Under the pieces are notes generated by a model, which worked only from the letters and a program-made list of their open reading frames with translations, was not told the origin of the DNA and ran no database searches. This document shows, piece after piece, positions 1 to 64,000 of a stretch of DNA of 64,000 nucleotides (within the stretch, counting starts at the first letter, position 1; the number at the start of each line of letters is the position of its first letter). A program made the translations under genes and the position numbers. Where the stretch lies: positions 1 through 64,000 of the forward strand of contig NZ_APHY01000009.1 in assembly GCF_000417505.1 (NCBI RefSeq). The letters run 5' to 3'. Origin of the DNA: Megasphaera sp. NM10. GTDB lineage: Bacteria > Bacillota > Negativicutes > Veillonellales > Megasphaeraceae.

Positions 1-532
1 TTATGCCGGTTTCGTCTTTGCCGGCAAGAAGCGCCGCGTCAGCGACGACCAGGCCGCAGCCTCGCGCAAGGCCCTGGACCCGTCTATCCCGGCCGTCGGC
101 GTCTTCGTCGATGACAGTCTGAAACACATAGGGCAGCTGGTGACGGCCGGGACCATCCAGATCGTCCAGCTCCACGGATGCGAAGACGACGCGATGATCG
201 AAGCTGTCCAGCAGACCTTGAAGGTACGGGTCATCAAAGCCTTTTCCATCGCCAGCGAAGCCGATGTCCGGCAGGCCCGGTGCAGCCGGGCCGACTACAT
301 CCTGCTCGACCACGGCGCCGGCGGGACCGGGGACTGTTTCGACTGGGCCCTGCTGGCCCATATAGACAGACCGTACTTTCTGGCCGGCGGCCTCAATCCC
401 GACAATGCCGCCCAGGCGGCAGCGCTCCAACCCTTTGCCCTGGATGTGAGCAGCGGCATTGAGACAGACGGCGTGAAAGACAAAGAAAAAATGAAACGAT
501 TCATGGCACAAGTACGTGCTTACAGGAGGTAA
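1..532 (+). CDS. trpF: Phosphoribosylanthranilate isomerase, 5' end cut by window
   Basis: Third tryptophan-branch enzyme; it isomerises N-(5-phosphoribosyl)anthranilate to CdRP in the cytosol. The frame is open from base 2, so the N-terminus (roughly the first 20-30 residues) lies outside the window. Visible TrpF features are [12 protein letters not shown] near the left edge, VQLHG, the LLDH strand, LAGGLNPDN (phosphate-binding loop) and [13 protein letters not shown] at the C-terminus. It ends 4 bases before the trpB start, so it is co-transcribed with trpB and trpA. Identification is secure from motifs and operon position. Confidence 0.93.
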
Positions 533-536
533 CTAC

Positions 537-1721
537 ATGAGTACAGGAAGATTTGGCCCCTTCGGCGGTCAATACATACCGGAAACATTGATGAATGAAA
601 TCCAGCGCTTGGAAAAAGCGTACAGCCATTATAAGAGTGATCCCGATTTCCAGGCTGAATTGAAAGACTTGCTTGACAATTATGCCAACCGTCCGTCCCT
701 GCTCTACTATGCCGAACGGATGACCAAAGATTTGGGCGGCGCCAAGGTTTACTTGAAGCGCGAAGACCTGAACCATACAGGCGCCCATAAGATCAACAAC
801 GCCCTGGGCCAGTGCCTGCTGGCCAAGAAGATGGGCAAGACGCGGGTCATCGCCGAAACCGGCGCCGGCCAGCACGGCGTCGCTACGGCGACGGCAGCGG
901 CTTTCTTAGGCCTGGAATGTGAAGTATTCATGGGCGAAGAAGATACGATCCGCCAGGCCCTGAACGTCTACCGTATGGAACTCCTGGGCGCCAAGGTCCA
1001 CGCCGTCACGTCGGGCTCGCGGGTCCTCAAGGACGCCGTCAACGAAGCCATGCGCGAATGGGTCAGCCGCGTCGACGATACGCACTACGTCATCGGCTCG
1101 ACCATGGGTCCTCATCCCTTCCCGATGATGGTCCGCGACTTCCAGTCCGTCATCAGCAAGGAAGCGCGTCAGCAGATCCTCGAACGGGAAGGGAAACTGC
1201 CCTCGGCTGTCCTGGCCTGTGTCGGCGGCGGCAGCAATGCCATGGGGATGTTCTACCACTTCATCGGCGATAAAGACGTCAAGCTCATCGGCTGCGAAGC
1301 TGCTGGCAAGGGCATCGACACCAAGATGCATGCCGCTACTATGGCCAAAGGGGAAGTCGGCATTTTCCACGGCATGAAGTCCATTTTCTGCCAGAATGAA
1401 GACGGTCAGATTGACGAAGTCTATTCCATTTCGGCTGGCCTCGACTATCCGGGCATCGGGCCGGAACACGCTTATCTCCATCAGACCGGCCGTGCTCAGT
1501 ACATCCCGGTCAAGGACGACGAAGCCGTCGAAGCCTTTGAATACCTGGCCCGGACGGAAGGCATCATCTGCGCTATCGAAAGCGCCCACGCCGTCTACGA
1601 AGCCATGCAGATAGCACCGAAGATGAGCAAGGACGACATCATCATCGTCTGCTTGTCCGGCCGCGGTGATAAAGACGTCGCCGCCATTGCAAGATATAAA
1701 GGGAGGGACTTACATGAGTAA
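537..1721 (+). CDS. trpB: Tryptophan synthase beta chain
   Basis: PLP enzyme that condenses indole, channelled from TrpA, with L-serine to give tryptophan. The 394-residue length is normal. The PLP lysine sits in [13 protein letters not shown] (about Lys85), the phosphate-cup loop is [10 protein letters not shown], and the N-terminal [15 protein letters not shown] is classic TrpB1. Start: ATG at 537 behind AGGAGGT at 524-530; a GTG at 516 would include the Shine-Dalgarno site. It overlaps trpA by 8 bases, typical of translational coupling of the two subunits. Confidence 0.97.
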
Positions 1722-2490
1722 GATTGGCAACGCCTTTAAGAACGGCAAAGCTTTTATCGGATTCTTGACAGCCGGCGACCCGTCGCTGGACAAGACGTAT
1801 GAATATATCATGACCATGGAAAAGGCCGGAGCGGACCTCATCGAAATCGGCATCCCTTTTTCCGATCCCATCGCCGAAGGCATCGTCATCCAGGAAGCGG
1901 ACCTGCGGGCTTTGAAAGCAGGGACGCGCATTGACGACGTCTTTGCCCTGGTCGAACGGGTCCGCAAGGAAACGCAGATTCCCCTGGTCTTTTTGACCTA
2001 TCTCAATCCCGTCTTCCATTACGGCGCTGAAAAATTCTTTGCCCGCTGCCAGGAAACCGGCATGGACGGCATCATCATCCCCGATATGCCCTTTGAAGAA
2101 CGCGATGAATGTGCCGCTGCCGCTAAGGCCCATGGCATCGACATCATCTCCATGATCGCGCCGACGTCGAAAGACCGTATCCAGAAAATCGCTAAAGTCG
2201 GCGAAGGCTTCCTGTACATCGTTTCCTCCCTGGGCGTCACGGGGACGCGGACGGAAATCAAGACGGACCTCAAGGAAATCATCGATACGGCTAAAGAAGT
2301 CACAGACGTACCGTGTGCCGTCGGTTTCGGCATCAACACGACGGAACAGGCCGAAAAAATCGGCCGCGTCGCTGACGGCGTCATCGTCGGCAGTGCCATT
2401 GTCAAAATCATCGCTAAATACGGCGACGATGCGGCTCCGCACATCTATGACTACGTCAAAGCCATGAAAGAAGCTACCATTCGCGGCTAA
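1714..2490 (+). CDS. trpA: Tryptophan synthase alpha chain
   Basis: Cleaves indole-3-glycerol phosphate to indole and glyceraldehyde-3-phosphate. It is a 258-residue TIM barrel. The catalytic glutamate is in [11 protein letters not shown] (about Glu44). The second active-site acid, usually Asp in SDPLADGP, is Glu here (SDPIAEG, about Glu55), a conservative change. The start ATG at 1714 follows GGGAGG. It is the last gene of the trp operon and is followed directly by a hairpin terminator. Confidence 0.96.
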
Positions 2491-2514
2491 CAGTTATGCT
2501 AGCCCCTAACAACT

Positions 2515-2550
2515 AAAAAAAACCGCCGTCTTTAAGACAGCGGTTTTTTT
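2515..2550. terminator. Terminator between trpA and the convergent symporter gene
   Basis: The stem CCGCCGTC / GACAGCGG (one C-A mismatch) has a TTTAA loop and is flanked by an A-run on the left and seven T on the right. It can end transcription from both sides; the convergent symporter gene stops at 2557. Confidence 0.85.
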
Positions 2551-2556
2551 ACGCTC

Positions 2557-3861
2557 TTAATGCTGAGCCGGTGCCGGCTGGGCATCGAGTTCAGAAGCTA
2601 AGTCGTGGTCGGTCATGGCACAGACGGCCGAGTCGGACCAGACGTTTTCGGCTGTTTCGATCATGTCGATGATGGTGTAGATCGGCAGGATGATACCCAT
2701 GATGCCGATAGGCGCACCGATGCCGGACATGAGCGACAAAGTCAGGAAGTAGCAGCCCATGGGGACGCCGGCGTTGCCGATGGCAGCCAGGACGGCGACG
2801 AAGAGCCAGGCAATCATGGTGCCCATGGAGAGGTCGAAGCCGCCGTTCTGCATGAGGAACAGGGATGTGACCAGGATGAAGGCGGCACAGCCGTTCATGT
2901 TGATGGTCGTGCAGATCGGCAGGACGAAGCGCGATACCTGGGGATGGACGTTGAGGCGCTGTTCAGCCGAAGCCAGGGTGACCGGCAGGGTACCGGCCGA
3001 GCTCTTGGTGAACAGGGCGACGGCAATGGCCGGAGCCATCTTGCGGAAGACGTAAATCGGATTGAGGCCGCGGAGGACCAGGAAAATCGGCAGGACGATG
3101 AAGAACTGGATGAGGTTGCCGCCGAGGATGACCAGAGTATATTTACCCAGGGCACCGACGATGACCCCGGCTTCAATCTGAGCCGACAGCTGTGCCGAGA
3201 AAGCCAGGATGCCGACAGGCAAAATCCAGAGCAGGGCACGGATGAGGGTGAACAGGACTTCCTGTAAGCCCAGGAGGCCTTTCAGGAGGACGGCGCGGTT
3301 TTCTGTCTTAGGCATGAAGGCCAGGGCCAGGCCGACAGCAGCAGCGATGAGCATGACCGAGAGGACGTTGCCCGACAAGAACGGCTGGAGCATGTTATTC
3401 GGGATGACCGACAGGAAGTGGTCGTAATAGGTGACTTTTTCCAATTTCTGCGGGACATTGGAAACGCCGGAATTGATGAGGTCTACCGGCAGGTTGCCCG
3501 GGGCAATCCAGAGGTAGAGTGCCAGGCCGATGGCGGCGGCACAGATGGTCGTCAAGAGCGTGTACGTGACGGCATGGGCGAAGATGCGGCCCGTTTCTTT
3601 TTTGGCTCCCAGCGCCGATAAAGTAGTAATGACGGCTAAGGCGATAGTCGGTACGGCAATGAACTGGAATAAGCGCGTGAAAACTGTTGCAATGAAATCA
3701 AATAATTGGTTCAGTGCCGGAATGCCGAGCCAGCCTAAGATGGCGCCGATGATCAAGGCGCCCATCCACAAGGCGAATTGACGGCCGCGATGCTGGCCCT
3801 GGCTGCCGCGGATGGCTTCCCGGGCTTGTTCTTGGACCCGGTCTTGAGATTCGTTGGACAT
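2557..3861 (-). CDS. Dicarboxylate/amino acid:cation symporter (DAACS family)
   Basis: Sodium- or proton-coupled uptake of dicarboxylates or amino acids across the inner membrane. It has 434 residues with hydrophobic segments throughout. The family re-entrant loop is seen as KSSAGTLPVT (the serine-rich hairpin) and the NMDGT-type motif as TTINMNGCA; DMIETAENVWSD is the C-terminal binding-site helix. The N-terminal 30 residues are hydrophilic and charged. The NMNGC variant is closer to the serine/threonine or dicarboxylate branches than to classical GltP, so the substrate is not assigned. Transcribed alone from a strong promoter (3918-3946). Confidence 0.9.
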   Translation of the reverse strand: MSNESQDRVQEQAREAIRGSQGQHRGRQFALWMGALIIGAILGWLGIPALNQLFDFIATVFTRLFQFIAVPTIALAVITTLSALGAKKETGRIFAHAVTYTLLTTICAAAIGLALYLWIAPGNLPVDLINSGVSNVPQKLEKVTYYDHFLSVIPNNMLQPFLSGNVLSVMLIAAAVGLALAFMPKTENRAVLLKGLLGLQEVLFTLIRALLWILPVGILAFSAQLSAQIEAGVIVGALGKYTLVILGGNLIQFFIVLPIFLVLRGLNPIYVFRKMAPAIAVALFTKSSAGTLPVTLASAEQRLNVHPQVSRFVLPICTTINMNGCAAFILVTSLFLMQNGGFDLSMGTMIAWLFVAVLAAIGNAGVPMGCYFLTLSLMSGIGAPIGIMGIILPIYTIIDMIETAENVWSDSAVCAMTDHDLASELDAQPAPAQH

Positions 3862-3892
3862 AATTGTCTCCCCCTTTGATAAATCTAAACGA

Positions 3893-3946
3893 ATTCTATA
3901 GAATACCGTTTTAGTATATTATAGAAGAGGGGACGGTTTCTGTCAA
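3893..3946 (-). promoter_or_regulatory. Sigma-70 promoter of the symporter gene with overlapping palindrome
   Basis: Read on the minus strand: TTGACA (3941-3946), a 17-base spacer, then TATAAT (3918-3923), both perfect consensus. A 12-base perfect palindrome, ATTCTATAGAAT (3893-3904), lies just downstream of the -10, around the expected start of transcription. That is a reasonable operator position; no regulator is identified. Confidence 0.8.
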
Positions 3947-4236
3947 TGGAGAAGGGACAAGTCAGGTAAAAAAAACACGTAAAAGGACCGATACACACGC
4001 GACATATGTCTACCGGTCCTCTACGTTATAGGATTCATATTCATCTCGTTTTTGGTTCTGGTTACTTTAACCTCGTACAAAAATGTTGAAACAATAATCG
4101 TTCGTTGCGCTTGGATTTACTAGACTAACCTATTTGAAAAACATCACACCCATTCGAAAAGTTCGAAGCACTTCAATCAAGATAAGTTAATTCGTAATGT
4201 TCATCGACGAACGCTTGCTGATCCTATGGACATTAT
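3947..4236. other. AT-rich intergenic stretch, no gene seen
   Basis: No convincing reading frame is present. A 7-bp inverted repeat (AGGACCG / CGGTCCT, about 3983-4020) sits near the promoter end. The rest is AT-richer than the neighbouring genes and reads like decayed or foreign DNA; I do not recognise it. Confidence 0.4.
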
Positions 4237-4563
4237 TTAGTTGTTAATGATCAACGCAATGAAAACTAAATCGTTCTGACTTTTGTTTTCCAAGCTGTGA
4301 CCCTTACCATCTGATGTGTAAGTAACGTCTCCTGGTTTAACGGTCCGGATTTCTCCGTTGTCGTCATATTCTCCCTCTCCGGAAAGGATGTAATATGCTT
4401 CTGCGTTGTCACTGTGAACGTGATAGCCTAAGGAACATCCAGGTTTCAATGTGATTTCGGCGAACATACCTACCTTGTCTTTCAGCTCGGTGGCGCTCAG
4501 AAGTTTTCTCTTCAAGATGTACCCCTTACCGCCGGCGGCATGTTCTACTTTCTCTATTTCCAC
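4237..4563 (-). CDS. Small single-domain cupin protein
   Basis: A 108-residue protein that is essentially one cupin beta-barrel. Motif 1 is GYHVHSDNAEAYYILSGEG (His-X-His, then Glu) and motif 2 is PGDVTYTSDGKGHSLEN with the last His ligand, so a metal site is likely intact. Such stand-alone cupins range from sugar isomerases to sensors, and no specific activity can be assigned. Start at 4563, preceded on the minus strand by a GGGGGGA Shine-Dalgarno run. It is isolated between AT-rich DNA and a repeat region, and its base composition is lower in GC than its neighbours, which suggests later acquisition. Confidence 0.8.
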   Translation of the reverse strand: MEIEKVEHAAGGKGYILKRKLLSATELKDKVGMFAEITLKPGCSLGYHVHSDNAEAYYILSGEGEYDDNGEIRTVKPGDVTYTSDGKGHSLENKSQNDLVFIALIINN

Positions 4564-4747
4564 TGGACTCCCCCCTTTCTAATGCGCTTACAAAGGAAGC
4601 AACTTACTTGCGATTCCTTTCGCATCTCTTGGCTATATTATAGCATAGGATTTTACGCTTGTCATGAGGTATACGAAAATATATTATGTTATTTGCGCAT
4701 TAAATAATAGATGCGTATAGCCTTTGGGAATAATGGGGGGGGGCGCG

Positions 4748-4921
4748 GTCCGCAGGTCGCAGGTCGCAGTCCGCAGGCCTCCCCTGATAGGGGAGGTGGC
4801 CTGAAAGGCCGGAGAGGTTGCATTTTCGAACCCGCTTGTGAAAATCCCGTAACCTGCACGGTGATTCAAAAAGCAATCTCGCAGTCAGCTGCGCTGACAG
4901 CTCTCCTATGAGGAGAGACTT
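4748..4921. repeat. Heptad repeats plus two double-hairpin elements
   Basis: 4748-4778 is a degenerate 7-bp tandem repeat (GCAGGTC GCAGGTC GCAGTCC GCAGG). 4775-4819 is a reverse copy of the AACCTCTC double-hairpin element (GGCC-TGAA-GGCC hairpin plus CTCCCCTGATAGGGGAG hairpin). 4875-4921 is a decayed second copy with the GTCAGC-TGC-GCTGAC stem. No reading frame is supported here. Confidence 0.75.
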
Positions 4922-4934
4922 GGGATAGGACATC

Positions 4935-5092
4935 AAAAGGCGCTGTCGCATAAAGACAGCGCCTTTTTGAGTATTAAGTTTGTAGTTTTTAGTGAAGGCT
5001 TTTAAATTTAAAGCCCTCTTCTACAAACTCTGTACTACAAACTTTCAGGAGAAAGGGGCCTTTCATGATGGTAAAAGCCTTCGTGCGCCCCC
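4935..5092 (+). repeat. Composite repeat, copy A (terminator hairpin + TTTAAATTTAAA)
   Basis: Begins with the hairpin AAAAGGCGCTGTC / GACAGCGCCTTTTT (4935-4968). It continues through a short AT-rich spacer to the palindrome around 5001-5015 (TTTTAAATTTAAAG), then a TACAAACT...TACAAACT stretch, and ends with CATGATGG and a segment resembling CTTCGTGCG. The same order is seen at 8862, 11628 and, inverted, 60846. The initial hairpin also looks like a Rho-independent terminator. Confidence 0.75.
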
Positions 5093-5110
5093 TACGGGTT
5101 ATGGAATTAG

Positions 5111-5137
5111 GCGGGACGCCCAAAGGACGTCCCCTAC
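5111..5137 (-). repeat. REP-like palindrome (GTAGGGG family)
   Basis: On the minus strand it reads GTAGGGGACGTCC, loop TTT, GGGCGTCCCGC. One of about 15 copies in the window with a fixed GTAGGGG head and CCCGC tail but a different paired stem. It lies 16 bases downstream of the larA stop codon. Confidence 0.75.
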
Positions 5138-5153
5138 GGGACCAATAATGAGG

Positions 5154-6461
5154 TTATTTGTCCTGTAAAATCGGCATGATTTTGGTGGCATGGGGCATGA
5201 TGTTGATGGCGTAGTCCTTGTCTTTGCCCTGTTCTTTCAGTTTCTGCTGTGCCAGGTCCCATGCTTCCTGGACGGTTTCGACCGGAATCTGGCCAGTGCG
5301 GCGGATGTCGTTGAAGTTACGCGGCAGTGTGACCAGGATGACCGTGTCCTTATGAGTCAGGCAGAAGAGGTTGAAGGCGACGAAGAAGGGGATAGTGAAG
5401 TGTGCCCGCAGGGCTTTTTCCATGTCTTCCATCGTGTCGTATTTGAAGCTGTCCATGTAGATGGCCGGTTCTTTGATGTCCCGGGCTTCCATGATGGCGA
5501 TGATGATGCCGCCGTCTTTGACAGCCATTTCAGCCGGATCGTAGCATTTGCAGCCCTGGTAGAGGCTGACGTCGCTGGGATAACCGCCGGCGCAGGCGAT
5601 GACGACGTCCGATTTTTCTTTCATCGGGACGCGCTGGATGTCGAGGACGGCTTCCGTGCCGGCCCGCCATGCTTCGTACCAGTCGCCGCCGACCATGCGG
5701 CAAATTTCACCGTCGCCGTTGATGACGGAATGGACGAGGAAGCACGGATTGATCTTGCTGCAGGCTTCGACCATGTCATCGTTGAGCGGGTTGCCGTCGA
5801 TCTTGAGGGCCCGCGTCTTGGGATTGATGCCGTGGCCGAATTCGTCAGCTAAAGCGTGGCAATGGTTGCGCTGGATCGTTTCAAAACCGGAGACGCCCGG
5901 CAGGATGAGCTTGCGGCCGCCGCCGTAACCGGCAAAGAGATGGGTCGTAATGCCGTCGACGATGATAACTTTGTCGGCGTCGACGACGTGTTTATTGAGT
6001 TTCAATGGTGTGCCGAGCTTGGTCGTACCGAAGTCGACGAGAGTCGGATCCATGCAGTCGTGCTGATAGGTCTTGATGCGGCGGACGACTTCTTCGCCGC
6101 AGACGAGGACGTCTTCTTCCGGCGTCTGGGCGCGGTGCGAGCCCTGGGCAAAGACGATGTAGATGTCGTCATCGGGGATGCCGGCCAGGTTCAGTTCGTC
6201 GATGATATAGATAAGGAATTGATTGGAATGGTTCCACGTGCGGGTGACGTCGGCGACGACGAGGCAGACCTTATCGCCTTTCTGGACTTTTTCCTGCAAC
6301 GGGGCGCTGCCGATAGGATGACGCATGCAGTCGATCGTCGCCTGTTTGACGTCGACGGCAGGGACGTGTTTCCCTTCCATGACCCCGACAATGTGTTCTT
6401 CCGGGAGCTTGACAGTCTGCGTAGTTTCACCAATATTAAAAGTAAATTCCTTTAATGCCAT
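5154..6461 (-). CDS. larA: LarA-family nickel-pincer lactate racemase
   Basis: Interconverts D- and L-lactate (or a related 2-hydroxyacid) using the nickel-pincer nucleotide cofactor. It has 435 residues. Key positions match the numbering known for Lactiplantibacillus LarA: Arg74 in DVTRTW, His109 in GSHRAQT, His174, cofactor-binding Lys184 in GGGRKLILPG, and His200. In a Megasphaera-like lactate user this would supply the D-lactate needed by the acrylate pathway (inference). The LarA family is broad, so another substrate is possible. The cofactor genes larB/C/E are not in the window. It follows amrS in the same direction but has its own promoter. Confidence 0.85.
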   Translation of the reverse strand: MALKEFTFNIGETTQTVKLPEEHIVGVMEGKHVPAVDVKQATIDCMRHPIGSAPLQEKVQKGDKVCLVVADVTRTWNHSNQFLIYIIDELNLAGIPDDDIYIVFAQGSHRAQTPEEDVLVCGEEVVRRIKTYQHDCMDPTLVDFGTTKLGTPLKLNKHVVDADKVIIVDGITTHLFAGYGGGRKLILPGVSGFETIQRNHCHALADEFGHGINPKTRALKIDGNPLNDDMVEACSKINPCFLVHSVINGDGEICRMVGGDWYEAWRAGTEAVLDIQRVPMKEKSDVVIACAGGYPSDVSLYQGCKCYDPAEMAVKDGGIIIAIMEARDIKEPAIYMDSFKYDTMEDMEKALRAHFTIPFFVAFNLFCLTHKDTVILVTLPRNFNDIRRTGQIPVETVQEAWDLAQQKLKEQGKDKDYAINIMPHATKIMPILQDK

Positions 6462-6507
6462 TCTTTACCACCACTTCTTTTTAAAAATTAAAAATAAACT
6501 GTAACTT

Positions 6508-6535
6508 ATTATATCATGTTCAAAACAGTGCGCAA
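6508..6535 (-). promoter_or_regulatory. Probable larA promoter
   Basis: Minus strand: TTGCGC (6530-6535), 16-base spacer, TATAAT (6508-6513). The -10 is perfect and the -35 half-matched. AT-rich dyads (AGTTTAAACT, ACGATAATCGT) lie just upstream and could bind a regulator. Confidence 0.6.
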
Positions 6536-6581
6536 GTTTAAACTTTACGATAATCGTTTAACGTACAAGGGATAGCATCAG

Positions 6582-7432
6582 CTAGACATTGCCTAGATAG
6601 ACGTAGTGAAGATAAGGAATGGCCGCGGCCTGCAGCTTCTTCAGCGTTTCTACAGGTGTCACCGGGGCAGACCAGTGGTACTGCGGGAAATAGCGGGTCA
6701 GATGCAGGGGGATGTCCGGTAAAATGGATGCCAGCCAGCGGGCTTCGGCGTCCATCTGGGCCGGGTCATCGTTTTCGCCGGGAATGACCAGCGTCGTCAC
6801 TTCGACATGGCTTACGGCAGCGGCCGCTTCGATCGTGTCCAGCACAGGCTGGAGAGATGCTCCGCAGAGGGACTGGTAGAAGTCCTGGGAAAATCCCTTG
6901 AGGTCGATGTTCCAGGCGTCGATATAGGGAAGCAGGGCCTGGAGTGGTTCTTTTTCGATATAGCCATTGCTGACCATGACGTTTACCAGGCCGGCTTTGT
7001 GGACGAGGCGGGCCGTCTGGATGATGAATTCATAGCTCAAGGTCGGTTCGTTGTAGGTGTAGGCCAGACCGATGCTGCCGTCGGCCCTATAATGCCGGGC
7101 CAGGGCCAGGGCCTGCTCCGGTGTCAGTTCCCGAAAGGCGCTTCCTGCTGGGAAATCTGCCAGTTCTGACAGAAGGGGCAGGTGAAATTGCAGCCCCACG
7201 AACCCAGGGACAAGATGGCAGAACCGGGATGGAAGCGATAGAGGGGCTTCTTTTCGATAGGGTCCAGGGCGATGGCCGTGCATTGGCCGTAGTTCAGGGC
7301 CTGGAGGTTCCTGCCATCGTAATAGCGGGTCTGGCAGCGGCCGCGATGGCCCTGGGCGATGTGGCAGTGATGGGGACAGAGACGGCAGCGCGCCTGGCCG
7401 GACGGGTCGATTTCATAATAAGCGGCTTCCAT
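6582..7432 (-). pseudogene. amrS: AmmeMemoRadiSam radical SAM protein AmrS, single-base frameshift
   Basis: Radical SAM enzyme of the AmmeMemoRadiSam system. The N-terminal part (7432 down to about 7135) has the cluster motif in GCNFTCPFCQNWQ (Cys-X3-Cys-X2-Cys) and then stops; the rest continues in another frame from AFRELTPEQ. One base is missing around 7131-7137: adding a C to CCTTTC|CGGG on the coding strand restores EAPFRELTPEQ and a normal protein of about 283 residues. It is either a recent pseudogene or a sequence error. It lies 8 bases after the amrB-amrA fusion, in the same direction. Confidence 0.85.
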
Positions 7433-7440
7433 GGTCTCAC

Positions 7441-8802
7441 CTACTTATAGCGCGTGACTGTGAAGCGGTAGAGGTCAGGCTGGACCTGAGGCGGGATGCC
7501 GGCTTTTTCCTTGGCAATGGCGATTTGCTGCTGGACCGTGTCGACGCCTTCCAGGTCGGGCAGTAAGAGGCCCGTCTGGGCATGGCTCATGACGATGACG
7601 CCGTACTTCTTGGAATCCAGGTCGGCTGGTGAAGCTACGGCTTCGGGCTGGCCCAGGACGTCGACGGAAATATCGATGTCTTTCAGTTCGTCCAGGCTGA
7701 CCGGGTAGAAGCGCGGGTCCCGCGTCGCAGCCGATACGGCGTTGTGGATGATTTCACTGGCAATATTCATCTGCATGGGCAGGAAGGTGCCGATGCAGCC
7801 GCGCAGGCGGCTTCCCTTGTGGAGGGACACGAAGGCGCCGGCCTTGTCCTGCAGGTCTTCAGGCAGGTATTTGGGTACGTTCATGAAGGCATGGTGCGTC
7901 AGGTAGTACGAGATGCTTTCCCGGGCCAGGCGGACGCGGATGTCGGCGACAGCCGGTTTTTCAGCCCGTTTTTCCTGGCCTTCCGGCAGGTACAGGGCGA
8001 CGCCATAGCCGACGCCGAAGGGCCCTTCATAGGAATAAATCGGCATGACCGGGCGGAAATGGCGCAGGGCGCCGAAGAGGAAATACACCGACGGCAGGCC
8101 GCACATGCCGGCTTCGTCGATGAGGCTGCGGCTCATAGTCTTTAAGATGGCCGGGTCCTGTTTTTGCAGGGCCTCCATGACGGTCTTGTCGAAGATGGCC
8201 CCTTTCGGCGTGTAGCCGTTCGGCGAACCGGGCAGGAGACGGTGCGACAAGTCGCCCGATGCGATGATGGCGATGCGCCGGCCCAGTCGGGCAGCGGCCT
8301 GGACGACGAGATCGCCTAAGAGGCTCATGCTGTCATAGTCGTCGAAGCGCGGCGCCATGAGGACGACCTGGCCCGTGAAGCCGGCCTGGCGAAGGTAATA
8401 TAAGGGGACGAAAGTGCCCTGGTCGACGTAGAGGGGATGGCCGAAGCGGTCGCTCCAGGCGGCATCGAGTCGGTATACGTCGGTCTTGGGCGTGGCTGTT
8501 TCAAAGATTTCTTCGGCCAGGTCCATATCGGTGCGGACATCCATGGCCAGCTCCGGATAGCCGAAAGCGTCGAGGTTGCCGTAGAGGCGGGGCGTTTCCA
8601 CGAGCGTTGCCCCGTCGGGGAAGACGTAGTTATGAGGCGACATGATGACCAATGTTTCCGGTTTCTGGCTGATGATCAAGCGGGCAGCCGCCTGTACGGC
8701 CCGGACCGTGGCGTCTATCTTTCGCAGTTCATCGCCGCCGATTTCCGGCAGCATAATCGGCGGATGGGGAAATAACCCCGCTGCGACACAAGCATGTTCC
8801 AT
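7441..8802 (-). CDS. AmmeMemoRadiSam protein B-A fusion (MEMO1-like + AMMECR1)
   Basis: A 453-residue, two-domain protein. Residues 1 to about 265 are a MEMO1/class III extradiol dioxygenase-like (LigB) domain (GLFPHPPIMLPEIG, MSPHNYVF, IASGDLSHRL). Residues about 275-453 are an AMMECR1 domain containing LRGCIGTF and ISVDVLG. This fusion is a known architecture of the AmmeMemoRadiSam system, whose members normally sit together; here amrS follows. The system's reaction is still not settled in general. The start ATG at 8802 follows GGGAGG embedded in a 22-bp palindrome, which suggests regulation at this site. Confidence 0.9.
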   Translation of the reverse strand: MEHACVAAGLFPHPPIMLPEIGGDELRKIDATVRAVQAAARLIISQKPETLVIMSPHNYVFPDGATLVETPRLYGNLDAFGYPELAMDVRTDMDLAEEIFETATPKTDVYRLDAAWSDRFGHPLYVDQGTFVPLYYLRQAGFTGQVVLMAPRFDDYDSMSLLGDLVVQAAARLGRRIAIIASGDLSHRLLPGSPNGYTPKGAIFDKTVMEALQKQDPAILKTMSRSLIDEAGMCGLPSVYFLFGALRHFRPVMPIYSYEGPFGVGYGVALYLPEGQEKRAEKPAVADIRVRLARESISYYLTHHAFMNVPKYLPEDLQDKAGAFVSLHKGSRLRGCIGTFLPMQMNIASEIIHNAVSAATRDPRFYPVSLDELKDIDISVDVLGQPEAVASPADLDSKKYGVIVMSHAQTGLLLPDLEGVDTVQQQIAIAKEKAGIPPQVQPDLYRFTVTRYK

Positions 8803-8806
8803 AAAA

Positions 8807-8857
8807 AAACCTCCCTCATAATGGTATATGTCTATTATACCATTATGAGGGAGGTTT
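8807..8857 (-). promoter_or_regulatory. 22-bp perfect inverted repeat spanning -10 and RBS of amrB-amrA
   Basis: Arms 8807-8828 and 8836-8857 are exact reverse complements with a 7-base centre. On the minus strand the left arm runs into TATAAT (a -10 box) and the right arm carries GGGAGG, the ribosome binding site 7 bases before ATG. It could be an operator dyad or an RNA hairpin hiding the Shine-Dalgarno site. Confidence 0.75.
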
Positions 8858-8861
8858 GACT

Positions 8862-9030
8862 AAAGGGCTTGTCGCACGACGACAAGCCCTTTAAAGTGGT
8901 TAGCGGCTAGCAGTTAGTTGTTAGCAGATGGCTTTAAATTTAAAGCTATCGCTTCAAACATCATACATCAAACATTAAAGAGAAAGGAATCATGCATGAT
9001 GGCAGAAACCTTCGTACGACAGCGGCCTGT
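8862..9030 (+). repeat. Composite repeat, copy B
   Basis: Hairpin AAAGGGCTTGTCG / CGACAAGCCCTTT (8862-8892), then a GTTAGCGGCTAG-type spacer, the palindrome GCTTTAAATTTAAAGC (about 8930-8945), a CAAACAT-rich stretch, AGAGAAAGG, GCATGATGGCAG and finally CTTCGTACGACAGC. Same order as copy A and copy C. Confidence 0.75.
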
Positions 9031-9084
9031 GAAAGCGGTTCAGGGGATTCCCGCAAGCGGGACGCCCTTTGCGGCCTGCGAACT

Positions 9085-9113
9085 GCGGGCCGCCTTAACA
9101 GGCCGGCCCCTAC
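9085..9113 (-). repeat. REP-like palindrome (GTAGGGG family)
   Basis: On the minus strand: GTAGGGGCCGGCC, loop, GGCGGCCCGC. It begins at the stop codon (TAG) of the phosphoethanolamine transferase gene, so the 3' end of that transcript would form the hairpin. Confidence 0.7.
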
Positions 9114-10933
9114 TAGTATTCCGTGTCTTCCATGAGGCTGGTCTTGCCGAAGCGGGTCTTCAGGTCTTTCCGTTCCATGCTCCATTTGGACGAGGCGATG
9201 GACATGGTCGGGTCGTAGTTCGGCGATTCCATGTTGAGGACGCCGCAGATGAATTCGTATTCCAGGTCGTTGGTGAAATACTTGTCCTTATTGGCCTTGA
9301 TGGCTTTGACGACGTCGGGATTGCGCTGCTGGTAGCCTTCAGACAAGTAGCAGAACATGGGGATGCGCAGGACTTTGAAGCTGGCACTGTCTGGCTGGCG
9401 GGCGACGTCGGGATCGCTGCCGTGATCGGAGAAGTAGATCATGGCGTCGAGGTTGAGGTTATCCCGGGCGTAGTCGTAAATCTGCGACAGGACCCAGTCC
9501 GTATAGAGGACGGTGTTGTCGAAGTCGGCTTCCTGGTTAATCTTGCCGTCGTTGAATTTCTGGAACTCTTTCGGGTAGCGGTTGCGGTATTCGATGTGGC
9601 TGCCCATGACGTGGAGGACGACGAAGTTCTTTTCCTTCGGATCGACGCGTTTGAGGAACTGCAGGAGCGCGCCGTCCAGGGTCGATTCTTTCAGGTCCCG
9701 GTCGACCCATTCGGAGACGTCGGCCGTGTTGGCAACCAGCGTAATCGGTGTATCGGCGACGCCGACGGAGCCCTGGTTGCTGAACCAGTAGGTCTTATAG
9801 CCGGCCTTCTTGGCCATGTCGATGATGGAAATGGATTCGTTGAAAGGCTTATCGTTGTAGAAATTCGATTCCGTCAGGGCGTGTTCCAGGACGGGGACCG
9901 TGTACCAGACGCAGCTGTAGGCGTTGGTGAACAGCGTGAAGTCCGGATTCGATTTCATCGCCGTCAGCCACGGTGTATTGGGCACGTGGTCCGGATTGTA
10001 GGCATTCATCAGCGTCCGCGTTTCCGATTCGCCGATGACGACGATGACCGTGTTGGGATAGTCGGCCGGATGGAGCTGGACGGCCTGGAGGGCATTGTAT
10101 TTTTCGTCGTGGTTTTCGGCATATAAAGCCGAGCGCTGCATGTAGTCGTGCGTGTCGATGAAGGTCCGGATCGGGAAGGCTTCCGGGAAGATTTCTTCGC
10201 TCAAGGCGCCGACAGACGGGGCGATGATGAGCAGCAGCGAAGCCAGGGGGATGATCTTGCGGTAGACGTGTGTCCGGGGCAGGATGTTCTGGCGATAGTT
10301 CAAGAGGAACAGGGCTCCCAGGATCAGGGCCAGGGCGACGGCGATGGCGGCTACCTTGAACAGACCCAGGGAGTGGAAGTATTCCAGCGTTTCTGCCGGT
10401 CCCGTCTGGAAGATGAGCAGGGCGCCGGACGTGGTGATCGACGAATTGTAGAGGAAATAGTAGACCCACTGCAGCAAAATGATGAAGAACGCTGCGAACT
10501 GGACGAGGGTCATGAAGACGGCCCCGATTTTGTGGGGGAGATACTGCCGGACAATCATGTTCAGGCAGAAAAAGATAGCAAAAAAGTATAGTCCTACATA
10601 TATATCATATATATTGTTCAAGTAAATCGTATTCGTATTGATCAGGGAAATGTAACTCAAGTAAGGGCCCGTAATGATCCAGCCCAGGCCGATGAGGGCC
10701 GGCGGGATGATGGCGCCTGGTGACAAGTGCTTCCAGTACAGGGCCAGGGACAGGACGACAGCACCGACGCCGGGCAGCAGGCCGAACGTCATGTCTTCGA
10801 TATTGTCGGGACCCATGCCCAGGGAGACGAGAAACTGCCATTCAAAGCAGAAGCCGTAGACTACGGCGAAGATGATAAGCAGCGGCAGGAGCCGATGACG
10901 ACATTTGCTGATTGCCTTCGTTGCATGAACCAT
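9113..10933 (-). CDS. Phosphoethanolamine transferase / LTA synthase-type membrane sulfatase
   Basis: Inner-membrane enzyme with a periplasmic alkaline-phosphatase-fold domain, 606 residues. About six hydrophobic segments (residues 15-260) precede the catalytic domain. Metal and active-site motifs are IGESETRTLMNAY (Glu, N-terminal metal site), CVWYTVPVLEHALTESNF (likely the nucleophilic Thr) and FSDHGSD (metal ligands). The TVPVL context resembles CptA/EptA-type phosphoethanolamine transferases, which modify lipid A or LPS core, sensible for a Negativicute with an outer membrane. The acceptor is not determined. Divergent from the tRNA cluster. Confidence 0.85.
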   Translation of the reverse strand: MVHATKAISKCRHRLLPLLIIFAVVYGFCFEWQFLVSLGMGPDNIEDMTFGLLPGVGAVVLSLALYWKHLSPGAIIPPALIGLGWIITGPYLSYISLINTNTIYLNNIYDIYVGLYFFAIFFCLNMIVRQYLPHKIGAVFMTLVQFAAFFIILLQWVYYFLYNSSITTSGALLIFQTGPAETLEYFHSLGLFKVAAIAVALALILGALFLLNYRQNILPRTHVYRKIIPLASLLLIIAPSVGALSEEIFPEAFPIRTFIDTHDYMQRSALYAENHDEKYNALQAVQLHPADYPNTVIVVIGESETRTLMNAYNPDHVPNTPWLTAMKSNPDFTLFTNAYSCVWYTVPVLEHALTESNFYNDKPFNESISIIDMAKKAGYKTYWFSNQGSVGVADTPITLVANTADVSEWVDRDLKESTLDGALLQFLKRVDPKEKNFVVLHVMGSHIEYRNRYPKEFQKFNDGKINQEADFDNTVLYTDWVLSQIYDYARDNLNLDAMIYFSDHGSDPDVARQPDSASFKVLRIPMFCYLSEGYQQRNPDVVKAIKANKDKYFTNDLEYEFICGVLNMESPNYDPTMSIASSKWSMERKDLKTRFGKTSLMEDTEY

Positions 10934-11068
10934 GTTGTTTGTTCTATCCTCTCTTAATCTCTTTGTAAAAACGGTGTAAACAAAGCATACCGGCTATATT
11001 ATACATCAAATGTAGCCGATAACATAGAGGGATTTTCGGAATTATTGGAAAAAAAGATAAAAAAAGAC

Positions 11069-11097
11069 TTGCCAAAAATGCCGTGTCATGGTAGAAT
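11069..11097 (+). promoter_or_regulatory. Promoter of the tRNA cluster
   Basis: TTGCCA (11069-11074), 17-base spacer, TAGAAT (11092-11097), about 42 bases before the first tRNA. No other promoter-like site is obvious between the tRNAs, so the five are probably one transcript. Confidence 0.75.
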
Positions 11098-11138
11098 AGT
11101 TTTCGTTGAGGCACTCCGTGCTGATACAATGGTGAAAC

Positions 11139-11215
11139 GGCCCCGTGGTGTAGCGGTTTAACATGTCGCCCTGTCACGGCGAAGATCGTCAGTTCAAATC
11201 TGATCGGGGTCGCCA
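11139..11215 (+). tRNA. tRNA-Asp (GTC), copy 1
   Basis: 77 bases including encoded CCA. Acceptor GGCCCCG pairs with CGGGGTC, the anticodon loop CTGTCAC gives GTC, and the T loop is TTCAAAT. Identical to the second tRNA-Asp at 11437. Confidence 0.96.
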
Positions 11216-11223
11216 CTTTTTTT

Positions 11224-11299
11224 GCTCAGGTAGCTCAGTCGGTAGAGCAGGGGACTGAAAATCCCCGTGTCGGCGGTTCAATTCCGTCCCTGAGCACCA
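11224..11299 (+). tRNA. tRNA-Phe (GAA)
   Basis: 76 bases with encoded CCA. Acceptor GCTCAGG / CCTGAGC, discriminator A, anticodon loop CTGAAAA (GAA). Its anticodon and discriminator would match the proposed UUC specifier and UGGU T-box of the leader at 46552. Confidence 0.96.
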
Positions 11300-11317
11300 A
11301 CATCAATTACCTATCAT

Positions 11318-11403
11318 GCGGTTGTGGCGGAATGGCAGACGCGCTACTTTGAGGGGGTAGTGAGCGAAAGCTCATGGGGGTTCAAGTCCCCCCAACCGCA
11401 CCA
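11318..11403 (+). tRNA. tRNA-Leu (GAG), copy 1
   Basis: 86 bases with encoded CCA and a long variable arm, as expected for a class II tRNA. Acceptor GCGGTTG / CAACCGC; anticodon loop TTGAGGG (GAG). Variable-arm stem GAGC / GCTC. Confidence 0.95.
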
Positions 11404-11436
11404 TAGCTTCTCACAAGAGGAGCGCTGAATAGAAAC

Positions 11437-11513
11437 GGCCCCGTGGTGTAGCGGTTTAACATGTCGCCCTGTCACGGCGAAGATCGTCAGTTCAAATCTG
11501 ATCGGGGTCGCCA
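11437..11513 (+). tRNA. tRNA-Asp (GTC), copy 2
   Basis: Exact repeat of the tRNA at 11139 including CCA. It is part of a local duplication of the Asp and Leu genes around the single Phe gene. Confidence 0.96.
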
Positions 11514-11538
11514 TATTCTTTTTTTAACAATTTTATAT

Positions 11539-11624
11539 GCGGTTGTGGCGGAATGGCAGACGCGCTACTTTGAGGGGGTAGTGAACGAAAGTTCATGGGG
11601 GTTCAAGTCCCCCCAACCGCACCA
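11539..11624 (+). tRNA. tRNA-Leu (GAG), copy 2
   Basis: Same as the tRNA at 11318 except for a compensatory pair in the variable arm: GAAC / GTTC replaces GAGC / GCTC, so the stem is kept. Confidence 0.95.
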
Positions 11625-11627
11625 TGT

Positions 11628-11800
11628 AAAAAGGGCTTGTCGTATGACGACAAGCCCTTTTAAGTGATTAGTGGCTAGTTGTTAGTGGTTAGCGGATGGC
11701 TTTAAATTTAAAGCTTTTCTCTGCAAACTACAAACTCCGAACTATAAAGAGATAGGGACCACGCATGATAGCAACAGCTTTTGTGCGACAGTCCCTTTTT
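11628..11800 (+). repeat. Composite repeat, copy C, with tRNA-cluster terminator
   Basis: Starts with the hairpin AAAAGGGCTTGTCG / CGACAAGCCCTTTT (11628-11662), 4 bases after the last tRNA, which would end the tRNA transcript. It continues with the GTTAGCGGATGG spacer, GCTTTAAATTTAAAGC, TACAAACTCC, AGAGATAGGGAC and GCATGATAGC. It ends in a second weak hairpin (AGGGAC / GTCCCT) that includes TGTGCGACA and a T-run. Confidence 0.8.
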
Positions 11801-11823
11801 TAGCAGTTCGTGTTTCGTAGGGG

Positions 11824-11865
11824 CCACGAGCCACGAACCACGAGCCACGAGCCACGAACCACGAG
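11824..11865 (+). repeat. Heptanucleotide tandem repeat (CCACGAR)6
   Basis: Six uninterrupted 7-bp units, CCACGAG or CCACGAA, directly upstream of the methyltransferase-CsoR gene. A three-unit version with the same sequence occurs at 16380-16400. Confidence 0.85.
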
Positions 11866-11901
11866 CTACTGCTTACTATAAAATCAAAAAGGGGAATCCC
11901 T

Positions 11902-12819
11902 ATGGATAAGGAACATATATTTTTTGAAAATTATGCCAGGAACTGGGACCGCGACCGCAAGGCCGACGCCAAAATCTTGTCGTCTTTCATGGAGCTGGCA
12001 GGGATACGGCCCGGTTCGGTCATACTCGATGCCGGCTGCGGGACAGGCGTGCTCCTGCCGTATTTGTCGGCGGCTGCCGGTGATGATGGGACCGTCGAGG
12101 GCTTCGATTATTCCCAGCAGATGATTGATGTGGCCAAAGAGAAATTTTCTTACCTGGCCAATGTCACTTTTACGACAGGCGATGTCCTGAAATACCATTT
12201 CCCGGAAAAACATTATGATGTCGTCTGCTGCCTTAATTTTTATCCCCATATCGCCAGTCACAGCCGCGACGTCATCCGTCGCCTCTATAAGGCCATGGTG
12301 CCGGATGGGACGCTGCTCATCATGCACGATATGCCCCGCAAGGCCGTCAACGCCATCCACGGCGGCCAGCCTGTGCTGCCGCCGGTCGATGTCCTGGAAG
12401 AGAAATTGATCAGCGCCGGGTTTTCCGTCGTCATCGCCATGGATACGGACCGGTTCTATCTCATCAAAGTCGTCAAGGAGGCTGACGAAGCCGATTTCGT
12501 CTACGACGACGAGGAACAGCCGGCCGGCGTGGCGTCCCATCCCCTCCATCACGGCCATCACCATACGGAAACGAAGCGTGTCCTCAACCGCCTGTCGCGC
12601 ATTACGGGCCACGTCGAAGCCATCAAGCGCATGATCGAAGACGGCCGCGACTGCAGCGACGTCCTGGTCCAGCTGGCCGCCGTCCATTCGGCCGTCGCCG
12701 GTGTGAGCCGGGTCATCCTCAAGGACCATATCGACCACTGCATCATCGATGCCATCCGTGAACACGACGCAGATGCCGTAGAAAATCTCAAGAAAGCTAT
12801 TAATACCTTTGTCAAGTAA
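11902..12819 (+). CDS. SAM methyltransferase fused to a CsoR/RcnR-type metal-sensing domain
   Basis: 305 residues with two recognisable parts. Residues 1 to about 190 are a class I methyltransferase: motif I is ILDAGCGTGVLLPYL (residues 41-55), the ribose-binding acid is in VEGFDYS, and TLLIMHDMP follows. Residues about 222-305 resemble a whole CsoR/RcnR (DUF156) repressor domain: LNRLSRITGHVEAIKRMIE, then Cys251, His276 and Cys280. Their spacing (25 and 4) equals that of the Cys36-His61-Cys65 copper site of CsoR. A histidine-rich linker (six His between 213 and 221) joins them. It may be a metal-responsive methyltransferase or a DNA-binding regulator; the substrate is unknown. Shine-Dalgarno AAAGGGG. 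A macro-domain gene follows 46 bases later. Confidence 0.85.
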   Translation: MDKEHIFFENYARNWDRDRKADAKILSSFMELAGIRPGSVILDAGCGTGVLLPYLSAAAGDDGTVEGFDYSQQMIDVAKEKFSYLANVTFTTGDVLKYHFPEKHYDVVCCLNFYPHIASHSRDVIRRLYKAMVPDGTLLIMHDMPRKAVNAIHGGQPVLPPVDVLEEKLISAGFSVVIAMDTDRFYLIKVVKEADEADFVYDDEEQPAGVASHPLHHGHHHTETKRVLNRLSRITGHVEAIKRMIEDGRDCSDVLVQLAAVHSAVAGVSRVILKDHIDHCIIDAIREHDADAVENLKKAINTFVK

Positions 12820-12865
12820 TGGTATAATAAGACCAGAGTATCCATTTGGAAAGGGTGTGACCACG

Positions 12866-13612
12866 ATGCAGTTTCGTGTAGTATTAGGTGATTTATCGGA
12901 GTGGAAGGCCGACGGGATCGTATATTCTGCCAGCTCGACCCTCTTGCCAACGAATAGCGTCAGCAGTAAGATTCATCAGAAAGGCGGCTTGTCTTTTTCC
13001 GCCTCGTGCCGTACGATCGGCATGTGCCACGTCGGCAGTGCTGTCATGACCAAGGGTTATAAATTGAAGGCGCCTTTCATCATCCACGCTGTCGGGCCGT
13101 ACTGGGTAGGCGGCAAGCGCGGTGAAGAAGGGGAATTGTTGTCGGCCTATAAGAAGGCCATCCATCTGGCCGATGAAAAGCATTTGAAGCACGTCGCTTT
13201 TGCTTCGCTGAGTACGGAAGAAAAACGCTACCCCCTGCAGCGCGCTGCCGCTGCCGTCGTCCCCTTGCTCCTGACCGACGGAACCGGCTTCGACCGCATC
13301 GACATGGTCTGCACGAGCCCGGAAGAACAGGAAGCCTATACGAAAGCGGCTGTCTTCTTCTGGCTCCGCCATCTCGGAGACGCTGCCGGCAATGAACAGG
13401 CGGCCATGATGGAAGAAGCCGGCGCTGCCCTGGCCCTGCTGCAGAGCCGCGATGATGCACCGGACCCGATTGCCTTGTCGGAAGAGGTCAAGAAAATCGA
13501 AGCCATCGTCCATCCTTTCTTGAAGTTGAGGAAACGCAGCCTCGTAGACATCGAACAGGCTGCATCGCAGATCATGGCCTTGTATCCGGCCAGCAGTGCG
13601 GAAGGAGTGTAA
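12866..13612 (+). CDS. Divergent macro-domain protein
   Basis: 248 residues. The first about 165 resemble a macro (ADP-ribose-binding) domain: VVLGDLSEWKADGIVYSASS corresponds to the GDIT...DAIVNAAN region, and FIIHAVGPYW is the family's typical central strand. The NAAN loop is changed to SASS, so ADP-ribose hydrolysis may be weakened or altered. The C-terminal about 80 residues are mostly helical and unassigned. The start is ATG 12866 behind GGAAAGGG; an upstream frame from 12809 would overlap the previous gene. Four bases separate it from the CpXC gene, which implies co-transcription. Confidence 0.75.
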   Translation: MQFRVVLGDLSEWKADGIVYSASSTLLPTNSVSSKIHQKGGLSFSASCRTIGMCHVGSAVMTKGYKLKAPFIIHAVGPYWVGGKRGEEGELLSAYKKAIHLADEKHLKHVAFASLSTEEKRYPLQRAAAAVVPLLLTDGTGFDRIDMVCTSPEEQEAYTKAAVFFWLRHLGDAAGNEQAAMMEEAGAALALLQSRDDAPDPIALSEEVKKIEAIVHPFLKLRKRSLVDIEQAASQIMALYPASSAEGV

Positions 13613-13615
13613 CCC

Positions 13616-14419
13616 ATGGCAAAAAGAAACGGAACCCATGATCTGGACGTCACCGTCCAGTGCCCGGCCTGTCATGAATACGGCGTCTTCCATACGTGGG
13701 ATGTCATCGACACGGCTGATGCGAAATTGAGCGAACGCGTTCATTTCGACGAAAATCTATTTTTCTACACGTGCCCTCATTGCCACGCCAAGATCCACAT
13801 GGAAAGCAAGTGCCTCTACATCGACCGGGACAAGAAGCTCCTGGTCTGGCACATCCCGGATCCGAAAGAACGGGTCACGTCGAAGGAAGTCCAGGATGCC
13901 CTGGGTTCGCCGTCCTTCACGACCTATACCTGCCGGGCTGCCCTGACCTGGGGCGAATGGCGGGAAAAGATCATCGAACTGGAAGGCTCTTATGATGACC
14001 GCCTCTATGAAATTATCAAATACGGCGCTTATCAGCTCCTGAGCCAGGAAGACAAGGAACGCCTGCCCCTGGAAGCCTATCACATCGACTATGCCGACGA
14101 TAGCCACGATCCGGACAAGCTGGCCCTGGTCTTCATGCAGGAAGATGCCAAGGGTATGGCCTATGTCTATCCCATTACAGAACATTTGAAAGAAGTGACC
14201 AAGGATATCTTCCTGCCCATCATCGAACAGATCGCCGATGCCAACCGCAAGGCCCAGTTCGACCGTTTCGGCTATTCCTGGGCCCGCCAGTTCACGACGT
14301 ACATCATCAAGGCCGCCGAAGAAGACAAGAACCGCGAAACCTATGGCAACCTCATCGGTTTCTGGGTCAAGACCATTGGCGACGAAATCTTCCGGGCCGA
14401 AGTGAAGCCGGAAAAATAA
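13616..14419 (+). CDS. CpXC domain protein
   Basis: 267 residues. The N-terminal about 70 residues carry two cysteine pairs, VQCPACHE and YTCPHCHAK, matching the zinc-ribbon-like CpXC domain, followed by a mixed helical part with no recognised domain. The family's function is unknown. It sits immediately downstream of the macro-domain gene, with the same cytosolic character and no signal peptide, and likely shares its transcript. A REP-like palindrome and a terminator follow. Confidence 0.75.
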   Translation: MAKRNGTHDLDVTVQCPACHEYGVFHTWDVIDTADAKLSERVHFDENLFFYTCPHCHAKIHMESKCLYIDRDKKLLVWHIPDPKERVTSKEVQDALGSPSFTTYTCRAALTWGEWREKIIELEGSYDDRLYEIIKYGAYQLLSQEDKERLPLEAYHIDYADDSHDPDKLALVFMQEDAKGMAYVYPITEHLKEVTKDIFLPIIEQIADANRKAQFDRFGYSWARQFTTYIIKAAEEDKNRETYGNLIGFWVKTIGDEIFRAEVKPEK

Positions 14420-14428
14420 TGGTTTGCG

Positions 14429-14457
14429 GCGGGCCGCCTTGACAGGACGGCCCCTAC
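14429..14457 (-). repeat. REP-like palindrome (GTAGGGG family)
   Basis: Minus strand: GTAGGGGCCGTCC, loop TGTCAA, GGCGGCCCGC. Ten bases after the CpXC stop codon. Confidence 0.7.
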
Positions 14458-14472
14458 AAGCCACTAGCCACT

Positions 14473-14505
14473 AAAGAGGCTGTCGCATGACGACGGCCTC
14501 TTTTT
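14473..14505 (+). terminator. Terminator of the TGTCGCA-core family
   Basis: AAAGAGGCTGTCG-CATGA-CGACGGCCTCTTTTT: an 11-bp stem with one G-T pair and a T-run. Closes the methyltransferase / macro / CpXC operon. Confidence 0.85.
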
Positions 14506-14506
14506 A

Positions 14507-14535
14507 TTGACAGATGTTTTAATTAAAAATATAAT
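14507..14535 (+). promoter_or_regulatory. Promoter of the D,D-carboxypeptidase gene
   Basis: TTGACA (14507-14512), 17-base spacer, TATAAT (14530-14535): a perfect consensus promoter beginning just after the preceding terminator and leaving a leader of about 70 bases. Confidence 0.85.
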
Positions 14536-14609
14536 AAAAATAATGGGTTATTGTAGGATTTGTATTCCCTGGCAATTCATAATTTTGTTAGATAGGAAGG
14601 AGACATTGG

Positions 14610-15452
14610 ATGTTTTCTATTTTAAAGCGTATTATGCTGACGACGGTCATTGCTGTCGGTTTTATGATTGGCTCCATGACGGTGACGGCTCAGGCCGATA
14701 TGCCGCCGACGATTGCTGAATCGGCCTGCATGATCGACGTCGATACAGGTAAGGTATTATATCAGGTCTATCCGACCAAGTGGGTCCACCCGGCGAGCAC
14801 GACGAAAATCGTCACCCTCATTACGGCCCTGGACCAATATAAGGATAAGCTGGACCAGCCCTTGCAAATTTCCTGGGAAGCTGCCAATACGGAACCTTCC
14901 TGCCTGGGGATTGCACCGGGCGATCCCATTTCTATCCGTGAAGCCCTGCGGGGCATGATGGTCGTTTCCGGGAACGATGCCGCTGTCGCCGTCGCCCAGA
15001 CTTTAGGGGGTTCTGTCGCCGGCTATGCGGAAAAGATGAACCAGGAAGCGGTCAAAATGGGAGCTACCCATACGAATTTCGTCAATCCCAACGGCTTGAC
15101 GGCAGCCCATCACCACACGACGGCCATCGACATGGCCAAGATGGCTGCGTACGGGATGAAGAACTTCCCTGAATTTCGTTATATTGTAGGACTCAAATCC
15201 TATGATGTAAAATACATGGATGGTCGGGAACCGAAGCACGTCACGACGACGAACCATTTCCTGACCAGCGGCTATCCCGGCGCGAACGGCGTCAAGACAG
15301 GCTTTACCAATGCTGCTGGCGAATGTCTCGTTGCTTCGGCAACGCGCGACGGCCATACGCTGGTCTTGGTCCTGTACAACGACGACAACCGCTGGACCGA
15401 TGCACCGACCATTTTAGATTACGGCTTCCGGAGATTGCAGACGGGGAAATAG
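14610..15452 (+). CDS. D-alanyl-D-alanine carboxypeptidase (peptidase S11)
   Basis: Penicillin-binding protein that trims D-Ala from peptidoglycan stem peptides in the periplasm. 280 residues. Signal peptide about 1-31, cleaved near TAQA-D. Catalytic motifs are STTK (Ser-X-X-Lys), SGN (Ser-X-Asn) and KTG, each in the usual order. It ends soon after the transpeptidase-like fold and lacks the C-terminal DacA-type beta domain and membrane helix, so it is a short DacF/DacB-like form. Shine-Dalgarno AAGGAGA. It is followed by a response regulator 32 bases later. Confidence 0.9.
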   Translation: MFSILKRIMLTTVIAVGFMIGSMTVTAQADMPPTIAESACMIDVDTGKVLYQVYPTKWVHPASTTKIVTLITALDQYKDKLDQPLQISWEAANTEPSCLGIAPGDPISIREALRGMMVVSGNDAAVAVAQTLGGSVAGYAEKMNQEAVKMGATHTNFVNPNGLTAAHHHTTAIDMAKMAAYGMKNFPEFRYIVGLKSYDVKYMDGREPKHVTTTNHFLTSGYPGANGVKTGFTNAAGECLVASATRDGHTLVLVLYNDDNRWTDAPTILDYGFRRLQTGK

Positions 15453-15484
15453 CCTGACCGGGAGCGCAACGAGGGGGTATAGTT

Positions 15485-16192
15485 ATGGCGCACGTTTTGA
15501 TTATTGAAGATGACAGTATGATCGCTGCCATCGAACGGGACTTTCTTGAGGCCAACGGCTTTGAAGTATCCGTAGCCATGACGGGAAAGGAAGGCCTGAA
15601 GATCTTTGATGGCGGAGCCATCGAAGCAGTCCTGTTGGACATCGGCCTGCCTGACACGGATGGCTTCCTGTTGTGCCGCAAACTGCGGGACATCAGCAAC
15701 GTCCCCATCCTTTTCATCACCGCTCGGGGGAGCGACGACGATAAGATCAAGGGATTGGGACTCGGTGCTGACGATTATATCGTCAAGCCTTTCAATCCAT
15801 CGGAAATGATGGCCCGCCTGAAGGCCCATCTGGAAATCCATCAGAGACTGTTAGGGGTACGTTTCCAGGATGCCGATGACAACAAACCGGATATCCAAGT
15901 CGGCGACTTGCGCATTTTCATCAAGCGCCACCAGGTTTTCCGGGGAAAAACAGAAATCAATCTGACTGGGAAAGAATTCAATCTGCTCTTGTTCCTGGCC
16001 CGTCATCCCAACCAGGTCTTCTCCAAGAAGTACCTCTTCGAGATGATATGGCATCTCGATGCCCTGGGCGAACTGGCGACGGTGACGGTCCACGTCAACC
16101 GCCTGCGGGACAAGCTCAACGAAGTCGAACCGGAATTCACGGCAATCGAAACCGTTTGGGGAAACGGTTATCGCTTCCGCGTAGAAGAATAA
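15485..16192 (+). CDS. OmpR/PhoB-type response regulator, orphan
   Basis: DNA-binding response regulator of 235 residues. The receiver domain (1-120) has the acidic pair EDD, phospho-acceptor Asp in VLLDIGLPD (about Asp55), the Thr in ITARG and Lys in VKPFNP. The winged-helix domain (about 135-235) ends in ETVWGNGYRF. No histidine kinase is adjacent, so its partner is elsewhere or it is an orphan. It probably shares the promoter at 14507 with the carboxypeptidase, which hints at envelope control (inference). Confidence 0.9.
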   Translation: MAHVLIIEDDSMIAAIERDFLEANGFEVSVAMTGKEGLKIFDGGAIEAVLLDIGLPDTDGFLLCRKLRDISNVPILFITARGSDDDKIKGLGLGADDYIVKPFNPSEMMARLKAHLEIHQRLLGVRFQDADDNKPDIQVGDLRIFIKRHQVFRGKTEINLTGKEFNLLLFLARHPNQVFSKKYLFEMIWHLDALGELATVTVHVNRLRDKLNEVEPEFTAIETVWGNGYRFRVEE

Positions 16193-16198
16193 AAAAAA

Positions 16199-16230
16199 AT
16201 AGGCTGTCGCAAATGCGACAGCCTATTTTT
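16199..16230 (+). terminator. Terminator of the TGTCGCA-core family
   Basis: 12-bp perfect stem ATAGGCTGTCGC / GCGACAGCCTAT with loop AAAT and T-run, 7 bases after the response-regulator stop. Confidence 0.9.
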
Positions 16231-16234
16231 TACT

Positions 16235-16400
16235 GTAGGGGTCGCCGCGTGGGCGACCCGCTGGATATTTGGTGACAACCTCTCTGGCCGGAAAATCGCT
16301 CATGTTCTGGGGCGGGCTTGCCACGTGCAAGCCCCTACGAAGCTAGTCACCAGCCAGAGCTGCCAGCCAGAGCTACTAACCACGAGCCACGAACCACGAA
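16235..16400. repeat. Two REP-like palindromes and a heptad repeat
   Basis: 16235-16261: GTAGGGGTCGCC, loop GCGT, GGCGACCCGC (plus strand). 16312-16338: the minus-strand copy with stem GGGCTTGC / GCAAGCCC. 16380-16400: three CCACGAR heptads. There is no gene in this gap. Confidence 0.75.
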
Positions 16401-16405
16401 CCACT

Positions 16406-16442
16406 AAAAAAGGAGCTGTCGCAATGCGACAGCTCCTTTTTT
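16406..16442. terminator. Bidirectional terminator of the TGTCGCA-core family
   Basis: Stem AAAAGGAGCTGTCGCA / TGCGACAGCTCCTTTT. It lies just past the rubrerythrin stop (16448, minus strand) and has A- and T-runs on both sides. Confidence 0.85.
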
Positions 16443-16447
16443 CACTA

Positions 16448-16987
16448 TTAGTAATTAACGTTGCGGAGTTCGAAGAAGGACTGGGGATGTGCACAGACCG
16501 GGCAGACTTTCGGAGCTTCGACAGCTTCTACGATGAAGCCACAGTTGCGGCAGATCCAGGTCTTCTTGTCGGATTTCTTGAAGACTTCCTGTTTTTCGAC
16601 GTTAGCCAGGAGAGCGAGGTAGCGTTCTTCGTGGTGTTTTTCGATTTCAGCGACTTTTTCAAATAAGAAGGCGATTTTGTCGAAGCCTTCTTCACGGGCT
16701 TCTTTAGCGAAGGTCGGGTACATTTCCGTCCATTCGTAATGTTCGCCGGCAGCAGCGTCTTTCAATGCGTTGATGTCGTTGGGCAGTTCGCCGCCGTTGA
16801 GGAGTTTGAACCAGATTTTAGCGTGTTCTTTTTCGTTGTTAGCCGTTTCTTCAAAGAAAGCTTTGATCTGTTCGTAGCCTGCTTTTTTAGCTACGCTGGC
16901 ATAATAGGTGTACTTGTTGCGGGCCTGGGATTCACCTGCAAAGGCAGCCTGTAAGTTTTTTTCTGTTTTCGAACCTTTTAATTCCAT
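16448..16987 (-). CDS. Rubrerythrin
   Basis: Cytosolic peroxide-scavenging diiron protein of anaerobes, 179 residues. Residues 1-135 form the ferritin-like four-helix domain with repeated E-X-X-H type ligands ([35 protein letters not shown]). Residues 140-179 are the rubredoxin domain, CRNCG and CPVCAH. The order and length are standard. Start ATG 16987 with an AGGAGG site upstream. Transcribed alone from a consensus promoter with a PerR-like AT-rich dyad just upstream. Confidence 0.95.
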
Positions 16988-17056
16988 AATTCATTTCCTC
17001 CTTGATAAAAAAGTCATATTTGAAATTATTTTTTAGCACCTCTTTGGGTTGATTTC

Positions 17057-17102
17057 ATTGTAGCACTTTTTAACTCTGATGTCAACGGATAATTATTATT
17101 CG
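17057..17102 (-). promoter_or_regulatory. Rubrerythrin promoter with possible PerR-like box
   Basis: Minus strand: TTGACA (17080-17085), 17-base spacer, TACAAT (17057-17062). Immediately upstream, 17087-17102 contains GATAATTATTATTC, similar to a PerR/Fur-type TTATAATNATTATAA box. Regulation by PerR is an inference. Confidence 0.65.
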
Positions 17103-17116
17103 TTAGTAGAAAACTT

Positions 17117-17593
17117 TTAACGGGCCCGGTTGTTGTCGTGGCCGTCTGCCGTATGGTCCCGGTCGCCAGCATGGCTGCTGTTCTGACTGCTGCTGCGGCT
17201 GTTCTGGCTCTGGCTGCTCCGGGAAGACGACGACTGGCTGCTGCGGCTCTGGGATTGGGAGCGGCTGTGGCTGGTGCTGTCGTCGCGGGTATAGGAATCC
17301 CACTTCGATTTGACCGTGTCGCCGGCATCTTCGGCCGAGTCCTTGAGGCTGCCGTATTTCGCCTTGAACTGGGCTTCAATCTGGTCCGCTTTTTCCGGGT
17401 ACATGGCCTTCAGTTTAGCCAGGAGTTCGGCCTTGCTGGCATTTCCCTTATCCAAGGCACCCTGGATTTCTTTATACTCTTTATAATAGGCCATCCAATG
17501 CTTCAACGGGCCGTAATCGTTGCTCATGAAGGATGTGTAGCTGCCGAAGGCGCAGGCCAGTGTCAGGATGAGGAAGATGAGGACGCGCTTCAT
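17117..17593 (-). CDS. Secreted Ser-rich small protein, unknown
   Basis: 158 residues. Signal peptide about 1-18. Residues 20-100 are predicted helical and charged. The tail (about 105-158) is a low-complexity Ser/Gln/Arg stretch ending in Asp/His/Asn/Arg residues, likely disordered. I do not recognise a family. The start abuts the stop of the upstream HAAS-type membrane gene, so the three genes 18605-17117 form one operon, probably envelope-associated. Confidence 0.65.
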   Translation of the reverse strand: MKRVLIFLILTLACAFGSYTSFMSNDYGPLKHWMAYYKEYKEIQGALDKGNASKAELLAKLKAMYPEKADQIEAQFKAKYGSLKDSAEDAGDTVKSKWDSYTRDDSTSHSRSQSQSRSSQSSSSRSSQSQNSRSSSQNSSHAGDRDHTADGHDNNRAR

Positions 17594-18310
17594 TTACTGC
17601 GCCCCCTTCCCGCGGGCTGCGGCGTGGCAGGCCTGGCTGGCCGAGCTGGCCGTCATGGCGGCGAAGAGGACCGTCAGGACGACGAGGACCCGCGTCACCA
17701 GGGAGAGCGTCGGCAAGGGCAGGAGGTCCGTATAGGCATAGGCCGGGATGAAGGAAATGCCGATGGCTGCCAGGATGACGATGGCCAGGGCCAGGTAAAG
17801 GAAACCGCTGAGGATACCGAAGAGGGTCCCCAGGACGTCCATGAAGGGGCTGGCGACGGCTTTGGCCGCTTTGCCCATCTGGCTGTCGCCGTCGTTCCAG
17901 TTGAAGTCCTTGCCCGTCTTGGCGGCTTCGGCGGCGTAGCGCTGGCGCATGACCTGTTCCCGGTCGTAACGGCGCTGCTGCTGGGCCAGCTGCTGCTGAC
18001 AGTAGTATTCGTCGTCCCGGTCTTGGTCATAGAAGACGCGGTCTTCCACGCCCGGCCCGAAATCGCCGTAGGCGCCGTATTCGTTGCCGGGCATACGCGG
18101 GTTGTCTTCGGGGACGATGGGTTCGCCGATATAATAGCGGTAAATGTTCTTGGGATGTCCCAGTTTACAGCAGATTTCTTCTTCCGACCTGCCTTCTTTG
18201 GCACCGAGGCGGAACTGTTCTTCGCAGTCTTCGATGATGCCTTTTAAATCATTTTTGTCGCTCTTGCGAAAATAGTAGCGCAAGAGGTCCATAAATTCAT
18301 TCTTTCTCAT
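17594..18310 (-). CDS. HAAS/DUF1700-like membrane protein
   Basis: 238 residues. The N-terminal about 60 residues (FMDLLRYYFRKSDKNDLKGIIEDCEEQF...EEEICCKLGHPKNIYRYYIG) match the HAAS (DUF1700) helical domain. A Gln/Arg-rich linker follows, then three hydrophobic segments (about 160-225). HAAS proteins are often paired with PadR-type regulators, but none is seen here. It overlaps the upstream gene by 14 bases and abuts the downstream one, so translation is coupled. Role unknown; probably an envelope-stress or signalling membrane protein. Confidence 0.65.
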   Translation of the reverse strand: MRKNEFMDLLRYYFRKSDKNDLKGIIEDCEEQFRLGAKEGRSEEEICCKLGHPKNIYRYYIGEPIVPEDNPRMPGNEYGAYGDFGPGVEDRVFYDQDRDDEYYCQQQLAQQQRRYDREQVMRQRYAAEAAKTGKDFNWNDGDSQMGKAAKAVASPFMDVLGTLFGILSGFLYLALAIVILAAIGISFIPAYAYTDLLPLPTLSLVTRVLVVLTVLFAAMTASSASQACHAAARGKGAQ

Positions 18311-18605
18311 GCTTTACTCTGTCAGGCCCTTCCTTTCCCGTGAGTGCTTCATAGCGCTGGTGAAACGTCGCCCCGTACTGCCAGGCAGCGACGCTGATGG
18401 CGGCGATGGCGATGATGACGATGAAGATGGCAAATACCGGCATGTCCGGCAAAAAGGCGACCGATGCCAGGGGCTCTTTTTCCAGGGCGATGCAGATGGC
18501 CACCCAGGCCAGGAGCGCGATGGCGCAGACCGTGCAGATCGTGCCGATGATGTAACAGCTGAGATAGGACCGGCGCAGGCTCTGCCGGCTCATCGATGAT
18601 TTCAA
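18297..18605 (-). CDS. Small two-helix membrane protein, unknown
   Basis: 102 residues with two clear transmembrane segments (about 17-39 and 54-76) and a charged C-terminus. The start is taken as TTG at 18605 because AGGAGG lies 6 bases upstream; the ATG 12 bases later would be too far. First gene of the three-gene membrane operon. No family recognised. Confidence 0.6.
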   Translation of the reverse strand: MKSSMSRQSLRRSYLSCYIIGTICTVCAIALLAWVAICIALEKEPLASVAFLPDMPVFAIFIVIIAIAAISVAAWQYGATFHQRYEALTGKEGPDRVKHEKE

Positions 18606-18752
18606 AGCAATTCCTCCTCTTCAATTCATTACCTGTTATCTTAACACAGGCACTATAGCAGGTCAATCACGGCGGCCCATTCCCTTGCGAAGGGGGGCCT
18701 GGGGCTATATAATGATATATAATTCTATTTGTCTTTTGAAGGAGGAATTTTG

Positions 18753-18968
18753 ATGGCTGATTTTGTCCGTTATTATGTAGGTGATGTCGTTCAGATGAAG
18801 AAGGCCCATCCCTGCGGCTGCAATGAATGGGAAGTGCTGCGCATCGGCGTCGATTTCGTCATCCGCTGCACCGGGTGCGGCCACCGGGTCATGATTCCCA
18901 GGCCAAAATTTGAAAAGTCTGTAAAGGAACGATTAAAATGCGCTGGTGATGAAAGTGAAAAAGCGTAA
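18753..18968 (+). CDS. DUF951 family protein
   Basis: 71 residues. It matches the DUF951 pattern: VGDVVQMKKAHPCGCNEWEVLRIG followed by IRCTGCGHRVMIPRPKFEK, with a Cys-X-Cys / Cys-X-X-Cys set that could bind zinc. In Firmicutes this small protein is common and of unknown role. ATG 18753 follows a perfect AAGGAGGA at 6-base spacing. It lies ahead of, and separate from, the his operon. Confidence 0.85.
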   Translation: MADFVRYYVGDVVQMKKAHPCGCNEWEVLRIGVDFVIRCTGCGHRVMIPRPKFEKSVKERLKCAGDESEKA

Positions 18969-19077
18969 AAAGTTAGAAAAAGGTATTTTTATTTTTAGGA
19001 CTTTGTGGTACAATATTCAACAGCCAATATTTTAATGCTTTACTAGAATAAAGAATTAAAGAAAGGGAGGTCATAGG

Positions 19078-20295
19078 ATGAACAACAATACCTTGGATGG
19101 AGTGAAGATGCTCCACCATGATGAAATGCGCAATTATGACCGGATCCAGGGGAAAATCATTTCTGTCATTATGAACCACGGCTGTAAGATTATTGAAACG
19201 CCGAGTTTTGAAGATTACGATGTATACCAGCACTTCTTTCCACAGCTCCGCCAGCAGATGGTCAAGACCATCGATACCGATGGCCGTGTCCTGGTCCTGC
19301 GGCCGGATGTGACGCTGCCTCTCGTCGAAACGGCAGCCCGCGAATTCCCGCGCTCGAACCAGCTGCTCAAGTTCGGTTATGTCAGTACAGTCTTCCGCGA
19401 ATACTACGGCCGGTCGACGTATGGCAAGGATTTCCTGCAGGGGGGCATTGAAATCCTGGGCGACTCCAGCCCCGAATGTGACGGCGAAGTCATCGTCACG
19501 GCGGCTGAGATCCTCAAGGCCGTCGGCGTCGAAAACATCCGCATCGACATCGGTACGGCAGCCTATACGCAGGCATTGTTCGATGGCCTTCCCATTTCGG
19601 AAGAAGAGAAAGAAACGCTCAAAGGCTATATGGCCGACCGCAACCTCGTGGCCTGCAAGTCCTATATCGCCGCCCTGCCGGTATCGGCCGATGCCCGCAA
19701 GGCCCTGGAAGCCCTGCCGGTCCTCTTCGGGCCCTATGCCCAGACCCTGAGCAAGGCCCGAGATTACTCTATCAACAGCGGCATGCTCAACGCCCTGTCG
19801 CGGCTGGAACGGGTCTATGACTACATCCTTTATGCCGGCTATGCCGATAAGGTCCAGCTCGACTTCGGCTTTGCCAGCCGCCTGGGCTACTATACGGATA
19901 CGGTCTTCAAGGTCTACGTCGACGGCGCTCTGTACGACATCATCGACGGCGGCCGCTATGACCAGCTGTCGTCGCGGTTCGGCGTCGACCGCCCGGCCTG
20001 CGGCTTCGGCATGAACATCAATTTATTGTATGAATACATGAACGATGCCGGCCTGTTGGAAGATACGGAACCGTCGTTCCAGATGGCCGTATCCTATACA
20101 GCCGGCGACCAGACCCTGGTCCGGGACCTCATGAACTGGCGCAGCCGCGGCTTCCGCGTCGCCGCCTATCCCGATTCGTCCTTCATCGACAGCGGCGATT
20201 ACAGTATCCACGCTATTTACCGCAACGGCTCGTACTATAAGGACGGCAAGGCCATGACGGCCGAAGAATTGGAAGCACTCATGGGGAGGTTGTAA
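19078..20295 (+). CDS. hisZ: ATP phosphoribosyltransferase regulatory subunit
   Basis: HisRS-like protein that pairs with short HisG to make an allosteric, histidine-inhibited ATP phosphoribosyltransferase. 405 residues. Class II synthetase-fold motifs are visible (LVLRPDVTLPLVETAAREF, LLKFGYVSTVFREYYGR, GGIEILG, DFGFASRLGYYT), and the anticodon-binding domain of true HisRS is missing. Shine-Dalgarno AAGGGAGG. The likely promoter has a TACAAT -10 at 19009-19014; no T-box or leader peptide was seen. First gene of the his operon. Confidence 0.95.
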   Translation: MNNNTLDGVKMLHHDEMRNYDRIQGKIISVIMNHGCKIIETPSFEDYDVYQHFFPQLRQQMVKTIDTDGRVLVLRPDVTLPLVETAAREFPRSNQLLKFGYVSTVFREYYGRSTYGKDFLQGGIEILGDSSPECDGEVIVTAAEILKAVGVENIRIDIGTAAYTQALFDGLPISEEEKETLKGYMADRNLVACKSYIAALPVSADARKALEALPVLFGPYAQTLSKARDYSINSGMLNALSRLERVYDYILYAGYADKVQLDFGFASRLGYYTDTVFKVYVDGALYDIIDGGRYDQLSSRFGVDRPACGFGMNINLLYEYMNDAGLLEDTEPSFQMAVSYTAGDQTLVRDLMNWRSRGFRVAAYPDSSFIDSGDYSIHAIYRNGSYYKDGKAMTAEELEALMGRL

Positions 20296-20296
20296 C

Positions 20297-20932
20297 ATGG
20301 CGATTCATATTGCACTGGCCAAGGGCCGTATTCATAAAGTGGTCATGAAGTATTTAGCCGAAAGCGGCTATGATTTCCCGACGTATTCCGAAGAGAGCCG
20401 CAAGCTCATCTTTGAAGACGCCAAGGGCCAGCTCAAAGTGACCCTGGTCAAGTCGCCTGACGTCGCTGTCTACGTCGAACGCGGCGCCGCTGACGTCGGT
20501 ATCGTCGGCAAGGACGTCCTCATCGAAGAAGCGCCGGGCGCCGACGTCTACGAAGTCATGGACCTGGGCATCGGCCGCTGCCGCATGGCCGTCGCCGGTA
20601 TCGCCGGCAAGAAGGTCGACATGACCAAGCGCATCACTATCGGCACGAAATATCCGCGCATTGCCCGCAGCTATTTCGAGGCCAATCATCACAGCGTCGA
20701 CATCATCAAGCTCAACGGGTCCGTTGAACTGGCACCGATCGTCGGCTTGTCCGATGTCATCGTCGATATTGTCGAAACGGGCAATACTTTGAAGGCCAAC
20801 GGCCTGGAAGTCCTGAAATACTTCATGGATTTCAGTGCCCGCATGATTTGCAATCCCGTTTCCTTTAAGATGAAATATAACGAAATCCAGCAGCTCATGG
20901 ATGTCATCCGTGAACACAGCATGAAGGCATAA
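20297..20932 (+). CDS. hisG: ATP phosphoribosyltransferase, short form
   Basis: First committed step of histidine synthesis: ATP + PRPP to PR-ATP. 211 residues, the short form that lacks the C-terminal regulatory domain and needs HisZ, which is encoded 1 base upstream. Visible features are IALAKGRIHKVV, GAADVGIVGKDVL and the PRPP-binding stretch VGLSDVIVDIVETGNTL. Confidence 0.97.
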   Translation: MAIHIALAKGRIHKVVMKYLAESGYDFPTYSEESRKLIFEDAKGQLKVTLVKSPDVAVYVERGAADVGIVGKDVLIEEAPGADVYEVMDLGIGRCRMAVAGIAGKKVDMTKRITIGTKYPRIARSYFEANHHSVDIIKLNGSVELAPIVGLSDVIVDIVETGNTLKANGLEVLKYFMDFSARMICNPVSFKMKYNEIQQLMDVIREHSMKA

Positions 20933-20948
20933 CTAAGGGGGAGTTAGA

Positions 20949-22238
20949 GTGGAATGGATAGATGCACCCAGTGAAGGGTTGACCTTACGCGACATTCGCC
21001 GCATTACTAAACGGGACCAGGCAGAAAGTGAAGACATCCGCAAGGCTGTCGAAGCTATCCTGGCCGACATCGAACAGCGCGGTGACGCCGCTGTCCGGGA
21101 ATATACGAAACGCTTCGATGGCGTCGACCTCGACAGTTTCCTCGTTTCGCCGGAAGAAATCGACGATGCCGTCGACATCGTCGGTCCCGATTTCATGGCC
21201 ATTCTGGAAGAAGCGGCCGCCAACATCCGGGCCTATCATGAACGCCAGGTCGAACAGACCTGGATCGACACCTTCCGTCCCGGCGTCCGCCTGGGGGCCA
21301 AGTTCACGCCTATCCAGCGCGTCGGTGTCTACGTCCCCGGCGGCACGGCGGCCTATCCGTCGACGGTCCTTATGGACACCATCCCGGCCCACGTCGCCGG
21401 CGTCCCGTCCATCGCCGTCTTTACGCCGCCTGCCAAAGACGGGTCGGTCAATCCCTACATCCTGGCTGCGGCCCATGTCGCCGGCGCTACGGAAATCTAT
21501 AAAGTCGGCGGTGCCCAGGGCATTGCCGCTGCCGCTTACGGTACGGAAAGCATCCCGCCGGTCTTCAAGATCGTCGGCCCGGGCAACGCTTACGTCGCCA
21601 TGGCCAAGCGCCTGGTCTTCGGCACTGTCGGCATCGACATGATCGCCGGCCCCAGTGAAGTCGGCGTCCTGGCCGACCACGACGCCAATCCGGTCTGGGT
21701 CGCTGCTGACCTCCTGGCCCAGGCCGAACACGACCGCCGGGCCGCCGTCTTCCTGGTCACGCCCAGCGCCGCCTTTGCCCGCGAAGTCGAAGCTGAAGTC
21801 CGGCGTCAGCTGGAAGAACTGCCGCGCAAGGACATCGCTGCCGAATCCATTGAAAAACACGCCAAGTTCTTCATCGTCAAGGATAAGGACCAGGCCGTAG
21901 ATATTATGAACCTCATCGCGCCGGAACACCTGGAAATCGCCTTCAGCGACGCCGAAACGTGGGCCAAGAAAATCGTCAATGCCGGTGCTATCTTCATGGG
22001 GCCCTATACGACGGAACCCCTGGGCGACTACTTCGCCGGCCCCAACCATACCCTGCCGACTATGGGGACGGCGGCTTTCTCGTCGCCCCTCGGCGTCTAT
22101 GATTTCGTCAAGCGCAGCAGCCTCCTGGAATACGATAAGGACGCTTTCACAGCTGTCGCCGACAAGGTCATGCGCTTCGCCAATGTAGAAGGATTGCAGG
22201 CTCACGGCCTGGCTGTAAGGAGGAGAATCGATGAATAA
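20949..22238 (+). CDS. hisD: Histidinol dehydrogenase
   Basis: Zinc enzyme that oxidises histidinol to histidine in two NAD-dependent steps. 429 residues. Signature regions are VGVYVPGGTAAYPSTVLM, LLAQAEHDRRAAVF (zinc/catalytic His and Gln) and APEHLEIAF. It uses a GTG start at 20949 behind AAGGGGGA. It overlaps hisC by 8 bases. Confidence 0.97.
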   Translation: MEWIDAPSEGLTLRDIRRITKRDQAESEDIRKAVEAILADIEQRGDAAVREYTKRFDGVDLDSFLVSPEEIDDAVDIVGPDFMAILEEAAANIRAYHERQVEQTWIDTFRPGVRLGAKFTPIQRVGVYVPGGTAAYPSTVLMDTIPAHVAGVPSIAVFTPPAKDGSVNPYILAAAHVAGATEIYKVGGAQGIAAAAYGTESIPPVFKIVGPGNAYVAMAKRLVFGTVGIDMIAGPSEVGVLADHDANPVWVAADLLAQAEHDRRAAVFLVTPSAAFAREVEAEVRRQLEELPRKDIAAESIEKHAKFFIVKDKDQAVDIMNLIAPEHLEIAFSDAETWAKKIVNAGAIFMGPYTTEPLGDYFAGPNHTLPTMGTAAFSSPLGVYDFVKRSSLLEYDKDAFTAVADKVMRFANVEGLQAHGLAVRRRIDE

Positions 22239-23307
22239 TAACTGGCTTCGCAATACCATCCGCTCTTTTGAACCCTATGTCGTCCCGGAAATCCGGGAGC
22301 ATACGGTCATCAATGCCAATGAAAGTCCGTACAACCTCTTTGATTTCCCCAAGGTCAAAGCCGATTTCCTGGAACGCCTGGCCAAGACGCCGTCGTACCA
22401 CTATCCGGACCCCTTTGCCGAAGAACTGCGGGCAGCCCTGGCGAAATACGTCGGCTGCCAGCCTCAGGAAGTCCTCGTCGGCAATGGCGGCGATGAAATC
22501 ATCAGCCTCATCATGAATACCTTCCTCAATCCCGGCGATACGCTCCTGACCCATACGCCGACCTTCGACATCTACGGCATCGACGCCGAAGTCCTCGGTG
22601 CCAAGGTCGTCACCGTGTCCGACCTCGACGGCTACCGCCGCAATCGCGACGGCCTCCTGGCCAAAGTGAAGGAACTCCAGCCGAAAGTGACGGTCCTCTG
22701 CAACCCGAACAACCCGACAGGGGAACTGCTGCCCCTGGATTACGTCGAAAGCCTGGTCCAGGCTGCCGACAATATCGTCGTCGTCGATGAAGCGTACTTG
22801 GAATTTGCCGGCGCGCCGAGCATCATTACCAAACTTGCCCAGTACGACAACCTCATCGTCATCCGCACCTTGTCCAAGGCCTTCGGCCTGGCCGGCTGCC
22901 GCGTCGGCTATGGTGTGGCTCAGAAGGAAGTCATCGACGCCCTGGGATTGACCAAGCTCGTCTATAACATGAACATCCTCTCGCAGAACGCTGCCCTGGC
23001 CGCCATGGACTATGCCGATGACATCCTGGCCCACAACATCCCGCCGACCCTGGCAGCGCGCCAGCATTTCATGGACGCCTTAAAGGACGTGCCGAATCTT
23101 ACGGTCTATCCCAGTGCGACCAACTTCGTCCTGGTCCGCGTCCCCGACGGCCCGGCCATGGTCAAGGCCCTGCACGACGCCGACATCTGCGTCCGCTCCT
23201 ATAAGGCGGCAGACCTCAAGAACTGCCTGCGCATCACCATCACCACGGACGACGTCGTCCGCCGCGGCGTCGCCGTCATGACCGAGGAGGCGAAGAAATA
23301 TGCGTAG
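22231..23307 (+). CDS. hisC: Histidinol-phosphate aminotransferase
   Basis: PLP aminotransferase (class I/II fold) converting imidazole acetol-phosphate to histidinol-phosphate. 358 residues. Contains NANESPYNL near the N-terminus, NPNNPTGELL, DEAYLEF and the PLP-lysine motif RTLSKAFGLAGCRVGY. It overlaps hisD upstream and hisB downstream by 8 bases each. Confidence 0.96.
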   Translation: MNNNWLRNTIRSFEPYVVPEIREHTVINANESPYNLFDFPKVKADFLERLAKTPSYHYPDPFAEELRAALAKYVGCQPQEVLVGNGGDEIISLIMNTFLNPGDTLLTHTPTFDIYGIDAEVLGAKVVTVSDLDGYRRNRDGLLAKVKELQPKVTVLCNPNNPTGELLPLDYVESLVQAADNIVVVDEAYLEFAGAPSIITKLAQYDNLIVIRTLSKAFGLAGCRVGYGVAQKEVIDALGLTKLVYNMNILSQNAALAAMDYADDILAHNIPPTLAARQHFMDALKDVPNLTVYPSATNFVLVRVPDGPAMVKALHDADICVRSYKAADLKNCLRITITTDDVVRRGVAVMTEEAKKYA

Positions 23308-23884
23308 TGCCCAGGTCGAACGGGAAACGGCAGAGACGCAGATCGCCGTCTCCCTCAACATCGACGGCTCCGGTACCTTCGGTGGCACGACGGGCATCGG
23401 TTTCTTCGACCACATGATGAACCTCCTGGCCTGCCACAGCGGCATGGACATTACTCTCCACGTCCACGGTGATCTCGACGTCGACACGCATCACACCATC
23501 GAAGACCTGGCCATCGTCTTTGGCGACGCCCTGACCCGGGCCCTGGGCGACAAGAAGGGCATCAACCGCTACGGCATGTTCTACTGCCCCATGGACGAAG
23601 CCCTGACGCGGGTCGTCATCGACCTCAGCGGCCGGCCCTACCTGGTCTACGACGTGAAACTCGCCGTCGAACGCATCGGGACCTTTGAAACGGAAATGCT
23701 CAAAGAATTCCTCTATGCCCTGGCCGTCCACGGCCGCATGAACCTGCACGTCACCAATCTCTATGGCGAAAATGCCCACCACATCGTCGAATCGGTGTTC
23801 AAAGGGCTGGGCCATGCCTTGAAGGAAGCCGTCCGCATCGAAGGCGACGAAACGAGTGTCTTGTCGACAAAAGGGGTGTTATGA
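23300..23884 (+). CDS. hisB: Imidazoleglycerol-phosphate dehydratase
   Basis: Manganese-dependent dehydratase making imidazole acetol-phosphate. 194 residues, the monofunctional type without the HolPase domain. Metal-binding repeats are GFFDHMMNLLACHSG, HHTIEDLAIVFG and ENAHHIVESVFKGLG. Its histidinol phosphatase partner is not in this operon. Confidence 0.97.
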   Translation: MRSAQVERETAETQIAVSLNIDGSGTFGGTTGIGFFDHMMNLLACHSGMDITLHVHGDLDVDTHHTIEDLAIVFGDALTRALGDKKGINRYGMFYCPMDEALTRVVIDLSGRPYLVYDVKLAVERIGTFETEMLKEFLYALAVHGRMNLHVTNLYGENAHHIVESVFKGLGHALKEAVRIEGDETSVLSTKGVL

Positions 23885-24501
23885 TGAAGATTGCGATTAT
23901 CGATTATGAAGTTGGCAACCTGGCCAACGTATACAATGCCTGGAAACGCCTGGGCATCGAAGCGGCCATTACCCGCGACCCGGCTGTCATCCGCGACGCT
24001 GATTTGGTCGAACTGCCCGGCGTCGGTGCCATCCGCGATGCCATGGGGAACTTACAGAAATTCGACCTCATCCCGCTCCTGCAGGAACAGGTCCAGAGCG
24101 GCAAGTTCTTCATGGGCGTCTGCCTGGGCATGCAGGCCCTCTTTGAAAAGAGCTACGAAGGCGGCACCTACGACTGCCTGGGTTTCCTGCCCGGCGACAT
24201 CGTGCCCTTCCACACGAAACTGAAAGTGCCCCACATGGGCTGGAATGAGTTGGAATTCCGCCAGGAACACTGGCTCCAGAAAGGACTGCCGGCTCATCCT
24301 TACGTCTATTTCGTCCATTCCTACCATAAATCGCCAGTGGATACGCCCGACGTCATCGCTACGGCCGATTACGGCCAGCCCGTCCCGGCTATCTGCGGCA
24401 AAGACAATGTCCTGGGCTTCCAGTTCCATCCGGAAAAGAGCGGCCGCGTCGGCGAACAGCTCCTCCGGAACGTCGTCGATTACGTCATGAAGAAAGGGTG
24501 A
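23881..24501 (+). CDS. hisH: Imidazole glycerol phosphate synthase, glutaminase subunit
   Basis: Class I glutamine amidotransferase that feeds ammonia to HisF. 206 residues. Nucleophile Cys in GVCLGMQALFE; His/Glu in FQFHPEKSG. The ATG lies within the hisB stop (ATGA overlap), and a second in-frame ATG follows at once, so either may be used. Confidence 0.97.
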   Translation: MMKIAIIDYEVGNLANVYNAWKRLGIEAAITRDPAVIRDADLVELPGVGAIRDAMGNLQKFDLIPLLQEQVQSGKFFMGVCLGMQALFEKSYEGGTYDCLGFLPGDIVPFHTKLKVPHMGWNELEFRQEHWLQKGLPAHPYVYFVHSYHKSPVDTPDVIATADYGQPVPAICGKDNVLGFQFHPEKSGRVGEQLLRNVVDYVMKKG

Positions 24502-24505
24502 GACT

Positions 24506-25222
24506 ATGATCGTATTTCCCGCTATCGATATCCAGAACGGCCATGCTGTCCGCCTGCGCCAGGGCGTCAAGGACGACAGTACGACCTATTTTGAGAACCC
24601 CGTCGACGCTGCCGTCAAATGGTGCGACGAAGGGGCCATGTTTCTCCACGTCGTCGACCTGGACGGCGCCTTTTCGGGCAAACTGACCAATGCCTCGATC
24701 ATCGGCGACATCTGTGAAGCCGTCGATATCCCCGTCGAAGTCGGCGGCGGCATCCGCAGCGAAGAAGCTATCGAAACGTATCTGGAAGCCGGTGTTAACC
24801 GCGTCATCATCGGGTCCAAAGCCGTCGAAGACCCGGAATTCATTACGGCTATGGCCAAGAAATACGGCTCGTCCCTGGCCGTATCCATCGACGCCAAGGG
24901 CGATGTCGTCGCTACCCGCGGCTGGGTCGACGGCAGTGACAAGAAGGTCCTGCCCTTTGCCCAGTCCATGCTCGACATCGGCATCAATACCCTGGTCTAT
25001 ACGGACATCAGCCGCGACGGCATGCTGACAGGGCCGAACTTTGAAATGCTCAGCCAGCTCCAGCAGCTGCCCTTCATCCGCCTCATCGCGTCCGGTGGCA
25101 TGAGCAGCATCGCTGATCTGAAGAAATTACAGGCCATGGGCGTCTACGGTGCCATCACCGGCAAGGCGCTCTACGAGGGGAAAATCACGATGGCCGAAAT
25201 CCGCGCATTAGGGGGAATGTAA
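24506..25222 (+). CDS. hisA: ProFAR isomerase (HisA)
   Basis: Amadori isomerase converting ProFAR to PRFAR, a (beta/alpha)8 barrel of 238 residues. Catalytic Asp in FPAIDIQNG and the second in YTDISRDG. Phosphate loops are VGGGIRS and ASGGMSS. Four bases after hisH, with Shine-Dalgarno AAAGGGTGA. Confidence 0.97.
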
Positions 25223-25223
25223 G

Positions 25224-25988
25224 ATGTTGGCAAAACGTATTGTACCGTGCCTGGACGTCCGCGATGGCCGCGTCGTCAAAGGCAAGCAGTTTAAACATAT
25301 CCAGGACGTCGACGATCCCGTCAAATTGGGGAAATTCTATTCCGACCAGCTCGCCGATGAACTCGTCTTCTACGACATCACGGCGACCCATGAAAAGCGC
25401 CATATCTTCATCGACGTCGTCCGCGCCGTAGCCGAAGCCATTACCATTCCCTTTACCATCGGCGGCGGCATCAGCAGCATCGACGACTTCCACCAGGTCC
25501 TGCGGGCCGGTGCCGATAAGGTATCGGTCAATTCGGCTGCCGTCCGCCGTCCCGAACTGATACGCGAAGCGGCCCAGCGCTTCGGCAGCCAGTGCGTCGT
25601 CCTGTCCATCGATGCCAAGCGCGATAACCACGGCAGCTGGCAGGTCTACGTCGAAGGGGGCCGCAAGAATACGGGCATCGACGCCATCGCCTGGGCCAAA
25701 CAGGGCGTCGCCCTCGGTGCCGGCGAAATCTGCATGAATTCCATGGACGCGGACGGCGAAAAGGCCGGCTTCGACCTGGAACTGAACCGCCGCCTGGCGA
25801 CGGAACTGCCTGTGCCCATCATCGCTTCCGGCGGTGCCGGCACGATGCAGGATTTCAAGGATGTCTTCGACGTCGGCGTCGATGCCGCCCTGGCCGCTTC
25901 GGTCTTCCACTTCGGCCAGATCGACATCCCCGATTTGAAGACCTATTTACAGGGACAGGGAATTCCCATGAGAGGGGCAGAAAAATAA
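25224..25988 (+). CDS. hisF: Imidazole glycerol phosphate synthase, cyclase subunit
   Basis: Barrel partner of HisH that forms IGP and AICAR from PRFAR. 254 residues. Catalytic Asp in [13 protein letters not shown] and the second in LSIDAKRD. Phosphate loops are IGGGISS and ASGGAGT. One base after hisA. Confidence 0.98.
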
Positions 25989-26702
25989 ATGGAAAGTGTA
26001 TCGATGAAAGACATTAAATTTGATGAAAAGGGCCTCGTGCCGGCCGTCGTCCAGGAAGGATGCAGCGGCAAGGTCCTCATGGTGGCCTATATGAACGCCG
26101 AAGCCCTGAAGCGCACCGTCGAAAGTGGCGATGCCTGGTATTACAGCCGCAGCCGCCAGGAATTGTGGCATAAAGGCGAAACGTCGGGACATTTCCAGCA
26201 CATCCGCTCCATCGCCGTCGACTGCGATGCCGACACGATCCTCCTGACCGTCGACCAGGTCGGCGCCGCCTGCCATACAGGCCACAAATCGTGTTTCTTC
26301 CGGTCCATGACGGAATGGGAAAAGACCTATACGGGCAACTTGTCCATGCTGTCGGACCTGCGCGAAGAAATCAAGGAAAAACGCATCCATCCGACAGAAA
26401 AATCCTACACGGCTTACCTCCTGCAGACGGGCATCGACAAGATCTGCAAGAAAATCGGCGAAGAATCGTCGGAAGTCATCATCGCCGCCAAGAACGCCGA
26501 CCCCGTCGTCAAGGATACGTCGGAAGCCGCCGACAACCTGCGCCTGGAAGTCTGCAAGGAATCGGCCGACCTCTTGTATCACCTGTCCGTCCTCTGGGAG
26601 GACACGGGCGTCACCGTCAACGATGTCATGAAGGTCCTGGAAGAACGGTCCCATGTCAAGGGCAATAAGAAGACTGTCGGCCATTTGGACAAGACATTTT
26701 AA
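25989..26702 (+). CDS. hisI: Bifunctional PRA-CH / PRA-PH (HisIE)
   Basis: Fused phosphoribosyl-AMP cyclohydrolase (residues about 8-120: [33 protein letters not shown] with zinc Cys and His) and phosphoribosyl-ATP pyrophosphatase (about 125-230: [28 protein letters not shown]). 237 residues. Starts directly after the hisF stop. Last gene of the nine-gene his operon. Confidence 0.96.
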
Positions 26703-26721
26703 GCAAGAGGAGGAAGGCGCG

Positions 26722-27839
26722 ATGAAGAAAGTGATTTTTGACGTCGATGGCGTCTTGCTCAGTGAAAAACGCTATTTCGACGTATCGGCCTGGTAGTCTG
26801 GGAATGGTATTACAGCCCGCGCTACATGCACCTCAAACCGGAACGGATCACGGCCGACCTTGACGATGATACCATCGCCGCCCTGCGGGCCCGCTTCTGG
26901 AGGAACGACGATATCTTATTGTGGCTCAAGAAACACGGCGTCAACAGCAACTGGGACATGGTCCACGCCCACATCGTCGTCACCTTGTGGCTCATGCTGG
27001 AAAAGTATGTCGCCGACCACGGCGGTCTGGAAGGGAGCCTGAAGAAAATCGACGATATCCAGTACCTGGGCTCTCTCCTGCGGGGCTATCCCGTACCGAC
27101 GGCCGACGACGTCTATCGCCGCCTGAGCAATGTCATCCCCGAACGGGCCGGCAAGGACGAAGTCTTTACCTATCTGGCCAATGCCGTCCAGTCGTCCCTG
27201 GGACCGGGCTCCAAGCAGTGGACGCCCCTCGATTCGCCCTTGTGGCAGCTGGAATTCGAGGCCTTCCAGGACTGGTATTTCGGCGACGAGCTCTATGAAC
27301 AGACGTATGGCAAGAAACCTTATGCACCGGGGAAACCGGGCTTTTTGACGCGGGAAGAACCACTGGGGACTGTTGACGGCATCCGCAACATGTTCCGGGA
27401 ATTGAAGAAACGGGGCTATCAGATTGCCATCGCCACGGGCCGGTCGAAAATGGAAATGGAGATTCCCTTCCGGACCTATGGCTGGCTCGACGAATTCGAC
27501 GAACACTACGTTGCGACCTATAGCGACATCGAAGAAGCCGAAGCCATGCTGCACATGTCCCTGGACAAGCCCAACCCCTTTGCTTATTACCTCGGGGCTT
27601 TCGGCAAGAATAAGAAACATTACCTCGATTACGTCAGCCATCCCGACGACTTCAAGAAGGGCATCTACTACGTCGTCGGCGACTCCCTGGCCGACGTCTG
27701 GTGCGCCCGGGCCATGGGAGCCACCATGATTGGGACCCTGACCGGCATCGACGGGCCGGCGGCCAAGCCCATGTTCCAGAAGGAGCACGTCCGCTACATC
27801 GTCGATTCAGTCGAAGAGATTTTAGATATTTTACCGTAG
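26722..27839 (+). pseudogene. HAD-family hydrolase, single-base frameshift near the N-terminus
   Basis: Translation from ATG 26722 (Shine-Dalgarno GAGGAGG) gives MKKVIFDVDGVLLSEKRYF, motif I of the HAD superfamily, but hits TAG at 26794. The rest continues in another frame (VWEWYYSPRYM onward) to 27839, with motif II in IATGRSK and motifs III/IV in VVGDSLADVWCA. Adding one C at 26790/26791 (GGCCCTGGTAGTC) restores a protein of 372 residues. The large cap region (about 150 residues between motifs I and II) is unassigned. Follows the his operon by 19 bases. HisB here lacks a HolPase domain, but this cap does not look like known HolPases. Confidence 0.75.
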
Positions 27840-27847
27840 GAATTATC

Positions 27848-28942
27848 ATGAAGATTACAGCTATTGAAATCGGGAAGATCGCCATTCCCTTGAAGACGCC
27901 GTTCATCACGGCCCTGCGCCGCGTCGACGTCGCCGAAGACCTGGTCGTCAAGGTCCATACCGACGACGGCCACACGGGCTACGGCAACGCACCGGCGACG
28001 GTCGTCATCACCGGTGACAGTCACCAATCGGTCGCCGCTGCCATTAAATATACCATCGGGCCGAAACTCATCGGCCGGGATATCGACGACCGCGAAGATA
28101 TCCTCGACACGATCCATCAATCTATGGTCCACAACACGTCGGCCAAGGCCGCCCTGGACATGGCCGTCCACGACCTCTTCGGCCAGCGTTACGGCCTGCC
28201 CTTGTACCGCTTCTTCGGCGGCCGCAAGACGCGCATCGCCTCGGACCTCACCATCAGCGTCAACGCGCCGGACACGATGGCTTCCGACGCCGTCCAGGCC
28301 GTTTCTCGCGGCTACAGCCACTTGAAACTGAAAGTCGGCATCGACCCGGCCATGGACTTCCAGCGCGTCGCCGCCATCCGCAAGGCCGTCGGGCCGGACG
28401 TCACTATCCGCCTCGACGCCAACCAGGGCTGGAAGCCGAAAGAAGCCATCCGCCTCATCGGCCGCATGGAAGACGCCGGCCTCGCTATCGAACTGGTCGA
28501 ACAGCCCGTGGCAGCCGCTGACTTCGACGGCCTGAAACAGGTCACGGACCACGTCGCGACGGACATCATGGCCGACGAATCGGCCTTCAGCCCGCGCGAC
28601 GTCTTCCGCCTCCTGGCCATGCGGGCCTGTGACCTCATCAACATCAAACTCATGAAGGCCGGCGGCCTGGCCCCGGCTGCCCAGATCGCCGCCATGGCCG
28701 ACGCCGCCGGCGTCGCCTGCATGATGGGCTGTATGCTGGAAAGCAAAGTCGGCATCACCGCCGCCGCGGCCCTGTCTGCCGGCAAGGCCGTCATCACCAA
28801 GAACGACCTCGACGCCGCCGACCTCATGGCCGCCGACCCCGTCCGGGGCGGCATCACCTATGACAAAGACCACCTCGTCGTCCCCGACGCACCGGGCCTG
28901 GGCATTACGGCCATTGATGGCTGGCTGCCATTAAAAGATTGA
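27848..28942 (+). CDS. Dipeptide epimerase, enolase superfamily
   Basis: 364 residues of the muconate-lactonizing subgroup. Catalytic lysine pair KLKVG (K-X-K), metal ligands in RLDANQGW, VEQP and MADES, and INIKLMKAGG carrying the opposite lysine. Sequence style fits L-Ala-D/L-Glu (murein dipeptide) epimerases, which recycle cell-wall peptides; exact dipeptide preference is not readable. Start ATG 27848, eight bases after the frameshifted HAD gene; a frame from 27701 overlaps that gene and is not used. Confidence 0.88.
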   Translation: MKITAIEIGKIAIPLKTPFITALRRVDVAEDLVVKVHTDDGHTGYGNAPATVVITGDSHQSVAAAIKYTIGPKLIGRDIDDREDILDTIHQSMVHNTSAKAALDMAVHDLFGQRYGLPLYRFFGGRKTRIASDLTISVNAPDTMASDAVQAVSRGYSHLKLKVGIDPAMDFQRVAAIRKAVGPDVTIRLDANQGWKPKEAIRLIGRMEDAGLAIELVEQPVAAADFDGLKQVTDHVATDIMADESAFSPRDVFRLLAMRACDLINIKLMKAGGLAPAAQIAAMADAAGVACMMGCMLESKVGITAAAALSAGKAVITKNDLDAADLMAADPVRGGITYDKDHLVVPDAPGLGITAIDGWLPLKD

Positions 28943-28967
28943 CACCGGCGCCGACATTTTTTATAAT
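28939..28967 (+). promoter_or_regulatory. Promoter of the trmB-rodA group
   Basis: TTGACA (28939-28944) overlapping the epimerase stop codon, 17-base spacer, TATAAT (28962-28967): perfect consensus. Confidence 0.85.
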
Positions 28968-28994
28968 TAAATAAGTCTGAAAAAGTTAGTCATG

Positions 28995-29030
28995 GAACCC
29001 TTCGGCTTGTACAGCAGGTCTGAAGGGTTC
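28995..29030 (+). other. Structured leader upstream of trmB
   Basis: Inverted repeat GAACCCTTC (28995-29003) / GAAGGGTTC (29022-29030) with an 18-base loop containing CTTGTAC. The same CTTGTAC recurs right after the stem (29030-29036). No strong T-run follows, so it is not a simple terminator; a cis-acting leader is possible. Confidence 0.45.
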
Positions 29031-29065
29031 TTGTACGATGAATCGTTTTTTACATAGGAGGTATA

Positions 29066-29770
29066 ATGCGTTTACGAAGAAAACCGTGGATTGACGAGGC
29101 TATCAAGGATTATAGTGATTTTCTCCATCTGGAAAGCTGCGAAAGCTATAAGGGAAAATGGCGTTCCCTCTTTAAGAATCCCGATGCGCCGCTGTGGGTC
29201 GAATTGGGGACGGGGAAGGGGAATTTCATTTCCCAGATGGCCCAGATCCACAAGGATGTCAATTTCATCGGCATCGAGATCCAGGTCGGCGTCCTCTATT
29301 ATGCCGGCAAGAAGTGCGCCGCTGCCGAAGTGGACAATGTCCAGCTCCTGCGCTTTGACGTAGCCCGCCTGGAAGATATTTTTGCCCCAGGGGAAGTGGA
29401 CCGCTTCTTCATCAACTTCTGCGATCCCTGGCCCAAGAAGCGCCATGCCAAACGGCGCCTGACGTACCGCGGTTTCCTCGACCGCTACGCACGGCTCCTG
29501 CGGGAAAATGGCCAGATTTACTTCAAGTCCGATAATGCCGGTCTCTTCGATTTCACCCTCGACGAGTTCCGCGAATGTGGCTGGCCCTTGTCGGAAGTGA
29601 CTTATGATCTGCATAACAGCCCGATTTTGAATGAAGCCATGACGGAATATGAAGCGAAGTTCAGCGCCAAGGGACAGCCCATTTTCCGTTGTGTCGCTAC
29701 GCGTCCCAAGGAAGTGATTGCTCATGTTAAAACCCAGACTGACCGTCCGGACCCGGCGCCGGAGGACTAA
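29066..29770 (+). CDS. trmB: tRNA (guanine-N7)-methyltransferase
   Basis: Makes m7G46 in tRNA variable loops. 234 residues. SAM-binding motif VELGTGKGNFISQMA and the TrmB signature FCDPWPKKRHAKRRL. Shine-Dalgarno TAGGAGG. Its 3' end overlaps the start of the rodA/ftsW gene by 47 bases in another frame. Confidence 0.95.
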   Translation: MRLRRKPWIDEAIKDYSDFLHLESCESYKGKWRSLFKNPDAPLWVELGTGKGNFISQMAQIHKDVNFIGIEIQVGVLYYAGKKCAAAEVDNVQLLRFDVARLEDIFAPGEVDRFFINFCDPWPKKRHAKRRLTYRGFLDRYARLLRENGQIYFKSDNAGLFDFTLDEFRECGWPLSEVTYDLHNSPILNEAMTEYEAKFSAKGQPIFRCVATRPKEVIAHVKTQTDRPDPAPED

Positions 29771-31016
29771 CGTCCTCTGGCTGGTGGGTATCTTTTCGTG
29801 CCTTGTCGTCATCGGCATGGAAAATATCCTCAGCTCGACCTTTGTCCTCGATGGCGGCAGTACGGTCTATGGTTATCTCTTGAAACAATTGGGCTTCCTG
29901 GTGATGGGCCTGCTGGCGTCTGCCGGCGTCTGGCACCTGGGCTATCCGTGGCTGCGCCGCTGGTGCGGTACGCTGGTCCTGATCAGCGCCGTGCTGCTCT
30001 TTGCCGTCAAGGCCATCGGCATCACCGTCAACGGTGCTCAGCGCTGGCTGGGCTATGGGGCCGTGTCTTTCCAGCCGTCGGAATTTGCTAAGCTGGCAGC
30101 CATCATTTGCACGGCTGCGGCGCTGACTTTCTTTTGGGAATGTCACGGTGACCAGCAGACTGTCGTCGAACGATTCACTAAAAAATGGCGCATCGAGCAC
30201 TTGGCGCCGTCATTATTGGCAAAGAAGAAGCTCTTCAAGAGCTATGGTCTGCTCTGCCTCTTGCCGGCTCTCTTCCTCTCTGCTATTATCTTGATTCAGC
30301 CTGATGCCGGCACGGCTATCGTGCTCTTTGTGCCGTCGGCGTTCATGCTCTTTTGCAGCGGCATCCCACTCTATGACCGGCACTGGTCGTATAAGAAAAT
30401 CGGCCTGTGGACCCTTGCGGCAATCGTTATCGGCGTCCTGGCTTTTTATTTCTTTGGTCATGATTACCAGAAAGACCGCATCCGGGCCTGGATATACCCT
30501 GAGGACTACAAGAAGACCATCGGCTATCAGATAACCCAGAGCCTCATCGCCATCGGTTCCGGCGGCGTCTGGGGCCAGGGCATGGGGACGGGCATCAGCA
30601 AGTTCAGTTACCTGCCCGAAGCCCATACGGACTTCGCTTATGCTATCCTTTGCCAGGAATGGGGCTTTTTGGGCGGTGTCCTGGTCTTATTCCTGTTTTT
30701 CGCCCTGATTTATTTTGGCGTCCAGGCGGCAGGCTCCTGTCAGGACCGGTTCGGCATGTTCCTGGCCATGGGAATTACCTTTTCTCTCGGCGGCCAGGGC
30801 CTGGTCAACATGGCTATGGTTACGGACCTGTTTCCCGTCGTCGGTGTCCCGCTGCCCTTCATCAGTTACGGCGGGTCATCCCTTATTTTGAACCTGATTT
30901 CTGCGTCGCTCCTGCTGCGCGTCAGCTATGATAATTACATGGCCGCGGCCAAGGCGCAGGACTTGAGTGCCCAGCAGGCCCGGCAGGCTTTGCGTCCGCC
31001 CTTTATGGGGCATTGA
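29724..31016 (+). CDS. SEDS peptidoglycan polymerase (RodA/FtsW family)
   Basis: Membrane glycosyltransferase polymerising lipid II. 430 residues, about ten membrane segments. Family landmarks are RWLGYGAVSFQPSEFAK, the essential Asp in PEAHTDFAYAILCQEWGF, and PLPFISYGGSSL near the C-terminus. Whether it serves elongation (RodA) or division (FtsW) cannot be settled; no class B PBP is adjacent. Start ATG 29724 with AAGGAAG upstream; a TTG two codons earlier is the alternative. Translationally linked to trmB by overlap. Confidence 0.9.
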   Translation: MLKPRLTVRTRRRRTNVLWLVGIFSCLVVIGMENILSSTFVLDGGSTVYGYLLKQLGFLVMGLLASAGVWHLGYPWLRRWCGTLVLISAVLLFAVKAIGITVNGAQRWLGYGAVSFQPSEFAKLAAIICTAAALTFFWECHGDQQTVVERFTKKWRIEHLAPSLLAKKKLFKSYGLLCLLPALFLSAIILIQPDAGTAIVLFVPSAFMLFCSGIPLYDRHWSYKKIGLWTLAAIVIGVLAFYFFGHDYQKDRIRAWIYPEDYKKTIGYQITQSLIAIGSGGVWGQGMGTGISKFSYLPEAHTDFAYAILCQEWGFLGGVLVLFLFFALIYFGVQAAGSCQDRFGMFLAMGITFSLGGQGLVNMAMVTDLFPVVGVPLPFISYGGSSLILNLISASLLLRVSYDNYMAAAKAQDLSAQQARQALRPPFMGH

Positions 31017-31037
31017 ATTTAGGAGGATTTTGATTTT

Positions 31038-32303
31038 ATGGAACAACGAAGAATTATACATGTGGAAGAACGGCTGCCTATCTTGCCGACGATTCCCCTG
31101 AGTTTACAGCATCTCTTTGCCATGTTCGGCTCGACGGTCCTGGTCCCGTTCCTGCTCCACGTCGACCCGGCGACGGCCCTGTTCATGAACGGCGTCGGTA
31201 CGCTCATTTATCTGACCATTTGTAAATGGCGCCTGCCGGCCTACCTCGGTTCGAGTTTCGCCTTCATTTCGCCGGTCCTGGCTGTCTGCGCGACACCGGG
31301 CATGTCCTATGGCGACGCCCAGGGGGGCTTCATCGTCTTCGGCCTGTCCTTCATGATCCTGGCGGCCATTGTCGACAAGGTCGGCACCAAGTGGATCGAC
31401 GTCCTCTTCCCGCCGGCTGCCATGGGCTCCATCGTAGCCATCATCGGCCTGGAACTGGCGCCGCTGGCCATGAATATGTCCGGTTATATGGGCGAAGTCC
31501 AGGGCATGTCCAATGAAACGGCCATGATCATTTCGACGTTCACCCTGGTCGTCACCATCCTGGCCACCGTCCTCGGCCGGGGCTTCATCGGCATCATCCC
31601 CATCCTCATCGGCGTCATTGCCGGCTATATCCTGTCGTTCTTCATGGGCGTCGTCGATTGGACCCATGTCCAGGAAATGCCATGGGTCGCCTTTCCGACC
31701 TTCTATAAGCCGGAATTCAATCTCAGCGCTATCATGATGATCATGCCGGCCCTGTTCGTCGTCCTGGCCGAACACCTGGGCCATCTCTTCGTCACCAGCG
31801 ATATCGTCGGCCGCGACCTCATCAAGGACCCGGGCCTGCACCGGTCGCTCTTTGCCGACGGCTTGTCCAACGTCCTGTCCGGCCTGGTCGGTTCGACGCC
31901 GAATACGACGTATGGTGAAAACATGGGCGTCATGGCCATTACCGGCGTATACAGTACGTGGGTCATCGGCGGCGCTGCTGTCTTTGCCATCCTCTTTTCC
32001 TTCGTCGGCAAGATCGCAGCCCTCATCCACGCCATCCCGACGCCGGTCATGGGCGGTGTCTGCATTCTCCTGTTCGGCTTCATCGCCGCTTCAGGCCTGC
32101 GTATGCTCGTCGAAAAGAAAGTCGATTATACGCGCTCGAAGAACCTCATCCTCACGGCTGTCACCATGATTTCCGGCCTCAGCGGGGCGACTATCGTCCT
32201 CGGTCCGGTCCAGCTCAAGGGCATGGGCCTGGCTACGGTCGTCGCCATGGTCATGAGCCTCATCTTCCTTTTCTTTGAAAAGATTCATTGGGCCAACGAA
32301 TAG
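31038..32303 (+). CDS. uraA: Uracil permease, NCS2 family
   Basis: Proton-linked uracil uptake across the inner membrane. 421 residues, about 14 membrane segments. N-terminal PLSLQHLFAMFGSTVLVPFLL and LGSSFAFISPVLAV, the binding helix with Glu in VLAEHLGHLFVTSD, and GLVGSTPNTTYGENMGVMA are typical of UraA. ATG 31038 follows AGGAGGA, 21 bases after the SEDS gene. No PyrR-type leader is seen in that short gap. Confidence 0.9.
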   Translation: MEQRRIIHVEERLPILPTIPLSLQHLFAMFGSTVLVPFLLHVDPATALFMNGVGTLIYLTICKWRLPAYLGSSFAFISPVLAVCATPGMSYGDAQGGFIVFGLSFMILAAIVDKVGTKWIDVLFPPAAMGSIVAIIGLELAPLAMNMSGYMGEVQGMSNETAMIISTFTLVVTILATVLGRGFIGIIPILIGVIAGYILSFFMGVVDWTHVQEMPWVAFPTFYKPEFNLSAIMMIMPALFVVLAEHLGHLFVTSDIVGRDLIKDPGLHRSLFADGLSNVLSGLVGSTPNTTYGENMGVMAITGVYSTWVIGGAAVFAILFSFVGKIAALIHAIPTPVMGGVCILLFGFIAASGLRMLVEKKVDYTRSKNLILTAVTMISGLSGATIVLGPVQLKGMGLATVVAMVMSLIFLFFEKIHWANE

Positions 32304-32329
32304 CAGGCCATCTGAAAGGAGTTCCGTCT

Positions 32330-33409
32330 ATGACTATTCCACAACCGAAAACCCGCGACGATTTGATCGCGCTGCTCTCGATTACCGATCCTGATGAACT
32401 CCAGGCGCTTTATGATGCGGCTTATGCCGTCAAGGCCGCCGGTGTGGGACGCGTCGTCTATTACCGGGGCCTCGTCGAATTTTCCAATTACTGTATCAAA
32501 GACTGCAAATACTGCGGCATCCGCAAGAGCAATGACGAAGTAGAACGCTTCGATACGCCGCGCGAAGACATCCTGGCCATGGCCCGCTGGGCCTGGGAGA
32601 ACCGCTACGGCTCCCTGACCCTCCAGTCCGGCGAACGGCAGGATGAAGAGTTCATCGACTACGTCGAAGGCCTAGTCCGCGACATCAAGGCCTTGAGCCA
32701 CGGCGAACTGGGCCTGACCCTCTGCGTCGGTGAACAGACGGAAGAAACGTACCGCCGCTGGTTCGACGCCGGCGCCCACCGCTATCTCCTGCGCATCGAA
32801 ACGAGCAACCCCGACCTCTACGCGACGCTCCATCCCCAGGACGGCCATCACCGCTGGCAGGTCCGCAAGGACTGCCTGGACAGCCTGCGCCGCATCGGCT
32901 ACCAGGTCGGGACAGGGGACATGATTGGCCTGCCCGGCCAGACCCTGGGCGATTTGGCCGATGACATCCTCTTTTACCGGGACATGGACATCGACATGAT
33001 CGGCATGGGTCCCTACGTCGTCCATCACAATACACCGGTCGGCAAAGACGTCATGGCTGCCGGTATGGACAGTGCCGAAGAAAAGAAACGGCGCCTGGAA
33101 CTGGGCCTCAAGATGATTGCCGTCACGCGCCTCTTCCTGCCCGACGTCAACATCGCCGCTACGACGGCCCTCCAGGCCCTCCATCCCCTGGGACGGGAAC
33201 TGGGCCTCAAAGCCGGGGCCAACGTCCTCATGCCCATCGTCACGGTCCCCAAATATCGCCCACAGTACCTCTTATACGACAACAAACCCTGTGTCGACGA
33301 AGTACCGGACCAGTGCAAGAACTGCCTCAGCGCCCGCGTAGCCTCCGTAGGCGACACCATCGGCCTGGGACAATGGGGCGATTCGCCACACTTTTTCCAT
33401 AAGAAATAG
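32330..33409 (+). CDS. hydE: [FeFe]-hydrogenase maturase HydE (radical SAM)
   Basis: Radical SAM enzyme in assembly of the hydrogenase H-cluster. 359 residues. Cluster motif EFSNYCIKDCKYCGIRKSN (Cys-X3-Cys-X2-Cys), preceded by VYYRGL, with TLQSGE and GDMIGLPGQT as expected for HydE rather than BioB. A C-terminal cysteine pair (QCKNC) is present. Start ATG 32330 behind AAAGGAG. hydF, hydG and the hydrogenase itself are not in the window, so maturation genes are scattered. Confidence 0.88.
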   Translation: MTIPQPKTRDDLIALLSITDPDELQALYDAAYAVKAAGVGRVVYYRGLVEFSNYCIKDCKYCGIRKSNDEVERFDTPREDILAMARWAWENRYGSLTLQSGERQDEEFIDYVEGLVRDIKALSHGELGLTLCVGEQTEETYRRWFDAGAHRYLLRIETSNPDLYATLHPQDGHHRWQVRKDCLDSLRRIGYQVGTGDMIGLPGQTLGDLADDILFYRDMDIDMIGMGPYVVHHNTPVGKDVMAAGMDSAEEKKRRLELGLKMIAVTRLFLPDVNIAATTALQALHPLGRELGLKAGANVLMPIVTVPKYRPQYLLYDNKPCVDEVPDQCKNCLSARVASVGDTIGLGQWGDSPHFFHKK

Positions 33410-33490
33410 TAGAGGGCGCCCAGAGTGCGCCCTGCCGGACATTTGAACGGTTCTCTAAAAAACTAATTGGATAATCGCACATATCCTGAA

Positions 33491-33517
33491 TCGGGCTTGC
33501 CACGTGCAAGCCCCTAC
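33491..33517 (-). repeat. REP-like palindrome (GTAGGGG family)
   Basis: Minus strand GTAGGGGCTTGC, loop ACGTG, GCAAGCCCGA. Same stem sequence as the copy at 16312. Confidence 0.75.
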
Positions 33518-33531
33518 AGATTGTAAATCAT

Positions 33532-33557
33532 AAAAAGGCCCCGATTGGGGGCCTTTG
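33532..33557 (+). terminator. Terminator after hydE
   Basis: AAAAGGCCCC-GATTG-GGGGCCTTT, a 9-bp stem with short T-run. Its sequence differs from the TGTCGCA family. Confidence 0.7.
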
Positions 33558-33589
33558 CTAATTCCTAGCCACTAAGCTGCTAACCACTC

Positions 33590-33624
33590 AAAAAGCCCTG
33601 TCACCTACGCGACAGGGCTTTTTG
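33590..33624. terminator. Terminator of the TGTCGCA-core family
   Basis: AAAAAGCCCTGTC / GACAGGGCTTTTT with loop ACCTACGC. Lies 6 bases past the 3' end of the minus-strand tRNA-Ser and serves both directions. Confidence 0.85.
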
Positions 33625-33629
33625 GAAAT

Positions 33630-33718
33630 TGGCGGAAAGGGTGGGATTCGAACCCACGGTGCGTTGCCGCATCACTAGTTTTCAAGACTAGCTCCTTAAA
33701 CCACTCGGACACCTTTCC
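33630..33718 (-). tRNA. tRNA-Ser (TGA)
   Basis: 89 bases on the minus strand with encoded CCA. Acceptor GGAAAGG / CCTTTCC, anticodon loop CTTGAAA (TGA), long variable arm and GTTCGAATC T-loop. Confidence 0.96.
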
Positions 33719-33774
33719 ATAACGAAACTATTATAGCAGAGTTTTCACAACTCCGTCAAGGACGGCACAGGGAC

Positions 33775-33804
33775 TTGCTAATTGACTTTTATATGGTATA
33801 TAAT
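33775..33804 (+). promoter_or_regulatory. Promoter of the 2-hydroxyacid dehydrogenase operon
   Basis: TTGCTA (33775-33780), 18-base spacer, TATAAT (33799-33804). Confidence 0.6.
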
Positions 33805-33856
33805 TAAGTGTATCTTTATGTCTAAATCTTTTGTTTATAGAAAAGGGGCAGTGATA

Positions 33857-34834
33857 ATGTATCACATAAGTGTTTTGACAGGACGTCAGGATGAAGATGA
33901 TTTTGGAGAGAGACTGCGCGATGTAGCGCGCGTTGAATATTGTCCTCCCGGAGATGAAGAAGAATTGGCCGACAGGCTCGAAGATGCAGATGTCATCATC
34001 TGTAAGTCCGAACCGATTACGGCATCCCTTCTGGAAGAATTGGACGATCTGAAATTGATCGTCGTCTTATCGACGCGGTCGGATAATGTCGACTTGGCGG
34101 CTGCCCGGGAAAAGGGTGTCATGGTCATCAACAATACGTCGTACTGTGTCGACGATATTGCCGACCATACGTGTGCCATGATCCTGGCCCTCATCCGCCA
34201 GCTGCCGGAGTACCAGAGCGATATCCGCACCAACAGCCGTTGGGAATACGGGTCCGTTCCCTGGCCTATCCACCGTGTCAGCAGCAATCTCATCGGCCTC
34301 GTCGGGTTTGGCCATGTCGGTCGTGCCGTCGCCGCCCGTCTCCAGGCTTTTGGATGCAAGATCCAGGCTTATGATCCGTTTGTCAGCGAAAAGGTCATGA
34401 TGGAACGCAGCGTCCGTCCCGTCGACTTCGACAAACTTCTCCAGACCAGCGACGTCGTATCACTTCACATGCCGCTCAACGAAACGACACGCTACATATT
34501 CCAGGACGAACAGTTCGAGGAAATGAAGGAAGGCTCCATGTTCGTCAACTGCTGCCGCGGCGGCCTGGCGGACGAAGCGGCTCTTTATCATGCTGTCGAC
34601 GACGGCCATATCCGCAGTGCCGCCCTCGACGTATTGTCCATGGAACATCCGAGCCCGATGCTGCTCAAGATGATCGCCCGGCCGGAATTCCTGCTCACGC
34701 CCAGCGTCTGCTTCCATTCCGTCGAAGCCGACAAGGCCGTCCGCGATGATGCCGAACGGTACATCCGCCTGTTCCTGGCTGGCCATTACGATGAGCTGCC
34801 CGTTGTGACCTTGCGGGACAACGAAGAATCTTAA
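33857..34834 (+). CDS. D-isomer-specific 2-hydroxyacid dehydrogenase
   Basis: NAD-dependent oxidoreductase of 325 residues. Rossmann fingerprint LVGFGHVGRAVAARLQAFG, catalytic Arg in NCCRGGLADEAAL, Glu in LDVLSMEHPSP and a His in PSVCFHSVEADKA. The usual family ending HIA is replaced by CFHS. The substrate is not readable; CtBP-like and phosphoglycerate-type branches both fit. Start ATG 33857 (Shine-Dalgarno AAAGGGG); a longer frame from 33782 starts upstream of the -10 box and is rejected. First gene of a probable operon with the deacetylase. Confidence 0.85.
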   Translation: MYHISVLTGRQDEDDFGERLRDVARVEYCPPGDEEELADRLEDADVIICKSEPITASLLEELDDLKLIVVLSTRSDNVDLAAAREKGVMVINNTSYCVDDIADHTCAMILALIRQLPEYQSDIRTNSRWEYGSVPWPIHRVSSNLIGLVGFGHVGRAVAARLQAFGCKIQAYDPFVSEKVMMERSVRPVDFDKLLQTSDVVSLHMPLNETTRYIFQDEQFEEMKEGSMFVNCCRGGLADEAALYHAVDDGHIRSAALDVLSMEHPSPMLLKMIARPEFLLTPSVCFHSVEADKAVRDDAERYIRLFLAGHYDELPVVTLRDNEES

Positions 34835-34852
34835 CGAGAGGGGCTGTACAAT

Positions 34853-35659
34853 TTGCGTATATGGAAACTGGCCTGCCTGGCCATCCTGTGCTGCTTCCTG
34901 CTGGTCGGCTGCACGCCGACGCAGAGCGGCGATACGGCCAAGGCCGACAAGGCACCGCAGGCGCAGGTGGAAATGGCCGTGCCCAAGCAGGGTATCCCGG
35001 TCCTGATGTATCACATGATAGGCGATGTCCCCGATAACGATGCGGTCCTCTTGGAATCGCACTTCCGGGAACAGATGAAGTTCCTGAAGGATAATGACTT
35101 CCATCCCATTACCCTGGACCAGCTCTATGACTATATGGTGCATAACAAGCCCGTACCAGTCCGGCCGGTCGTCCTCACTTTTGACGACGGCTATCCCGAT
35201 ACGTACAGCATCGTCATGCCTGTTTTGAAGGAATACGGCTTTGCCGGGACGGTCTTCGTGCCGACGTATGACACGGACCAGGGAACGCGCCTGAACTGGC
35301 AGCAGGTCAAGGAAATGCAGGCTGCCGGCCTGACCATTGCCTCCCACAGTTATCACCATGAACGGGCGACGGAAATGACAGGGCGCACCTTTGCGGATGA
35401 AATCAAGAAGAGCCAGGCTGAACTCAAGGAACAGCTGGACATTACCAACGAATATTTCTGCTATCCCTATGGCGGCTATACGAAAAGCGCCGGCGACGCG
35501 TTGAAGGCAGCCGGTATCAAACTGGCCTTTACCATGGATCCGGGCTGGGCCAAATACGGGGACAACCCCTATGCGGTCAAGCGCATCTGGATCGGCAATG
35601 CCGTCGATATAGAAAACTTCAAGCAGCGCGTCACGACACCGCAGTATGAAGAACGCTAA
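34853..35659 (+). CDS. Lipoprotein polysaccharide deacetylase (NodB family)
   Basis: Exported de-N-acetylase of the CE4 family. 268 residues. Lipoprotein signal with lipobox LLVGC (Cys about 22). NodB motifs are LTFDDGYPDTY (metal and catalytic Asp), SHSYHHE (metal His pair) and YPYGGY. It uses a TTG start at 34853 behind GAGAGGGG. Likely acts on an exopolysaccharide or on peptidoglycan at the outer face; it is followed by a phosphodiester glycosidase gene, which suggests a shared envelope glycan role (inference). Confidence 0.88.
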   Translation: MRIWKLACLAILCCFLLVGCTPTQSGDTAKADKAPQAQVEMAVPKQGIPVLMYHMIGDVPDNDAVLLESHFREQMKFLKDNDFHPITLDQLYDYMVHNKPVPVRPVVLTFDDGYPDTYSIVMPVLKEYGFAGTVFVPTYDTDQGTRLNWQQVKEMQAAGLTIASHSYHHERATEMTGRTFADEIKKSQAELKEQLDITNEYFCYPYGGYTKSAGDALKAAGIKLAFTMDPGWAKYGDNPYAVKRIWIGNAVDIENFKQRVTTPQYEER

Positions 35660-35682
35660 CTTTATTATTTTCGAGGTTACTT

Positions 35683-36627
35683 ATGAGGAAACACGTAAAA
35701 GAAATCGGTAAGTTTTTTGTCTTTGTCGCCATTTTCTTTGCCTTGACATCGCCGTTTGTCGTCCTCTTCGGCCCCTTCGACAACCTGAAGCGCACCGTCA
35801 TCGGGGCTATCCTGAAGAGCCGTCATCCCCAGTACATCACCTGGCTTTTTTCGCAGGAAGAAATCGACGAAATCCTGGGCGGCATCAGCTCGACGCCGAA
35901 GCAGGAACTGTTCAAGTTCAAAGCCCGGACGGACTCGACACTTACCCTGAAGAATATTGATTCCAGCCGTTTCAAGGGATTCCTCCTGGAAATCCCGGAC
36001 CCGCACCGCGTACAGGTCGCGACGGCTGAAAATATGGATGAAAAAGGCGACACGACCAGCGGTATTGCCGAACGCGTCGGCGCCGTAGCGGCCATCAATG
36101 CCGGCGGCTTCTATGATGCCAACGGGACCGGTACGGGCCGCCAGCCTTACGGTTTCATCCTCCACGATGGCAAATATCTCCTCGGCCAGGATGCGTCCGA
36201 TGAGGAAGAAAATGAATTCGTCGGCTTCACCAAGGACGGCAACCTCATCGTCGGCAACTACTCCAAGGCCGAACTGAAAGAAAAGGACGTCGTCGAAGGC
36301 ATTTCCTTCGGGCCGGCCCTCATCGTCAACGGTGAAAAGATGATCACCCACGGCGACGGCGGCTGGGGCGTCGGTCCCCGCACGGCCATCGGCCAGCGCA
36401 AAGACGGCACGGTCCTCTTCCTGGTCATCGACGGCCGCCAGCCTGGCTATTCCGTCGGGGCGACACTGCGCGACATCCAGAACATCATGTATGAAGAAGG
36501 CGCCGTCATTGCGGCCAACCTGGATGGCGGGTCGAGCTCGACGCTGTATTATAATGGCAAAGTCATCAACAAACCGGCGGACCTCTTAGGTGAACGCATG
36601 ATTCCGACGGCGTTCGTCGTCAAGTAG
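35683..36627 (+). CDS. Phosphodiester glycosidase family protein (NAGPA/DUF2233)
   Basis: 314 residues. N-terminal membrane anchor or signal (about 8-32), then a NAGPA-type domain with AINAGGFYDANGTG, GPRTAIGQRKDG and NLDGGSSSTLYYNGKV, the hallmarks of N-acetylglucosamine-1-phosphodiester alpha-N-acetylglucosaminidase-like proteins. Bacterial members are often near exopolysaccharide or wall-polymer genes. Periplasmic or surface location is likely. 23 bases after the deacetylase. Confidence 0.82.
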   Translation: MRKHVKEIGKFFVFVAIFFALTSPFVVLFGPFDNLKRTVIGAILKSRHPQYITWLFSQEEIDEILGGISSTPKQELFKFKARTDSTLTLKNIDSSRFKGFLLEIPDPHRVQVATAENMDEKGDTTSGIAERVGAVAAINAGGFYDANGTGTGRQPYGFILHDGKYLLGQDASDEEENEFVGFTKDGNLIVGNYSKAELKEKDVVEGISFGPALIVNGEKMITHGDGGWGVGPRTAIGQRKDGTVLFLVIDGRQPGYSVGATLRDIQNIMYEEGAVIAANLDGGSSSTLYYNGKVINKPADLLGERMIPTAFVVK

Positions 36628-36637
36628 GAGGCAGGCT

Positions 36638-37540
36638 ATGAAATTACGAAAGTTCATTGCAGTCTTTCTGGCCGGCATCGCCGTCCAGGCTGCTATTTAT
36701 CTCTACCTGGACCAGGTCTTGTTCGCGCCGACGTCGGATTTCCAGATCGGCGGCACGAACCAGCAGGAAGCCATGGGCGAAGGGACAGAACCGAACGGCC
36801 GCAGCTTCTATTCCTATGACAAGCGCTTCATGGCGACCATCGTCGACGACAGGGTCACCATTTACGAAGCCGGCAAGAAGAACGATCCCCAGCGCATCAA
36901 TCTCCACGGCCGCAAGGTCTCCTTCTTTGAATGGCTGCCCGACCGCAACCTGGCTATCTTCGCCACCTATGGCCGCGACAGGAAGACCGGCAAGTACGGC
37001 GTCTACATCGCCCAGTACAACCCGATTTATCCGGACCGCGAACTCGATACGCCTATCGAAGATGCCCCGGTCGACAGTAAGATCACCGATGTCGCCTATT
37101 CGACGGCGACCAATGTCGTCTACATGAAGCTCCAGGTCGGCGACAATAAATACCGCATCTACCGGACCGACGCCAACTACGACACGCGCCGCATCCACGT
37201 CCAGGCAGAAAACATCGGCCGCATCGCCGTATTCTACGATTCGGATACGTTCTTCTACGACAACCTGCGGACCGGCGTCGTCTACATGTTCGACGGGGCG
37301 ACCAGCAGCTGGCGTGAAATCTCGCCGAGCGGCAATTTCCGTCTCATCGGTATCGATGGACAGGAAATCTACATCGCCGAAATGAACCACGACGACAAGG
37401 TCGTAGCCGCCTACCGCGGCCGCCTGCGGGTCGGCTTCAAGAAGATAGCGACGTACAAGACGCCGGAAGACTTCAATAAGATTACCCTTAACAGTATGCA
37501 CGAAGCATCGGAAAAATCCGATAAAATGGAAAAGAAGTAG
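36638..37540 (+). CDS. Membrane-anchored beta-propeller-like protein, unknown
   Basis: 300 residues. One N-terminal hydrophobic helix (about 7-25), then a soluble region built of repeated strands with Y/F-D-containing blades (DKRFMATIVDD, PDRNLAIFATYG, VAYSTATNVVYMKL, YDSDTFFYDN, GQEIYIAEMN), suggesting a WD/Tricorn-type propeller. No enzyme motif seen. Ten bases after the glycosidase gene, so probably a periplasmic partner in the same envelope process. Confidence 0.6.
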   Translation: MKLRKFIAVFLAGIAVQAAIYLYLDQVLFAPTSDFQIGGTNQQEAMGEGTEPNGRSFYSYDKRFMATIVDDRVTIYEAGKKNDPQRINLHGRKVSFFEWLPDRNLAIFATYGRDRKTGKYGVYIAQYNPIYPDRELDTPIEDAPVDSKITDVAYSTATNVVYMKLQVGDNKYRIYRTDANYDTRRIHVQAENIGRIAVFYDSDTFFYDNLRTGVVYMFDGATSSWREISPSGNFRLIGIDGQEIYIAEMNHDDKVVAAYRGRLRVGFKKIATYKTPEDFNKITLNSMHEASEKSDKMEKK

Positions 37541-37549
37541 GTGATTGTC

Positions 37550-37885
37550 ATGGCAAAACATAAGATTCCCAAGAATCGCTCTATCGAAGACATGTTCCAG
37601 GGCGTCGAAGAAGAATCGACCTTTGAAACGACGGGCTGGGAAGACGACGAAGTGAGCGTCCGCCGGCCGCAGGCCAAAAAGACGGCTAAGAAGCAGACCG
37701 CCTCGGACTTCCGCCGCCAGTTCTTCACGGACGACCTCCAGGAAAAAGTCGGCTCTATCCTCCTCGATATCAAGATGGCTTACTTCAAGGACGGCGTCGG
37801 CGACATCTCCCTGGAAGTCGTCAAGGACGGCCGCAACGTCGTCATCAAGACGGCACCGAAGACGAGCAAAAAACTGAGAAAATGA
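37550..37885 (+). CDS. Small basic protein, unknown
   Basis: 111 residues, cytosolic, with an acidic middle and Lys-rich segments (KKTAKKQ, TSKKLRK). ATG 37550 has AGGTGA 6 bases upstream; a GTG at 37541 is the alternative. No known domain. Overlaps the next gene by 4 bases (ATGA). Confidence 0.6.
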   Translation: MAKHKIPKNRSIEDMFQGVEEESTFETTGWEDDEVSVRRPQAKKTAKKQTASDFRRQFFTDDLQEKVGSILLDIKMAYFKDGVGDISLEVVKDGRNVVIKTAPKTSKKLRK

Positions 37886-38388
37886 AACAGGCAGACCTGG
37901 AAAAGCATTTCCGCTGTGGTCCCGTCGAGGCGGCCTATGAGAACTCGAAATGGTTTTCCGGCTTCATGAAGGTCCTCTTCCTCATGGTGGCCATCTACTT
38001 CTTCTGGCTCATGACGGGGGAAGCGCACCTGGTTGAACACCTCGACAACTGGGCCGTCCTGGCCTTTTGCCTGTGGCGCATCCATCGCCAGGACGACGTC
38101 ATGTGCTACGTCACCCGGAAGGGCCTCATCGTCCGCCGCCAGTTCCGGTCGCTCCATGAATTCTACGACGACCAGTTCCATGAGGAGCGGAGCCTCATCT
38201 TCCTCCCGTATAAGGACATCTTCGTCATCAGCGACAACTGGCAGGAAATCCAGCTGGGCGAAGCCGAAGAAGGCGGCCTGGCCGTCCTGCCCGTGCACCT
38301 GCAGTTCCTGTCCAAGCGCAACAAACAGCGCATCATCGACCGCATCAAGCAGGCCCATGAAACGGACGATGACGAAAGCGCCCATTGA
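37882..38388 (+). CDS. Small membrane protein, unknown
   Basis: 168 residues. Two hydrophobic segments (about 28-45 and 52-66) are followed by a beta-rich cytosolic part (VTRKGLIVRRQF, FLPYKDIFVISDNWQEIQLG) like the PH-type domains of YcxB-like proteins, which is only a resemblance. Last gene of the operon that starts at 33857; a terminator follows at 38419. Confidence 0.55.
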   Translation: MKQADLEKHFRCGPVEAAYENSKWFSGFMKVLFLMVAIYFFWLMTGEAHLVEHLDNWAVLAFCLWRIHRQDDVMCYVTRKGLIVRRQFRSLHEFYDDQFHEERSLIFLPYKDIFVISDNWQEIQLGEAEEGGLAVLPVHLQFLSKRNKQRIIDRIKQAHETDDDESAH

Positions 38389-38418
38389 CAGGACCTGTCC
38401 TATGTGCGATATGCATGA

Positions 38419-38446
38419 ATCGGCATGGAGACATGCCGATTTTTTA
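38419..38446 (+). terminator. Rho-independent terminator
   Basis: ATCGGCATG-GAGA-CATGCCGAT followed by TTTTT. A 9-bp perfect stem with a GNRA-type loop (GAGA). Confidence 0.92.
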
Positions 38447-38540
38447 TACCCAAAAGCCTTTATCTTTTTAACGAAATAAAGTAAAATAGGGCATGTACAC
38501 AACGGTACGCCTAGATGATCTCAAGGGGAGAGCGATAATC

Positions 38541-39338
38541 ATGGAATGGAAAAAATACGCAGCTGCCGGTATGGCGGCAATTCTGACAGCAACTTTCGTC
38601 GCCGGCTGCGGCGGGGACAAACAGGCCGACAAGGGGACGGCTGCCAAGAGGGATAAGATTGTCATCGGCCTCGATGACAACTTCCCGCCTTTTGGGTTCC
38701 ATGATGAAAGCGGCGAGCTCGTCGGCTTTGACATCGACATGGCCAAGGAAGCCTCCAAGCGCCTGGGCATGGAAGTCGAATTCAAGCCCATCGATTGGGA
38801 CAGCAAGGAAACGGAACTGAAGAGCAAAAAAATCGATGCCATCTGGAACGGCCTGTCCATCACGCCGGAACGGGAACAGAACATCCTCTTCTCCCGGCCC
38901 TATGAAAACGGCCCGCAGATCCTGTTGGTCAAGAACGACTCGCCCATCCAGGGCAAGGCCGACCTGGCCGGCAAAATCGTCGGCACCCAGCAGGGCAGCA
39001 CCGGCCTGGAAGCCATCGAAGCCGAACCGGAACTGCGCGATTCCTTTAAGGAACTGAAACAGTATTCGGACAACGTCACGTCCTTCATGGACCTGGAAGT
39101 CGGCCGCATCGATGCCGTCGTCGTCGCCCAGACGACAGCGGCGTACTTCATCAAGAAGAACAACGCGCCGTTCCGCATCATCGACGTCGGCTATCCCGAC
39201 ATCCCCAGCGGTGTCGGCATGCGCAAGGACGATACGGCACTGAAGGCCCAGCTCGACAAGGTCCTGGAAGACATGCACAACGACGGCACGTCGAAGAAGA
39301 TTTCTGAAAAATGGTTTGGCATCGACGTCACGATGTAA
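38541..39338 (+). CDS. Polar amino acid ABC transporter, binding lipoprotein 1
   Basis: Periplasmic substrate-binding protein (family 3), 265 residues. Lipobox FVAGC (Cys about 20). Ligand-site strands are IGLDDNFPPFGFHDESGELVGFDIDMAKEA, a polar amino acid type pattern, and MDLEVGRIDAVV. Start ATG 38541 behind AAGGGGAG; the frame extends upstream to 38493 without a good ribosome site. Tandem paralogue of the next gene; both precede one permease and one ATPase. Confidence 0.9.
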   Translation: MEWKKYAAAGMAAILTATFVAGCGGDKQADKGTAAKRDKIVIGLDDNFPPFGFHDESGELVGFDIDMAKEASKRLGMEVEFKPIDWDSKETELKSKKIDAIWNGLSITPEREQNILFSRPYENGPQILLVKNDSPIQGKADLAGKIVGTQQGSTGLEAIEAEPELRDSFKELKQYSDNVTSFMDLEVGRIDAVVVAQTTAAYFIKKNNAPFRIIDVGYPDIPSGVGMRKDDTALKAQLDKVLEDMHNDGTSKKISEKWFGIDVTM

Positions 39339-39350
39339 GGAGGAATTCAC

Positions 39351-40154
39351 ATGAATTGGAAAAAAGCACTGGCTGCGGGTACACTGGCCGTAGCAGCCGT
39401 TACCATGGTCGCCGGCTGCGGCGGCAATGCAAATAAACAGGCAGAACAGAAACTGCCCGATAAGATCGTCATCGGCCTGGATGACAACTTCCCGCCCATG
39501 GGCTTCCGCGATGACAGCGGTCAGCTCGTCGGCTTCGACATCGACCTGGCACAGGAAGCGTCCAAGCGCCTGGGCATCCCCGTCGAATTCAAGCCCATCG
39601 ACTGGGACAGCAAGGAAGCAGCCCTCAAGAGCAAACAGGTCGACATGCTCTGGAACGGCCTGACCATCACCGATGAACGGTCCCAGCAGATCGCCTTCTC
39701 CAAGCCCTATATGAACAACGCCCAGCTCCTCGTCGTCCGCGCCGATTCGCCCATCAATGACCGGGCCGGCCTGGCAGGGAAGGTCATCGGCACCCAGGAA
39801 GGGAGCAGCTCCATCGACGCCCTGGAAAAGAACGCCGAATTCAAGGATTCCCTGGCAGAAGTCAAGAAATACGGCGACTTCGTCAACGCCTTCATGGACC
39901 TGGAAATCGGCCGTACTGACGGCATCCTCGTCGACAGCGTCGTCGGCCGTTACTACATGGCCAAGAAACCGGGCAAGTTCAAAGTCATCGACGACAAGAT
40001 GGGCGACGAAAAATTCGGCGTCGGCATGCGCAAGGAAGATACGCTCTTGCAGGATAAACTCAACGACGTCTTGAAACAAATGAGTGAAGATGGTACAATG
40101 ACTAAGTTGTCCCAGAAGTGGTTTAACGAAGATATTACCATTAAAGTACAGTAA
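39351..40154 (+). CDS. Polar amino acid ABC transporter, binding lipoprotein 2
   Basis: 267 residues; lipobox MVAGC. Nearly collinear with the protein encoded just upstream: shared NFPP-GF-DDSG-LVGFDID, FKPIDWDSKE and LWNGLTIT blocks, but different lobes around the ligand pocket, so the pair may give the transporter two specificities. 12 bases after the first copy, Shine-Dalgarno AAGGAGGA. Confidence 0.9.
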   Translation: MNWKKALAAGTLAVAAVTMVAGCGGNANKQAEQKLPDKIVIGLDDNFPPMGFRDDSGQLVGFDIDLAQEASKRLGIPVEFKPIDWDSKEAALKSKQVDMLWNGLTITDERSQQIAFSKPYMNNAQLLVVRADSPINDRAGLAGKVIGTQEGSSSIDALEKNAEFKDSLAEVKKYGDFVNAFMDLEIGRTDGILVDSVVGRYYMAKKPGKFKVIDDKMGDEKFGVGMRKEDTLLQDKLNDVLKQMSEDGTMTKLSQKWFNEDITIKVQ

Positions 40155-40179
40155 GCGAAGCGGGATGTAACGACGATTC

Positions 40180-40324
40180 GTAGGGGCCGCCCAAAAGGGC
40201 GGCCCGCCTTGCGTATATACGTATCCTATGCTGTATATGTGTCAATCCGCCCACCGTAGGGGCTCGCACGTGGCGAGCCCGTCACAGGATTTGGGGGATG
40301 TCCCACTTCTATATATGTGTCAAT
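40180..40324 (+). repeat. Two REP-like palindromes within a 13-bp direct repeat region
   Basis: 40180-40208: GTAGGGGCCGCC, loop CAAAA, GGGCGGCCCGCC. 40256-40283: GTAGGGGCTCGC, loop ACGT, GGCGAGCCCGTC. The second copy is bracketed by the direct repeat TATATGTGTCAAT (40234-40246 and 40312-40324). Transcription into the permease gene must cross both hairpins. Confidence 0.75.
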
Positions 40325-40342
40325 TCCAAAAAAGGAGCCAAC

Positions 40343-40994
40343 ATGGATTATTTATTTCACATCGTGCCTGTCGTTGCCGTAGGCCTGCAGATTACCCTGA
40401 AAATTTTCATCATCACCATCGTCCTGAGCCTCGCCCTTGGGCATCCTCATGGCTATCGGCCGTATTTCCAAGATCGCCATCCTGCGTAAGGCCATGTACG
40501 CCTATATCTACGTCATGCGCGGCACGCCGCTCATGCTGCAGATCCTCTTCATCTACTACGGCCTGCCCTTCATCATCGACGGCCTGAAACTGCCGGCCTT
40601 CCCGGCGGCCATCATCGCCTTCGTCCTCAACTATGCCGCCTACTTTGCCGAAATCTTCCGCGGCGGCATCCAGTCCATCGACCGCGGCCAGTATGAAGGG
40701 GCGAAAGTCCTGGGCATGACCTACGTCCAGACCATGCGCCGCATCATCCTGCCCCAGGTCATCAAGCGCGTCCTGCCGCCGGTCTCGAACGAAACGATCA
40801 ACCTCCTCAAGGATACGTCCCTGGTCTACATCCTGGCCATGAACGACATCCTGCGCATTACGCGCTCCATCGTACAGCGCGACTTCGACACGACGGCCTT
40901 CCTGGTCGCTGCCGTCTTCTACCTGTTCTTTACCTTTATCCTGACCAAGGTCTTTGGTTATCTGGAAAAACGCTATGCCGTTTACGATGAATAA
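40343..40994 (+). pseudogene. Polar amino acid ABC permease, single-base frameshift
   Basis: Starts at ATG 40343 (Shine-Dalgarno AAAGGAG), giving MDYLFHIVPVVAVGLQITLK... up to SLALG. The frame then shifts, and the rest (ILMAIGRISKIAILRKAMYAYIYVMRGTPL onward) is in another frame to 40994. One G too many in GGG at 40439-40441 explains it; removing it gives SLALGILMAIG and a normal permease of about 216 residues. The second part has the RGTPLMLQ and EIFRGGIQSI (EAA-loop) signatures. Otherwise the operon is intact, so a sequence error is a strong alternative. Confidence 0.85.
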
Positions 40995-41005
40995 GGAGGA
41001 TTATC

Positions 41006-41773
41006 ATGAGTTTTATTGAAATGGACCATATCCGCAAGAGCTTCGGCAGTCTCGAAGTCTTGAAAGACGTCACCCTCCACGTTGAAACGGGGGAAGTCAT
41101 TTCCATTATCGGCCCGTCTGGCAGCGGCAAGAGTACCTTCCTGCGCTGTCTCTGTCAGCTGGAAACGATCAACAGCGGCTCCATCGTCGTCGACGGCCAG
41201 ACCATGGTCAGCACGCCCGAAGGGAGCAGCCGTGCCGTCTACGCCCCGGCAGCCGACGTCCGGACCATCTGCCGCCGCATGGGCATGTGCTTCCAGCACT
41301 TCAACCTCTTCCCGCACATGACCGTCCTGGACAACATCCTGGAAGCGCCGCGCATCGTCAAGAAGATGAAGACCGAAGAAATCATGCCCAAAGCCGAAGA
41401 ACTCCTGAAAAAAGTCGGCCTCTGGGATAAACGCGATGCCTATCCGTCGCGCCTCTCCGGCGGCCAGCAGCAGCGTGTGGCCATCGCCCGCGCCCTGGCC
41501 ATGGACCCGGACATCATGCTCTTCGACGAACCGACGAGCGCCCTGGACCCGGAACTGACCGGCGAAGTCCTGCGGACCATCAAACAGCTCGCCGACGAAC
41601 ACATGACCATGATCATCGTCACCCACGAAATGGCCTTCGCCAAAGAAGTCGCCGACCGGGTCATCTTCATGGCCGACGGCATCATCCAGGAACAAGGCAA
41701 ACCGGAAGACGTCTTCGAACACCCGCAGAACGAACGGACCCAGAACTTCCTCAAATCCATGCTCCATTTTTGA
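41006..41773 (+). CDS. Polar amino acid ABC transporter, ATP-binding protein
   Basis: 255 residues. Walker [11 protein letters not shown]-loop in [11 protein letters not shown], signature LSGGQQQR, Walker [15 protein letters not shown] and switch His in IVTHEMAFA. GlnQ/ArtP-like family. Shine-Dalgarno AAGGAGGA 11 bases after the permease. Energises import with the two upstream binding proteins. Confidence 0.95.
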
Positions 41774-41787
41774 TGGTAAAATCATAA

Positions 41788-42000
41788 TTCGCAGTTCGCA
41801 ATTCGCAGGCCGCAGGCCGCAAGGCTCCTCTAATAGGGGAGCTGGCCGCCAAAGGCGGTCTGAGAGGTTGCCCATGGACCGCTTGTGGGAATCCCGTGGA
41901 TCGTATTGTAGGGGCGCCTACGTGGGGCGCCCGCCGGTATATAAAGGAATCCCGTTATCAACCATTTACGTGAGCGGGCTCGCCACGTGCGAGCCCCTAC
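41788..42000. repeat. Repeat-filled gap: heptads, double hairpin, two REP-like palindromes
   Basis: 41788-41822: five 7-bp units of the form TTCGCAR or GCCGCAR. 41822-41869: reverse copy of the AACCTCTC double-hairpin element (CCGCC-AAA-GGCGG stem). 41908-41935: GTAGGGGCGCC, loop TACGTG, GGGCGCCCGCC. 41974-42000: minus-strand REP-like copy with stem GGGCTCGC / GCGAGCCC. No gene in this gap. Confidence 0.8.
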
Positions 42001-42003
42001 AGC

Positions 42004-42037
42004 AAAAGGACTTGTCGTCATGCGACAAGTCCTTTTT
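42004..42037 (+). terminator. Terminator of the TGTCGCA-core family
   Basis: AAAAGGACTTGTCG-TCATG-CGACAAGTCCTTTTT. Positioned to end the ABC transporter transcript after the repeat region. Confidence 0.85.
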
Positions 42038-42146
42038 CCACATCGGACCGTTCGCCGTCCAGGAGGTAGCCCGTGCGCCCCGTTTTGTGCTATAATGATT
42101 TCATACGCGAATATGACATTATTCTATCGAAAGGTAGGGAACTTAC

Positions 42147-43589
42147 ATGACTCAATTAAAATTACGTTCTGGTTTTACTTTTGACGTAACCAACCTTTAT
42201 GGTCCCAAGGCCGTCACTGAAGAAGAAGTCAAGGCTTTTGAACCCGTTTACACCAAGGCTCACGAAGCCGTTATGAATATGCGCAAGACCGGCATCATGC
42301 CGGGCCATCTCTCGAAAGACGGAGAACCGGAAGAAGTCCTCTTCCCGCAGCTGCCGTACATCGAAGAAGGCAACATCAACAGTCCGGAACGCATCTTTGC
42401 CCTGGAAGAACTGGCACGGACGACGCGCAACCGCGTAGACACCGTCGTATTCCTCGGCATCGGCGGTTCCTATCTCGGTGGCAAGGTCCTCTTCGACGTC
42501 CAGTGCGGCGAATTCTGGAACCTCAAGAGCACGGAAGAACGCAAGGGCTTCCCGAAAGCCTTCTTTGCCGGCAACAACGTCGACTCCCATAAGATGACGG
42601 GCCTCATCCATTTCCTCAAGGCCGACAGCCACACCAAACCGAACTACACGGTCATGGCCGTCGTCATTTCCAAATCGGGCTCGACCATTGAACCCATGTC
42701 CAACTACATGGTCCTCAAACAGGCCATGAACGATGCCGGCATCGCCCTGGAAACGGTAGCCGTTACGGACCCCCACGACGGCGGCGAAAAAGAAACATTG
42801 CTCCACGGCCTGGCCAAGAAATCGGGCTGGCCCATCTTCTACGTTCCCGATGGCGTCGGCGGCCGTTTCAGCGTCTTCTCCGAAGTCGGCCTCATCGTCG
42901 GTGCCCTCACGGGCTTTGACATCCGTCAGTTCCTCGACGGCGCCCGCGACATGGACCACGCCTGCCAGAACCCGGATATATGGCAGAACCCGGCCCTGCT
43001 CAACAGTGTCCTCAAATTCCTGGCCGGCAAGAACCACGGCCGCGACCTGGAAGTCCTCATGCCCTATGCGGATAACCTGAAATCCTTGTCCGAATGGTAC
43101 ATCCAGCTCCTGGCTGAATCCCTGGGCAAACGCCTGGACAAACAGGGCAACGTCGTCAACTACGGCCGCACGCCTATCGTCGCCGTCGGCACGACGGACA
43201 TGCACGCCCAGACCCAGGAACATCAGGAAGGCCCGCAGGACAAAGTCGTCCAGTTCGTCTCCGTCGAAAACTGGCCCGACGACGTCACGGTACCCCATCT
43301 CTATGACGAATACCCGAAACTCGCTGCCTTCAGCGGCCTGCCTTTGAGCCAGATCCTGGAAGCGGCCCGCAGCTCCAACGCCGAAGCCCTCGCCGGTGAC
43401 GGCCGTCCCAGCGCCAACTACATCCTGCCCGCCCTGACCCCGTATCACCTGGGCGAATTGATGTTCATGCTCTGCCTGTCCATCGCTTACGAAGGCGAAT
43501 ACGCCAACGTCGACGCCTTCAACCAGCCCGGCGTCGAAGTCTACAAGAAATTCCTCGGCGGCCGTCTGAAAAAATTACAGGAAAAATAA
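42147..43589 (+). CDS. pgi: Glucose-6-phosphate isomerase
   Basis: Interconverts glucose-6-phosphate and fructose-6-phosphate. 480 residues, near the short bacterial form. Recognisable parts are VVFLGIGGSYLGGKVLFD, VISKSGSTIEPM (sugar-phosphate site), GVGGRFSVFSEVGL, and the C-terminal catalytic region with FNQPGVEVYKK. Likely promoter -10 TATAAT at 42091-42096 with no clear -35. Shine-Dalgarno AGGTAGGG. Followed by a triple REP-like array and galE. Confidence 0.96.
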   Translation: MTQLKLRSGFTFDVTNLYGPKAVTEEEVKAFEPVYTKAHEAVMNMRKTGIMPGHLSKDGEPEEVLFPQLPYIEEGNINSPERIFALEELARTTRNRVDTVVFLGIGGSYLGGKVLFDVQCGEFWNLKSTEERKGFPKAFFAGNNVDSHKMTGLIHFLKADSHTKPNYTVMAVVISKSGSTIEPMSNYMVLKQAMNDAGIALETVAVTDPHDGGEKETLLHGLAKKSGWPIFYVPDGVGGRFSVFSEVGLIVGALTGFDIRQFLDGARDMDHACQNPDIWQNPALLNSVLKFLAGKNHGRDLEVLMPYADNLKSLSEWYIQLLAESLGKRLDKQGNVVNYGRTPIVAVGTTDMHAQTQEHQEGPQDKVVQFVSVENWPDDVTVPHLYDEYPKLAAFSGLPLSQILEAARSSNAEALAGDGRPSANYILPALTPYHLGELMFMLCLSIAYEGEYANVDAFNQPGVEVYKKFLGGRLKKLQEK

Positions 43590-43613
43590 TTTATAATCCG
43601 CAGAAACATTATC

Positions 43614-43715
43614 GTAGGGGCTCCCACATGGGGAGCCCGCCCAGTATACCGTAGGGGCTCCCGCGTGGGGAGCCCGCCCAGTATATCGTAGGGGCTCCCG
43701 CGTGGGGAGCCCGCC
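43614..43715 (+). repeat. Three REP-like palindromes in tandem, 37-bp period
   Basis: Units start at 43614, 43651 and 43688. Each is GTAGGGGCTCCC, loop ACAT or GCGT, GGGGAGCCCGCC, followed by a short AGTATA-type spacer. Between pgi and galE. Three units without unique spacers; not a CRISPR array. Confidence 0.9.
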
Positions 43716-43742
43716 CAATAAATAACGAAAGGCAGACTCTCA

Positions 43743-44738
43743 ATGAATATTCTCGTTACCGGCGGCGCCGGCTACATCGGCAGCCATACGGTCAAAGCCT
43801 TATTGGCTCAGGGCCACAACGTCGTCGTCATTGATAATCTTTCGCGCGGCCATCGGGCAGCCGTCCCGGAAGAAATCCCTTTTTACGTCGTCGACATCCA
43901 TGACATCGACCGGGTACGGCACATCATGGAAGACATGAACATCGACGCCGTCATGCACTTCGCCGCCCATAGCCAGGTCGGCGAATCCATGGAAAACCCG
44001 ACAATTTATTACGACAACAACGTCGTCGGCTCGTACTGCCTCCTGGAAGCTGTACGCCGGGCCGGCGTCAAATACTTCGTCTTCTCGTCGACGGCCGCCG
44101 TTTACGGCGAACCGGAACAGACGCCGATCACCGAAGACATGCCCTACCATCCGACCAACGTCTACGGCCAGACCAAGCTCATGATCGAAACCATGCTGGC
44201 CCAGTTCAGCCGGGCCTATGGCCTGCGCTACGTGGCCCTGCGCTACTTTAATGCCGCCGGGGCCGATGGAAGCGGCACCATTGGTGAAGACCACACACCG
44301 GAAACACACCTCATCCCCCTGATCCTGCAGACGGCCCTGGGCCAGCGGGACAGCATCAAGATTTTCGGCACCGACTATCCAACGCCCGACGGCACCTGCA
44401 TCCGTGACTACATCCACGTCACAGACCTCGCAGACGCCCACGTAAGGGTCCTCAAGTACCTCGCCGAAGGGGGAGAATCGCAGTACTTCAACTTGGGCTC
44501 TCAGAACGGCTTCAGCGTCCGTGAAATGATCGAAGCCGCCAAGAAAGTCACGGGCAAAGACTTCAAAGTCGAAGAAGCACCGCGCCGCGCCGGCGACCCG
44601 GCCATCCTCATCGCCGGATCCGAAAAGATCCGCCGCGTCACAGGCTGGCAGCCGACACACAGTAAGGTAGAACAAATCATTGCCGATGCCTGGAACTGGC
44701 ATCAGCATCATCCGCAGGGCTATGGAGATAAGCAATAA
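43743..44738 (+). CDS. galE: UDP-glucose 4-epimerase
   Basis: Extended SDR enzyme that interconverts UDP-glucose and UDP-galactose, supplying sugars for LPS or exopolysaccharide. 331 residues. NAD motif TGGAGYIGSH, catalytic SSTAAVYG with Tyr/Lys in YGQTK, and GTCIRDYIHVTDLADAH. Shine-Dalgarno GAAAGG. Its 3' end overlaps the following pilus-type gene by 17 bases. Confidence 0.95.
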   Translation: MNILVTGGAGYIGSHTVKALLAQGHNVVVIDNLSRGHRAAVPEEIPFYVVDIHDIDRVRHIMEDMNIDAVMHFAAHSQVGESMENPTIYYDNNVVGSYCLLEAVRRAGVKYFVFSSTAAVYGEPEQTPITEDMPYHPTNVYGQTKLMIETMLAQFSRAYGLRYVALRYFNAAGADGSGTIGEDHTPETHLIPLILQTALGQRDSIKIFGTDYPTPDGTCIRDYIHVTDLADAHVRVLKYLAEGGESQYFNLGSQNGFSVREMIEAAKKVTGKDFKVEEAPRRAGDPAILIAGSEKIRRVTGWQPTHSKVEQIIADAWNWHQHHPQGYGDKQ

Positions 44739-45312
44739 GGTCTTGTCCGCTCTGCAAAAGGTAAGGAACGGTATCGTTCAACATCGCAAGACATGGCTTC
44801 CCTATATAGGGATACTTGTCTGCCTTGGCGCCATCTGGACGTGGTGGGACGAGCCGTCGCAAGGACAAGAACACATGAAACGGGATGCCGCTCAGCATGA
44901 AGCTGGGTCGCATCCCGTTTTTTCTGCTTCTGACGAAGCGGAACGGGGAAACGGTAAAGGAAACCTCGTCTATGATGTCCGACCGGCCTTGCGCTATAAG
45001 CCCTTACCGGATTTGTTTGCCGGCAGTCTGCCGAAGAAGACTGCTGCGCCTGAAGCGGTACCGCTGACCGTTCCGGCGGCTGCGCCTGAAGAAGTCAAGG
45101 AACAACCGGAAAAAGAGAAAAAAGAAGGGACGCTGCCCGTCGTCTGTGGTGCCGTCCATGAAGGAGATATTCACCTGGTCATTTTGAAGTGGCAGGGACA
45201 GACGGCGACTTGTGCTGCCGGGGAATGGTGGAACGGCTGGTACATCGCCTATGTCAACCGTCAGGCCGCAGGCCTGCAGCGGGACGGACGAGTTTTTGAA
45301 ATCCCTTTGTAA
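44722..45312 (+). CDS. PilP/HofP-like inner-membrane protein next to a secretin
   Basis: 196 residues. A short cytosolic segment, one transmembrane helix (WLPYIGILVCLGAIW), a Pro/Lys/Glu-rich linker (about 100-135) and a small C-terminal beta domain (LPVVCGAVHEGDIHLVILKWQGQ). This layout and the secretin gene 18 bases later resemble PilP-PilQ or HofP-HofQ pairs of type IV pilus/competence systems (inference from architecture and context, not strong sequence identity). Start ATG 44722, inside the galE end, with a GCAGGG site; a frame from 44680 is less likely. Confidence 0.6.
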   Translation: MEISNKVLSALQKVRNGIVQHRKTWLPYIGILVCLGAIWTWWDEPSQGQEHMKRDAAQHEAGSHPVFSASDEAERGNGKGNLVYDVRPALRYKPLPDLFAGSLPKKTAAPEAVPLTVPAAAPEEVKEQPEKEKKEGTLPVVCGAVHEGDIHLVILKWQGQTATCAAGEWWNGWYIAYVNRQAAGLQRDGRVFEIPL

Positions 45313-45330
45313 AGAAAGGCAGGGAACATC

Positions 45331-46434
45331 ATGAAGGAGTGGAAGAAATGGCTGACTGCCGGTATCTGTTGTCTTTGTCCCTGGACGGCCGGGGCTGTCG
45401 ATGTCCAGGTCCGGGATGTGCCGACACGGACGGTACTGGAAGGGCTGGCCCGGTCAGGAAATATCAATCTTGTCGTCGATGACAGCGTGCAGGGCTCGTT
45501 GACGATGAACCTCCACGACGTCACCTTGGAAGAAGCCTTGCAGGCCATTGCTGACAGCCAGGGCTTGTATTACGAACAATCCGGCCCTATCCGTACGATG
45601 AGCGGGGCGAAATCGGGAAAAGGGGTCAAGACTTTTCATACATGGTCGCTACGCCATGCCGACCCGGCCGTTTTGAAGGAGGCCGTCCAGGCAGCGGTAC
45701 CGGAAGCCGATGTGCGCTGCCATGGCGATACGAATACCCTCGTTGTCGGCGGAACGCATCAAGTCCAGGCGGCTGTCCAGTCCCTGGTGAAGCGTCTCGA
45801 TGTGCCGGCACGGCAAGTCGATGTTTCCGTAGAGGTTGCCTCCGTCGATGACAGCTTGCTGAAGCAGACCGGTGTCGAGTGGAACTGGTCGACTGTAGAA
45901 GGCGGGGCGGACCACGGCGTCTTTTCCCTGGCCGGGACGATCCACGCCCTCGAAGAAAAGGGACGGGCCCATATTTTGGCTTCGCCGCACATGGTCGCTA
46001 CTAATGGCCGGGAAGCGCATATCCTCATCGGCGATAAAGTCCCCGTCCAGACAGAGCATCTGTCCGGCAAGGAAACGACGGTGAGTACGACGTACGAAGA
46101 GGCGGGCATTAAATTGACCTACACGCCGCAGATCCATCCCGATGATTCGGTGACGGCCCAGTTGGTGGCAGAAGTGAGTACGCCTGTGTTTGTGCCGGAA
46201 ATGAAGGCCTACCGCATTGCGACGCGCCAGGCCCGGACGGTCGTGCGTCTGCGCGATGGCGAGCCTTTGGTCATCGGTGGTCTGATTCGCCGGGAAGAGG
46301 TCGAGCATTTCCGCAAGGTGCCGATTCTGGCGTCATTGCCGGTGTTGGGGAAATTATTTCGCTATCACTATAAGTCGCATAAAAACACAGAGATTGTGTT
46401 GATTCTCAGGTCGCACGTTTTACCTAATTCGTAG
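45331..46434 (+). CDS. Secretin (PilQ/HofQ/GspD family), short form
   Basis: Outer-membrane channel protein of 367 residues. Signal peptide about 1-22. N-terminal STN/N0-like domain (VRDVPTRTVLEGLARSGNINLVVDD), one N1-like module (RHADPAVLKEAVQAA...NTLVVGG), then the secretin core (VDVSVEVASVDDSLLKQTGVEW, GRAHILASPHMVATNGREAHILIGDKVPV, VRLRDGEPLVIGGLI, VPILASLPVLGKLF). Short like HofQ; no AMIN domain. It needs an outer membrane, which supports a Negativicute. pilM/N/O equivalents are absent between galE and here. Confidence 0.88.
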   Translation: MKEWKKWLTAGICCLCPWTAGAVDVQVRDVPTRTVLEGLARSGNINLVVDDSVQGSLTMNLHDVTLEEALQAIADSQGLYYEQSGPIRTMSGAKSGKGVKTFHTWSLRHADPAVLKEAVQAAVPEADVRCHGDTNTLVVGGTHQVQAAVQSLVKRLDVPARQVDVSVEVASVDDSLLKQTGVEWNWSTVEGGADHGVFSLAGTIHALEEKGRAHILASPHMVATNGREAHILIGDKVPVQTEHLSGKETTVSTTYEEAGIKLTYTPQIHPDDSVTAQLVAEVSTPVFVPEMKAYRIATRQARTVVRLRDGEPLVIGGLIRREEVEHFRKVPILASLPVLGKLFRYHYKSHKNTEIVLILRSHVLPNS

Positions 46435-46453
46435 TACGTTTTACGTGATTTTC

Positions 46454-46525
46454 TTTCGATTTTTTCGTCAGATTTCGATTTTTTCGTCAGATTTTGCTTG
46501 ACTTTATTTTATTTTCCTGTATAAT
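46454..46525 (+). promoter_or_regulatory. Promoter with upstream 19-bp tandem duplication
   Basis: TTGACT (46498-46503), 16-base spacer, TATAAT (46520-46525), reading into the T-box leader. Directly upstream is a perfect tandem repeat of 19 bp (46454-46472 and 46473-46491; TTTCGATTTTTTCGTCAGA), which may be a double operator or a replication slip. Confidence 0.75.
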
Positions 46526-46551
46526 CATGGTCAACAACAGATTTCCTGATA

Positions 46552-46842
46552 ACAGTTGTGATGGAAAAAAGTAGTGTCTTTGAGCTTTTCAGAGAGTCTC
46601 CGGCCGGTGTGAGGGGACAGGGGAGAGGGCATGAAGTTCATTCCTGAACTGTACGGCTGAACGTGAGTAGGCTGTACCGGGGCGGCTGCCGTTATACGGC
46701 CATGAGTTGATCGATTCGAGATAATTAGGGTGGTACCGCGGAATCTTCCGTCCCTGGCGTACCACTCTTTTTTTTATCCATATATCGATAAATTGGGTGG
46801 TACCGCGACTGAGTCGTCCCTTTTGTGAGGGGCGGCTTTTTT
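46552..46842 (+). ncRNA. T-box riboswitch leader with two T-box/terminator modules
   Basis: Stem I base ACAGTT (46552-46557) pairs with AACTGT (46647-46652). The 5' AGUA and 3' GAA of the specifier-loop S-turn are present; the triplet after GAAG is UUC (46637-46639), suggesting phenylalanine, though this is not certain. Module 1: AGGGTGGTACCGCG (46727-46740) and terminator stem GTGGTAC / GTACCAC with T-run to about 46775. Module 2: GGGTGGTACCGCGAC (46795-46809) and terminator GTCGTCCC / GGGGCGGC with T-run to 46842. Only one stem I precedes both. Confidence 0.88.
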
Positions 46843-46876
46843 TTTCGGGAAATTATTTTAGAGAGGAGTTTTTACT

Positions 46877-48319
46877 ATGGGAACTACAGGGATTCAAGTC
46901 TTCATCATTTTAGTGTACATCGGCGTTCTCTTCGGTATCAGCTGGTACGTCAAGCATAAGGCTGCCGCATCGGCAGAAGCGTATGTGCTGGCTGGCCGCA
47001 AATTGACGACGCCCCTCATCATGGTATCCATCGTCGGCCTGGCTGTCGGCGGGGCTTCGACCATCGGCGTTGCCGAACAGGCTTATAAAGTCGGTCTGTC
47101 GGCCGGCTGGTATACGGCTGCCTGGGGCATCGGCGCCATCGTCATGGGTCTGACGGTTGCCAAGAAGTATCGCCAGCTCAATATTACGACCGTACCGGAA
47201 CTGCTGGAACGGTATTATGACCGCCGCAGCATGATCGCCGGTATCGGCTGTCAGGTCCTGGTACAGCTGGTCATCATGAGCCTGCAGTACGTCGCAGGCG
47301 GCGCTATCCTGGCTGCCCTGATGCCGAATATCTTCACGCCGGTCACAGGGATGCTCACCAGTGCCGTCGTCTTCATCGGCATTACTCTTATCGGTGGTAT
47401 GTGGTCGGCCAGCCAGTCTAACGTCCTCAATGTTACCTTGCAGTACATCGGCATTACGGTTGCTGCTTTCCTCATCCTGGGCATGGCCGGCGGCATCGAC
47501 GTCGTCGCTATCCAGGCTCCGTCCATTACGTCCATGGACCTCATCAGCGGTGTCGGTCCCATGACCATCATCACTTGGATCGTCGTCCTCATTACGGTCA
47601 ATGTATCGCTCCAGGCTATCATTCAGATTTCTCTCGGTGCCAAGGATGTCCAGACGGCCCGCAAAGGTTTCATCATCGGTGGTCTGGTCATGCTGCCTGT
47701 CGGTTTCATCGCCGCTCTCCTCGGTGTCATCGCTGCCGAAATGTATCCGGCTATTTCGCCGACGACGGCACTGCCGAAGCTCATCATGTCCCTCAATCCC
47801 TGGATTGCCGGCGTGACTTTGGCTTCGCTGTGGGCTGCTGATGTCAGCACGGCTTGCAATCTCCTGCTGTCGGCTGCGACGCTGTATTCCCATGATATTC
47901 ATAAACAGTTCATCGACCCCAATATGTCCGATAAGAAATACATGACCGTAACCCGTATTTCCGTCCTGCTCCTGGGCCTGTTGACCTTGGGCTTCGCCCT
48001 GACCATCAGCGGCATCATTTCGACCCTCATGGCCGGCTTGTCGCTCATGACGGCTTTCGCAGTCATCGTCCTCATGACCATGTATGCGCCGAAATACTGC
48101 TCCCGTCAGGCTGCGTTCTACACCATCCTGGCTTCCATCATCGTCCTCGTCGCCTGGATGTTCGTACCGGCTGTCCGCGTACTGCCGCACGTCATTTATG
48201 CCGAATGGATTGTCTGCGCCGTCACCTTCTGCGGCATCAGCTTCGTATCCAAGAAAGCCATCGCAACGGACGGACTCGTAGAAGAAACGAAACCTGTCGG
48301 CGCACCGGCACAGCATTAG
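46877..48319 (+). CDS. Sodium:solute symporter (SSS family), T-box controlled
   Basis: Inner-membrane sodium-coupled symporter, 480 residues with about 13 membrane segments. Family landmarks are AEAYVLAGRKLTTPLIMVSIVGLAVGGASTIGVAEQAY and the later TTVPELLERYYDRR. Shine-Dalgarno GAGAGGAG. The T-box leader implies induction when a particular tRNA is uncharged, so it most likely imports an amino acid; a UUC specifier would point to phenylalanine or a related compound. Transcribed alone and followed by repeats. Confidence 0.85.
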   Translation: MGTTGIQVFIILVYIGVLFGISWYVKHKAAASAEAYVLAGRKLTTPLIMVSIVGLAVGGASTIGVAEQAYKVGLSAGWYTAAWGIGAIVMGLTVAKKYRQLNITTVPELLERYYDRRSMIAGIGCQVLVQLVIMSLQYVAGGAILAALMPNIFTPVTGMLTSAVVFIGITLIGGMWSASQSNVLNVTLQYIGITVAAFLILGMAGGIDVVAIQAPSITSMDLISGVGPMTIITWIVVLITVNVSLQAIIQISLGAKDVQTARKGFIIGGLVMLPVGFIAALLGVIAAEMYPAISPTTALPKLIMSLNPWIAGVTLASLWAADVSTACNLLLSAATLYSHDIHKQFIDPNMSDKKYMTVTRISVLLLGLLTLGFALTISGIISTLMAGLSLMTAFAVIVLMTMYAPKYCSRQAAFYTILASIIVLVAWMFVPAVRVLPHVIYAEWIVCAVTFCGISFVSKKAIATDGLVEETKPVGAPAQH

Positions 48320-48321
48320 GA

Positions 48322-48484
48322 GTATCGGCCGGCCGTCTGCTTATTGCGCAAATCTGACCGGCTCTGCACGCTGGAGACTGCGTTGTCGTCAGTCGACGTA
48401 GCTATGGCTACGCCTCCTTCCTCCGCCTTGCCCCAGCGCGCATATCCAGCCATCTTAGCGCAAACGCAACCGGTCGGCCGATAC
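48322..48484. repeat. Structured 163-bp element with inverted ends
   Basis: Ends GTATCGGCCGGCCG (48322-48335) and CGGTCGGCCGATAC (48471-48484) are inverted repeats with one mismatch. Inside are nested dyads: TTGCGCAA, CGCTGG / CCAGCG, and GTAGC-TATG-GCTAC. No coding frame is convincing. The layout fits a non-autonomous mobile element or a folded RNA; single copy in this window. Confidence 0.6.
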
Positions 48485-48511
48485 GGCGATTAAACTAAAA
48501 ACTACAAACTT

Positions 48512-48548
48512 AAAAAGAGGCTGTCTTAATGCGACAGCCTCTTTTTTT
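48512..48548 (+). terminator. Terminator of the TGTCGCA-core family
   Basis: AAAAAGAGGCTGTC, loop TTAATGC, GACAGCCTCTTTTTTT, an 11-bp or longer stem. Probably ends the symporter transcript. Confidence 0.88.
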
Positions 48549-48590
48549 GCTCCCTTGAGAGGTTGTTTTTAAATCACCGTGTGGAAATTC

Positions 48591-48774
48591 AACCTCTCCG
48601 GCCCATTGGGCCACCTCCCCTATGAGGGGAGGCTTTACGGCCTGCGGGGCTTTCCCAAGGCTCGCCTCATAGGAGAGCTGTCAGCGCAGCTGACTGAGAG
48701 GTTGCTTTTGAAGTAGTATGTGGTAATTCAACCTCTCCGGCCCGTTGGGCCACCTCCCCTATGAGGGGAGGCTT
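48591..48774. repeat. Three AACCTCTC double-hairpin elements downstream of crcB
   Basis: 48591-48634 (plus; hairpins GGCCCATTGGGCC and CTCCCCTATGAGGGGAG), 48658-48702 (minus; stem GTCAGC-GCA-GCTGAC and GAGAGCT side), 48730-48774 (plus). The minus copy and the following plus copy are joined by a GCTTTTG...GGTAATTC spacer, as in the pair at 49294-49413. A short GCGACCT heptad run follows at 48775. Confidence 0.8.
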
Positions 48775-48813
48775 GCGACCTGCGACCTGCGGGCCGCTCT
48801 GGCGGCCCTTCTC

Positions 48814-49193
48814 TCATCCCCACAAGGCGTTGCCGGTGGCGAAGCCAAGCCAGCAGCAGACGAAGCCGCCGATGACGTTGAACGAGAAGTAGGCCAGGCT
48901 GGGAAGACGGCGCCAGTACGGACGAAGGTGAGGAGTTCCATGTTGTACGTCGAAAAGGTCGTGAAGCCGCCCAGGATACCTGTGACGAAGAAGAGTTTGA
49001 CGATGGGCGACAGGTCGCTGCTTTCGGAGAAGAAGACGAAGAGGATGCCGATGCAGAAGGACCCGATGAGGTTGGCCAGGATGGTGCCGTATGGGAAGAA
49101 TACGCCGCCGTGGAGGTTGGCCAGTTCTGTGAGTAAATAGCGCAGGGCTGCGCCGATGCCGCCGCCGAGGGCGACGAAGAGGACTTTTTCCAT
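48814..49193 (-). pseudogene. crcB: Fluoride channel CrcB/Fluc, single-base frameshift
   Basis: Small dimeric fluoride-export channel. The first 97 residues are normal (LGGGIGAALRYLLTE, PYGTILANLIGSF, GGFTTFSTYNMEL), but after GAVFP the frame is lost. Restoring one C (a G-run at 48901-48903 on the plus strand) gives SLAYFSFNVIGGFVCCWLGF and a stop at 48814, a normal 126-residue CrcB with its last membrane helix. The unshifted frame instead runs into repeat DNA. Pseudogene or base error. No fluoride riboswitch was recognised upstream. Confidence 0.87.
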
Positions 49194-49220
49194 GAATAGG
49201 ACTCCTTTTTTATGAAATAA

Positions 49221-49248
49221 GCGGGCCGCCCTTTGGGACGGCCCCTAC
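49221..49248 (-). repeat. REP-like palindrome (GTAGGGG family)
   Basis: Minus strand GTAGGGGCCGTCC, loop CAAA, GGGCGGCCCGC. Lies upstream of crcB. Confidence 0.75.
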
Positions 49249-49293
49249 GGAAGCGGTCCGTGGGACCGCGGCGGCCTGAGGGGTTCTTTCAAA

Positions 49294-49440
49294 AGGCTCG
49301 TCTCATAGGAGAGCTGTCAGCGCAGCTGACTGAGAGGTTGCTTTTGCAACGCGGCCTGCGGTAATTCAACCTCTCCGACCCGTTGGGCCACCTCCCCCTA
49401 TAAGGGGAGGCTTTGCGACCTGCGGCCTGCGGCCTGCGAA
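49294..49440. repeat. Inverted pair of double-hairpin elements plus heptads
   Basis: 49294-49339 (minus orientation, GTCAGC / GCTGAC stem) and 49368-49413 (plus orientation, CTCCCCCTATAAGGGGAG hairpin), spaced as in the pair at 48658-48774. 49415-49440 is a 7-bp tandem repeat, GCGACCT GCGGCCT GCGGCCT GCGAA. Confidence 0.8.
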
Positions 49441-49558
49441 CATCAATTAATACCATAACACGATGGGAGCGGCGATGCAAGACACGGCTGGCCCATCGGG
49501 ACATTCTGTGATACAATATAGGATACCTAACGAACGATGAATGAAAGGAGGGGGATGC

Positions 49559-51295
49559 ATGAGCTGGCAAGTAGAGAAAGCGCTGGATGATCTGATGGCC
49601 CAGGAAACGGGGGCTGTACAGTATCCTTTCGGCACGCGTCATGCCATGGCTATCTGTTATCCCAATACGTATGACGTGGCCATGAGCAATCTGGGGATGC
49701 AGATCATCTACCGCGAAGTGAACGGCCGCGAGGACTGGCTCTGCGAACGGGCTTTCCTGCCGGACAAGGACCTCATGAAGGTCTTCGAGAAGACAGGGGA
49801 ACCGCTCATTTCCCTGGAGAACCGCCGGCCCCTGTCGGATTTCGAAATCCTCGGTCTGTCGGTCAGTTTTGAAATGGACTATTTCAACGTGCCGACGATC
49901 CTGGAAATGGGGCGCATCCCCGTCCTGGCCGCTGACCGCGATGATGACGATACGCTCGTCGTCATGGGCGGGCCTGTCGCCTTTTTCAATGCCGAACCGC
50001 TGTCGCCTTTTGTCGACGTCGTCCTGGTCGGCGAAGGGGAGCGATTCATCCATACCTTCCTCGACGCCTATGGAGAAGGTAAGGCCCAGGGCCTGTCCCG
50101 TCACGACCTGCTTCGCTATCTGGCTATCCATGTCCCCGGCGTCTATGTGCCGTCCCTGTACCGCCATGAATACGATGACGACGGCCACGTCGTGCGCATT
50201 GTCCCGGAAGAGGGCATCCCGGCCAAGGTCGATCGCCAATGGCACGAGCTGACCCAGCCGGCGGAAACGGTCATCGCCACGCCGAATACGGAGTTCGGCG
50301 CCATGTACCTCATCGAGATTGCCCGGGGCTGCGGCCGTCACTGCCGCTTCTGCATGGCCGGCTACTGTTACCGCCGTCCCCGCGTCCGTCCGCTGGAATA
50401 CGTCAAGTCCGCCGTCCTGCGCGGCAAGGCCCTGGGCAAGAAAATCGGCCTCATGGGCGCGGCCATTTCCGATTATCCCTATATCGACGAACTGGTCACC
50501 TTCATCCGCGACCAGGGGCTGGCCTTTTCCTGTGCGTCCCTGCGGGCCGACTCGATTACGCCGGCCATCGTCAAGGGCCTGGCCGAAAGCGGCCAGAAGA
50601 CGATTACCCTGGCGCCGGAAGCGGGCAGCAAGCACATGCGGGACATCATCAACAAGGGCATCACGGAAGAGCACCTGCTCCATTCCATCGACCTGGCGAC
50701 GGCAGCCGGTATCCGCCACGTGCGCATGTACATCATGGTCGGCCTGCCCATGGAAACCGATGATGATATCCAGGGCATCGTCGATATGACCCGCCGCGTC
50801 CAGCAGCACATGGCGGCCATCGGCAACCTGAGCCGCATCACCCTGAGCATCAACCCCTTCATCCCCAAGCCCTTCACGCCTTTCCAGTGGATGGCCATGA
50901 CGGAAAAGAAGGTCGTCGAGAAACGGCTGAATTTCCTCAAGAAGGCCTTGAAGGACAAGCAGATCGAGCTGCTCATCGAGCCCCTGCGCTCGGCCTATAT
51001 CCAGGGCGTCCTGTCCCGGGGCGACCGCCGCGTCGGCGACCTCCTGGTCAAGGCCCATGAATACGGCGGCGTCAAGGGCTGGAAACGGGCGGCCAAGGAG
51101 CTTCATTTCGATATTAAAGGATTTTTATATGACCAGCGGCCGACAGACGCCGTCATGCCCTGGGATACGATCGACACGGGACTGGTGCCGACGTACCTGA
51201 CGGACGAGCTGAAAAAAGCCAAAGACGGGGAATTCACCATCCCCTGTTTCGACGGCTGCCGACGCTGTCACATTTGTGGAGGATATCATGACTAA
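49559..51295 (+). CDS. Radical SAM protein with B12-binding-type N-terminal domain
   Basis: 578 residues. Residues about 1-220 resemble a cobalamin-binding/Rossmann-like domain (CYPNTYDVAMSNLGMQIIY, VMGGPVAFFNAEPLSPFVD, VGEGE). The radical SAM core at about 240-480 has IARGCGRHCRFCMAGY (Cys-X3-Cys-X2-Cys) and TLAPEAGS. The C-terminus ends with CFDGCRRCHICGG, an extra cysteine set. It matches the widespread uncharacterised B12-binding radical SAM group next to ribosome or division genes; substrate unknown. ATG 49559 behind AAGGAGGGGG. It overlaps pgeF by 8 bases. Confidence 0.88.
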   Translation: MSWQVEKALDDLMAQETGAVQYPFGTRHAMAICYPNTYDVAMSNLGMQIIYREVNGREDWLCERAFLPDKDLMKVFEKTGEPLISLENRRPLSDFEILGLSVSFEMDYFNVPTILEMGRIPVLAADRDDDDTLVVMGGPVAFFNAEPLSPFVDVVLVGEGERFIHTFLDAYGEGKAQGLSRHDLLRYLAIHVPGVYVPSLYRHEYDDDGHVVRIVPEEGIPAKVDRQWHELTQPAETVIATPNTEFGAMYLIEIARGCGRHCRFCMAGYCYRRPRVRPLEYVKSAVLRGKALGKKIGLMGAAISDYPYIDELVTFIRDQGLAFSCASLRADSITPAIVKGLAESGQKTITLAPEAGSKHMRDIINKGITEEHLLHSIDLATAAGIRHVRMYIMVGLPMETDDDIQGIVDMTRRVQQHMAAIGNLSRITLSINPFIPKPFTPFQWMAMTEKKVVEKRLNFLKKALKDKQIELLIEPLRSAYIQGVLSRGDRRVGDLLVKAHEYGGVKGWKRAAKELHFDIKGFLYDQRPTDAVMPWDTIDTGLVPTYLTDELKKAKDGEFTIPCFDGCRRCHICGGYHD

Positions 51296-52094
51296 GTGGG
51301 TAGAACATGGTAATGGAATCTGTTGGGAAGAGAGCACCCTCCTGGCAGATGCCGGCCTGCGCCATGGCGTGACCGGCAAGAGCGGCGGCGTCAGCGAGGC
51401 ACCGTTCACGTCGCTGAACCTGGGGCTCCACGTCGGCGACCAGCCCAAGGCCGTCCTGGAGAACCGGCGCCGCCTCTGTGCCCTCCTGGGCTATCCCATG
51501 CAGAAGCTGACGACGGCTCAGCAGACCCACGAAGACCACGTCGTCGCCGTGGGACCGGCAGAGATCGGCTGCGGTGCCGGCAGTTATGCCGATGCCCTGG
51601 CCCATACGGACGCCATCATGACCAACCTTCCCGGCGTGCCGCTCATGCTCTGCATCGCCGACTGCGTGCCGGTCATCGTCTACGATCCGGTGAAGCGGGC
51701 CGTCGCCGTCATCCACGACGGCTGGCGCGGTACGGTCCAGCGCCTGGCGGCCAAGACGGTCTTTGCCATGCGCCTGGCCTACGGGTCGGACCCGAAAGAC
51801 CTCCTTGCCTATGTGGGGCCTTCCATTTCCCGGGCCCATTACGAGGTCAGCGAGTCTACGGCCATGGCCTTCCGCCGCCTGGGGACGGCTTATGGGAACT
51901 GCGCCGGCGAAAAAGATGGCGTCTGGTCCGTCGACTTGTGGCAGGCCAACCGGCTGCTCCTGGAGGAAGCGGACCTTCGGCCGGACCACATCGAAGTCAC
52001 GACGAGCTGTGCCTTTGCCGAGGAAGGGAAGTTCTTTTCCTATCGCCGCGACGGCGGTCATACGGGCCGCATGGGGGCCTTTGCCGTCCTTTGA
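51288..52094 (+). CDS. pgeF: Peptidoglycan editing factor / multicopper-like phosphorylase (YfiH family)
   Basis: 268 residues of the DUF152/LACC1 family, linked to purine nucleoside phosphorolysis and, in E. coli, to peptidoglycan editing. Key zinc/catalytic segments are SLNLGLHVGDQP, QQTHEDHV, ADCVPVIVYDP and AVIHDGWRGTV. Start ATG 51288 with TGGAGGA, overlapping the radical SAM stop. First gene of the ylm-type division neighbourhood. Confidence 0.9.
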   Translation: MTKWVEHGNGICWEESTLLADAGLRHGVTGKSGGVSEAPFTSLNLGLHVGDQPKAVLENRRRLCALLGYPMQKLTTAQQTHEDHVVAVGPAEIGCGAGSYADALAHTDAIMTNLPGVPLMLCIADCVPVIVYDPVKRAVAVIHDGWRGTVQRLAAKTVFAMRLAYGSDPKDLLAYVGPSISRAHYEVSESTAMAFRRLGTAYGNCAGEKDGVWSVDLWQANRLLLEEADLRPDHIEVTTSCAFAEEGKFFSYRRDGGHTGRMGAFAVL

Positions 52095-52220
52095 AAAGCA
52101 GATGGGACAAATTTTTAAATATGACTAGCTTTTATAGCTTTAACTATATATAATAAAAGAAGTGTAATGTTTTATAAATATATGAATATATATAATCACA
52201 TGCACTACGGAGGGATAGGC

Positions 52221-52904
52221 TTGATTAAGGAAAATCTTGAGGCAGTAAATAAGAGAATTGCCGATGCAGCTGCCCACGTCGGCAGGACTGACAAAATTAC
52301 GCTTGTCGCAGTCACGAAGAATCATCCCGTAGAAATGATGGAAGAAGCCGCTAAATGCGGTGTCACCGACGTCGGTGAAAATCGGGTCCAGGAAGCACTT
52401 CAGAAGCTGGAAGCGTTCCCGGATAACCATTTGACCTGGCACTTAATCGGTCATTTGCAGACCAATAAGGCCAAACATGCCGTCGAACACTTCGACCTCA
52501 TCCACTCGATCGATTCCGAACACCTGCTCAAAGCTGTGGATAAGGAAGCCGGCAAGATCGGCAAAGTACAGGATATTCTCCTGCAGGTCAATGTGGCCCG
52601 CGAAGAAAGCAAATTCGGCATGGAAGTGGAAGACTTCCCGGCTATGTGCGAAATGGCCAAGACCATGGAACACGTCCGCGTCCTGGGCCTCATGTGCATC
52701 GCCCCGAATTACGACAACGTAAAGGATGTACGGCCTGTATTCCGCATTGCCCACGCTTTGTATGAAGACATGAAGCCGAAGTTTCCGGAAGGTCAAATCC
52801 GTTACCTGTCTATGGGCATGACCCATGATTTTGAAATAGCAATCGAAGAAGGCGCCAATGTCGTCCGCGTAGGTACGGCAATCTTTGGGCCCCGTAATTA
52901 CTAA
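52221..52904 (+). CDS. PLP homeostasis protein, YggS/YlmE family
   Basis: Alanine-racemase-fold protein binding PLP but not racemising; controls PLP supply. 227 residues. PLP lysine in LVAVTKNHP, then [21 protein letters not shown] and [14 protein letters not shown] (phosphate site). TTG start at 52221 is favoured because GGAGGGA lies 7 bases upstream; an ATG at 52200 overlaps that site. Precedes sepF by 15 bases, as ylmE precedes ylmF in other Firmicutes. Confidence 0.92.
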
Positions 52905-52919
52905 GGAGGAGTATTCACC

Positions 52920-53429
52920 ATGGGAGTAAAGAAAGTTTGGGATAAATTAGTAGGTACTGTAGGCGGCGTCAACGAAGACGACGAATTTGAAACAGACGAA
53001 TACGAGGATGAAGAAGAAATGGAAGAAGAACGCGCACCGCGCCGCACGCCGGCTGTAGCCCCGCGCCGTTCCGGCGTCAATTATGCAGCACCCCAGGAAA
53101 AACCGCTGCGCATGGTCATCGTCGAACCGGAAACCTTTGACGATTCCCAGAGCATCGCCGATTATATCCGCGACCGCAAACCCGTCGTCATCAACTTTGA
53201 ATCGACGCCGGACGACATTGCCAAACGCGTCGTCGATTTCGTCAGCGGCGCTACGTATGCCCTGGACGGCAACATCCAGAAGGTCGGCAAGGAAATCTTC
53301 CTCTGCGTACCGAGCAATGTCACCGTCGACCACGGCAAGCGTGACGACTACGGCGATTTCAATACGCCGCCCCTGGCCTGGAACAGCAACAACAATAACA
53401 ACAACGGCAGCAGCACGCCGCAGCACTAG
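52920..53429 (+). CDS. sepF: Cell division protein SepF
   Basis: FtsZ-binding protein that aligns Z-ring filaments and tethers them to the membrane. 169 residues. N-terminal amphipathic helix (MGVKKVWDKLVG), a long acidic linker (about 19-38), and the globular domain about 60-145 (IADYIRDRKPVVINFEST, RVVDFVSGATYALDGNIQKVG). Tail rich in Asn (NNNNNN). Shine-Dalgarno AAGGAGGA. Confidence 0.94.
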   Translation: MGVKKVWDKLVGTVGGVNEDDEFETDEYEDEEEMEEERAPRRTPAVAPRRSGVNYAAPQEKPLRMVIVEPETFDDSQSIADYIRDRKPVVINFESTPDDIAKRVVDFVSGATYALDGNIQKVGKEIFLCVPSNVTVDHGKRDDYGDFNTPPLAWNSNNNNNNGSSTPQH

Positions 53430-53445
53430 TAATTGAGGGATTAGC

Positions 53446-54231
53446 TTGAAGAACAGAGATCGGATTATCCGATATTATCAGGGAACCGATAATGGCGAGC
53501 TCGCCGCCCGCCTTATCGACTTGGCCGACAGCACGGCCAAGGGCCGCCCTTATGCGGTCAGTGAGTTCGTATCTCCCGGCGCCGTCCAGATCGGCGAGAC
53601 CATCCAGGCCCACGTGCCGTCCCTGGTCCTCAAGACCTTTGGCGGCTATGAAGGGGCAGAACGGGTCAAGCTGGCTTTCGTCAGCGCCGATTACGACGGG
53701 CCTGTCGATTTCGGCATCACCGCCTGCCGCCTGTCCTGGGATGACCGCTACCGGCTCCTGGGGCACCGCGACGTCCTGGGCTCGCTCATGAGCCTCGGCG
53801 TCGGCCGCGAACGCTTCGGCGACATCATCATGCAGGATGCCGGCGCCGTCCTCTTGGCCGATACGAAACTCGTCCCGTATTTACAGCAGAATTTCACTAA
53901 AATTGCCATGGTATCCATTGCCATCGAAGAGATGCCCCTGTCGGACATTGCGCCTCGCCAGGAAAAGGTCAAGGAAATCAAGACGACCGTCGCATCGCTC
54001 CGCCTCGATGCCATTGCATCTTCGGGCTTTGGCATTTCCCGTACCAAGGCGGCCGAAGCCATCAAGGGCGACCGGGTCCAGGTCAACTGGCAGCCTGCCA
54101 AGGGACCGAGCCAGGACGTCAGTCAGGGCGATGTCATTTCGCTGCGCGGCAAGGGCCGGATGGAACTGGCCGAGATCACGGGTACGTCCAGGAAGGGCCG
54201 TATCGGCGTCTTGCTGAAGCGGTATATGTAA
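53446..54231 (+). CDS. S4-domain RNA-binding protein, YlmH family
   Basis: 261 residues. The S4 domain near the C-terminus (SLRLDAIASSGFGISRTKAAEAIKGDRVQVNW, SLRGKGRMEL) follows a long N-terminal domain typical of YlmH, linked to ribosome or division upkeep. TTG start at 53446 with GAGGGA. ylmG (YggT), usually between sepF and ylmH, is missing here. Confidence 0.9.
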   Translation: MKNRDRIIRYYQGTDNGELAARLIDLADSTAKGRPYAVSEFVSPGAVQIGETIQAHVPSLVLKTFGGYEGAERVKLAFVSADYDGPVDFGITACRLSWDDRYRLLGHRDVLGSLMSLGVGRERFGDIIMQDAGAVLLADTKLVPYLQQNFTKIAMVSIAIEEMPLSDIAPRQEKVKEIKTTVASLRLDAIASSGFGISRTKAAEAIKGDRVQVNWQPAKGPSQDVSQGDVISLRGKGRMELAEITGTSRKGRIGVLLKRYM

Positions 54232-54256
54232 TTCCCTTTCACACGGAGGAAATACC

Positions 54257-54859
54257 ATGCTTACACCAATGGATATTCACAACAAAGAATTTAAACGCGG
54301 CTTCCGCGGGTACAGCGAAGAAGACGTCGATGCTTTCATGAACAACATCGCCGGCGACTACGAAAAGGTATACCGGGAATACTGCGAATTGAAGGAACGC
54401 TGCGACAGCCTGCAGGACAAGCTGACGCAGTATGAAAAGATGGAAGCTACCATGAACAGTACGCTCATGCTGGCCCAGCAGACGGCGGAAAACGTCAAGG
54501 TCTCGGCCCGCAAGGAAGCCGACCTCATCCTGCAGGAAGCGGAAAGCAAGAAGAAGCAGATGCTCGACGAAACGATGATGAATCTGCAGCAGTCCCGGCA
54601 GGAATGGGAAAAGCTCAAGGCCCAGACCGGGGCATACCGCGCCAAGTGCCGTGCCATCCTGACCAGCCAGCTCAAGCTGCTCGACGACATGGCCCTCGAT
54701 GGCGAAGGTGCGGCACCTGTCGCTGCGGATAAATCGGTCGCCGTCAAACCGGCAGCCCCGGCTGTCGCCGTTTCGACCGAAGCCGCGCAGAAAGCCGTAC
54801 CCGATCATGGCAGCCACGATGACAGTGATGCCAAAAAGGACGCTAAAAAAGCCCAATAA
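54257..54859 (+). CDS. divIVA: DivIVA-domain protein
   Basis: Coiled-coil scaffold that senses negatively curved membrane. 200 residues. N-terminal DivIVA motif TPMDIHNKEFKRGFRGYSEEDVDAFMNNI, coiled coil about 28-140 (rich in Lys/Glu/Gln), and an Ala/Lys tail. Shine-Dalgarno CGGAGGA. Ends the sepF-ylmH-divIVA group; ileS, common next in Firmicutes, is not here. Confidence 0.92.
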   Translation: MLTPMDIHNKEFKRGFRGYSEEDVDAFMNNIAGDYEKVYREYCELKERCDSLQDKLTQYEKMEATMNSTLMLAQQTAENVKVSARKEADLILQEAESKKKQMLDETMMNLQQSRQEWEKLKAQTGAYRAKCRAILTSQLKLLDDMALDGEGAAPVAADKSVAVKPAAPAVAVSTEAAQKAVPDHGSHDDSDAKKDAKKAQ

Positions 54860-54945
54860 TACGTATTTTATGGATATGCTCTCTTTCAGGTATGACGCAC
54901 GTTAGACCCGGCAGGGAGTATATTTGTTTATAGAGGGGGACAACG

Positions 54946-55335
54946 ATGAAACGATTCTTTCTTTTGCTGGCAGCCTGGTGCTGCCTGGGGCTCAGCGCGG
55001 CCCTGGCCTATAATCCCTATGCGCCGAACCAGTTTGACGCCGTAGACCGCAATACCTGGGAATACAAGGCCGTCTACGACCTGTCCAAGGCCGGCCTGAC
55101 GGGGGTGCCGATGACGCGCTTTGCGCCGTCGTACAACCTGACGCGCTATGAAGTGACGGAAATGATCGCCGCTGCCATGAAGAACCGCAGCAAAGCCACG
55201 GCAGACCAGCAGCGGGAAATCGATAAACTGGCCCAGAGCTATGCCGACGACCTGCAGTACGTCAGCGACGCGCCGAAGGAAGCCGAACCTTCCAGTCAGG
55301 GCGTCGTCTTCGACTGGAAGGGGGACAAGGCCTGA
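54946..55335 (+). CDS. Secreted protein with a single SLH-like domain
   Basis: 129 residues. Signal peptide about 1-21 (ALA-Y). The rest is nearly one S-layer-homology module (WEYKAVYDLSKAGLTGVP...RYEVTEMIAAAMK) plus a short Gln/Glu helix. In Negativicutes SLH domains of OmpM porins tether the outer membrane to peptidoglycan; here no porin barrel follows, so this is a stand-alone tether or a decoy (inference). Stop overlaps the next ATG by one base. Confidence 0.75.
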   Translation: MKRFFLLLAAWCCLGLSAALAYNPYAPNQFDAVDRNTWEYKAVYDLSKAGLTGVPMTRFAPSYNLTRYEVTEMIAAAMKNRSKATADQQREIDKLAQSYADDLQYVSDAPKEAEPSSQGVVFDWKGDKA

Positions 55336-56135
55336 TGAAGCCGGTAAAGATGATCACCATCGACCTCGATGGGACGCTCCTGCGCAGCGACGGCAGCGTG
55401 TCGGACCGGACGGTCCGCACCTTGCAGGCAGCCCGCGATAAGGGCGTCGTCGTCGCCATCGCCACGGGACGCATGTACCAGACGGCCCGGCCTTACGGCG
55501 ACCGCCTGGACCTCGGCGACAGTCCGCTGCTGCTCTTTGCCGGCGGCCTCATCGAGACGCTGGAATCGAAGAAAATCCTCTTCCAGCAGGCCATTCCGCA
55601 GCAGACGGCACAGGAACTGGTCGACCTGGCCCGGGAAAAGGGCTGGCAGATGCAGACCTATATCGACGACGTCCTGCGCACGGCCAAGGATGATAAGTGG
55701 ATCCGCGGCTATGAAGAAATCACGCACAGCAAGGCCTGTATCTGCGGCGACGAATTCTACCGCGTCCAGGGCGACTGCAACAAGCTTCTCAGCCGGGGCG
55801 AGCACGACGACCTGGTGGCCCGCAAGGCCCTCATCGAGGAGCGTTTCCCCGGTCAGTTCAACATCCTCTTTTCCATGCCGACGTTCCTGGAAATCATGCC
55901 CAGCGGCGTCGACAAGGGCAAGGGTATCCGCCGCCTGGGCGAGCTCTACGGCATCACGGCCGATGAGATCATGGCCCTCGGCGATTCCCAGAACGATTTG
56001 GATATGCTCAAAGCCGCCGGTTTCCCCGTGGCCATGGCCAATGCTGTCGACGAAGTAAAGGCCGTCGCGTCTTACGTCACGGCGTCCAACAATGACGACG
56101 GCGTCGCCGCGGCGGTTGAGAAATTTGTATTGTAA
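55335..56135 (+). CDS. Cof-type HAD-IIB hydrolase
   Basis: 266 residues. Motif I TIDLDGTLLRSDG, motif II Thr in ATGR, motif III Lys in GVDKGKGI, motif IV GDSQNDLDML. IIB cap domain between about 85 and 195. Such enzymes dephosphorylate sugar phosphates, FMN or PLP; the substrate is not readable. ATG overlaps the SLH stop by one base, so the two are translated together. Confidence 0.9.
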   Translation: MKPVKMITIDLDGTLLRSDGSVSDRTVRTLQAARDKGVVVAIATGRMYQTARPYGDRLDLGDSPLLLFAGGLIETLESKKILFQQAIPQQTAQELVDLAREKGWQMQTYIDDVLRTAKDDKWIRGYEEITHSKACICGDEFYRVQGDCNKLLSRGEHDDLVARKALIEERFPGQFNILFSMPTFLEIMPSGVDKGKGIRRLGELYGITADEIMALGDSQNDLDMLKAAGFPVAMANAVDEVKAVASYVTASNNDDGVAAAVEKFVL

Positions 56136-56158
56136 CATTGTCTATATAGGAGGTTCTT

Positions 56159-57064
56159 ATGGACCATTTTCATTTGATCATTGTCACCGGCATGTCCGGT
56201 GCCGGTAAGAGCCATGCTGTCCAGGTATTGGAAGACATCGGCTATTTCTGCATCGACAATATCCCGCCGGTCCTGATTCCCAAGTTCGCGGAATTGTGCA
56301 TCAAAGGCGGCGAACGGGTCCGCCACGTGGCCCTCATCGCCGATATCCGGGGCGGTGAATTCTTTGACGCCATGAGCCAGTGCCTGAAAGACCTCAAGGC
56401 CGAAGGCATTTCCTACGAAATCGTCTTCATCGAGGCTTCGGATCAGGCCCTGGTACGGCGCTATAAGGAAACGCGCCGCGTCCATCCCCTGGCCCCGCAT
56501 GGCCGCATCAGCCAGGGCATCGCCGAAGAACGCAAGCGCCTGGCCTCGCTGCGCCAGAAAGCGGATTTCATCATCGACACGTCGAATCTCAAGCCGAAGC
56601 AGCTCAAGGAGATCCTGGTCAAGCGCTATGCCATTACGGACAGCAAGAAGAGCATGACCGTTACCGTCGTGTCCTTCGGCTTCAAGCACGGCATGCCCAT
56701 CGATGCGGACATCGTCGAAGATGTGCGCTTCCTGCCCAATCCTTATTATATTGAAGAATACCGACATAAATCGGGCCGTGTACCCTGTGTGCGCGACTAT
56801 GTCGAAAGCTTCCCCATTACCCAGACGTATAAGGAAAAGTGGTTCGATATGATCGACTTCCTCCTGCCCAACTATGAACGGGAAGGCAAGAGCCAGCTGG
56901 TCATCGCCGTCGGCTGTACGGGCGGGATGCACCGCAGTGTCTGTATGGCCGAAGCCATGTATAAACATCTCAGGGATAACGGTGTCGACGTATCCATCGA
57001 ACACCGGGATATCCAGAAGAACGACGTCGAAGAAGATGCGCCGGGGTACGAAGGCGAAGCGTAG
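56159..57064 (+). CDS. rapZ: RNase adapter / nucleotide-binding protein RapZ (YvcJ)
   Basis: 301 residues. P-loop TGMSGAGKSHAVQVLEDIG with FCIDNIPP, and the C-terminal domain ending VGCTGGMHRSVCMAEA. In Gammaproteobacteria RapZ controls GlmZ; in Firmicutes YvcJ has GTPase activity and links to competence. Always found with yvcK and whiA, as here. Shine-Dalgarno TAGGAGG. Confidence 0.95.
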   Translation: MDHFHLIIVTGMSGAGKSHAVQVLEDIGYFCIDNIPPVLIPKFAELCIKGGERVRHVALIADIRGGEFFDAMSQCLKDLKAEGISYEIVFIEASDQALVRRYKETRRVHPLAPHGRISQGIAEERKRLASLRQKADFIIDTSNLKPKQLKEILVKRYAITDSKKSMTVTVVSFGFKHGMPIDADIVEDVRFLPNPYYIEEYRHKSGRVPCVRDYVESFPITQTYKEKWFDMIDFLLPNYEREGKSQLVIAVGCTGGMHRSVCMAEAMYKHLRDNGVDVSIEHRDIQKNDVEEDAPGYEGEA

Positions 57065-57075
57065 GAGGTGCTGTC

Positions 57076-58422
57076 ATGCGTTTTATGAAATGGCTGCATC
57101 CGGGCTTGCACATCAAGCGATGGCTCTTTCTCTTCGGCCTGGGCATGATGTGCTCCAGCTTCGGCATTATCCTGACCTTTAACTACCAATGGCTGGGGTC
57201 GCTGGAAGAATGGGCTTTCCGCCTGCTCTATGAAGTGACGGGCCATTATAACTATACCATCCTGGCCAGTATGGGCATCCTGGTCATCCTCCTGGGGTTG
57301 GTCGTCATGGCCTGGGCGACGCGGCGCCTGATCCGTACCATGATCGGCGTCGTCATGCCCGGCGAATCGGATAACCTCAGCGACCTGATCTTTTCCAACC
57401 TCCAGCTGTCCAAAGGGCCGAAGGTCGTCGTCATCGGCGGCGGCACGGGCCTGTCGGTCATGCTGCGCGGCCTCAAGGCCAAGACATATAACCTGACGGC
57501 TGTCGTCACCGTCGCCGACGATGGCGGTTCGACAGGCCGCATCCGCCAGGACCTGGATATCATCGCCCCAGGGGACCTGCGCAACTGCCTGGTCGCCCTG
57601 GCCGATAAGGAAGGGCTCATGGAAAAGCTCTTCGCCCACCGCTTCGGCGGGTCCGGCAACCTGACGGGCCACAGCTTCGGCAACTTGTTCATCGCCGCCC
57701 TCATCGAAGTCCTGGGCGACGTCGAGGAAGCCATGGACGCGACCAGCAAGGTCCTGCGCGTCCGCGGCAAGGTCATCCCATCGTCGGCGGAAAAGCTTCG
57801 CCTCAATGCCGAAATGACCGACGGCCGCATCGTCGAAGGGGAATCGCAGATTCCCCATGCCCACGGCAAGATCAAGCGCGTCTTTACGACGCCGGAACAC
57901 CCCAGGGCCATCCAGTCGGCCGTCGACGCCATCAGGGAAGCCGACGCCATCGTCCTCGGACCGGGCAGCCTCTATACGAGCATCATGCCCAATCTCTGCG
58001 TACCCGATATCGTCCAGGCCGTCCGCACCAGCAAGGCGCCGAAGATCTATATCTGCAACGTCATGACCCAGCCCGGGGAAACGGATGATTACACCGTATC
58101 CGACCACATCCGGGCCATCAACCGCCAGGCCGGCGGCAAGGTCATCGACTTCGTCATCGCCAACAACGGCGATGTCGATCCGGCCGTCCTCCAGCGCTAT
58201 GTCGCCCACGGGTCCCATCCGGTCATGATCGACAAGAAGGAAGTCAGCCAGACCGGGGCGACGCTCATCCTGTCGAATTTGATCAACAAGGAAAACAGTG
58301 CCACTCACGATACGAAGAAGCTGGCCAACGTCCTCTTTGATCTGATCAACGCCTTGCGGACCGATTTGTCGCCGGAGCTCTTGCATTACTATTTGAAGCG
58401 TTACACATTCAACCATCGTTAG
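57076..58422 (+). CDS. Gluconeogenesis factor YvcK/MgfK, membrane-anchored form
   Basis: 448 residues. Two N-terminal hydrophobic helices (about 14-35 and 57-78) precede the CofD-like domain (VVVIGGGTGLSVMLRGL, VTVADDGGSTGRIR, GPGSLYTSIMPNL). The domain binds UDP-sugars and is needed for growth on gluconeogenic carbon and for cell shape. The membrane extension is absent from Bacillus YvcK but common in other lineages. 11 bases after rapZ. Confidence 0.93.
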   Translation: MRFMKWLHPGLHIKRWLFLFGLGMMCSSFGIILTFNYQWLGSLEEWAFRLLYEVTGHYNYTILASMGILVILLGLVVMAWATRRLIRTMIGVVMPGESDNLSDLIFSNLQLSKGPKVVVIGGGTGLSVMLRGLKAKTYNLTAVVTVADDGGSTGRIRQDLDIIAPGDLRNCLVALADKEGLMEKLFAHRFGGSGNLTGHSFGNLFIAALIEVLGDVEEAMDATSKVLRVRGKVIPSSAEKLRLNAEMTDGRIVEGESQIPHAHGKIKRVFTTPEHPRAIQSAVDAIREADAIVLGPGSLYTSIMPNLCVPDIVQAVRTSKAPKIYICNVMTQPGETDDYTVSDHIRAINRQAGGKVIDFVIANNGDVDPAVLQRYVAHGSHPVMIDKKEVSQTGATLILSNLINKENSATHDTKKLANVLFDLINALRTDLSPELLHYYLKRYTFNHR

Positions 58423-58435
58423 GAGGCGGCGCCCT

Positions 58436-59371
58436 TTGTCATTTGCAGAAGAAGTGAAGAATGAAATCGCCCACTGCAAGCCCGAAAATGCCGCCTGCCG
58501 TTTTGCCGAACTGGCAGCGCTGCTCTGCATGGGCGGCTCCCTCATACTCGGCTCGCGCGGGACTATCGGCATCGAATTCAGCACGTCCAATAATGCCGTC
58601 GCCCGCAAGGCCCTGAAGATGTGGATGGAATCGTTCCCGGTCCGGCCCGAAGTCCGGGTCCGCCAGGGCCTGCGCCTGCGCAAGAAGAATTACTATATCC
58701 TGCGCGTATCGCCGTCGCCGGAAAGCACGGCCATCCTGAAGGATTTGTCCCTGTTTCCGACAGATACGGAATTTTCGGCCATCGACCTCAAGAAGACCGA
58801 CTGCCAGCGGGCTTTCCTGCGGGGAGCCTTCATGGGCGGCGGGTCCGTCAATCAGCCCAAGGGCGATTATCACCTGGAACTGGTGACGGGCAATGCGGCC
58901 TTTGCCGAAAAATTGTTGAAAATCATGCGCCGTTTCCGCCTGCCGGCCAAGACGACGGACCGCAAGGGCGATTATTTGGTTTACATCAAAGAAGGCAATG
59001 GCGTGTCCCAATTCCTGCAATACATCGGCGCAGCCCAGGCGTATCTCAAGTTTGAGAGCGTCCGCGTCGTCAAGGGGATGCGCAACAATGTCAACCGCGT
59101 CGTCAACTGTGAAACGGCCAATCTCCAGAAGACCGTAGACGCCGCCGTGCGCCAGCGCCGGGCCATTACCTGCATCCAGGAATCGGGCCTGTACCAGTGC
59201 ATGTCGCCGAAGCTGCGGGAAGCGGCGGAATTGCGCATGGCCAATCCTGAAGCTTCCATGAGTGAACTGGCGGCCCAGTCGGGATTGACGAAATCGGGCT
59301 TGTCCCACCGTTTTAAAAAAATCGCTGATATAGCGAAACAGATAGAAGGTCAACGAGAAGATGAAATTTAA
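58436..59371 (+). CDS. whiA: DNA-binding protein WhiA
   Basis: 311 residues. N-terminal LAGLIDADG-like half (CRFAELAALLCMGGSLIL, RGAFMGGGSVNQP) and C-terminal helix-turn-helix half (ELAAQSGLTKSGLSHRFKKI). Regulates division/sporulation in Actinobacteria and chromosome segregation/division in Bacillus; this organism has no sporulation gene in view. TTG start at 58436 behind TAGGAGG. Overlaps the next gene by 11 bases. Confidence 0.94.
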   Translation: MSFAEEVKNEIAHCKPENAACRFAELAALLCMGGSLILGSRGTIGIEFSTSNNAVARKALKMWMESFPVRPEVRVRQGLRLRKKNYYILRVSPSPESTAILKDLSLFPTDTEFSAIDLKKTDCQRAFLRGAFMGGGSVNQPKGDYHLELVTGNAAFAEKLLKIMRRFRLPAKTTDRKGDYLVYIKEGNGVSQFLQYIGAAQAYLKFESVRVVKGMRNNVNRVVNCETANLQKTVDAAVRQRRAITCIQESGLYQCMSPKLREAAELRMANPEASMSELAAQSGLTKSGLSHRFKKIADIAKQIEGQREDEI

Positions 59372-60668
59372 GAAACTATGTACCTATATAGCCGGCCTGC
59401 TGACGGCCTGTCTGCCCCTGGCCGGCGCCCTGGCAGCGGATCTGCCCGCTGTCGACGACCCGGACGTCATGGACCGCGTCGTCGCCCAGCGTATGCTTCC
59501 TATTTCCATGACAGCTCCTGTCGATACGGGGACGCTGCTCCTCTCTGATAGCCCGGAATACGCCGATGGTGACGGGATCCTCTATGGGGATACGGTCAGC
59601 GGCGACGTGCGCCTCTATTTCTATCATGTCAACCAGCACCAGTATAACCGGAAAATCGTAGCCATGCTCTACAATCCGCACCCGTATCCGCTGGAAGCGG
59701 TCCTCCGAGGTTATCAGTATACGCGGCCCAGTACGGACTACTACCAGGTCGGCAAGGAACTGTCGACCATGTATTATGAAGGCAACATGACGGTTAATAA
59801 GATCACCGTCCCGGCCCATGACTATGCCATCGTCGGTCAGCGCCTCAATGAAACTGTCGTCCGGCCGGACCAGCTCTTTTCGGGCATCGTCAACGTCAGC
59901 CTGCCGGAACCCATGATCCTGTCGTCCATGATCCTGCCGCCCCAGGAAGACCCGATTGCCTTCATCCGCAAGCAGCAGTACCTGGCCAGTGACTCCGTCC
60001 AGCTGCGCGGCACTTTCCACGGCAAGGACCGTTACCTGAGCACGCTCATTCCCTATTCGACGGACAGCGGCATCGGCTATATCCTCCTGGCTGACGGCGT
60101 CTGGGACCGTTTCCTCCAGGGCCGTGACGTCATGGACAATCGGGCCTCGGAAGATACGGGCAACTACGGCGTCGACTACACCATCCACCTGCGCACGACG
60201 GGGACCGGGAACATCCACTTGTATTTCAATCCCCAGGGCGGCGAATATGCCGGCGTGACGGAACTCATCTACAGCGATCCCCAGCGGGGCGAAGACAAGA
60301 AAATCGTCGAACTGCCGCGCCATCGCCACTCCATGGGCCTCAATGACCCGTATGCCATGGAATACGTCGATACCTTCCCGGCCGGGACGGACATGACCAT
60401 CCACATCATGCCGCCGGGAGCCGCCAACCTGCCGGTCCGCTTCCTCGTCGTCCCGGACAATAAACTCCAGCCCATCCGCGAAGCCGTCCAGAGCGAACGG
60501 ACTGCAAAAGAACGTCAGGCCGCAGCCGCTGCCGAAGCAGCCAAACGCAAAGCCGCCTATAAAGACCAGACCATCCAGCCCGAAACGGAACTCCAGTCCG
60601 ACAACCAGGGCGAGTTCATGTCCTTAAAAGACCGCCTGGCCAAACTCCAGAAGAAGGATAAAAAATAG
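59361..60668 (+). CDS. Secreted beta-rich protein, unknown
   Basis: 435 residues. Signal peptide about 1-25 (ALA-A). A long beta-rich domain (VRLYFYHVNQHQYNRKIVAMLYNPHPYPLEAVLRG is typical) with repeats of short charged strands, then a C-terminal Lys/Ala/Glu helix (about 370-435). No known domain seen. It begins inside the whiA end, so it belongs to this operon; a periplasmic location is likely. A double-hairpin element follows 9 bases after the stop. Confidence 0.6.
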   Translation: MKFKKLCTYIAGLLTACLPLAGALAADLPAVDDPDVMDRVVAQRMLPISMTAPVDTGTLLLSDSPEYADGDGILYGDTVSGDVRLYFYHVNQHQYNRKIVAMLYNPHPYPLEAVLRGYQYTRPSTDYYQVGKELSTMYYEGNMTVNKITVPAHDYAIVGQRLNETVVRPDQLFSGIVNVSLPEPMILSSMILPPQEDPIAFIRKQQYLASDSVQLRGTFHGKDRYLSTLIPYSTDSGIGYILLADGVWDRFLQGRDVMDNRASEDTGNYGVDYTIHLRTTGTGNIHLYFNPQGGEYAGVTELIYSDPQRGEDKKIVELPRHRHSMGLNDPYAMEYVDTFPAGTDMTIHIMPPGAANLPVRFLVVPDNKLQPIREAVQSERTAKERQAAAAAEAAKRKAAYKDQTIQPETELQSDNQGEFMSLKDRLAKLQKKDKK

Positions 60669-60677
60669 TGGTTCTCA

Positions 60678-60722
60678 AAGCCTCCCCTCATAGGGGAGGT
60701 GGCCCAACGGGCCGGAGAGGTT
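60678..60722 (-). repeat. AACCTCTC double-hairpin element, near-intact copy
   Basis: Minus strand: AACCTCTC, GGCCCGTTGGGCC hairpin, CTCCCCTATGAGGGGAG hairpin, GCTT. One of the cleanest copies. It touches composite repeat copy D. Confidence 0.85.
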
Positions 60723-60724
60723 CT

Positions 60725-60846
60725 TTGGCTTTATAGTTTGTAGTGCGGAGTTTGTAGAAGATGGTTTAAATTTAAAACCATCCGCTAACCACTAGCCACT
60801 AACCACTTAAAAAGGCTTGTCGCATGTGCGACAAGCCTTTTTTTTT
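60725..60846 (-). repeat. Composite repeat, copy D, with convergent terminator
   Basis: Inverted relative to copies A-C: TGTCGCA-core hairpin at 60809-60846 (AAAAAGGCTTGTCGCA / TGCGACAAGCCTTTTT), the CTAGCCACTAACC-type spacer, the TTTAAATTTAAA palindrome (about 60766-60777), and ACAAACTCC. The hairpin overlaps the stop codon of the minus-strand binding-protein gene and serves both converging transcripts. Confidence 0.8.
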
Positions 60847-61633
60847 ACTGCTTCGGTTCTTCGCCGAACCATTTCTTATAGATTTTAGCGTACGTTCCGT
60901 CTGCCTTGATTTCCTTCAAAGCTTCATTGACTTGTTTGCTCAGTTCCGGTTTATCTTTGCTGATGCCCATGGCTACGCCGCGGGACGTAATGGGTTCGCC
61001 GACGATCTTGAGCTTATCTTTGCCGCCCTGCTGGAGGTAATACTGGGCGACGGCTTTATCGATGGAAACGGCATCACACGTACCGGCTTCCAGTTCCATC
61101 CAGCCCTGGGTGTTGGTGTCGAATTCCTTGACGTTGGCCCCGTGTTCTCTGGCGTAATCGGCTGCCTTGGAACCGACCTGGGCGCCGACGGTCTTGCCGG
61201 CGATGGAGTCATAACCGGTGATGTCCGTATTGCCCGTCGGGACGACGATGGTGTAGCCGCCCTGGTAATAGACGTCCGTGAAGTCGATCTGTTTCTTCCG
61301 TTCATCTGTCGCATCCATGCCGGCGGCGATGAGGTCGATCTGGCCGCTCTTCAGGGCCGGGATGAGGGCGTCGAAGCCGAGGTTCTTGACTTCCATCTTG
61401 TAGCCCAGCTTATCGCAGACGGCCTGGGCCAGGTCGATGTCGAAGCCGACGTCCTTTTCATTTTCCGTGAATTCAAAAGGCGGGAACGTCGGTTCCGTGC
61501 CGACGATGAGGGTCTTGTCGCCTTTGGCTGCGCCATCTTTTTTATCGGCTGTGCCGTTGGAGCCGCAGCCGGCGAGAAGGGTCAGGGCTGCCAGCGAGGC
61601 AGCGACGAGGGTCGTAACTTTTTTCTTCATCAT
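60845..61633 (-). CDS. Polar amino acid ABC binding lipoprotein (orphan) A
   Basis: 262 residues, family 3 periplasmic binding protein. Lipobox LLAGC. Core EPTFPPFEFTENEKDVGFDIDLAQAV, GMDATDERKKQIDF. Start: the ATGATG at 61628-61633 behind GGAGGAA. No permease or ATPase is adjacent; a close paralogue lies two genes upstream at 62297. Probably supplies a transporter encoded elsewhere. Confidence 0.88.
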   Translation of the reverse strand: MMKKKVTTLVAASLAALTLLAGCGSNGTADKKDGAAKGDKTLIVGTEPTFPPFEFTENEKDVGFDIDLAQAVCDKLGYKMEVKNLGFDALIPALKSGQIDLIAAGMDATDERKKQIDFTDVYYQGGYTIVVPTGNTDITGYDSIAGKTVGAQVGSKAADYAREHGANVKEFDTNTQGWMELEAGTCDAVSIDKAVAQYYLQQGGKDKLKIVGEPITSRGVAMGISKDKPELSKQVNEALKEIKADGTYAKIYKKWFGEEPKQ

Positions 61634-61648
61634 AATGAGTTCCTCCAA

Positions 61649-62293
61649 TTAGGGAATAGTAAGGATTTCGCTGAGATCCTTCATGATTGCCACATGGGGC
61701 AGGCGGGCGAATTCCTGGCTCGTCGTCGTTCCCGTCGTCACGGCGGCAAAGGCGACGCCGGCATTTTTGGCGGCTCTGGCGTCGATGGTATTGTCACCGA
61801 TGTAGAGGACGTCCTTTTTATCCAGGCCGAAGTGGCGGCAGACGGCGTTGATTCCGTCCGGTGCCGGTTTGGCCTTGGCGACGTCTTCCACGCCGACGAC
61901 GAGGTCGATGAGGCTTTCCATCTGGTATTTCCGCAGGGTTTCGCCGATACGCGACCGGGTCTTGGTCGATGCGATGCAGCACAGGGCGCCGGCGTCTTTC
62001 AAAGCATGGAGCGTCGGCAGGGTCTGCGGATAGAGATGGGTGTTGGCCGTCATGTACTTGTCGGAGAAGCGGACCTTGTATTCCCAAATCAGGGCGTTGA
62101 CCCGGTCCGGGTCCGTTTCCCCGGTCAGGAGGGCCATGGCGTCGTACATGGTCATGCCAATCGTGCGGCGGATAGCTTCTTCAGGGATACCGTCATAGCC
62201 TTCGGCCTCGAAGAGGAGCTGGAAGCACATGACGATACCCTTTTCCGAATTGGCCAGGGTGTAGTCGAAATCGAATACGTAGGCTTTATACAT
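61649..62293 (-). CDS. HAD phosphatase, phosphoglycolate-phosphatase-like
   Basis: 214 residues. Motif I is FDFDYTLANS, with Tyr where Gly is usual (DFDGTL); motif II Ser/Thr in ASTKTRSR; Lys in KPAPDG; motif IV IGDNTIDARAA. Cap domain between about 15 and 80. Gph-like fold. It sits between two paralogous binding-protein genes, 15 and 3 bases from them, so co-transcribed; the link with amino acid uptake is unexplained. Confidence 0.85.
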   Translation of the reverse strand: MYKAYVFDFDYTLANSEKGIVMCFQLLFEAEGYDGIPEEAIRRTIGMTMYDAMALLTGETDPDRVNALIWEYKVRFSDKYMTANTHLYPQTLPTLHALKDAGALCCIASTKTRSRIGETLRKYQMESLIDLVVGVEDVAKAKPAPDGINAVCRHFGLDKKDVLYIGDNTIDARAAKNAGVAFAAVTTGTTTSQEFARLPHVAIMKDLSEILTIP

Positions 62294-62296
62294 CGA

Positions 62297-63079
62297 TTAT
62301 GCCTTCGGATCGACGCCGAACCATTTCTTGTACAGTTTGGCATAAGTCCCGTCGGCTTTGAGGTCGGCCAGGGCTTTGTTGACCTTTTCCAGGAGTTCCG
62401 GTTTGTCCTTGGAAACAGCCATAGCGATACCGGCATCAGCTTTCTTGGCGTCGCCGACGATCTTCAGGTCTTTATCGCCGCCTTCTTTCATGTAGTAGAG
62501 GGCGACCGACGTGTTGATGACGACGGCATCACACGTGCCGCTCTGCAGTTCCATCCAGCCCTGGCTGTTGGCGTCATACTGCTTGACCGTAGCGCCGGCT
62601 TCCGTAGCCAGGTCTACGCCCTTCGTGCCGACCTGGGAACCGACCGTGCGGCCTTTGAGGTCATCGAAGCCGTTGATGTTGGTGTTATCCTTGCGGACGA
62701 CGACGGAATAACCATCCTGGAAATACGGTTCCGTAAAGGAAACCTGTTTCTGCCGTTCCGGCGTAGCGTCCATGCCGGAAGCAATCATGTCGATCTGACC
62801 GCTGCGCAGGGCCGGGATGAGGGCGTCAAAACCGAGGCTCTTGACTTCAACTTTCGTGCCCATTTTTTCGCCGATGGCATTGGCCAAATCAATGTCGAAA
62901 CCGATGTATTTGTCGTTTTCCGTAAATTCGAACGGCGGGAACGTCGGTTCCATACCGACGACGAGGGTCTTCTGATCTCCCGAAGCGCCGTCCTTTTTGT
63001 CTGCTGAAGAACCACAGCCGGCGACCAGTGTCACAGCCGCCATGGCAGCGGCTGCCAGAGCTAAACATTTCTTGTTCAT
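62297..63079 (-). CDS. Polar amino acid ABC binding lipoprotein (orphan) B
   Basis: 260 residues, lipobox LVAGC. Core EPTFPPFEFTENDKYIGFDIDLANAI, GMDATPERQKQVSF, nearly parallel to the protein at 60845. ATG 63079 with AGGAG upstream; a frame extending to 63088 is less likely. First gene of this three-gene unit. Confidence 0.88.
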   Translation of the reverse strand: MNKKCLALAAAAMAAVTLVAGCGSSADKKDGASGDQKTLVVGMEPTFPPFEFTENDKYIGFDIDLANAIGEKMGTKVEVKSLGFDALIPALRSGQIDMIASGMDATPERQKQVSFTEPYFQDGYSVVVRKDNTNINGFDDLKGRTVGSQVGTKGVDLATEAGATVKQYDANSQGWMELQSGTCDAVVINTSVALYYMKEGGDKDLKIVGDAKKADAGIAMAVSKDKPELLEKVNKALADLKADGTYAKLYKKWFGVDPKA

Positions 63080-63178
63080 GTGTAACAACTCCTGTTCATT
63101 GCCTAATAAGGAAATATAAAATACAACTACTCGACATAATTATACTATATATAGCGCGAAAAATATAGCATAAAGTGC

Positions 63179-63254
63179 GTAGGGGCCGCCCTTTAACCTC
63201 TCAGACTGCCTTTGGCAGCCAGCTCCCCTATGAAGGGATCCTTTGGCGGCCCGC
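63179..63254 (+). repeat. REP-like palindrome interrupted by a double-hairpin element with 5-bp duplication
   Basis: Left half GTAGGGGCCGCCCTTT (63179-63194) and right half CCTTTGGCGGCCCGC (63240-63254) form one REP-like palindrome once 45 bases (63195-63239; AACCTCTCAG..., CTGCC-TTT-GGCAG stem, GCTCCCCTATGAAGGG) and one CCTTT copy are removed. CCTTT at 63190-63194 and 63240-63244 looks like a target-site duplication. Confidence 0.8.
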
Positions 63255-63640
63255 TGTGAACAATGGGGAAAATACTTGACCGGAATATGCGGTATGATTT
63301 TGCGGCCTGCGACCGGCGCTTTCTATGGTTTTGCGACCTGCGGCCAGCTCCCCCATGAAGTAGGATTTTCTGACCTGCAATGTGGGAGGTATCTTAGGAT
63401 AGCGCTTGAATCCCAACATACACTGTATACCAGTGTTGAAGATGCTGATTTGCGGTTATTAGATAAATTCAATCCATATAAAGCAACTGTATTTTAAATA
63501 TCTATTAATGTAAATAATATTTAAAATAATATTATATTGTCATGTAAATTATTGTCATTATAGAACATACAGGGTATAATGATATATAAATATTTTTATA
63601 AAAGGTATATGTGATTAAAAAAGGGATTTCTCCATTTGGA
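63255..63640. other. Compositional switch zone, no supported gene
   Basis: A few GCGGCCT/GCGACCT heptad-like pieces (63300-63350) and then increasingly AT-rich DNA (many ATAAT and TATAA runs from 63480). A frame ending at 63497 has an end that looks protein-like (SVEDADLRLLDKFNPYKATV) but no good start or ribosome site, so it may be a decayed gene end. Confidence 0.4.
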
Positions 63641-63653
63641 TAGGGAATATATT

Positions 63654-64000
63654 ATGGCCTCTGAGATTCAAACTATAAAAAAATCTGTATTAATAAAATG
63701 TGCTACTTATATAGAACAATCTCTTATCCCGGTTTTTCAAAAGGAAAACTGGGAAGTTTTCCTTTTAGGAAAGAAAAAGACCGATTTCTGCAATGTAACA
63801 GCGTATGATTGCAAATCAGATAGGGATGCTTTGCAACAAGTCCTTTCAGTATATCACTTTGATTTGATTGTTTATGACTTGCGGGAAAAAATAGGCATTC
63901 AGTCTATTGCATGCTTGGAAGAGTTTTTGCAAGTCGCTTCTACTAGGAGTCAGGGGAAGATACTATTCTTGTCCGGGGCAGACGTTTTAGAGAAAAAGAG
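63654..64000 (+). CDS. AT-rich gene, N-terminal part only, Rossmann-like fold suspected
   Basis: Open from ATG 63654 to the window edge (115 codons). Start chosen for ATG after GGATAGGGAATA. The protein starts MASEIQTIKKSVLIKCATYI, then WEVFLLGKKKTD, HFDLIVYDLRE, SIACLEEFLQVA and KILFLSGADVL. The strand-helix alternation and the order of these segments recall a degenerate SDR/epimerase Rossmann domain, but the glycine-rich loop is absent, so it may not bind NAD. Codon use and base composition are far more AT-rich than upstream genes, a sign of horizontal transfer. The remaining part and function are unknown. Confidence 0.6.
   Translation, partial: MASEIQTIKKSVLIKCATYIEQSLIPVFQKENWEVFLLGKKKTDFCNVTAYDCKSDRDALQQVLSVYHFDLIVYDLREKIGIQSIACLEEFLQVASTRSQGKILFLSGADVLEKK

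Follow-up and report, generated by a model that had tools for sequence, protein, structure and literature searches.

We found at positions 11902-12819 of the window (the whole 64,000-nucleotide stretch of Megasphaera sp. NM10 that was analyzed) a gene whose product joins a SAM-dependent methyltransferase, through a histidine-rich linker, to an InrS-like regulator of the CsoR/RcnR family. The gene, its parts and its neighbors are as follows:

11139-11624, +: tRNA cluster (Asp, Phe, Leu, Asp, Leu), located 5′ of the fusion gene and conserved in relatives
11902-12819, +: fusion gene, methyltransferase, linker and regulator (305 aa)
11902-12489, +: class I SAM-dependent methyltransferase domain, residues 1-196 (from profile, model and dN/dS)
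12034-12048, +: SAM-binding motif I GCGTG, residues 45-49
12490-12564, +: disordered His-rich linker, residues 197-221 (from pLDDT, alignments and dN/dS)
12565-12816, +: CsoR/RcnR domain (PF02583), helices at residues 224-246, 251-286 and 290-304
12652-12741, +: metal-site codons for Cys251 (X, 12652-12654), His276 (Y, 12727-12729) and Cys280 (Z, 12739-12741)
12866-13612, +: Macro-domain protein (PF01661, 1.2e-27), syntenic in Megasphaera
13616-14419, +: CpXC protein (PF14353, 8.3e-32), syntenic in Megasphaera

Within the tRNA cluster, tRNA-Asp(gtc) and tRNA-Leu(gag) are each present twice, and some relatives have one copy of each. Before the fusion gene, at positions 11800-11875, CCACGAGC/CCACGAAC-like units are repeated in a short tandem array.

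Architecture of the fusion protein

CsoR/RcnR regulators have been described as small stand-alone repressors. A preliminary description of this locus had proposed that one of them is here fused to a methyltransferase and had named two ways in which the proposal could fall, a domain search that gives no CsoR/RcnR match for residues 222-305 alone and a frameshift or assembly join. In profile searches, that segment alone is a strong match to PF02583 (DUF156; 2.9e-29, 101.7 bits, against a curated cut-off of 22.8 bits), as is the full protein (1.2e-27, 96.5 bits), which also matches Methyltransf_25 over residues 41-136 (5.1e-20, 72.4 bits; curated cut-off 27 bits). The open reading frame, the GCGTG motif and the Cys251-His276-Cys280 triad, with its spacings of 25 and 4 residues, are all as first described. 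The AlphaFold model places a Rossmann-type methyltransferase first and a three-helix region (224-304) at the C-terminus, with pLDDT below 50 across linker residues 197-221, and the Foldseek matches of the methyltransferase half are SAM methyltransferases (e.g., 3dh0). Residues D43, G45, G47, T48 and G49 are invariant across fused and unfused methyltransferase homologs, and the fusion shares the motifs P115-H116 and H142-D143 with its unfused relatives.

In the regulator half, C251, H276 and C280 are invariant among the fusions and align in register with C53, H78 and C82 of InrS. R230 and R233 of helix 1, likewise invariant, fall where InrS also has Arg, and we take them to be the counterparts of the DNA-contact residues Arg14 and Lys17 of RcnR. 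Judged from the sequence, both the methyltransferase motifs and the X-Y-Z metal site are intact. The residue preceding Cys251 is D250, so that there is no Tyr at the CsoR 'A' position. The InrS second-shell residues Glu98/Glu95 are not evident in the alignment, which has N295 and A292 at the corresponding places and E294 beside a gap. The cluster of six His in nine residues noticed earlier is real (213-221, HPLHHGHHH); it was not made for the fusion, being the N-terminal His tail already found in stand-alone relatives. Within it, H219 aligns with His21 of InrS and H221 is nearly invariant in the fusions (100% in alignment A4, 90% in alignment A1). We also considered an internal start that would yield a free CsoR, which appears unlikely: residues 181-243 contain no Met, and a possible GTG at V210 is not conserved.

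Conservation and distribution

The full-length fusion is present in 11 of 15 Megasphaera genomes. The ten further copies, which are 50-86% identical to the one in the window, are intact and stop-free; the fusion is therefore genuine, and a frameshift or assembly artifact is ruled out. It is also found in four Negativicutes outside Megasphaera, three of one family (G110, G066 and G068) and one of another (G284), and an even sample of 398 non-Megasphaera Bacillota genomes yielded no further fusions. A plasmid search with the fusion as query returned no match spanning 80% of the query. The fused methyltransferases form a single clade in the tree (support 100/98), while the tree of the 84-residue CsoR domain neither resolves nor rejects a single origin (p-AU 0.389). 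Both domains are under purifying selection, dN/dS being about 0.1 for the methyltransferase and between 0.01 and 0.2 for the sensor; the linker evolves fastest and accounts for most of the variation in protein length (300-348 aa).

The two genes on the 3′ side had been put forward as possible partners of the fusion. Their domain identities hold (PF01661 and PF14353) and both follow the fusion in 10 of the 11 Megasphaera genomes (the exception, G007, has just CpXC), but they are absent at the fused loci of the four genomes from other families, and the partners with broad support are instead metal importers. A second CpXC paralog, together with a CGGC-domain gene, lies near cbiM/nikMQO in the window's genome (L248 7083-7760, contig C71) and also at L249, L230 and L231; CpXC proteins are thus found near both metal loci.

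Importers and unfused relatives

Importers of the NikA or NikM type occur in G000 (the window's genome), G001, G002, G004, G006, G007, G009, G010, G013 and G014, all of which carry the fusion, and an eleventh fusion genome (G011) has a weaker Opp/Nik-like importer candidate with a one-mismatch site (for the sites, see below). All four Megasphaera genomes without the fusion are also without either importer, G003 having only a 36% CbiM. In five genomes (G004, G110, G066, G284 and G068), the fusion gene is next to a Nik-type ABC operon (nikBCADE) or is transcribed divergently from it, and the intergenic regions at these loci contain G-tract palindromes. The best NCBIfam matches of the Nik-type proteins in G004 are nickel transporter models, below their strict curated cut-offs; the ECF importer that we label nikM is CbiM (cobalt) by NCBIfam. 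About 5.4 kb from the fusion, on the reverse strand of the window (5154-6461), there is a LarA-family racemase of the LarAH10 group (NF052525, 612.8 bits, above cut-off), presumed to be a nickel-pincer enzyme. A second methyltransferase family (E-YWDxRSxxFSxxR) recurs in nik loci (L116 5906-6646, L226 2898-3764 and L345 9641-10387), and its genes have a G-tract site of their own in several genomes.

The two halves are encoded separately elsewhere. In a genome of the sister genus (G027), the methyltransferase gene is flanked by a TonB-dependent receptor on one side and exbB/exbD/tonB-like genes on the other; the sensor gene there adjoins one for a nickel-dependent lactate racemase (LarA). In two genomes of another family (G054 and G060) the unfused sensor is the last gene of a Nik-type ABC operon. 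Across Negativicutes and Clostridia, the unfused methyltransferase is often 3′ of an ECF S-component gene (PF12822), and often accompanies TonB receptor, FmdE or Nik-type ABC genes (most neighbors were read by eye). These proteins belong in the tree to the same family as the fused half, but are of about 200 aa and are without the sensor. Stand-alone His-tailed CsoR-like proteins of Clostridia and Negativicutes (e.g., PDB 6AHX), 52-70% identical to the fusion over the domain, share its His tail and G-tract site type, and their genes adjoin nik or cbiM/nikM importers in several genomes; unlike the fusion, they stand alone, and several of their genes have a symmetric autoregulatory site. Acetobacterium paludosum (L071) has within 12 kb, as separate genes, cbiM/nikM, Q and O, an ECF S-component, nikBCADE, a csoR-type sensor, a methyltransferase of the fused family and a second methyltransferase. 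Because of such unfused clusters, we regard the fusion as the joining of two genes that neighbor each other elsewhere.

A probable nickel/cobalt-type sensor

The best solved relatives of the sensor half are 6AHX and InrS (5FMN), ahead of CsoR, and in the tree it groups with InrS-like, His-tailed sensors that include both. InrS has Cys-His-Cys ligands like those of CsoR, yet senses Ni(II) and enhances the nik operon; RcnR responds to both Ni and Co, and the characterized RcnR/InrS members release DNA when metal binds (PMC7055735). The fusion and InrS of Synechocystis resemble each other in their ligands, their His-rich N-terminal tail, the missing Tyr at the 'A' position, the lack of NikR in the genome and the likely control of a nickel importer operon. 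They differ in that InrS, with about 107 aa, stands alone and represses the exporter nrsD as well, whereas the fusion carries a 200-aa methyltransferase ahead of its sensor and no exporter was found among its predicted targets. NikR, with which the fusion would share the role of nickel-dependent control of importer genes, has a different fold; its NikR_C domain is absent from all 15 Megasphaera genomes (control genomes were positive) and from the fusion protein itself. Cobalamin and NiCo riboswitches were likewise not found at the eight importer loci searched, and control of the importers by NikR or by a riboswitch of these kinds was rejected.

The fusion is most likely an InrS-like Ni(II) (or Co) sensor and not a copper CsoR. 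The preliminary description had likened the metal site to the copper site of CsoR; the Cys-His-Cys site is indeed intact, but the copper reading does not survive the comparison with InrS, which uses the same ligands. Copper CsoR (M. tuberculosis 2HH7, and the Megasphaera copy by copA) shares the fold and the spacing of the site, the one point in favor of a copper-sensing CsoR fused to a methyltransferase. It falls, however, in another clade, has another operator type, a copper export context and a Tyr at the 'A' position. A CsoR of this copper clade is also present in all fusion genomes but one; in the window's genome it is the single other PF02583 protein and adjoins copA. The copper-type csoR genes carry their own TATACCCC-type sites, and no copper target genes of the fusion were found, its predicted targets being of the nickel/cobalt kind; we thus consider copper sensing by the fusion very improbable. 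Cobalt in place of nickel as the cognate metal has a distinctly better, if still minor, chance, since NCBIfam names the ECF importer CbiM and the Nik-type matches are below curated cut-offs, and since RcnR senses both metals (PMC7055735). What speaks for nickel is that the best matches are nonetheless of the Nik type, that LarA lies beside the unfused sensor and that these loci have no cobalamin riboswitch. A candidate that bears on cobalt versus nickel is a gene resembling, by eye, a CbiK-type chelatase, which precedes a MATE transporter gene with a directional site of the kind described below (L345 2177-4546 and L356 6048-8392).

Predicted operators and promoter geometry

The G-tract pseudopalindromic operator typical of CsoR/RcnR is present at these loci in the form of predicted sites. 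A directional version, TATCCCC-N5-GGGCTTA, lies before importers of the nikBCADE and cbiM/nikMQO types in fusion-bearing genomes, and all nine matches to TATCCCC-N5-GGGSWTA in the family precede such importers or linked methyltransferase genes. The window's genome has before cbiM/nikMQO an 18-nt variant, TATCCCCCCTATGGCTTA, that is one base short (contig C71, 2414-2431) and keeps the spacing of 20 to the -10; its close relative G002 likewise has a one-base-shorter site. In the window, the region just 5′ of the fusion gene yielded no G-tract site. An initial pattern, TATSCCCC-N4-GGGGATA with two mismatches allowed, gave counts close to background in many genomes, and the directional N5 form took its place.

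Of 380 Negativicutes genomes, 96 contain TATCCCC-N5-GGGSWTA; the reversed control has about nine matches. The targets of the pattern in the Selenomonad-type genomes examined are nikBCDEA, nikA, nikDE, cbiM/nikMQO and nik-linked methyltransferase genes, plus a few unrelated ones, and stand-alone csoR genes are also among the targets of the G-tract site. In G284, the site directly precedes an operon of an ECF S-component, a TonB receptor, a methyltransferase and an exbB-like gene (L165 4390-7671), the methyltransferase being an unfused member of the fused family; this suggests, at the level of predicted sites, that ECF S-component/TonB receptor/methyltransferase operons belong to the same regulon. 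Sensors that stand alone but share the clade of the fusion's CsoR domain are encoded in several Selenomonad-type genomes. Of 56 stand-alone csoR genes from this clade, 17 are immediately preceded by a symmetric TATCCCC-N5-GGGGATA-like site, which did not occur at any of 518,390 background positions.

The two kinds of site are placed differently. In most of 35 distinct directional sites, which are partly related by descent so that their count is not one of independent events, the -10 hexamer starts 20 bp downstream of the site (mean match 4.46/6, against 2.04 in the background). The site consequently spans about -51 to -33, with its center at about -42, overlapping a poor -35, and its last bases replace what would be a good -35. 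At the stand-alone sensor genes, the symmetric site comes 5 bp after the -10, and most have a TTGAC-type -35. From this geometry and from homology, we infer a class II activator position for the importer sites and a repressor position for the symmetric csoR sites.

Proposed function and alternatives

Based on the computed architecture, conservation, regulon sites, site geometry and importer association, we propose that the fusion probably acts in metal uptake, and most probably in that of nickel, as both regulator and enzyme, combining an InrS-like sensor that activates importers with an uptake-linked methyltransferase. The sensor half would be a CsoR/RcnR subunit, expected to form a tetramer and to use Cys251, His276, Cys280 and a tail His (H219 or H221) as ligands for Ni(II) and perhaps Co(II). 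Metal-free protein would sit on the TATCCCC-N5-GGGCTTA sites overlapping the weak -35 of the nikBCADE-type and cbiM/nikMQO-type importer promoters, and of linked methyltransferase genes, and activate them. Upon binding metal, it would leave the DNA and uptake would drop; allostery of the InrS type, in which metal frees the DNA, at activator-placed sites would mean that import is shut down by metal. The N-terminal half is likely an active SAM methyltransferase. Its unfused relatives belong to operons for the uptake of metals or cofactors, with ECF S-component, TonB receptor, FmdE and Nik-type ABC genes, and it may methylate a small molecule of the uptake pathway; that the methyl acceptor is a chelator or carrier is our guess from gene context.

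Activation of the importers by the fusion is itself a reading of site geometry and homology, and the fusion could instead repress by occluding the -35, although one would expect a better -35 in that case. In one such scheme, the fusion would repress the importers directly with metal as co-repressor, a NikR-like logic on a CsoR fold with an allosteric sign inverted relative to InrS. The presence of the sites at importer promoters and the want of evident InrS second-shell residues are compatible with this scheme, which has some chance of being right but a clearly lower one than activation, as metal makes the characterized RcnR/InrS members dissociate from DNA (PMC7055735) and the constant position of the sites, about -42 and on top of a very poor -35, suits an activator. 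As for the methyltransferase half, it could be non-catalytic, a SAM/SAH sensor or scaffold tuning the regulator, in line with a trigger-enzyme arrangement, which the fusion would suit, and with the fact that no substrate is known; the retention of motif I, P115-H116 and H142-D143 as in unfused relatives, at a dN/dS of about 0.1, makes this unlikely. We are equally doubtful that metal gates methylation or that methylation of the sensor, by itself or by a partner, sets its activity. The covalent fusion has been kept in at least 15 genomes, which favors such a link, but the linker, widely variable in length and predicted to be disordered in proteins of 300-348 aa, implies no fixed interface between the halves and suggests independent domains. 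Coupling in the sense that the metal state switches methylation of a metal carrier, or that DNA binding depends on the SAM state of the enzyme, is only slightly less improbable. Were the halves so coupled, one protein would form a feedback loop linking chelator chemistry to the control of uptake genes.

Implications

Our literature search found no paper on an enzyme-fused CsoR/RcnR regulator and nothing usable on a methyltransferase of nickel uptake operons. Nickel is important in gut Megasphaera for enzymes such as the LarA-family racemases. The likely control sites can be read from genomes, which makes the regulatory idea directly testable. The site map predicts a Negativicutes-wide regulon with both activator- and repressor-type placement, and the fusion, together with the unfused Acetobacterium cluster, points to uncharacterized methyltransferases in nickel or cobalt acquisition.
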